From the IMG/VR virus record IMGVR_UViG_3300017917_005257, positions 1 to 23,525 of that record: 23,525 nt of DNA. The stretch is one strand, 5' to 3'. How positions within the stretch are numbered: the first letter of the stretch is position 1; the number at the start of each line of letters is the position of its first letter. Under the pieces are notes generated by a model. The model saw only the letters and a list, made by a program, of their open reading frames with translations, did no database searches and was not told the origin of the DNA. Origin of the DNA: a virus. Of the stretch, positions 1-23,525 are shown one piece after another. Made by a program: the position numbers and the translations under genes.

Positions 1-567
1 ATCAGTACTAGTTGTAAATGAATGATTGTCTGTTAGTTCAAGTCCATTTATAGTTCTAGTTACAGGAGTTGCATTTGCAATAAGTGTTAAATCTGCATCT
101 GTTACAAATCTTCTTGTAGAATTGGTTGTAACATTATCAGCCATTATACCTGTAACAAGTCCACCATCAACACCAGGTAATGCCCCTGCTGAATTTAATT
201 GAACTAGTTTGTTTGGTGCATTAAATGCATTGCCTGCAAGTGTAACATTTGCAGATAATGCAGCATCGGCTACATAATCCCAAAATGCAGAAGTTCCGTT
301 TGTTTTTAAATATTTACCAGAATTGCCTGTTTGAGTTGGTAGAGAGCCACCACCACCACCAAAGCTTCTTGCAAATTTCTTTGCTGCTGCTTCAGTAATT
401 AATTTATCATCACTTAAACCAGCTTCAGTAGTATCGCTGCTTATGGCAGTTACTGTTTTTGCACCTAAACGCATTTTGCTTTTAATTCTTATGCTATCAA
501 CCTGCTGTTGTGCATGTATGGCAACTGTTGCCATTGCTAAAAAAATGACTAAAAAAACTTTCTTCAT
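1..567 (-). CDS. Tail-fibre-like protein with Sec-type signal peptide (partial, runs off the left edge)
   Basis: This reading frame starts at an ATG at 567 and stays open for 189 codons to the window edge, so only the N-terminal part is present. The first ~20 residues are a classic signal peptide: MKK, a hydrophobic core, then IHAQ followed by QQ. After it come a five-glycine linker near residue 70, then motifs such as GNSGKYLKTNGTSAFWD and LPGVDGGLVTG, and an RRFVTDADLTL stretch, all of which I associate with repeat-rich phage tail fibres of Bacteroidota. It lies 6 bases after the upstream minus-strand gene and so sits at the end of the tail operon, where receptor-binding or fibre genes are usual. 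The signal peptide is odd for a virion protein. It could instead be a secreted cargo protein. The family assignment is inferred from composition. Confidence 0.6.
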   Translation of the reverse strand, partial: MKKVFLVIFLAMATVAIHAQQQVDSIRIKSKMRLGAKTVTAISSDTTEAGLSDDKLITEAAAKKFARSFGGGGGSLPTQTGNSGKYLKTNGTSAFWDYVADAALSANVTLAGNAFNAPNKLVQLNSAGALPGVDGGLVTGIMADNVTTNSTRRFVTDADLTLIANATPVTRTINGLELTDNHSFTTSTD

Positions 568-573
568 ACTGTT

Positions 574-1008
574 TTATCTTTTATAAATTTTTATGGTTGC
601 ACCTGCTGGTATATTGTCAAAATACAATGTTGTATTAACTGTAGTAACCATTTTATATTCTACTAAAGCATAGCCATTGGCAATGGCTGCACCTTCGTAA
701 TATTCAGTACCACCATTGGTAGTGCCAATGTTTACAACAGCATCGGTATTGCTGAAAATGGCTATCATTTCAATTACACTAAAAGCTGGCACAACTAAGC
801 TGCTTACATTAATACCTACAATCGGTTCTACAGCTTGCAATCTTGAATTACTAGGCAATGTTGCAAGCAATGTACTTAATCCTTCTACCTCACTTATGGG
901 TATATTTTCATCCTTCCAACGTAAGTAATCGAAAGTTTGATGAAATTGGCTTTGCGTAGGCTTATCGCCTGTTTCAAACCACTCCTTTGCCGTGCTTTTA
1001 TTGCTCAT
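574..1008 (-). CDS. Tail fibre-associated hypothetical protein (144 aa)
   Basis: The N-terminus (MSNKSTAKEWFETGDKPTQ, then a segment containing FDYLRWKDE) is of a kind I recognise from small proteins encoded next to tail fibres in Bacteroidota prophages. The remaining ~90 residues are predominantly beta-strand-like, with alternating hydrophobics (VVPAFSVIEMIAIF, TLYFDNIPAGATIKIYKR). No enzymatic motif or membrane segment is visible. One base separates its ATG from the stop of the collar-domain fibre gene upstream, and 6 bases separate its stop from the next gene, so it is certainly co-transcribed with fibre genes. It may be a fibre adaptor or a distal baseplate-fibre linker; I cannot assign a molecular role. 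Confidence 0.7.
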   Translation of the reverse strand: MSNKSTAKEWFETGDKPTQSQFHQTFDYLRWKDENIPISEVEGLSTLLATLPSNSRLQAVEPIVGINVSSLVVPAFSVIEMIAIFSNTDAVVNIGTTNGGTEYYEGAAIANGYALVEYKMVTTVNTTLYFDNIPAGATIKIYKR

Positions 1009-1009
1009 A

Positions 1010-1840
1010 TTAGCCTACGTATTTAATGAATATTACTACTCTACTTGGTGGCATGTTGTTGTGTGGTTGCCCATCGCCTGTAGAGCCAGTTCGTCTTCTA
1101 TCATTTGAAAAATTAGTTGTTCCGCTACTTTCGCTAATTGTGCCAATAGATGTGTTTTCAACATCATCCACTGTTGGTATTGGATGATCATGGGGAGGTA
1201 ACTGATTTACAGTTAAGGTAACATTTGCCTCACCAAATAATTGCCCAATGGTGTTATAGTTTACGTTGCTTGGGTCTTTAAGTAATGGGAATCTACCACG
1301 CCAATCTGCATCAGTAACTTCTGCCCAACCTGTTGGTATTTCAGCTTCTGGTCTACCCCAAAACAACCAACTTCCATGTACTACAGTTAGAGTGCCACTT
1401 ATATCTACAGTGTAGCCCATTAAAGGCTTTAACATTTGCTCCACTTTTTCTAGCCTTGCCAAAACGCCATTGGCTGGATTATTTCGTTTAAAAGAACTCC
1501 AAGTATATTCTGTTGCAGGGTTGCCTGTTACACCAAATTGTGCTGTAGGTACTCGGTAAAATGGATTGCTTGCTCCTCCAAAAAAGTTTTTATTGGTTAC
1601 AGTTTCGGTAACAATAACTTTAGTTGCCACAGATCCACCAACAAATGGGTAAACCTTGCCATTAATGCAAACCCATCCATCGCTAATTATACCAGCCACA
1701 TCTTCGCAGCCACTTAAAATAAATAGGTTGCCACCCAATAATGATAGCTGCTCTAGCTGCTGCATTTGCTCTTGCTGAAACTTGAACATGGTACTACTTG
1801 CAGGGAAGCCACTGAGTACACTAAAATCTATTGTTTTCAT
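1010..1840 (-). CDS. Tail fibre with C-terminal phage tail collar domain
   Basis: A 276-residue protein. The C-terminal ~120 residues carry the features of a phage tail collar domain (Pfam Phage_Collar type): WLFWGRPEAEIPTGWAEV at ~158-175, RGRFPLLKD at 181-189, a QLPPHDHP segment at 213-220, and a closing GDGQPHNNMPPSRVVIFIKY. The His-rich PHDH and PHNNMPP elements are the typical terminal pattern of short tail fibres and collar proteins. The N-terminal ~150 residues (glutamine-rich helix at 22-34, then beta-rich) probably attach to the baseplate. It lies immediately downstream of the baseplate genes, 1 base from the gp48-like gene, as expected for a fibre. The host receptor is unknown. Confidence 0.85.
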   Translation of the reverse strand: MKTIDFSVLSGFPASSTMFKFQQEQMQQLEQLSLLGGNLFILSGCEDVAGIISDGWVCINGKVYPFVGGSVATKVIVTETVTNKNFFGGASNPFYRVPTAQFGVTGNPATEYTWSSFKRNNPANGVLARLEKVEQMLKPLMGYTVDISGTLTVVHGSWLFWGRPEAEIPTGWAEVTDADWRGRFPLLKDPSNVNYNTIGQLFGEANVTLTVNQLPPHDHPIPTVDDVENTSIGTISESSGTTNFSNDRRRTGSTGDGQPHNNMPPSRVVIFIKYVG

Positions 1841-1841
1841 A

Positions 1842-2312
1842 TTAAAACTTTTCTATGATATAATTTTTACCAGCTAACTTGTATTGATTAATTAAGCTCT
1901 TTAAATAAGCCTGTTCATCTATACTATTCATAATACCTAATGGCACATTTACAATAAAATCAATACCACTATCGCTGTATTGATCATCGGCATAAAAAAA
2001 CACATCGCTACCCATATTCACATCTCTTACTTCATCATCGGCATAAAAGAAAATGCCGTTAATACCTACAAAATCAGTTATGGTTATTCTTCGTAAATCA
2101 TTATCGCATTTATCATTCAACACTTTTCTTAAATAACATACTTGACTGTTATGCTCTAGCCTGTACAGTACTGCATTTTTAAAATTGATAAACCTATCAT
2201 GCAACTGCCTTATTGGATAATTGGCAGCATTAATTAGCAATAGGTAATTGCTATTGCGAAGCCATTGTGGTGTAACCCACAGTATTAATTTTTTATAATT
2301 AACCAACCACAT
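1842..2312 (-). CDS. Baseplate-associated protein (gp48 / tail protein I position)
   Basis: A 156-residue protein whose ATG lies inside the 3' end of the baseplate J gene (14-base overlap). The N-terminus is helical and aromatic (ILWVTPQWLRNSNYLL), followed by a HNSQVCYLRKVLND segment and a near-repeat of the phrase FFYADD (about residues 91-110). I recognise this architecture from Bacteroidota Mu-like prophages, where a protein of this size follows baseplate J. By position it takes the place of Mu gp48 / P2 gpI, the protein joining the wedge to the fibres. No direct homology to gp48 is visible to me, so the functional label rests on gene order. It contains no signal peptide or membrane segment. 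Confidence 0.6.
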   Translation of the reverse strand: MWLVNYKKLILWVTPQWLRNSNYLLLINAANYPIRQLHDRFINFKNAVLYRLEHNSQVCYLRKVLNDKCDNDLRRITITDFVGINGIFFYADDEVRDVNMGSDVFFYADDQYSDSGIDFIVNVPLGIMNSIDEQAYLKSLINQYKLAGKNYIIEKF

Positions 2313-3171
2313 CGGCTATATAATTTATAGTTAAACCACCTGTATCAAATTTTGCATATCCAGCATCAGGAATAAAGCTGCTGCTTACACTGGTGAAAGC
2401 TCCAACGCCTGTTTTCTTTTGAAAACTCAATAAATCAACCCTGCTACGGCTAACACCATAAGCATTCTGTACAGCATCAACAAAACGTGCCACAATAAAT
2501 TCTCCATTAAAATCTAAGTTGAAAGCAAAAGCTTTTGCAGCATCTTCTACAGGTTTGCCACCACCACCATCGGTACGATTGCCACTGCTATCTAATAAAA
2601 GAGGATTGTAATAAACATTTAATGTTGCTCTAATTAAATCGGCTTCTTGGTTGTAGATTAACACTTTAACGCCTGCATACTTTATCTCGTCTACATAAGC
2701 CTGTATGGCTGCTACTTGTAAGCTAGTAAGTTCTACAGGCTCACCATCTAATTCACCTGCTACTTTAATTAATAGTACACGAACTTGGTCAACAGTTGCT
2801 TCATTAACGGCACAGTACTTTACAATTTTAGAATCTTCAATTTGGTCGGTTGTGTAGCCAGTGTTGTCAAACTTATCCGTATCGGTTAAAAGTGGAAAGC
2901 CATATTGAAAAGCCAATATTTTTTTACGATACCAACGCACAGTACCAGGTACTAAATCGGCAATCAAATTTTGCACGAACAGTACGAAAGAATCGTACAC
3001 AACCTCTGTGGTTGAATTGATGTAAGCAATGGTGTAAAACAAAATACGCCATATAGCAACTTTACTGGTATTGTTAAACATAGCCACAGCATCGGTATTG
3101 CCAGCTTCGGTAGCATTGGCAATAGCGTTGGCTTTCATAATATCAAATATTTGTTGTGTAGTACGTGCCAT
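2299..3171 (-). CDS. Baseplate J-like protein (Mu gp47-like)
   Basis: A 290-residue protein. The N-terminal half is helical, with the pattern of baseplate J proteins: a long helix ending in an FNNTSKVAIWRILFYTIAY-type stretch, then a block of aromatic and acidic residues. The C-terminal part has the periodic beta segments of the family (VDEIKYAGVKVLIYNQEADLIRATLNVYY, then a Gly-rich loop). Baseplate J forms the ring of wedge dimers that triggers sheath contraction; Mu gp47 and P2 gpJ are the reference members. It lies between the LysM and gp25-like genes on one side and the gp48-like gene on the other, which is the Mu order with one inserted gene. It overlaps the downstream gene by 14 bases. 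Confidence 0.75.
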   Translation of the reverse strand: MARTTQQIFDIMKANAIANATEAGNTDAVAMFNNTSKVAIWRILFYTIAYINSTTEVVYDSFVLFVQNLIADLVPGTVRWYRKKILAFQYGFPLLTDTDKFDNTGYTTDQIEDSKIVKYCAVNEATVDQVRVLLIKVAGELDGEPVELTSLQVAAIQAYVDEIKYAGVKVLIYNQEADLIRATLNVYYNPLLLDSSGNRTDGGGGKPVEDAAKAFAFNLDFNGEFIVARFVDAVQNAYGVSRSRVDLLSFQKKTGVGAFTSVSSSFIPDAGYAKFDTGGLTINYIADVVG

Positions 3172-3177
3172 GTTTTT

Positions 3178-3471
3178 TTATTGTATGATAAAATCTTCTT
3201 CAATAGCCCAATAATTAATGCCTTCTTCTTCTTCGCCAACAGCAACATCAATACTGCTTGCTGGTACTATGTTGTTTTTTTTGAAGTGGTTGATGGTGGA
3301 TGCTTTATCTAATTCAACATCAGGTATTAATAATTCAGCACCAATAACCAAATCATCGGTAATATTTATATCGTTCAACAACGCTATTTCTCCAACTCTT
3401 TCAGCATTGCCCAAATATTGTGTAGCAATATCTTTTAGTGTTTGCCCTTCGTTAATTAGGATAGTTTGCAT
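3178..3471 (-). CDS. Small LysM-domain baseplate protein
   Basis: A LysM domain fills roughly the first 55 residues: INEGQTLKDIATQYLGN, then ALLNDINITDDLVIGAELLIPD, with the usual GQTL...IA...G and G..L.IP signatures. The rest (about 40 residues) is acidic and ends in EDFIIQ. I prefer the ATG at 3471, which gives MQTILINEGQ, because an AGGAGA sequence lies about 12 bases upstream and the LysM domain then starts at once. An in-frame ATG at 3501 would add ten residues and a 50-base overlap with the preceding gene. In contractile tails, LysM domains occur in small hub or wedge proteins (P2 gpX, T4 gp53), where they bind other baseplate parts rather than necessarily peptidoglycan. A structural role is therefore more likely than lysis. 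Confidence 0.75.
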   Translation of the reverse strand: MQTILINEGQTLKDIATQYLGNAERVGEIALLNDINITDDLVIGAELLIPDVELDKASTINHFKKNNIVPASSIDVAVGEEEEGINYWAIEEDFIIQ

Positions 3472-3742
3472 CGGTATATAAGTCTCCTGTTTGTTGGTCA
3501 AAAAATATGTTGTTAATTACAGCACCATCTTTTGTAAGCTGCTGCTGTATAGCTGCAATCATCTTATCCTCATCGTTATCGTTAATGTAATTTTCTAAAT
3601 CAACACCAACGGTTTCATCTTCAATTAATGTAGCAGGCAACGTAACCAATAAATGCTCTATATGCTGTGCATTACTGTTGCCAATTACTAAATCATTATT
3701 GGCAATTTGAACATCATTGTTATTGGTTAGTAAGTCTATCAT
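3452..3742 (-). CDS. gp25/gpW-like baseplate wedge protein (Mu gp46-like)
   Basis: A 96-residue protein with the layout of the gp25-like lysozyme-fold wedge family: a short N-terminal strand pair (DVQIANNDLVIGNSN), a QHIEHLLVTLPATLIEDE segment, then VGVDLENYINDND and a long helix (IAAIQQQLTKDGA). The conserved family pattern of D...GD..IG...Q...LL....G....P..G is recognisable although diverged. Such proteins clamp onto baseplate J and nucleate sheath assembly. It lies directly between the 78-residue protein and the LysM gene; its stop overlaps the LysM gene's start by 20 bases, suggesting translational coupling. Confidence 0.7.
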   Translation of the reverse strand: MIDLLTNNNDVQIANNDLVIGNSNAQHIEHLLVTLPATLIEDETVGVDLENYINDNDEDKMIAAIQQQLTKDGAVINNIFFDQQTGDLYTDANYPN

Positions 3743-3978
3743 TAGCTTGTAATTGTTCCTGTTCCAGTTTGTGCAGTTGCTGTACCAGTTGTAGATACAG
3801 TTATTACTGCATTGTTTTTAAAGTGCTTAATTATCTCATCGGCTTCGGCTTTTGCCTGTGCCAGTCTTGCTGCATCTAAAGAGCCATATTCATCAATTAA
3901 TTGCTCTTGTGTTTTATTGTTAAAACTGTCTCTTGCACTTTTTAATGCTGCTCCTAAAACATCTTTACTTAATGGCAT
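3742..3978 (-). CDS. Small baseplate-region hypothetical protein (78 aa)
   Basis: Residues 1-55 are strongly helical and charged (LSKDVLGAALKSARDSFNN, then an EYGSLDAARLAQAKAEADEIIKHFKNN run). The last 20 residues are a Thr/Gly-rich tail (TVSTTGTATAQTGTGTITS) that is likely disordered or beta-structured. I have seen short proteins with this beginning in baseplate operons of Mu-like phages, between spike and wedge genes, but know no defined function. Its ATG shares a base with the stop of the spike gene and its stop shares a base with the gp25-like gene's ATG, so translation across the three is probably coupled. It may be a spike-tip or assembly factor, a guess from position only. Confidence 0.6.
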   Translation of the reverse strand: MPLSKDVLGAALKSARDSFNNKTQEQLIDEYGSLDAARLAQAKAEADEIIKHFKNNAVITVSTTGTATAQTGTGTITS

Positions 3979-4451
3979 TACTTTAAAAGGTTATTTATTT
4001 TAGTTAATGCCTGATTTAGTTTTACGTAATCAGGATTATTGCCGTATAGTACTACAATGGGCTGCACACTTTCAACTATTAATGTAAGAGCTTGCTTTAA
4101 AGTATCGTCTCCCTTTTTAATTAAAAGTCCATCCTCTTTTTGCTGAAGCTTTGTAGTTGCAACCTCAAACAATACTTCTTCAATTTCACTTAGCATGGTT
4201 ACCATCCAATCGCCTTTGTTATTCAACTGCTCAATTACTACTTTACTCCCAACAGCAGGGTATAATTTGCAGCCCTTTACATTTTCTTTTACAATTGCTT
4301 GAAGGCGAACATTTCCTAACTCGTTGCCATCAACTTCTACATCACAACAGCTCTTTGCTTTATCTACACTGGTAACAGTTGCAATAACCTTATCGCTACT
4401 ACCTATCAGTTGCTTAATTGCATTGGATAAATCTTTAGCTGTTTTACTCAT
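3978..4451 (-). CDS. Baseplate assembly / spike protein (Mu gp45-like, OB-fold)
   Basis: A 157-residue protein. Residues ~20-90 look like an OB-fold: VIATVTSVDKAKSCCDVEVDG, a strand with VRLQAIV, then KLYPAVGSKVVIEQLNNKGDWMVTM. This is the pattern of N-terminal domains in gpV and gp45 spike proteins (mostly beta, with GS.V.V and W.V strands). The C-terminal ~60 residues switch to helix (TLIVESVQPIVVLYGNN, ALTKINNLL) where Mu gp45 would have its beta-prism spike, so the membrane-piercing tip is either short or supplied by another protein. It overlaps the hub gene by 4 bases (ATGA). Function is inferred from fold pattern and position next to the hub. Confidence 0.6.
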   Translation of the reverse strand: MSKTAKDLSNAIKQLIGSSDKVIATVTSVDKAKSCCDVEVDGNELGNVRLQAIVKENVKGCKLYPAVGSKVVIEQLNNKGDWMVTMLSEIEEVLFEVATTKLQQKEDGLLIKKGDDTLKQALTLIVESVQPIVVLYGNNPDYVKLNQALTKINNLLK

Positions 4452-5467
4452 AATCTAATTTCTATTTCGGGCTTTCGGGTTGCACCACTACCAAACTTTG
4501 TTTCTACAGTACTGCAATAAAATGTTGCACTACGTTCTTCAAATTGTGGGTCTTTGGCATCAATCACGTTGGTTGGTTGTACTCTTGGAATTAAGAAAGT
4601 GGTGAATGATCCTTTGTAACCACCAGCTTGCAAACTTTGTATTACACCATCGGCATAATGTTTTAAAGCTTCTTTTGTCCAGTTACCTTCCAACAAAATC
4701 TTTTGCACTTCGCCTTTAGCATCTCCAAACTCATGTTTGGTTTCAACTCCACTATTATCTACATGCCTAATCTCTACTTTAAATGTTCTATCACCAGCAC
4801 CATTGTATTTAAGGTCATCAATGCTTATGGTGTTTTTGCCAAACTCATACTTTACTCTGTTGGTTTTTAAACCATACATTAAGCCGCAATACAATGTTTT
4901 TTTACCATCAATTTCAACAAGAAAAGAGCTGAGTAAATACTTGTCTTCTAACTCTTGTAAAACAGTAATGCCGTTGGCTTCATTCATCCAAAAATTATGA
5001 ACATCTACTTTTGGCATTTCGGCATATCGTTCAAAACGCACACCTGTCTGCTTAAATGTTTCATCTAAAATGTATTGGATAACCTCACTAACATCAGCCT
5101 TTTTAAAACTTTTCTTTAGTCTTATTTTTCGTAACAAATACATTTCATCTTCAAGCTCCAGCTCCAATGGTTGTTTAGGATTTATTCTTTTAATATATCC
5201 TTCAAACTCCTTTACATTTTTACCATTATAGCCTAAGTAAACAGTAACCTTATCGCCTTCTTTAATTTTATTAATCAGCTTTTCTCTTCTAATCAAATCA
5301 GGCAAATCTTTGTTTTGCATGATGATAGAAACAGGCAATTGTAGCTTGCATGTTTGAACTATTTGATGTACGCTTTTCTTGTCCTCATAACTATTCAAAC
5401 CACGAAGCCTGTACCTAGTGCCATCTTTTGTTTCAAATTCTATACTGCATGTTTGCTTTAAATACAT
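4448..5467 (-). CDS. Baseplate hub protein (gpD / Mu gp44-like)
   Basis: A 339-residue protein, the usual length of gp27/gpD/gp44 hub proteins. Features of the family are an N-terminal beta-barrel with SYEDKKSVHQIVQTCKLQLP, a GDKVTVYLGYNGKNVKEFEGYIKRI strand pair (hub proteins typically have G....F.G.I..I here), and a LKKADVSEV.IQYIL helix region. The middle (WMNEANGITVLQELEDKYLL) corresponds to the helical insertion, and a late GAG/LEGNWTKEALKHYADGVIQ stretch resembles the last barrel. The hub trimer closes the tail tube and carries the spike. It lies between the connector-like gene and the spike, as in Mu. Stop and start overlap with the spike gene (ATGA). Confidence 0.7.
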   Translation of the reverse strand: MYLKQTCSIEFETKDGTRYRLRGLNSYEDKKSVHQIVQTCKLQLPVSIIMQNKDLPDLIRREKLINKIKEGDKVTVYLGYNGKNVKEFEGYIKRINPKQPLELELEDEMYLLRKIRLKKSFKKADVSEVIQYILDETFKQTGVRFERYAEMPKVDVHNFWMNEANGITVLQELEDKYLLSSFLVEIDGKKTLYCGLMYGLKTNRVKYEFGKNTISIDDLKYNGAGDRTFKVEIRHVDNSGVETKHEFGDAKGEVQKILLEGNWTKEALKHYADGVIQSLQAGGYKGSFTTFLIPRVQPTNVIDAKDPQFEERSATFYCSTVETKFGSGATRKPEIEIRL

Positions 5468-5468
5468 T

Positions 5469-6092
5469 TTATAAAATTTCTAATTCAAAATCTATGTTAC
5501 TCATGCCATCAATTTGAATTACTTCAACATTCTCACTGCCTTGATTATCTAATACATTTATTTTAGAGATAATAAAATTGTTTTGCTTTTGTAAAAAGAT
5601 GTCGGTTAAAGCACACTTAAGTGTTACAACTTCATCAATCAAATACAAGTCTCTAATAGTTTTCAACTTGTCCTCAACCCAATTGCCATTTTCTCCAATA
5701 AGTGTTACTATAATGCTTACATCGTATGGTCTTGTAAATACTTTCTCAAATACAGTACCTACATCAACTATATCGGTTTGTACAATTTCTTTTTCGCCAC
5801 TAATAATTACCACTGCATTAGGTAGTTCAACGTCATTAATTGTGGCAGGTAAAAAATGATATGTACCTAACAATTCATCTTCAAACTTTCTAATCAAAGA
5901 ACCACCAGTAGCACGTTCATTAATTGCAGGGCTTTCATATTCTCCTGGTCTTCCAACAACAGGTAAACTACTTACAACAACATCGCCACTTGGTGCAATC
6001 TTGCTTGGACTGTTATCCTTTGGTGGTTTAGGAAAAGGAATACCTCTTGCCCCATACACTTTTTGCAATATGCTAAACACATTTACATTCAT
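5469..6092 (-). CDS. Tail/baseplate connector-like protein (DUF6046-like)
   Basis: A 207-residue protein with an N-terminal proline-rich segment (GIPFPKPPKDNSPSK) and a long mixed alpha/beta C-terminal domain with regular beta strands (DVSIIVTLIGENGNWVEDKL, NVEVIQIDGMSNIDFELEIL). The combination resembles a family I know as DUF6046 from Bacteroidota phages, though I am not certain of that label. It lies between tape measure and hub, where Mu has gp43 (DNA circulation/N protein) and other phages have a distal tail or hub adaptor protein. The start ATG overlaps the stop of the tape measure gene by one base. A structural linking role is inferred; no catalytic motif is visible. Confidence 0.55.
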   Translation of the reverse strand: MNVNVFSILQKVYGARGIPFPKPPKDNSPSKIAPSGDVVVSSLPVVGRPGEYESPAINERATGGSLIRKFEDELLGTYHFLPATINDVELPNAVVIISGEKEIVQTDIVDVGTVFEKVFTRPYDVSIIVTLIGENGNWVEDKLKTIRDLYLIDEVVTLKCALTDIFLQKQNNFIISKINVLDNQGSENVEVIQIDGMSNIDFELEIL

Positions 6093-8137
6093 TATTGTAC
6101 ACTTACTTTTCCGTTAACACTTTGTAATGCCACTAAAACTTCTTCAACCACTTGGTTGCCAGCTTGCTTTGCAGTACCTAACATATTGGTTGTTTTAACC
6201 TCTCCAATACCAATTACTTTTTGAATGGTTAAATAAATGGTAGTTGGTTTGCTACCACCACTAGTAATATTGCTTGCTAGTTGAGAACCGCTTTTTTCTT
6301 TTTTCCTTTTTTGAGGATCATAGCCAGCAAGTGGAGAATTGTTGTTGGCTAGCCCTTGAACACTTATACCTGCAATAGGTGCATTGCTTGCAACCATCAA
6401 TCCATTTTCTTGAGCAATTTTTTCGGCAGCAGCTTTTTGTTCATCCATTTTTTTCTTAGCAGCACTTTCCGCAAGGCTTGAATCGTAGCCTTTTTCAAAA
6501 GCTTTTGCAATACCACCATCTGCAATTTCAATAACTGCTTTACCCGTTTGTACCAACCCTTCTTTCACCTTATCCATATCAAGGGTAAATATTCCTTGTA
6601 TAGCTTTTCCCATTCCTTCAAATACATTCCAAATAAGTTTAGCCACTTCCATAAGTCCATTTAATCCAGCTCTAAATGTTTCACTTTTATTATAGGCTAC
6701 AACTAATCCAGTTATTAAAGCAGCAATGCCTAAAACAATGATGCCTACAGGGTTTGCACTCATGGCAATATTTAAACCCCATTGTGCAGCAGTAGCTATA
6801 GCCAACTGCCCAATCCATGTTGTAAATCCAACAATGGCAGAACCAATTGAAGTAACCACACTACTACCCATAACAGTACTTAGTAATTGACCAGCTAAAG
6901 CCATATTTGCCATTACTTGTATTGCACCCATACCAATGGTTATAAATGGCATGTAAGGTTTAGTTGCTTCAAATATGCTAATGCCGAAATCTTGAATAGC
7001 AGCCTTAATTCGGTTCATTCTTTCTTCATAACTACCCATTGTAGTCTCAGCCATTTTTACTGCACTGTTACTGCCAACAATAGCACCTGATAATCTATCT
7101 ATTTCATTTGCTCCTTGTACAGCAGCAATTGCAGCAGCTACATTCTCTTTACCAAAAACTTTAACCATTGCTGCATTGTCGTTCACTATTGGGCTTAATA
7201 TTCTTAGCCTATCGGCAAAGCTTCTACTCTTATCTGCCAATGCTTCTACATTAATACCAGCAGCTTGTAATACTTCTAATTGCTGCTTTGGCATCATTTT
7301 GCCTTGTGATAATTCAGATAAAATATTTCTAATAGCCACACCACCTTCAGCACCTTTTTTACCTGCTTTATCTAGCACTTGAATACTTGCATTTAATTCG
7401 GCAAAACTTACATTAGCAGTTTTTGCCATCATACCACTTTGCTCTAATGCACTTGCTATTTGAGGTAATTCGGCACTTCCTTCTTGTGCCGCTTTACTCA
7501 TTATATTCATCATTATAGCTTGTGTTCTTGCAGCTTCAATAGGGTCATCTAAGCTCACCCCAAACTGATTCATTGCTGTAGTTAAAATATTAGTAGCTCC
7601 TGCAACATCTCCTTTTAATTGTTTACTTAAAATTGTTGCATTTGTACCCATTGCCGCTAAAGCTTCTTCGTTCTTAGCTAGCTCTGGGCTTAGTTTACTT
7701 AAAAATATTTTATAACTTTCAACACTACTTGCTGCATCAACACCAAATGCTTTTGCATTTTCTCTTGCTGAATCTGATATTTTATTTAACTGCTCATTGG
7801 TAACATTTGTAATTGCTTGCAAATCGGCTAATGAGGAGTTTAATCTAATACCAGGTTCTATGGCATTATTTAAATCGTTGGCTACACCACTTAGCCCTTG
7901 TTGTATTTGATTTAAATGGAAAACAGCATTGCCCATTTTACTAATGGATGTTTCTGTTTTAGTAGCACCTGCCGCAATTTTGTCTAACGCTGCAACATTT
8001 TGTTGGCTAGCACTCACAAAATTTCTATTCAATGTATTTAAGTGGCTGGTAATGTTATCTAAGCCATTAACAATGCTACTTATAGCTGCATTGCTACCAC
8101 CAGTAACTACATTAATATTAAATTGTGCACTATCCAT
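6092..8137 (-). CDS. Tail tape measure protein
   Basis: A 681-residue protein. Residues 1-100 are a helical, Asn/Gln-rich coiled region; residues ~110-370 match the TP901-type tape measure core (AFGVDAASSVESYKIFLSKL, then a GVAIRNILSELSQGK and a GKENVAAAIAAV segment). Residues ~390-490 are long hydrophobic helices (PYMPFITIGMGAIQVMANMA, NPVGIIVLGIAALITGLVVA), as usual for proteins that insert into the host membrane during DNA injection. The C-terminal part is charged. It determines tail length and must be threaded by the tail chaperones encoded just upstream. It is rather short for a tape measure, which predicts a short tail. The start is the ATG at 8137, directly after a terminator-like hairpin. 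Confidence 0.9.
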   Translation of the reverse strand: MDSAQFNINVVTGGSNAAISSIVNGLDNITSHLNTLNRNFVSASQQNVAALDKIAAGATKTETSISKMGNAVFHLNQIQQGLSGVANDLNNAIEPGIRLNSSLADLQAITNVTNEQLNKISDSARENAKAFGVDAASSVESYKIFLSKLSPELAKNEEALAAMGTNATILSKQLKGDVAGATNILTTAMNQFGVSLDDPIEAARTQAIMMNIMSKAAQEGSAELPQIASALEQSGMMAKTANVSFAELNASIQVLDKAGKKGAEGGVAIRNILSELSQGKMMPKQQLEVLQAAGINVEALADKSRSFADRLRILSPIVNDNAAMVKVFGKENVAAAIAAVQGANEIDRLSGAIVGSNSAVKMAETTMGSYEERMNRIKAAIQDFGISIFEATKPYMPFITIGMGAIQVMANMALAGQLLSTVMGSSVVTSIGSAIVGFTTWIGQLAIATAAQWGLNIAMSANPVGIIVLGIAALITGLVVAYNKSETFRAGLNGLMEVAKLIWNVFEGMGKAIQGIFTLDMDKVKEGLVQTGKAVIEIADGGIAKAFEKGYDSSLAESAAKKKMDEQKAAAEKIAQENGLMVASNAPIAGISVQGLANNNSPLAGYDPQKRKKEKSGSQLASNITSGGSKPTTIYLTIQKVIGIGEVKTTNMLGTAKQAGNQVVEEVLVALQSVNGKVSVQ

Positions 8138-8144
8138 AAAAAAT

Positions 8145-8172
8145 AAAAGCAGCCCTTACGTGAGCTGCTTTT
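8145..8172 (-). terminator. Terminator-like hairpin between tail chaperone and tape measure
   Basis: On the minus strand a 9-base-pair stem (AAAAGCAGC / GCTGCTTTT, perfect) with a 10-base loop is followed at once by TTTTATTTTTT, and then by the tape measure ATG at 8137. The stem contains the stop codon of the chaperone's frameshift extension (8171-8173). It looks like a rho-independent terminator placed inside an operon, so it may attenuate transcription between tail chaperone and tape measure or protect mRNA ends. Confidence 0.55.
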
Positions 8173-8368
8173 ATAATAAATTTAATCCGTTTGCTTCTGC
8201 TTCCTGCTTTCGGATTATTTCTAAATATGCAACAGCATCAGCCCACTCTTTGTTTGATAAATTATTTGGTTCTACACCCTTATAGTAATAGCGTATCATC
8301 CAATCCCAATACGCTATACTTCCAATACGAGCATTAGCACGGGCTTTTTCTAAAGCTCTATCGCTTCC
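8171..8368 (-). CDS. -1 frameshift extension of tail assembly chaperone (gpGT-like)
   Basis: A second reading frame runs without a stop from inside the 3' end of the 105-residue chaperone gene to a TAA at 8171-8173. A -1 slip on the five-G run (8367-8371, minus-strand GAG GGG GAA) would join residue 100 of the chaperone to 65 more residues, giving a 165-residue fusion. The extension reads GSDRALEKARANARIGSIAY, WDWMIRYYYKGVEP, an EWADAVAYLEIIRKQ helix, and ends NGLNLL; it is amphipathic and protein-like. There is no ATG at its beginning. Location between tail tube and tape measure matches the G/GT frameshift arrangement known from lambda and many tailed phages. The slip site is not a full X XXY YYZ heptamer. 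Confidence 0.65.
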   Translation of the reverse strand, partial: GSDRALEKARANARIGSIAYWDWMIRYYYKGVEPNNLSNKEWADAVAYLEIIRKQEAEANGLNLL

Positions 8369-8667
8369 CCCTCTACAGTCTCAAATATTTTCTTAAGGTG
8401 TTTACCAAGCCCTAACAAATATTTGTCTTGGGTAAGAATATCTAAATCGCCACCTAGTGCCGTTGCTTTGGCTAATACTTCGTTGCTGGTAATACCATCG
8501 CTATCTTGGTTAGCTGCCTGTGTGGCTGCTATTTCAGCCCTTGTTGGGCTTCTAAAGTAAACCACCTTGCCATCGTTGGTCTTGTATTGGGTTACTTTGC
8601 CATAATTGCTTTTCCAATCGTTAATTACTTCAGGTGTTACCTGTGCTGCTGTAGGTTTTGATGTCAT
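8350..8667 (-). CDS. Tail assembly chaperone (gpG-like)
   Basis: A 105-residue mostly helical protein (VTPEVINDWKSNYG, then AEIAATQAANQ and a LLGLGKHLKKIFE helix) without enzymatic motifs. Small proteins of this kind between tail tube and tape measure genes are tail assembly chaperones, which coat the tape measure protein during tail polymerisation. The gene begins with ATG at 8667, 26 bases after the tail tube stop. Its last codons overlap a second open frame in the -1 phase, and a G-run that could support slippage lies six codons before the stop (see the extension). The gene thus likely makes a short G form and a long GT form. Confidence 0.75.
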   Translation of the reverse strand: MTSKPTAAQVTPEVINDWKSNYGKVTQYKTNDGKVVYFRSPTRAEIAATQAANQDSDGITSNEVLAKATALGGDLDILTQDKYLLGLGKHLKKIFETVEGEAIEL

Positions 8668-8693
8668 GGTTTTATGAATGTTTAATTAAAAAA

Positions 8694-9113
8694 TTAAATG
8701 TTGTAATTAATATCTAAGGCTATGAAAGGAAGCTTAACTGCCATTTCGCTATCGCCTTGCTTTAACTGTTTCGGCTGTTTAGTAAATTCAGCTCCAACAA
8801 TTCTATCTTTTACAAGGTCAGTACCACTTAAGTAATGTACTTGTATGTCGAATGAAATATCAGAGAGTTTGGCATTTGGATTTGTTTTCTGTGCAGTAGC
8901 AATCATAGCCTCCAATAAGCTTTGCTTTACTGTAATTGTGCCAGCAGGTTTTTCGTTACCTGTTTGAATGCCTTGTGGTTTTTTGCCTCTACCATAGGTA
9001 TGTTTTTTCTCTACCTCAACATCATACTCTACTTCGGTTACTGCTTCAAAAACAATACCCATTGCTGTAATGGTTAGGTTATGCCATGCATATTCGCTGC
9101 TACTAAATGCCAT
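8694..9113 (-). CDS. Tail tube protein
   Basis: A 139-residue protein of predominantly beta-structure: VFEAVTEVEYDVEVEKKHTYG with a conserved RGKKPQGIQTGNEKPAGTITVKQ region, then SDISFDIQVHYLSG and a final AVKLPFIALDINYNI strand. The middle segment, in which a Gly-rich loop precedes a strand with G.ITV, is common in tail tube proteins of Mu- and P2-like phages, whose hexamers stack inside the sheath. It lies between sheath and chaperone, as in Mu (gpL sheath, gpM tube). Gap to the sheath stop is 41 bases. I am confident of role by position and beta-rich sequence; no single decisive motif is present. Confidence 0.75.
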   Translation of the reverse strand: MAFSSSEYAWHNLTITAMGIVFEAVTEVEYDVEVEKKHTYGRGKKPQGIQTGNEKPAGTITVKQSLLEAMIATAQKTNPNAKLSDISFDIQVHYLSGTDLVKDRIVGAEFTKQPKQLKQGDSEMAVKLPFIALDINYNI

Positions 9114-9154
9114 TGTATAAAAATTTAAAATTGACTAATTATTGAAATGTAGAT

Positions 9155-10330
9155 TTATATGGTTGCTGTGTATCTAATAGTTACAGCAATGGTTTTTGCT
9201 TGCCCTTTTCTTACTACCGAAATGGTAGCATTAATTTCATCATTCACAATATCACTTTCAGGATCAACAAAACATTTTATACCACTAATCTCTTTTTTCT
9301 TAGTTGGTGTTTCTTTCATCATTAATGTTTTAATGGCTGTTTCAACATCGCTTTCCCAATCGCTGCAAACGCTGCTTTCAATCTTGCCATCATTCACATT
9401 AGTTTCAACACTTTCATTCAACTTATCTAAAAGGATATCGGCTGCAATACGTTTTGCTTTGTTAATTACTCGGTTCCAACTTATACTGCTGTAATCACTG
9501 CTTACTGCTGTCATTGTAGGGTCATCGTAATAATAAAACCCACTTCTTTGACCACGTTTTACAGGAACAATTAAGCCTTTACCAGCCAATAATTCAATAC
9601 CAGATTTTAAAGAAAGGTAAGTTGTGCCATCGGGGAAGAATGCTGTGTCTGATACTTTGCCACTAGCTACTCTACCAATATTTTCATGCACTTGGTGTTT
9701 AGCCAACCAGCCTGCTAACATGCCTTGTGAAACTAAGCCATCATTGTCTTTACAAAAACAGTTGATAGCTACATAATCGTTATTTAATGTACTTCTTGCA
9801 GGTATATCGGCAATATCTGCACTAGTAAACTTGAAGCCTGGTAACACTGCACAGATAGGAATGTTTTGAGCATCATAATCTGCACATAATTCATTTGCTT
9901 TAGTTAATGCAGCCCAAACGCTAGCATCAAAACCATCTTCAATAGTTGGTGTAAAACCAGCAGCGGCTTTGTTATTTACAAAAACCATTACAGCTCTACC
10001 ATCGGTTGCATCAATTAATTTTTTAGCATTGTTGTTTGCCTTGTTGCAAATGTCGGTAAGGCTAGTAGCATCGGAAACTAACATAATCCAAAGCTCTGCA
10101 CCTTCGCCTGCTTTGCTGTAAAAATCGGTGATGTCTTTATGAGCTAAAGGGTTGTTACCTGTAGTAATGCCCAATGTATCTAATGCTGTGATACTAAATA
10201 ATTGCTTTGGTTCTCCAAGTGCAATTTTGCCCGAAACAGCAGTACCAGTCATTACTAAACAAAAAACAGCATCCTCACTTGGATTTACTCTGTTTAAACT
10301 TCCTGTAGCTCTTGTAATGGTTAAGCCCAT
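9155..10330 (-). CDS. Tail sheath protein (DUF2586-like)
   Basis: A 391-residue contractile sheath subunit. The sequence begins MGLTITRATGSLNRVNPSED, continues with a mixed alpha/beta domain (AELWIMLVSDATSL, a GRAVMVFVNN strand, then a helix and DAQNIPICAVLPG), followed by a central GFYYYDDPTMTAVSSDYSS loop and a helix of sheath type (NRVINKAKRIAADILLDKL). It ends in the expected beta strands (EINATISVVRKGQAKTIAVT) that swap with neighbours in the sheath. I recognise it as resembling the DUF2586 sheath family found in Bacteroidota phages. The presence of a sheath shows that the phage is a contractile-tailed (myovirus-type) particle. It is followed on the same strand by the tube gene. Confidence 0.8.
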   Translation of the reverse strand: MGLTITRATGSLNRVNPSEDAVFCLVMTGTAVSGKIALGEPKQLFSITALDTLGITTGNNPLAHKDITDFYSKAGEGAELWIMLVSDATSLTDICNKANNNAKKLIDATDGRAVMVFVNNKAAAGFTPTIEDGFDASVWAALTKANELCADYDAQNIPICAVLPGFKFTSADIADIPARSTLNNDYVAINCFCKDNDGLVSQGMLAGWLAKHQVHENIGRVASGKVSDTAFFPDGTTYLSLKSGIELLAGKGLIVPVKRGQRSGFYYYDDPTMTAVSSDYSSISWNRVINKAKRIAADILLDKLNESVETNVNDGKIESSVCSDWESDVETAIKTLMMKETPTKKKEISGIKCFVDPESDIVNDEINATISVVRKGQAKTIAVTIRYTATI

Positions 10331-10368
10331 TGTATTAAAATTTATTAGGTTATAGCCTTTGGCTAATA

Positions 10369-10812
10369 TTAATTTACTTCGTATTCATCAACCTCTGTAT
10401 TAGGGTCGATTGATTTTTGATGATCAATTGCAAACTGTTTGTTTTGTTTTAAGAACACTTGTCCATCGCTTGAAATGAAAAACAATTTATTATCGGGGTA
10501 CGATTTTAAATATGGTTTCATCAACTCATCTAATTTGCTTTTGCCTTTGTTGATAGCTGGTGCAGGTGTTTCTCCCTCTACAGGTGTTACAACTGGAGCA
10601 GGTGTTTCTCCCTCTACAGGTGGCACAACTGGAGCAGGCGTTTCTCCCTCTACAGGTGCTACAACTGGAGCAGGTGTTTCTCCCTCTACAGGTGCTACAA
10701 CTGGAGCAGGTGTTTCTCCCTCTACAGTTGGCACAACTGGTGGTGGAGTTTTTGTTGGCTTATTTTTTATGCCTGTAGCATTTGGAGTTCTTTTATTAGC
10801 TGACTTTGCCAT
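10369..10812 (-). CDS. Repeat-containing hypothetical protein with Pro/Val linker (147 aa)
   Basis: A 147-residue protein with three parts: a basic N-terminus (AKSANKRTPNATGIKNKPTK), a linker built from five tandem copies of a 12-residue unit (EGETPAPVV followed by variable xPV), and a C-terminal ~60 residues (KLDELMKPYLKSYPDNKLFF, then FLKQNKQFAIDHQKSID). The C-terminal part may be the folded domain. The linker has the composition of a flexible or stiff Pro-rich spacer. It sits between the sheath and the endolysin gene, 10 bases from the latter, with no homologue I can name. A virion decoration or cell-wall-spanning role is conceivable, but I would not assign function. Confidence 0.6.
   Translation of the reverse strand: MAKSANKRTPNATGIKNKPTKTPPPVVPTVEGETPAPVVAPVEGETPAPVVAPVEGETPAPVVPPVEGETPAPVVTPVEGETPAPAINKGKSKLDELMKPYLKSYPDNKLFFISSDGQVFLKQNKQFAIDHQKSIDPNTEVDEYEVN
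10565..10744. repeat. Five tandem 36-bp repeats inside a coding region
   Basis: Copies start at 10565, 10601, 10637, 10673 and 10709, a strict 36-base period. Each begins GGTGTTTCTCCCTCTACAG (GGCG... in the third) and ends in a variable block ahead of ACAACTGGAGCA. Because the unit is a multiple of three, copy-number change would keep the reading frame and lengthen the encoded EGETPAPVV linker in 12-residue steps. Copies differ at few bases, mainly in the third codon of the variable residue, suggesting recent expansion or gene conversion. Confidence 0.9.
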
Positions 10813-10823
10813 ATTTTTTTGAA

Positions 10824-11315
10824 TTAAATTTTTACGTAATTAGTGTTTGGTATTAGAACTTTTCTATTAAATAGATTTAATAGCTCACTAACACTTTTGC
10901 CAAATGTTTTTTGAAAGTGTGGTTCATCTTTAAATCGCCAATCGCCACCCCATTCCCAACCATACTGTTTAAAAATGGCTACTACTTCCATCCAGTCGCT
11001 TATGTTATCCTGATCAAAATCTTTTTGGGAATCCCAACTAGCAGTTTCGTAACTACCATTGCCATCGGTATCTACCAATAAAACAATATCAATTGCCAAA
11101 CCATAGTTGTGGTAACTTCTACCACCTCTTGCATTGGTTACTTTGGGCTTTTTATTAAACAAAGCATCTTGCTCTGCAAATGTTCTGAAGGTGTGAGAAA
11201 AGCGGCATAATGCTTTGCCTTTTAAAGCTTCGCATATCTCTTTATAAATAGTCTTTACTTCATCTCTAACTTTAGGATGCAGCATTTCTATTCTTGCAAG
11301 TGTTAGCTTATCCAT
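10824..11315 (-). CDS. M15-family peptidase, phage endolysin
   Basis: A 163-residue metallopeptidase of the VanY/M15 type. The zinc-binding signature SYHNYGLAID (residues 67-76) supplies His69 and Asp76, and EWGGDWRFKDEPHF gives the second histidine (His133) with Asp/Glu at 130-131 as catalytic base. Peptidases of this group cut the L-Ala-D-Glu or D-Ala-D-Ala bonds of peptidoglycan. Between the two metal motifs lies an insertion with two acidic loops (DTDGNG at 82-87 and DFDQDNISDW at 99-108), likely Ca2+-binding. There is no signal peptide, so export needs a holin. It overlaps the spanin-like gene by one base, and the holin-like genes follow upstream, forming a lysis cassette. Confidence 0.9.
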   Translation of the reverse strand: MDKLTLARIEMLHPKVRDEVKTIYKEICEALKGKALCRFSHTFRTFAEQDALFNKKPKVTNARGGRSYHNYGLAIDIVLLVDTDGNGSYETASWDSQKDFDQDNISDWMEVVAIFKQYGWEWGGDWRFKDEPHFQKTFGKSVSELLNLFNRKVLIPNTNYVKI

Positions 11316-11815
11316 TAAGAAAATATTTTTTGTAAGAAGCTTAATATTGGTTTCCTAAAAACAATTACATTGATTATAATTGATATTGCTAGCACCCATA
11401 ATAACCATTTAGGTATATAAGGAACTTCCACATCAACATTTACATACTTTGTTTCTATACGTGTTTTAAGGCTGTACTTTTCTTTGATTAATTCAGCTTC
11501 TAACCACTCAACTCTTTTTTGTAAACTGTCTTGTTTACAAGTTGCTGTTAGCTTGCCATTTTTTATTCTTACTGTAGCAGTAAGCTTACCTGTTTTACTG
11601 CTATCGGCTGCATAGTAATCTGGGCATGGCAAAGTATCGTAAATGGTTACTTGCTCTCCGTCTATATAGATAACTTTTTCTTTAGGTATATAGGTAACTC
11701 TTTCTACAATGCTATCTCTGTAAACAGTTTCTACAGTTGGTTGTAGTTTTTTACTACAGCCTATGCTTAATAACATTGTTAATACTACCAATAACATTAA
11801 AAAAATTGCTCTCAT
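11315..11815 (-). CDS. Spanin-like lipoprotein with C-terminal transmembrane segment (u-spanin candidate)
   Basis: The frame could start further upstream, but the ATG at 11815 gives MRAIFLMLLVVLTMLLSIGC, a lipoprotein signal with Cys20 as the lipidated residue, and I choose it. The protein is 166 residues. After Cys20 comes a periplasmic domain containing a likely coiled-coil (DSLQKRVEWLEAELIKEKY). Then comes a hydrophobic segment (WLLWVLAISIIINVIVF) at ~136-153, followed by a basic tail (RKPILSFLQKIF). An outer-membrane lipid anchor together with an inner-membrane C-terminal helix is the design of unimolecular spanins such as T1 gp11, which fuse the two membranes at the end of lysis. Neighbours are the endolysin and two holin-like genes. 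No homology is established. Confidence 0.7.
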   Translation of the reverse strand: MRAIFLMLLVVLTMLLSIGCSKKLQPTVETVYRDSIVERVTYIPKEKVIYIDGEQVTIYDTLPCPDYYAADSSKTGKLTATVRIKNGKLTATCKQDSLQKRVEWLEAELIKEKYSLKTRIETKYVNVDVEVPYIPKWLLWVLAISIIINVIVFRKPILSFLQKIFS

Positions 11816-11819
11816 ATAA

Positions 11820-11984
11820 TTACTTATTTGCGTCTTTACCAGTAACTCCAATCCATACAGCACCAATACCAATAATTGTAATTGCTTCTGTACTATCAAA
11901 TTTGCCAACCCATAATCCAGCAACTCCAGCAAGTGCTATTAAAGCTCCAATTACAGTTTGCGGACTTTTAAGCCAATTTTTCAT
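11820..11984 (-). CDS. Holin-like small membrane protein (54 aa)
   Basis: This small gene encodes 54 residues from ATG 11984 to TAA 11820. It begins MKNWLKSPQTVIGALIALAG and has a second hydrophobic stretch, AITIIGIGAVWIGV, separated by a short polar loop with KFDST. The C-terminus is charged (GKDANK). Two membrane helices, small size and position directly before the spanin-like and endolysin genes (gap 4 bases to the spanin start) make it a class II-like holin or antiholin candidate. Its ATG overlaps the stop of the upstream holin-like gene by one base (TAATG), so translation is probably coupled. Confidence 0.65.
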   Translation of the reverse strand: MKNWLKSPQTVIGALIALAGVAGLWVGKFDSTEAITIIGIGAVWIGVTGKDANK

Positions 11985-12151
11985 TACTTCTTTTTTAGCT
12001 TTTGATAAATATTAATGCAGTTATAAACTATCGTACTTACTCCTGCAAGTATGGCAACTGTAGTAGCTACATCGCTTTTGCTTACATGCCCAATCCAACT
12101 AAAAAATATTGTACAGGCATAGCCAATAAGGCTTTTAAAGTCTAACCACAT
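11984..12151 (-). CDS. Holin-like small membrane protein (55 aa)
   Basis: Starts at ATG 12151 and ends at TAA 11984-11986. The 55-residue product has two probable membrane segments: LIGYACTIFFSWIGHV at ~8-23 and VATTVAILAGVSTIVYNC at ~28-45, then a basic tail (YQKLKKK). This is the usual holin make-up: two helices, a short loop and a charged C-terminus. It is the first gene of the lysis cassette after a hairpin at 12180-12201, and it shares a base with the next holin-like gene. With two such proteins in tandem, one may be the holin and the other the antiholin or a modifier; sequence alone does not say which. Confidence 0.65.
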   Translation of the reverse strand: MWLDFKSLIGYACTIFFSWIGHVSKSDVATTVAILAGVSTIVYNCINIYQKLKKK

Positions 12152-12179
12152 TTGTATTTGTTAAAGAAATTTTTAAAGA

Positions 12180-12201
12180 GTAGCCTAATTGCTTAGGCTA
12201 C
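12180..12201 (-). terminator. Putative rho-independent terminator before the lysis cassette
   Basis: A perfect 9-base-pair stem (GTAGCCTAA / TTAGGCTAC) with a 4-base loop lies between the secreted beta-protein gene and the first holin-like gene. On the minus strand it is followed by TCTTTAAAAATTTCTTT, a discontinuous T tract, so termination may be partial. It would separate head and lysis transcripts or act as an mRNA-stabilising hairpin. Confidence 0.5.
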
Positions 12202-12237
12202 CTATGTCAACCAAAGCCTCCAACAGCCATTTTATAA

Positions 12238-12630
12238 TTACTCATCTTGCCTACGCAAATAAGCTAAGGTTAAAGTACTTTTTTGTGTTCCTGTACTTGG
12301 ATACCAAGCTCTATAACTATTATAGTTTGTAGCAGTAACTGTTACAACTTTGGTATTAAATGATTGATCAGTATTCACCAGGCTATCAATGTTAACCCAT
12401 TGGCTACCATCAATAGTTCCTTGTAAGTAAACCTTGCTACCAACCGTTCCACTAACTTTTTTAACTGTAATTTGAAAGGCTTTTAATTTACTTTTCATGT
12501 TGGCTACTTGTACAATTACAGTATCAGCATTGGTACTGGTATCGGTACTAGTAATTACAGTGCTATAACTTTGAGCATTTACTGTAAATGATGCAGCAAT
12601 AACAATTGCTAATAAGAATAATTTTTTCAC
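12238..12630 (-). CDS. Small secreted beta-rich protein in the head gene region
   Basis: A 130-residue protein with a clear Sec signal peptide: MKKLFLLAIVIAASFTVNAQ, with cleavage likely after VNAQ at residue 20. The mature ~110 residues are beta-rich (LKAFQITVKKVSGTVGSKVY, then DGSQWVNIDSLVN and a TVTATNYNSYRAWYP strand), with the layout of a beta-sandwich domain such as occurs in decoration or carbohydrate-binding proteins. It lies just downstream of the major capsid protein, with terminator-like hairpins on both sides, so it may be a head decoration or fibre protein. The Sec signal is unusual for that role; an alternative is a secreted prophage cargo protein. No family is recognised. Confidence 0.7.
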   Translation of the reverse strand: MKKLFLLAIVIAASFTVNAQSYSTVITSTDTSTNADTVIVQVANMKSKLKAFQITVKKVSGTVGSKVYLQGTIDGSQWVNIDSLVNTDQSFNTKVVTVTATNYNSYRAWYPSTGTQKSTLTLAYLRRQDE

Positions 12631-12652
12631 GATTTATTTTTTTGATGTTTTT

Positions 12653-12689
12653 AAAAGGCACTAGCAACCAGTTGTTACTAGTACCTTTT
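12653..12689 (-). terminator. Terminator-like hairpin downstream of the major capsid gene
   Basis: On the minus strand a long interrupted stem ends in CCTTTT: AAAAGG pairs with CCTTTT (12653-12658 / 12684-12689) and ACTAG with CTAGT (12660-12664 / 12678-12682), plus three inner pairs, with C/A mismatches between. It lies 17 bases after the capsid stop, where highly expressed capsid genes often have a terminator or processing hairpin. The following T tract is short (TTTTAAAAAC), so efficiency is uncertain. Confidence 0.55.
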
Positions 12690-12705
12690 ATAAATTATGT
12701 TTTTA

Positions 12706-13713
12706 CTACTTTAAAATTGCACCTGCATACTTGCCTCGTAAGCTGCTTACTAATGCTCTCATTTGAAAGTTGAATTTATCTCCTTTAATATCTGGGTCTT
12801 TCAATGCACTAAACATTTCAACTGTACCTTGTGCTTTCATTACTTCATTGGTTAAGAAAGAGAAGGAACTGTTCTTATGTGTACCCTCATCAAATGCAGT
12901 ACCGTAAGCTGCTTTTACACCTGTAGAACCTATGTAAATTGGATTTTTTGTGTAGGTAAATACTTTGAATCCATAGTACATAGCATTGTTTTCTGCCATA
13001 ATACTTTTGTACAATACTTTATCTTCTTTTGCAATAGCTGCCATGTGATCGGCACACAATACAAGTATTCTACCGCTTCCATCTTCATCGCAGTTGTTGT
13101 AGTGTTTTTGCAAATCAATGATTGCATCAATTACACTATCGTTTGCACCTAAGTTTAATACCTCATTAAAGTTGCCTGTACTTTTTTGAGTTGGGGCATA
13201 AGCAAATGCGGCATCAACACCTAATCTTTTCATTAAGGCTTTTTTATGCTTGTTGGCATATAAGGCTCTTTGGTCATATACCAATTCAATTGCAATAGCG
13301 TTTTGAACAATAGTACTATCGGTATCATAGTAATCTAATTCAATTGCTTTAGGTGTGTCTGCTGCAACTGTACTACCAATAGGGTAAGTAGTATTGTTTT
13401 TCATTACTGTTGGGTCAGCACCAGCCTCTGCGAAATTGATTTTATCGTTATTTACTAAGCTACTCATATCGGTAGAAGCAGTTAAAAAACTATTGGCAGG
13501 GTAAAAATCTTCTTTTACCATTGGAATCCATACCTCAGGAGCTAATCCATCAAATAAGGCAACCCCATTATGCTTACGCATTAAATGTGTTGATGCACCA
13601 GCAACTAACAACAGCCCAAACGTTAAAACAAGTGGAGCTTGAAAGAATGCAGATAACAAGATTGCAAATGCTGCAATTGCTAAAAGGTTTAAAACTAATT
13701 TTGAAGTCTTCAT
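12706..13713 (-). CDS. Major capsid protein with hydrophobic N-terminal hairpin
   Basis: A 335-residue protein in the position of Mu gpT. Residues 50-335 look like a phage capsid protein: FDGLAPEVWIPMVKEDFYP near the start, an AIELDYYDTDSTIVQNAIAIEL segment, a YDQRALYANKHKKALMKRLG helix, ILVLCADHMAAIAKEDKVLY and a final MRALVSSLRGKYAGAIL. Residues ~5-45 hold two strongly hydrophobic stretches (VLNLLAIAAFAILLSAFF and PLVLTFGLLLVAGAST) with a short turn and a basic flank (MRKHNG), like a membrane hairpin. This region may be a membrane-targeting pre-sequence or a scaffold-like delta domain removed by the protease encoded just upstream. Neighbours are protease/scaffold on one side, decoration-like protein on the other. 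Confidence 0.8.
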   Translation of the reverse strand: MKTSKLVLNLLAIAAFAILLSAFFQAPLVLTFGLLLVAGASTHLMRKHNGVALFDGLAPEVWIPMVKEDFYPANSFLTASTDMSSLVNNDKINFAEAGADPTVMKNNTTYPIGSTVAADTPKAIELDYYDTDSTIVQNAIAIELVYDQRALYANKHKKALMKRLGVDAAFAYAPTQKSTGNFNEVLNLGANDSVIDAIIDLQKHYNNCDEDGSGRILVLCADHMAAIAKEDKVLYKSIMAENNAMYYGFKVFTYTKNPIYIGSTGVKAAYGTAFDEGTHKNSSFSFLTNEVMKAQGTVEMFSALKDPDIKGDKFNFQMRALVSSLRGKYAGAILK

Positions 13714-13780
13714 ACGAAATTTTTGAGAAGTTTATTGTTTTTTATTGTTTGTGCTGTTGTTGGTGTGCTGGTGTACTTTT

Positions 13781-14713
13781 TTATTTGCCTGAGTATCTTA
13801 CACCTTTTTGATAATCTTGTGCAAGCTGCTTATACTTTTCAGGCTCTTCAGAACGAATGCGTGCTAACTCTACAGGATTTTTCTTTTGTAAGTAGTCGTA
13901 AGTATTTTTTTCATCTTCCTCACCTTCCTTTTTCTTTTGAATTAAAGAGCTAAGCTTTACATCTTTTTTTACAGTTGTTTCAACTACTTCAGTAGTTTCA
14001 ACCACTTTATTTGCTTCAGCAAACTTTAAAGCTTGTAGTGGGTTGGTTTTACTAAGAGTTACAAAAATTTCTTTTGCATCTTCTTTAATATTCTGCTCTG
14101 CACCACTCAAAATATTTGTTCTAAACTCGTTACCTTGTTGAACACTTAATTGAATAGTACCTATAGCAGCTAGGATTTCATTTTCGGTTGCAGTTTCTGC
14201 CAATCCGAGCTTTAAAGCAATTGCTTTCATATCAGTGTGTGTTTTTAATAATGGAATAAAATTTTCTGTGGTTGAATTAAGTACTACTACACTTTTTTCT
14301 CTTCTTAATGCCATTGCATTTTGATTACCAGGAAGAGGAGTTATAGAAGCTTCAAATAATTCACAATCAATTAGTGTAGGTCTTGTTTGACCTGTAAGCA
14401 ACAACATTGGGTCTTCACTCCAAGTAATTGGATCAGCACCAACACTTGCACCTTTAATGTCTCCGTTTTGAATTTTTCTGATGTATTCTTTTTCCTCATC
14501 GCTTACTCCTTCAATCACTAAATCTGCTAACAGCTTTACACCTTCAACTCTTAAATTTTCCCAATGTCCTAATGGCACTTCCCATGTACGATGATCATAA
14601 AAGCATGGCAAGTTTCGTTTTGCATTTTCCAAACGAATACCAGAGGTTATGATTCTAAAACCATAACTGTTCACTGCTTCATCGCTTAATACAAATGTTT
14701 TCTTAAATGCCAT
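13781..14713 (-). CDS. Head maturation protease fused to scaffolding domain
   Basis: A 310-residue protein. Residues ~1-150 resemble a prohead serine protease: NLPCFYDHRTWEVPLGHW with candidate catalytic His41, IKGASVGADP with Ser90 in a G-x-S-x-G context, and LFEASITPLPGNQNA supplying an acidic residue (Glu121) in the motif usual for HK97/U35-type enzymes. Residues ~160-310 are helical and highly charged (KKDVKLSSLIQKKKEGEEDE, then a YDYLQKKNPVELARIRSEEP run), like an internal scaffold. Fusion of protease and scaffold occurs in phages where the protease digests the scaffold after assembly. It is the first gene of the leftward late block, with its ATG facing the divergent intergenic region. 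The catalytic residues are predictions from motifs. Confidence 0.75.
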   Translation of the reverse strand: MAFKKTFVLSDEAVNSYGFRIITSGIRLENAKRNLPCFYDHRTWEVPLGHWENLRVEGVKLLADLVIEGVSDEEKEYIRKIQNGDIKGASVGADPITWSEDPMLLLTGQTRPTLIDCELFEASITPLPGNQNAMALRREKSVVVLNSTTENFIPLLKTHTDMKAIALKLGLAETATENEILAAIGTIQLSVQQGNEFRTNILSGAEQNIKEDAKEIFVTLSKTNPLQALKFAEANKVVETTEVVETTVKKDVKLSSLIQKKKEGEEDEKNTYDYLQKKNPVELARIRSEEPEKYKQLAQDYQKGVRYSGK

Positions 14714-14921
14714 GCTTTTTCTTGTTTACTGTTTCATACATTTTTTTGTGCGTATGCCGTTTTGAGGATGTAAAAATGTATAGACTTTTTGCCCTTAAAA
14801 AATTGCAAATCCTTTATTGTAGAGTATTTAGACCATCATGGTAAGTATTATATACCATCACGAAACAATCATTTTAAACAGGCTTCAATAGTGGTGAGTT
14901 TTGTATAAGAAAGTACCCAAT
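14714..14921. promoter_or_regulatory. Divergent intergenic region with operator-like repeats
   Basis: This 208-base gap separates the leftward protease gene from the rightward terminase operon, so promoters for both late blocks probably lie here. It contains ACCATCA twice (14832-14838 and 14854-14860, 22 bases apart, i.e. two helical turns) and an inverted pair ATGGTA (14838-14843) / TACCAT (14853-14858). That looks like a two-site operator for a dimeric regulator. I find no confident match to the Bacteroidota promoter consensus (-33 TTG, -7 TAnnTTTG) with correct spacing; TACATTTT motifs occur on both strands. No gene is visible. Confidence 0.4.
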
Positions 14922-15380
14922 ATGGCAAAGAAAAAAATACAGGAAAGAGTTGATGCTGCTGATTTGTATATTAATAGTGGCAGTTTAACACTTAAACAAA
15001 TAGCCTTAATTGTTGGCATTAGTGCAAAAACAATTGGGGAGTGGGCTAAAGAAGAAGATTGGGATTTGCAACGTACAGCTCAACAGGTAACTGTAGATAA
15101 GATTATAGCTGGCAACTACATGCAATTAGCTGCCATTCAAAGGCTAATAAAAGAACAGCAAAAGGGCATTCCAACAGCCGCACAAACAGACCAGCAACAT
15201 AAGCTTGCCGATGCAATTGAAAAGCTGAAGAAAAAGCAAAACCTTTCTACCTACCATCTAGTGTTAAGTGAGTTTGCAAAAGAATTAAACAGCAGCAACA
15301 ATGAAGCTGCTAAAATATTAGCTCCTTTAATGTTGGAGTTTATGAAACAAAAAGCTAAAACAATACGTGATGATGCTTAA
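14922..15380 (+). CDS. Terminase small subunit (Mu gp27-like)
   Basis: I start the gene at the ATG at 14922 (MAKKKIQERVDAADLYINSG), not the TTG at 14901. The 152-residue product has an N-terminal helix-turn-helix (LTLKQIALIVGISAKTIGEW), which binds DNA in many terminase small subunits, followed by helical segments (a QQHKLADAIEKLKKKQNL run) and a C-terminal LILAPL-type helix. This matches the size and design of the small terminase that selects DNA for packaging, directly upstream of the large subunit, with a 14-base or slightly smaller overlap. In Mu-like phages it recognises the pac site. Identification is by position and HTH only. Confidence 0.7.
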   Translation: MAKKKIQERVDAADLYINSGSLTLKQIALIVGISAKTIGEWAKEEDWDLQRTAQQVTVDKIIAGNYMQLAAIQRLIKEQQKGIPTAAQTDQQHKLADAIEKLKKKQNLSTYHLVLSEFAKELNSSNNEAAKILAPLMLEFMKQKAKTIRDDA

Positions 15381-16899
15381 GCCTGCCGATAAAAAACTCA
15401 TAGAGAATTTTGAAGAGTTGGTGGATGTTATTAAAGGCAGTACACCAATTGATTTGTTTGAAACAAACAAAGAAAAGGCTGCACGTATAAAAATGTTGCT
15501 AGGTGATTATGAGGCTTTTTGTAATTATTATTTCCCTGAATATTGCTTTGCTGCTTTTTCAAAGTTTCATAAAACTATACAAAAAGAAGTAGCAGAAAAA
15601 CCAAACAGTATTTATTTGGCTCAATGGAGTAGAGGCTTTGCAAAGAGTACACATTTAGGGCTTTTCTTGCCACTTTTTTTAAAGTTTAATGGCAAGCTTA
15701 CAGGAATGATTGTAGGGAGTATTAATAATGACATGGCTTCTGAAAAGCTAGAAGATATACGTGCAAACCTACAAGGCAATGCTCGTATTATTAACGATTT
15801 TGGAGAGCAAGTGAGTTACGGTAATTGGGAGAAAGGCATGTTTAAAACCAAAGATGATGTTGGTTTTTATGGTTTTGGTAAAGACCAATCTCCAAGAGGC
15901 ACTAGGTTTAAATGGCGTAGACCAAACTATGGTTTAGTTGATGATTTAAACGATACACGTCAACTAAAAAATTTAGATGGTGCAATTGCAGATAAAAACT
16001 GGGTAATGGAAGAATTAAAGCCAGCATTGTGGACTCGTAGTTGGTGGTTAATGATTGCTCAAAATAAATTTCATGATAATGCAATTACAACACTTATTGA
16101 AGAAGATGAAGAAATTGATGCAATCGTACACCGTGTAGATATTACCAATGAAAAAGGGGAAAGCAACTGGCCAGAGAATCCAGATTTTTCAGAGGAAGCT
16201 ATCAAAGCACTGGAAGAAACCGAAGGTGCAGGCTTTATTCGTGAAAGAAAAAACACCCCATTTGAAGAAGGTAAAATTTTTAAACTTGAGTGGTTACATT
16301 GGGTAACACCTTTGAGTTTGAATAAATATGATGGTGTATTAATTCACTATTTAGACCCTTCATACAAAAGCACCGATAAAAGCGATTATAAAGCGTGGGT
16401 GCTGATTGGTAAAAAAAATTTGGAATACCATGTTTTAAAAGCTTGGGTTGAAAGAACAACTAGTATGGATATGTGGCTTCATGCATACTCAATAGATGAA
16501 TGGGTTGGCGAAAAACAAACTGTAAACCACAGTATGGAAGCCAATTTTATTCAAGAAGAAATACATAGCAAAGAGTTAGATAGAGTTGCTATTGAACAAG
16601 GCTACATGCTACGCTGCCACATGGATTACAGGAAGAAGGCTGACAAGTTTGAAAGAATACAAACTATGCAGCCGCTCTTTAAACGTGGCTTAATCAAATT
16701 TAATATTGAAGAAAAGGCAAGTATTGGTATGAAACTTTTGAGAAGCCAATTACTAGCCATTGAAAAAGGAAGTAGAATAAATGATGATGGTCCAGATGCT
16801 TTAGAAGGAGCAATTTGGATGGCTGACAGGTACAACCAAAGAAGGTCGGCAGCTACCAGGAGTGGTAAATATAAAAAATCAACCAACAGATCTATATGA
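15370..16899 (+). CDS. Terminase large subunit
   Basis: A ~509-residue packaging motor. An ATPase half has a Walker A-type loop WSRGFAKST (about residues 86-94) and a Walker B-type YGLVDD segment (about 187-192), with SPRGTRFKWRRPN before it as in Mu gp28-like terminases. The C-terminal nuclease half contains YLDPSYKSTDKSD (~328-339) and an acidic GPDALEGA patch (~474-481) for metal binding. It drives DNA into the prohead and makes the headful cut. The gene starts at an ATG at 15370 (a GTG lies three bases before, another ATG three bases after), overlapping the small subunit. It overlaps the next gene by four bases (ATGA). Confidence 0.9.
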   Translation: MMLKPADKKLIENFEELVDVIKGSTPIDLFETNKEKAARIKMLLGDYEAFCNYYFPEYCFAAFSKFHKTIQKEVAEKPNSIYLAQWSRGFAKSTHLGLFLPLFLKFNGKLTGMIVGSINNDMASEKLEDIRANLQGNARIINDFGEQVSYGNWEKGMFKTKDDVGFYGFGKDQSPRGTRFKWRRPNYGLVDDLNDTRQLKNLDGAIADKNWVMEELKPALWTRSWWLMIAQNKFHDNAITTLIEEDEEIDAIVHRVDITNEKGESNWPENPDFSEEAIKALEETEGAGFIRERKNTPFEEGKIFKLEWLHWVTPLSLNKYDGVLIHYLDPSYKSTDKSDYKAWVLIGKKNLEYHVLKAWVERTTSMDMWLHAYSIDEWVGEKQTVNHSMEANFIQEEIHSKELDRVAIEQGYMLRCHMDYRKKADKFERIQTMQPLFKRGLIKFNIEEKASIGMKLLRSQLLAIEKGSRINDDGPDALEGAIWMADRYNQRRSAATRSGKYKKSTNRSI

Positions 16900-17135
16900 T
16901 AAAAAAACTACTAGCAGCCTTGCAACTGTGGGCAAGAAAAAAAACATACAGAAAAGCAGTAAAAACAGCCAATAAAGAACATGCTGAAACAGGACGTAAA
17001 GTTTTTGTTGTACTCTTTAAAGGTGAGTTTGTAGCACTGACTAAAAAAAAGTTAAAGCAGCTTAGAGCATCGGGGCAAATGAGTAACGATGCTGTAAAGC
17101 AAATAGAAAAGTTTGCAGTTTATTCTACAAAATAA
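16896..17135 (+). CDS. Small basic hypothetical protein in the packaging operon (79 aa)
   Basis: A 79-residue, Lys-rich protein with an N-terminal helical segment (KKLLAALQLWARKKTYRKAV), a short beta-like middle (GRKVFVVLFKGEFVALTKKK) and a helical end (MSNDAVKQIEKFAVY). It overlaps the terminase stop by 4 bases and is 5 bases from the next gene, so it is clearly in the head operon. No family is recognised. A role in packaging or head assembly would be a guess. Basic charge is consistent with binding DNA or RNA. Confidence 0.65.
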   Translation: MIKKLLAALQLWARKKTYRKAVKTANKEHAETGRKVFVVLFKGEFVALTKKKLKQLRASGQMSNDAVKQIEKFAVYSTK

Positions 17136-17140
17136 AAATT

Positions 17141-17596
17141 ATGTACGTAACCAAAAATGATTACAAAGGACGCATTAGTGTTGACCTTTTAAATATGCTT
17201 TTAAGTGAAGCAGAAAACGATATTTTGGCTCAAAGTAGTAAAGTAGCCGAAGATACTATTACTGCTCATGTTGCTACACTTTATGATGTTGCTGGAGAGT
17301 TTAGCAAAACAACAACTGCAAGAAATTACTATGTGTTAAGCATGGCTATCAATATTGCATTGTACAACATTTATCAACGTGCCGATGATGAAAGCATTCC
17401 TGATAAAATCATAAAAAATTACGATGATACAATAGATGATTTGCAAAAAATATCTATTGGCAAATCTCAATTATCACTACCACCAAAATCAGAAGATAAT
17501 AATGGAGCTGTAGATGCTACCGATGAAACTGCTGGCACTACAGGCGTGGGCTTAAGAAGATGGGGTAGTACACAAAAAAGAACACATAACGTTTAA
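17141..17596 (+). CDS. Head completion protein, gp36-like (DUF1320-type)
   Basis: A 151-residue protein. Residues 1-110 are largely helical, with the start MYVTKNDYKGRISVDLLNML and an AMNIALYNIYQRADDESIPD segment typical of the Mu gp36/DUF1320 family of small head-tail joining proteins. The C-terminal 40 residues (SQLSLPPKSEDNNGAVDATD and the Gly/Thr-rich GLRRWGSTQKRTHNV) are likely flexible. It lies between the basic small protein and the portal, rather than downstream of the capsid gene as in Mu. The family match is moderate; it may be a connector or adaptor between portal and neck. Confidence 0.6.
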   Translation: MYVTKNDYKGRISVDLLNMLLSEAENDILAQSSKVAEDTITAHVATLYDVAGEFSKTTTARNYYVLSMAINIALYNIYQRADDESIPDKIIKNYDDTIDDLQKISIGKSQLSLPPKSEDNNGAVDATDETAGTTGVGLRRWGSTQKRTHNV

Positions 17597-17606
17597 AAAT
17601 TTATAT

Positions 17607-18752
17607 ATGGGATTATTTGGTTTCAATATTTCGCTTAACAGAAATAAAACAAAAAATGCTGTTGCTGGTAAAGTAGCAAAAGAACGTGCCACCAATGTTA
17701 TAAAGAAACAGGTTAAAAGAGATGTATCGTACCAAATAGCCGATATTAAACTGGCTTTAAACATGGTGAAAAATGTTGACTATCCTGATAGAAGTAAGCT
17801 GTTTAAAATTTACGATTACATTCTGAAAGATGGTCATTTAATTAGCCAAATAAGAACAGCAATTATTAAGGTACAAAGTGAGCCGTGGATGTTATACAAA
17901 AACAATCAACCCGATGAAGCTGCATCTTTATTGTTAAGAAAAAAATGGTTTACAAAAATTATAAAAGCTGCTTTAGAAGCAGAATTTTACGGATTTACGC
18001 TACTTGAATTAAATGATTTAGATAGTACCAATTTTAATGTTGGTTCTATTGTTAATATAGACCGTGAGTATGTTTCCATAGAAAAAGAATGGATACTTAT
18101 TGAAGGAACAATTAATGGGTCTTATTTGCCATATGGAGAAATTAAAAACGAAATTGATTTAATTCAGTTCGGAGATGCTGAAAATTTAGGCACTTTACTA
18201 GAATGCTCTTACAATGCTATTTGGAAATTTTATGCAAGAAGCGATTGGAGCAGGGCAAATGAAAAAGTAGGTACACCAATACTTTCAATTATTGCCGATA
18301 CCAATAACGATAAAGAGTTAGATGCTATTGAAGCTAGAGCTGCAAATTTTGGGGCAGACGGTTACATGGTAAATCAAAAAGGCGATGAGGTAACATTGCT
18401 AGAACGCAAAAGCGATAATTTCCATGTTACATTTAAAGAAAACATTGCATTAGCGAATGATGAAATTTCTAAAATAATTAATGGGCAATCTGTAATTAGT
18501 GATGTTAAAAGCTTTGTGGGTAGTGCCGAAGTTGGAGAACGAACAATGGATGATTTTACAATGGCAAGATTGCAAAACATTGTTGATGAAATGAAAGAGA
18601 ATGTAATGCCTTATTTGATTAATAAAGGCTTTTCTTTAGAAGGTTACGAATTTGACTACCCAAGATTAAAGAGAGAAAGAGAATTAAGAATTAAAGGCAT
18701 TGAAAGCCCAACAGACCCAAAACAACCAACTACCCAAACAACAACAAAATAA
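17607..18752 (+). CDS. Portal protein (Mu gp29-like, DUF935-type)
   Basis: A 381-residue protein with the expected order of a portal: N-terminal basic helix, a segment with YDYILKDGHLISQIRTAIIK followed by QSEPWML, a wing-type domain (KEWILIEGTINGS), a long stem helix region (YNAIWKFYARSDWSRANEK) and a GTPILSIIAD motif. The motif block NGQSVISDVKSFVGSAEVGE with a trailing helix (DFTMARLQNIVDEMKENVMP) is typical of DUF935 portals such as Mu gp29. Twelve copies form the DNA gate at one vertex. The C-terminal tail is Thr/Pro-rich. It sits between the gp36-like and MuF genes, as usual for portal-MuF pairs. Confidence 0.8.
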   Translation: MGLFGFNISLNRNKTKNAVAGKVAKERATNVIKKQVKRDVSYQIADIKLALNMVKNVDYPDRSKLFKIYDYILKDGHLISQIRTAIIKVQSEPWMLYKNNQPDEAASLLLRKKWFTKIIKAALEAEFYGFTLLELNDLDSTNFNVGSIVNIDREYVSIEKEWILIEGTINGSYLPYGEIKNEIDLIQFGDAENLGTLLECSYNAIWKFYARSDWSRANEKVGTPILSIIADTNNDKELDAIEARAANFGADGYMVNQKGDEVTLLERKSDNFHVTFKENIALANDEISKIINGQSVISDVKSFVGSAEVGERTMDDFTMARLQNIVDEMKENVMPYLINKGFSLEGYEFDYPRLKRERELRIKGIESPTDPKQPTTQTTTK

Positions 18753-18760
18753 TTTTTGGC

Positions 18761-20125
18761 ATGTGTAATATTTGCGATGAAAGATTTTTTTTGAGCCGTA
18801 AACAACGTGTTCAACTTAATAGAGAGTTGAATATTGACGATGTTGTAAATACTGCTATTGATCAGCTCTATGATGATAGGGTTATAGATGAGGCTACAAA
18901 AAAACAATTATTGCAAACACATTATGAGCCTTTAAAAATTGCTGTTGAAGAAGGTTATGGCAAAAAGCTTTTTAACATTGAATATGGCACACCAAACTAT
19001 GAGTTTTTAAAAAACTTACAAACCAATACAGCAGTATTTGCATCGTTCAAAAATCATAGCTCCATTAAAGAAATGGTTGCATTGTTAAAAGATGCTGATG
19101 GCAACTTAAGAAGCCGTGATAGCTTTAAACAGGAAGCCCTAAAAATTGATGCAAATTATCGTGGTAGTAAATTAGACGCTGAATATGATACAGCCGTAAG
19201 ACAGGCACGTATGGCGGCAAATTGGCAACGTTATGAAAAGAATAAAAGGTTGTACCCAAACCTTAAATACATTCTTACAAAAGCTGCCAAACCCGATGAA
19301 AAACATTTGCAGTATGTAGGTATTATTCGTCCTGTTGATGATCCATTTTGGAACACACATTATCCACCCAATCGCTGGAGGTGTCAATGCTCTGTAGAGC
19401 AAACCGATGATGATGCTACTGATATTCCTGATAATTTACCACCAGTACCAGCCGACTTTTCTTTCAATAGTGGCAAGCTTGCACAAATATTTGATATTAA
19501 AAACAGCGAATACATTAAAGCCGCTTCTCCAAAAGAACAACCAAGTTTAATAAAAGCAGCTAAAAAATTAGTGGAGAATGAAAATGCTGTAAATGCACCT
19601 TATCAAAATTTATATACAGGCAAATCAACTGGCAATGTAGTAGAAGTACACCCTTTGTCATTCAAGAATAATAATGATCTTGATGTTGTGCAAAAAGTAG
19701 CCAGAGAATTAGCCAATTTTAAAGAAGGTCCAAAAATTACTCAAATATTGCCTACATTATCAAGCAAAGCTCAAAGGGAAATTTTATTGCCCGATGCTTT
19801 TAAATTAACTTCTCCTGATTATAGATTAGAGGGCAGATTATTTGATTTAAAAGTTTTTAGTGGCAATGCTCCTGGTAAAGAAACTATCGAAAATCAAATA
19901 AGCGAAAGTCATCAAAAAAATGCTGGAGCAGTGCTATACTTTCCTGATGATTATAATGTAACTGAATACCAATTATACCAAAAAATAAATAATAAGCTTC
20001 ATAGGAAAGAATATCAAGGTTTTGAAATGTATATTAAGTTTAAAGGCAATTGGAAATACTATACACAATCTGATTTCAAAAAAATGGTTGATGCAAAAAA
20101 AATACCTCTTCCGAAGAAGAGGTAG
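18761..20125 (+). CDS. MuF minor head protein fused to a C-terminal CdiA-type nuclease toxin domain
   Basis: A 454-residue protein. Residues 1-215 are the MuF (SPP1 gp7/Mu gpF) part: helical N-terminus, AVRQARMAANWQRYEKNKRL at ~145-163, YVGIIRPVDDPFWNTHYPP at ~185-203, and the Cys motif RWRCQCSVEQ at 205-214. Residues ~235-300 form a linker. The last ~150 residues fit the CdiA C-terminal tRNase/PD-(D/E)XK pattern: LPDAFKLTSPDYRLEGRLFD followed by LK, giving D353...D362-x-K364, then KETIENQISESHQKNAGAVL. MuF proteins are injected with phage DNA, and fusions to polymorphic toxins are known in temperate phages. No immunity gene is adjacent. Tandem TAG stops and a hairpin close the gene. MuF identification is strong, the toxin assignment moderate. 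Confidence 0.75.
   Translation: MCNICDERFFLSRKQRVQLNRELNIDDVVNTAIDQLYDDRVIDEATKKQLLQTHYEPLKIAVEEGYGKKLFNIEYGTPNYEFLKNLQTNTAVFASFKNHSSIKEMVALLKDADGNLRSRDSFKQEALKIDANYRGSKLDAEYDTAVRQARMAANWQRYEKNKRLYPNLKYILTKAAKPDEKHLQYVGIIRPVDDPFWNTHYPPNRWRCQCSVEQTDDDATDIPDNLPPVPADFSFNSGKLAQIFDIKNSEYIKAASPKEQPSLIKAAKKLVENENAVNAPYQNLYTGKSTGNVVEVHPLSFKNNNDLDVVQKVARELANFKEGPKITQILPTLSSKAQREILLPDAFKLTSPDYRLEGRLFDLKVFSGNAPGKETIENQISESHQKNAGAVLYFPDDYNVTEYQLYQKINNKLHRKEYQGFEMYIKFKGNWKYYTQSDFKKMVDAKKIPLPKKR
20103..20124 (+). other. Perfect hairpin at the end of the MuF-toxin gene
   Basis: TACCTCTTC (20103-20111), loop CGAA, GAAGAGGTA (20116-20124): nine perfect pairs, overlapping the first of two tandem TAG stops. 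There is no following T run, so it is probably not a terminator. It may slow ribosomes, stabilise the mRNA or mark a recombination junction. Confidence 0.5.
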
Positions 20126-20209
20126 TAGAGTAATGGCTCTGTTTCCGATGTGGCTTGCCAAAACTTAGTTTATGATTAGTTGTTCAATTCTTACACAAAT
20201 ATAGTAAAA
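20126..20209 (+). other. Spacer between the toxin-bearing MuF gene and the gpG-like gene
   Basis: This 84-base stretch holds a second in-frame TAG (20126-20128) and an 11-codon ORF at 20133 that is too short to support as a gene. I see no immunity gene here. It is loose compared with the 0-9 base spacing seen elsewhere in the operon. Confidence 0.4.
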
Positions 20210-20743
20210 GTGGCTGATAATGAAAATATAAAAGGAGTTGATGAAATGAAACGTAAACTGGCAGCAGCTCAGTTATACATTCAGCAAGATGTGCCTGAGA
20301 TTATTGGCATTGAAGCGGTTAAGCATTTTAAAAACAATTTCCAAGAAGAAGGTTTTGATGGTAAGAAATGGGCTAGCCGAAAAAGCAAACGCATGGGCAG
20401 CACCAATGGGCAAAAAGTATTGAGCATGAGTAGTGAGTTATCTGAAAGTATTGATTATAAAATTAGTGGCAATTCAATCACTATTTATTCGGATAAGCCT
20501 TACGCTAAAATTCACAATGAAGGTGGCAAGATTCAGGTAACTGATAAAATGAAAAGATTTTTTTGGGCTAAAAATAAAGAGGCTAAAGATGCAGGTGCAA
20601 TTGATGTAGCAGATATGTATAAAGCTATGGCATTAAGTAAAGAAATAACTATTGAACAAAGAAAGTTTATTGGCGATAGCCAAATGCTCATTGCAAAAAT
20701 TACACAAAAAGTAACTAAAGATTTAAACCGTATTTTAAAATGA
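20210..20743 (+). CDS. Phage virion morphogenesis protein (Mu gpG-like)
   Basis: The longest frame starts at a TTG at 20180, but I choose the GTG at 20210 because it gives MADNENIKGVDEMKRKLAAA, a typical beginning for this family. The 177-residue product has a helical N-terminus, a FQEEGFDGKKWASRKSKR motif and a KVLSMSSELSESIDYKISG segment ending in a YSDKPYAKIHNEGG element. That Y(A/G).IHN.GG pattern is the hallmark of the phage virion morphogenesis/tail S family (Mu gpG, PF05069). It helps form the head-tail joint. It follows MuF and precedes the neck gene, as in Mu gene order. Confidence 0.8.
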   Translation: MADNENIKGVDEMKRKLAAAQLYIQQDVPEIIGIEAVKHFKNNFQEEGFDGKKWASRKSKRMGSTNGQKVLSMSSELSESIDYKISGNSITIYSDKPYAKIHNEGGKIQVTDKMKRFFWAKNKEAKDAGAIDVADMYKAMALSKEITIEQRKFIGDSQMLIAKITQKVTKDLNRILK

Positions 20744-21195
20744 AAGTATATCCATTTTATAAAGCTATAAAGACCAGGTTGGGCAATACAGCACCAGCTT
20801 TTTTCTTTATTAATCAATATGCAGTTGGCAAACAAAACACCAGTTATAAAGTGCCAGCTATTTATATTGAAACCCCAAAAAACCTGCAATTAAATTTTTT
20901 AGGAAGAAAAATACAAGTTGCAAAAAATGCAGAGTTTAAAGTGCATTACATAAGCAATGCTCCTTTTAAAAACCATGATAATACTTTGCAGGATAGTGCT
21001 ATAAACAACCATGAAACAGTTGCACAAACTATTGAAACTTTATTGGCATTTTGGGAAGCGAAAGATAGTAATGGTAAATTACTCATGCAGCAGCTTGTGC
21101 CAGTAGGTAGTAATAACGCAATATTAATGGGAGAGCATGTTGTAAGCGTTTTAACTTTTAGAACAGCAGAAATGTACAGCTACCATTTACAGTAA
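20740..21195 (+). CDS. Neck or tail-completion protein (Mu gp37-like position)
   Basis: A 151-residue protein beginning MKVYPFYKAIKTRLGNTAPA, with a YKVPAIYIETPKN strand, a KNAEFKVHYISNAPF strand, a helix VAQTIETLLAFWEAKDS and a final strand LMGEHVVSVLTFRTAEMY. This alpha/beta layout (helix-strand-strand-helix-strand) is typical of phage tail terminator and neck proteins such as Mu gp37. It overlaps the gpG-like gene by four bases (ATGA) and is the last gene of the plus-strand head operon. Its TAA abuts the stop codon of the next, oppositely oriented gene with no base between. Family assignment is by size, layout and position. Confidence 0.6.
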   Translation: MKVYPFYKAIKTRLGNTAPAFFFINQYAVGKQNTSYKVPAIYIETPKNLQLNFLGRKIQVAKNAEFKVHYISNAPFKNHDNTLQDSAINNHETVAQTIETLLAFWEAKDSNGKLLMQQLVPVGSNNAILMGEHVVSVLTFRTAEMYSYHLQ

Positions 21196-21426
21196 TTATT
21201 GAATAAAGGTTACTTGTGTGTATTTAGAAACAGTATCAACACAAGGAACTTTAGTGCCATCTTCTTTTAAAATTTTTGCAACAGTAGTAGGAGATAAAAA
21301 TACATCTTCGGCAACTTGTTCTAAAATAGCAATGATTGTCCATTTCGGATTCTTTGCCCTATGGTATCTAAACCGTTGGCGTAAAAACTCGTTTCGTTTT
21401 GCAATTAAATCTTTGCTATGAGCCAT
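21196..21426 (-). CDS. Small helix-turn-helix protein (76 aa)
   Basis: A 76-residue basic protein: MAHSKDLIAKRNEFLRQRFR at the start, then a WTIIAILEQVAEDVFLSPTT VAKILK segment that has the spacing of a helix-turn-helix (AEDVFLSPTTVAKILKED). A C-terminal tail includes VDTVSKYTQ. It probably binds DNA. It is the only gene in the short minus-strand stretch between the bidirectional terminator and the end of the plus-strand head operon, convergent with it at zero spacing. Such a regulator could control the divergent late promoters or be a Mor/C-like middle regulator, but that is inference. Confidence 0.65.
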   Translation of the reverse strand: MAHSKDLIAKRNEFLRQRFRYHRAKNPKWTIIAILEQVAEDVFLSPTTVAKILKEDGTKVPCVDTVSKYTQVTFIQ

Positions 21427-21497
21427 GAATTATTTGTGGGATTGTTCTCACAAACTTCGCATACATTTTTTATGCTATAAAAAAAAGTTACTTACAA

Positions 21498-21525
21498 AAA
21501 AAGCCCTGCAAATGCAAGGCTTTTT
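21498..21525. terminator. Bidirectional rho-independent terminator
   Basis: Stem A5-GCC(C)TGC with GCA(A)GGC-T5, loop AAAT, one mismatch: on the minus strand it is GCCTTGC ATTT GCAGGGC followed by seven Ts, on the plus strand GCCCTGC AAAT GCAAGGC followed by five Ts. It can end the minus-strand gene at 21542 and also plus-strand transcripts that run through 21195. Confidence 0.85.
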
Positions 21526-21541
21526 AAATTAATATTAAAGC

Positions 21542-22030
21542 TTAATTCTTTTCAACAACTATAGTTGCAGTACCTTTTGATAGGTTACCATTAAAAATTA
21601 TTTTATCACTAATTGTATATTTTGTAATTGTGCCTTTTTTAAGCTCGTTTATATTCATTTTGGTTTCCCAATATTGTACAAATAAATAAGCTACTTCATC
21701 CCAAGTACCTGTAATAATGCACTTGTCTACTATTGCTTTATCTTCTTTTACACTACCGTAATAACTAACATTTAAATAGCCCTTCCCCATTTTCTTTTTA
21801 TAAGATGAAGCACTAATTCTATTTTCTTTCGGAGAAGATTTTGTATTAAAATCGCTTGTTGTGTAGTCTTTCCAAACAGTTAGATAAGCATTAAATTTCG
21901 GCATAACGTCAACAAGATTATATCCTGACATAACAACTAAATAGCCATGCGAACCACCAACATAATTGCTTTCTTTTGTTTGAGAAAAAACAATAATCGG
22001 CATTAACAGTAAGATGAATAATTTTTTCAT
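21542..22030 (-). CDS. Secreted hypothetical protein, possible prophage cargo (162 aa)
   Basis: A 162-residue protein with a signal peptide MKKLFILLLMPIIVFSQTKE; cleavage probably follows FSQ at about residue 17. The mature part includes YVGGSHGYLVVMSGYNLVDV, a Trp/Tyr-rich YLTVWKDYTTSDF stretch, GKGYLNVSYYGSVKEDKAIV and IITGTWDEVAYLFVQYWETK, so it looks like a compact alpha/beta protein of ~145 residues. No family is recognised. It lies next to early/regulatory genes, not structural ones, and is closed by a strong terminator, the typical setting of a prophage moron. It could alter the lysogen's surface or be the immunity partner of the MuF toxin, both speculative. Confidence 0.65.
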   Translation of the reverse strand: MKKLFILLLMPIIVFSQTKESNYVGGSHGYLVVMSGYNLVDVMPKFNAYLTVWKDYTTSDFNTKSSPKENRISASSYKKKMGKGYLNVSYYGSVKEDKAIVDKCIITGTWDEVAYLFVQYWETKMNINELKKGTITKYTISDKIIFNGNLSKGTATIVVEKN

Positions 22031-22116
22031 TTTGTTTTTTTTATTTGTTTATAAATCCACAATAGTGGTTTTTCTACTGTGTAGGTGAATAATAATATTA
22101 TAATTTTCAATCTCAT
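22027..22116 (-). CDS. Possible 29-residue ORF linked by ATGA overlaps
   Basis: From ATG 22116 to TGA 22027-22029 a 29-residue frame (MRLKIIILLFTYTVEKPLLW then IYKQIKKTK) has an ATGA overlap with the gene upstream (22113) and another with the gene downstream (ATG 22030). The hydrophobic start and basic end would fit a small membrane peptide or a translational coupler. AT-rich sequence makes chance possible. Confidence 0.3.
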   Translation of the reverse strand: MRLKIIILLFTYTVEKPLLWIYKQIKKTK

Positions 22117-22517
22117 ATTTTCTCTAAAAACTTTTTGTAAACCTGCTTAAATGCTGTTACTAAGTTAGGCAGTTCTTTTATATTATATGCATTTAATTCT
22201 TTATTCTTACCACCGTATTTTTTACACCAATTATTTATTCTTTCCATATCGGCTTTGCCATTTGGCAATTGCCATTTTAATTCGTGAGCCATTGCAATTA
22301 TTGCTCTACGCATTTTTTCGGCACTGGCTTCATCGGGGTCAAGGCTTTTAAGGTGCTTAATCATTTCGGTGGCTTCGCTTATAGTTAGGTATTTTGTGCT
22401 GTTGGTTCTTGCACCTGTAAAGCCCATCACCATTACAGCTTTGGTTTCTTTGGGTATATGCAGCTTATTTACCAATGTATTTATTAAAATCAATTGTTGT
22501 TGTGTTATACTTTTCAT
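22113..22517 (-). CDS. GemA-like protein (Mu gp16/DUF1018-type)
   Basis: A 134-residue protein resembling GemA: an N-terminal helical part (LILINTLVNKLHIPKETKAV then FTGARTNSTKYLTISEATEM), an MIKHLKSLDPDEA region and a C-terminal half with MERINNWCKKYGGKNKELNA, YNIKELPNLVTAFKQVYKKF. The pattern of N..L..Y....LP.LV..F is one I associate with GemA-type proteins encoded in early regions of Mu-like phages. GemA of Mu modulates host gene expression and DNA gyrase. It is followed by the possible 29-residue ORF and preceded by a hypothetical early gene. Function is inferred from resemblance only. Confidence 0.6.
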   Translation of the reverse strand: MKSITQQQLILINTLVNKLHIPKETKAVMVMGFTGARTNSTKYLTISEATEMIKHLKSLDPDEASAEKMRRAIIAMAHELKWQLPNGKADMERINNWCKKYGGKNKELNAYNIKELPNLVTAFKQVYKKFLEKI

Positions 22518-22519
22518 AG

Positions 22520-22954
22520 TTACATTTTATCCCAATTATTTAAATATTCTTTTGCCTTCAACCATGTTGCTGGCACTTTTGGGTTATACCAGCTTTCATT
22601 TTTTTTGCAGTATCGCCTGTAGGCTTTAGCAGCAGCTACAGCCATTGCTTGTTCGGTTATGTGCATTTTGTCCCAAATAGGTGGCAGCAAATGTGTATTG
22701 CGTTGATAGGGGTATTCACGTTTAAAATCTTCCAGCGTTACAACAAATGCTCCTTCTACAACTGTTGTTTCGCTACTGCACCAAGTGCCTTGTAAAAAGC
22801 CTTGCAGGGTTGGTGGTAATGCCTTTTTTAAACCAGCGATTAATTCGGGTTCTATTTGTGCATTGGAGAAATCTATTTGTTGTAAATTCTGATCATTGTA
22901 CAACACTTCAACTTCGCCTGTAAACTTTGGGTTGGATATTTTGTAGAGGTTCAT
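22520..22954 (-). CDS. Early-region hypothetical protein (144 aa)
   Basis: A 144-residue protein with an N-terminal region of mixed strand and helix (PKFTGEVEVLYNDQNLQQID), then a helical middle (PELIAGLKKALPPTLQGFLQ), followed by a conserved-looking C-terminal part: YPYQRNTHLLPPIWDKMHIT, AAAKAYRRYCKKNESWYNPK and a Trp-rich end. I recall proteins with the HLLPPIW-type segment from early regions of Bacteroidota Mu-like phages, without known function. The gene is 2 bases from the GemA-like gene and 4 bases from the next upstream gene, so it belongs to the same leftward operon. Confidence 0.65.
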   Translation of the reverse strand: MNLYKISNPKFTGEVEVLYNDQNLQQIDFSNAQIEPELIAGLKKALPPTLQGFLQGTWCSSETTVVEGAFVVTLEDFKREYPYQRNTHLLPPIWDKMHITEQAMAVAAAKAYRRYCKKNESWYNPKVPATWLKAKEYLNNWDKM

Positions 22955-22958
22955 GTTT

Positions 22959-23165
22959 TTAGATTGATAAGTCTACAATTTTGTTTTGCAATTCTTCTAT
23001 TTCGGCTGCTTTATTTGCCCATGTTTGTTTTTTATCTAACTCTTTGGCATTGCCATAACCTTTAATGGATGCTTTGGCTAAAGAATTACATTTTATATAA
23101 TACATTTCTAAAGCGGTGTGTATTAACTGCTGTTCAGTTTCGTTGAATAATTGGTGAATTGTCAT
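22959..23165 (-). CDS. Small helical early-region protein (68 aa)
   Basis: A 68-residue helical, charged protein (MTIHQLFNETEQQLIHTALE, KQTWANKAAEIEELQNKIVD). The C-terminal helix could be a short coiled coil. It lies between the possible ribbon-helix-helix gene (10-base gap) and the 144-residue protein. No family is recognised. Confidence 0.55.
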   Translation of the reverse strand: MTIHQLFNETEQQLIHTALEMYYIKCNSLAKASIKGYGNAKELDKKQTWANKAAEIEELQNKIVDLSI

Positions 23166-23175
23166 AAAATAAAAA

Positions 23176-23373
23176 TTAAAATGGTAATTTTCTATTTGCT
23201 AATTCGTTTAATAGGTTTTGCATAAACACTTCGCTTACCTGCTTTACATCTTCGTTGTATAATCTTCTTAATGCTAGTGTTACAAGTGCATTTTGGCTAA
23301 TGTCGTGAGCATCAATCCAAGCCTTTAAATAGGCTGGTATTTCGGCTGTAATTTTTGACTTTGATTTTTCCAT
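23176..23373 (-). CDS. Possible ribbon-helix-helix protein
   Basis: I place the start at the ATG at 23373 (MEKSKSKITAEIPAYLKAWI), because the domain begins there; in-frame starts at 23418 (ATG) and 23448 (GTG) would add a non-conserved extension. The product is 65 residues: a short strand KITAEIP, then helices ending DISQNALVTLALRRLYNEDV, the spacing of Arc/CopG-like ribbon-helix-helix DNA-binding proteins. If correct it is a dimeric repressor of the early operon. The stop is 10 bases before the next gene's start. The assignment is by pattern and is moderate. Confidence 0.45.
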   Translation of the reverse strand: MEKSKSKITAEIPAYLKAWIDAHDISQNALVTLALRRLYNEDVKQVSEVFMQNLLNELANRKLPF

Positions 23374-23525
23374 TTCGCAGGTATTATAGAGGCAAAACGA
23401 TGGTGGTTTATGACGCATATTTAATTGTTGTAGGAAAGCATTTGACACACCCTATTTTGCAAGGGTGGACAAATTCCTAATAATAAATTGAGGGGAGCTT
23501 TAAAAAGATGCCGCCGTTAATGGTC
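23374..23525 (-). promoter_or_regulatory. Upstream region of the last minus-strand gene, reaching the window edge
   Basis: The stretch contains an inverted repeat CACCCT (23448-23453) and AGGGTG (23462-23467) with an 8-base centre, which could be an operator. On the minus strand a short frame is open from the edge to a TAG at 23477 and could be the end of a further upstream gene, but it is too short to support. Confidence 0.25.

Follow-up and report, generated by a model that had tools for sequence, protein, structure and literature searches.

Why should the coat protein of a Mu-like phage begin with a segment that looks as though it belonged in a membrane? The question is raised by a 23,525-nucleotide stretch of viral DNA (IMG/VR record IMGVR_UViG_3300017917_005257, positions 1 to 23,525; hereafter the window). 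The window is that of a Mu-like Bacteroidota phage and also encodes a Mu-type portal, a Mu F-like protein and a DUF2586 sheath. An earlier note on this DNA described two hydrophobic stretches with a tight turn at residues ~5-45 of the major capsid protein, and offered two explanations: prohead assembly on the membrane, or a pre-sequence that the phage protease cuts away. The features relevant to this question are the following:

12706..13713 (-), major capsid protein ORF, 335 aa, HK97 fold (phrog_267 match; AF2 model compared with solved capsids)
13642..13710 (-), hydrophobic helix 1, residues 2-24 (AF2 helix; family consensus MK[K/R]...N(82%)...G(84%))
13633..13641 (-), tight three-residue turn, residues 25-27, QAP (AF2; family turn G(85%)..P(68%))
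13567..13632 (-), hydrophobic helix 2, residues 28-49 (AF2 helix)
13531..13566 (-), low-confidence linker from hairpin to shell domain, residues 50-61 (AF2 pLDDT)
13546..13557 (-), predicted cleavage motif L53-F54-D55↓G56 (residue counts from the alignment of 190 long forms; point at which short forms begin)
12709..13530 (-), shell domain, W62 to last residue, common to hairpin-less relatives (W62 conservation; alignment to mature capsids)
13781..14713 (-), prohead protease (S78-like) with a C-terminal scaffold-like region, candidate cleavage enzyme (PF04586, E 4.9e-05; phrog_80 and phrog_328, head maturation protease)

The identity of the capsid gene, already assigned as such in the earlier note, is upheld by both sequence profile and modelled fold. 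Residues 44-334 match phrog_267, the PHROG major head protein (E 1.2e-14), and all 67 aligned members of the family match this profile over the shell domain. The AF2 model of the body has the HK97 fold, with VIA-align Z scores of 13.7-17.6 in alignments of roughly 210-280 residues to solved capsids and encapsulins, and Foldseek also groups it with HK97-fold capsids. The nearest solved relative, both by sequence profile (E 8e-11) and by Foldseek, is the capsid protein of cyanophage A4 (9jwb), whose profile match starts at its residue 19 and leaves no room for a hairpin. The closest relative found, L172 from a Chitinophagaceae genome, is 75% identical, and W62 is kept in 132 of the 135 distinct homologues of the first alignment. 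The contrast with gpT-type capsid proteins that had been drawn initially was misplaced: Pfam searches gave no match to a Mu capsid family for the window protein at E <= 1, nor among its 67 relatives at E <= 0.01, and the protein lies nearer to cyanophage A4/T7-like capsid proteins. The annotated capsid protein of Hankyphage does not match this capsid family and has no hairpin.

Positions 13560-13713 (-) hold the codons for residues 1-51 of the 335-residue ORF, and the two stretches and their turn proved accurate to within a few residues when examined by AF2 and Kyte-Doolittle hydropathy. In the model, helices 2-24 and 28-49 are predicted with pLDDT of about 88-97, confidence drops in the linker (mean 53 for residues 51-60; linker block means 53 and 57), and it is high again in the shell body; these figures come from an alignment with 67 homologues, the single-sequence model being poor. 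With a low-confidence linker between a confident hairpin and a confident body, the hairpin looks like a separate unit loosely tethered to the shell. Mean Kyte-Doolittle values are at least 2.17 in each of the two most hydrophobic N-terminal 15-mers, and the best 19-mer there reaches 2.58, versus 0.99 in the capsid body. A similar N-terminal score is found in just one other of the 29 predicted genes of the window, the spanin-like ORF at 11315, which scores hairpin-like only from its long TTG start.

A hydrophobic leader could be an artefact of gene calling, with the protein starting downstream and the hairpin left untranslated, for instance from the internal ATG at residue 45 of the window ORF. 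This methionine, however, is missing in L172, the hairpin pattern holds in about 190 distinct sequences, and over 36 close pairs the hairpin has a pooled dN/dS of 0.30 and the body one of 0.10. Neither a non-coding leader nor a mis-called start would yield such values. The hairpin is therefore translated and under purifying selection, and we rejected the downstream start as having a negligible chance of being correct.

The hairpin is not peculiar to this phage; it is spread across Bacteroidota phages. Several hundred relatives were collected by scanning viral contigs and bacterial genomes, and 209 distinct complete ones were compared. The length of the segment ahead of W62 is bimodal among them, with either 7-15 residues (n=19) or about 44-74 (n=190); one of the 19 short forms, L011, is in fact a frameshifted long form, in which the hairpin (L011:3972) is apparently present but disrupted through sequencing error or decay. 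The survey of related capsid proteins that the earlier note had suggested gave a uniform answer for the long forms: two hydrophobic segments, both scoring at least 1.2, were found in 121 of 121 measured, compared with 5 of 626 body pieces of the same size. The hairpin consensus comprises the asparagine and then glycine of helix 1 and the G..P turn (frequencies listed above), followed by G-A and N in helix 2 and by P-x-G-[A/S]-L-x-[A/E]-G ahead of the shell domain. The share of long forms is higher in the pattern-based set than in a random draw of genomes. Two unbiased draws of Bacteroidota genomes (296 and 395) yielded 23 family members, 11 long and 12 short, and 10 of the 11 long ones have a clear hairpin; the hairpin is therefore common but not universal. 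The trait may extend beyond this subfamily, judging from sequence: more distant capsid proteins (L271-L276), some of which do not have the conserved tryptophan, also carry hydrophobic N-terminal segments.

On a tree of shell domains, the distribution of long and short forms requires 11 changes, at least eight of which are forced by well supported branches, so that loss or gain of the hairpin, cleanly bounded, has recurred among these phages. Since short forms manage without it, the hairpin is not needed in all lineages. Its repeated loss or gain provides natural comparisons of close phages with and without the hairpin; L149 (without) and L198 (with), whose capsid genes are close (support 100/96), form one such natural pair. 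A hairpin-profile search for a second copy in 11 short-form phage or viral records, several of which are fragments, retrieved nothing, and the same search of two short-form host genomes gave no match. The profile matches only capsid N-termini, in long-form records.

What would such a segment do? Its charges offer a first indication. Per sequence, lysine and arginine together number 1.53 on average ahead of helix 1 and 0.69 in the linker, but only 0.05, 0.02 and 0.06 in helix 1, the turn and helix 2, respectively. Charges distributed in this way follow the positive-inside rule and predict that both ends of the hairpin, and with them the shell domain, lie on the cytoplasmic side; a pair of hydrophobic helices so charged is what is expected of a helical hairpin of the inner membrane. 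A rough insertion scale rates helix 1 as strongly insertable and helix 2, in many relatives, as marginal. The idea that proheads are assembled on the membrane is supported to the extent of this hydrophobicity and charge pattern, from which we infer insertion of the hairpin in the inner membrane.

The second indication is the position of the hairpin. The capsid body aligns with chains modelled only from residue 104 in HK97, 163 in T5/DT57C, 89 in the gene transfer agent GTA and 114-115 in HTV1. Because the precursors of these proteins have N-terminal regions that are missing from the modelled chains, the hairpin lies at the place of a propeptide. Across the 190 long forms, the junction with the body carries the motif L(74%)-x-[A60%/E18%]-G(92%), with a variable P1 residue (A, E, S or D), and short forms start MA[L/G]xKEIW, that is, at the G of the long-form L-x-[A/E]-G. 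An extension ahead of a mature body and an adjacent prohead protease gene are both what a cleaved propeptide would entail. As for the proposed removal of a pre-sequence by the phage protease, the bimodal lengths, the starts of the short forms at L-x-[A/E]-G, the alignment to mature chains and the adjacent protease all speak for it, and cleavage is what we infer from them. The two alternatives that the earlier note had set side by side fit together as steps of one model. Other ideas were abandoned. Occurrence of the cleavage motif within the proteases themselves (1.89 per protein versus 1.43 after shuffling) was too weakly enriched to be used as supporting evidence. The hairpin does not appear to be tied to the type of protease, as S78-like and ClpP-like enzymes occur with both forms, in a typing by regular expressions that left many proteases unassigned. 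Finally, long and short forms have protease-scaffold genes of similar length, which makes it improbable that the hairpin substitutes for a scaffold.

We lean modestly towards reading the hairpin as an N-terminal propeptide, hydrophobic and cleavable, by which the coat precursor is held at the inner membrane while the prohead assembles and which the protease encoded alongside then cuts off. This propeptide would comprise the first ~55 residues of the major capsid protein. Its two helices would enter the inner membrane of the host and leave both termini of the hairpin in the cytoplasm. Coat precursors, or the earliest of them at any rate, would collect at the membrane and be built there into a prohead, together with the scaffold and protease from the neighbouring gene. 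That protease would then cut the linker at L-F-D↓G, between D55 and G56 (L-x-[A/E]↓G in the family), thereby freeing a mature subunit of ~280 residues, and the hairpin would be discarded. Insertion, cleavage and a role in assembly are thus the predicted parts of the model.

Other fates of the hairpin can be envisioned. It could be kept in the virion, packed in or on the capsid, which would account for its conserved positions and for a linker devoid of a strict protease consensus. This we regard as improbable, since homologous proteins without the hairpin exist, solved relatives align from their mature N-terminus, and hundreds of greasy hairpins exposed on a soluble capsid would be unlikely. 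Alternatively, the propeptide could be cleaved without ever having been in a membrane, serving inside the prohead either as a greasy core or as a domain with chaperone-like action, in effect a hydrophobic version of the delta domain. It does occupy the position of the delta domain, and its conserved Asn and Gly positions suggest specific helix packing. Nevertheless, the protease gene already has a scaffold-like region in both forms, and a turn nearly free of K/R behind a K/R-rich N-terminus is what is expected of a membrane hairpin; we thus consider the internal core rather unlikely, though a stronger contender than retention in the virion.

Geometry bears on the membrane-anchored propeptide as well. 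Propeptides of HK97-fold proteins face the interior of the prohead, which makes it difficult to place the hairpins of all subunits in one flat membrane and poses a puzzle for the model. Only a part of the subunits could sit in the membrane, the prohead could enclose or shed membrane, or the hairpins could form a greasy protein core. In its most far-reaching version, the model would make every coat subunit a two-helix integral membrane protein in a large group of tailed phages, with the prohead formed on or around the inner membrane and freed by the protease; this we advance tentatively and hold to be somewhat doubtful.

How does this compare with known systems? The delta domain of HK97 gp5 and the propeptides of T5, GTA and HTV1 are likewise N-terminal extensions ahead of a mature HK97-fold body. 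Those are scaffold domains of a polar or coiled kind, about 100 residues long or longer; the window protein instead has a hairpin of two hydrophobic helices, about 55 residues in all, with a scaffold-like region encoded separately beside it. It therefore departs from a delta-domain scaffold, which would be polar and helical and would replace a separate scaffold, in being hydrophobic. In phage T4, gp21 cuts a 65-residue N-terminal region off gp23, and proheads begin on the inner membrane (PMC9958956). T4 thus shares with our model an N-terminal capsid region removed by a prohead protease and proheads started at the membrane; its contact with the membrane, however, is made by the portal gp20 with gp40 and YidC, and not by a transmembrane hairpin on the coat protein. 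The homologous capsids of the Winoviridae phages Peternella_1, pippi8-1 and FPSV-S27 bear the same kind of hairpin, although they are distant from the window protein (26-27% identity for Peternella_1). These are cultured, infectious phages, as described in the consulted parts of PMC8776804 and PMC7077304, which do not mention the hairpin. Cleaved N-terminal propeptides and membrane-started proheads are hence already known; for an HK97-fold coat protein bearing a transmembrane-like hairpin, we found no earlier description in the open-access literature, most subscription journals being outside the scope of the search. If the model holds, membrane-associated head assembly, which T4 achieves through its portal, would extend to the coat protein itself, and many Bacteroidota phages, including gut prophages in Bacteroides, Prevotella, Parabacteroides and Alistipes, may build their heads from membrane-anchored coat precursors.

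The lysis genes of the window bear on a last reading, in which the hairpin, freed or not, would serve as a holin-like lysis peptide coupling head maturation to lysis. With two helices and both termini in the cytoplasm, it would resemble small holins. Yet the window has two separate two-helix ORFs of 54-55 aa beside a spanin-like gene and an endolysin, which renders such a role for the hairpin unnecessary and, in our opinion, very improbable.

These and other neighbours of the capsid gene deserve brief description. The two small ORFs, of 54 and 55 aa, are adjacent (11820-11984 and 11984-12151, -), contain hydrophobic stretches and are candidate holins; an M15-type endolysin is encoded near them at 10824-11315. 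The spanin-like ORF (11315-11815, -) resembles a unimolecular spanin in combining a lipobox-like N-terminus (LLSIGC) with a hydrophobic helix at its C-terminal end; its start is better placed at the ATG at 11815 than at the listed TTG (11932). The ORF immediately downstream of the capsid gene, 12238-12630 (-), encodes a 130-aa protein with a signal-peptide-like N-terminus (KKLFLLAIVIAASFTVNAQ), and small signal-like proteins are found near this position in some other loci too. A 147-aa protein (10369-10812, -) contains tandem repeats of about ten residues (VEGETPAPVV). Lastly, the Mu F-like head protein (18761-20125, +) carries a C-terminal CdiA_C-type domain (PF18451, E 3.8e-08), in a fusion resembling MuF toxins.
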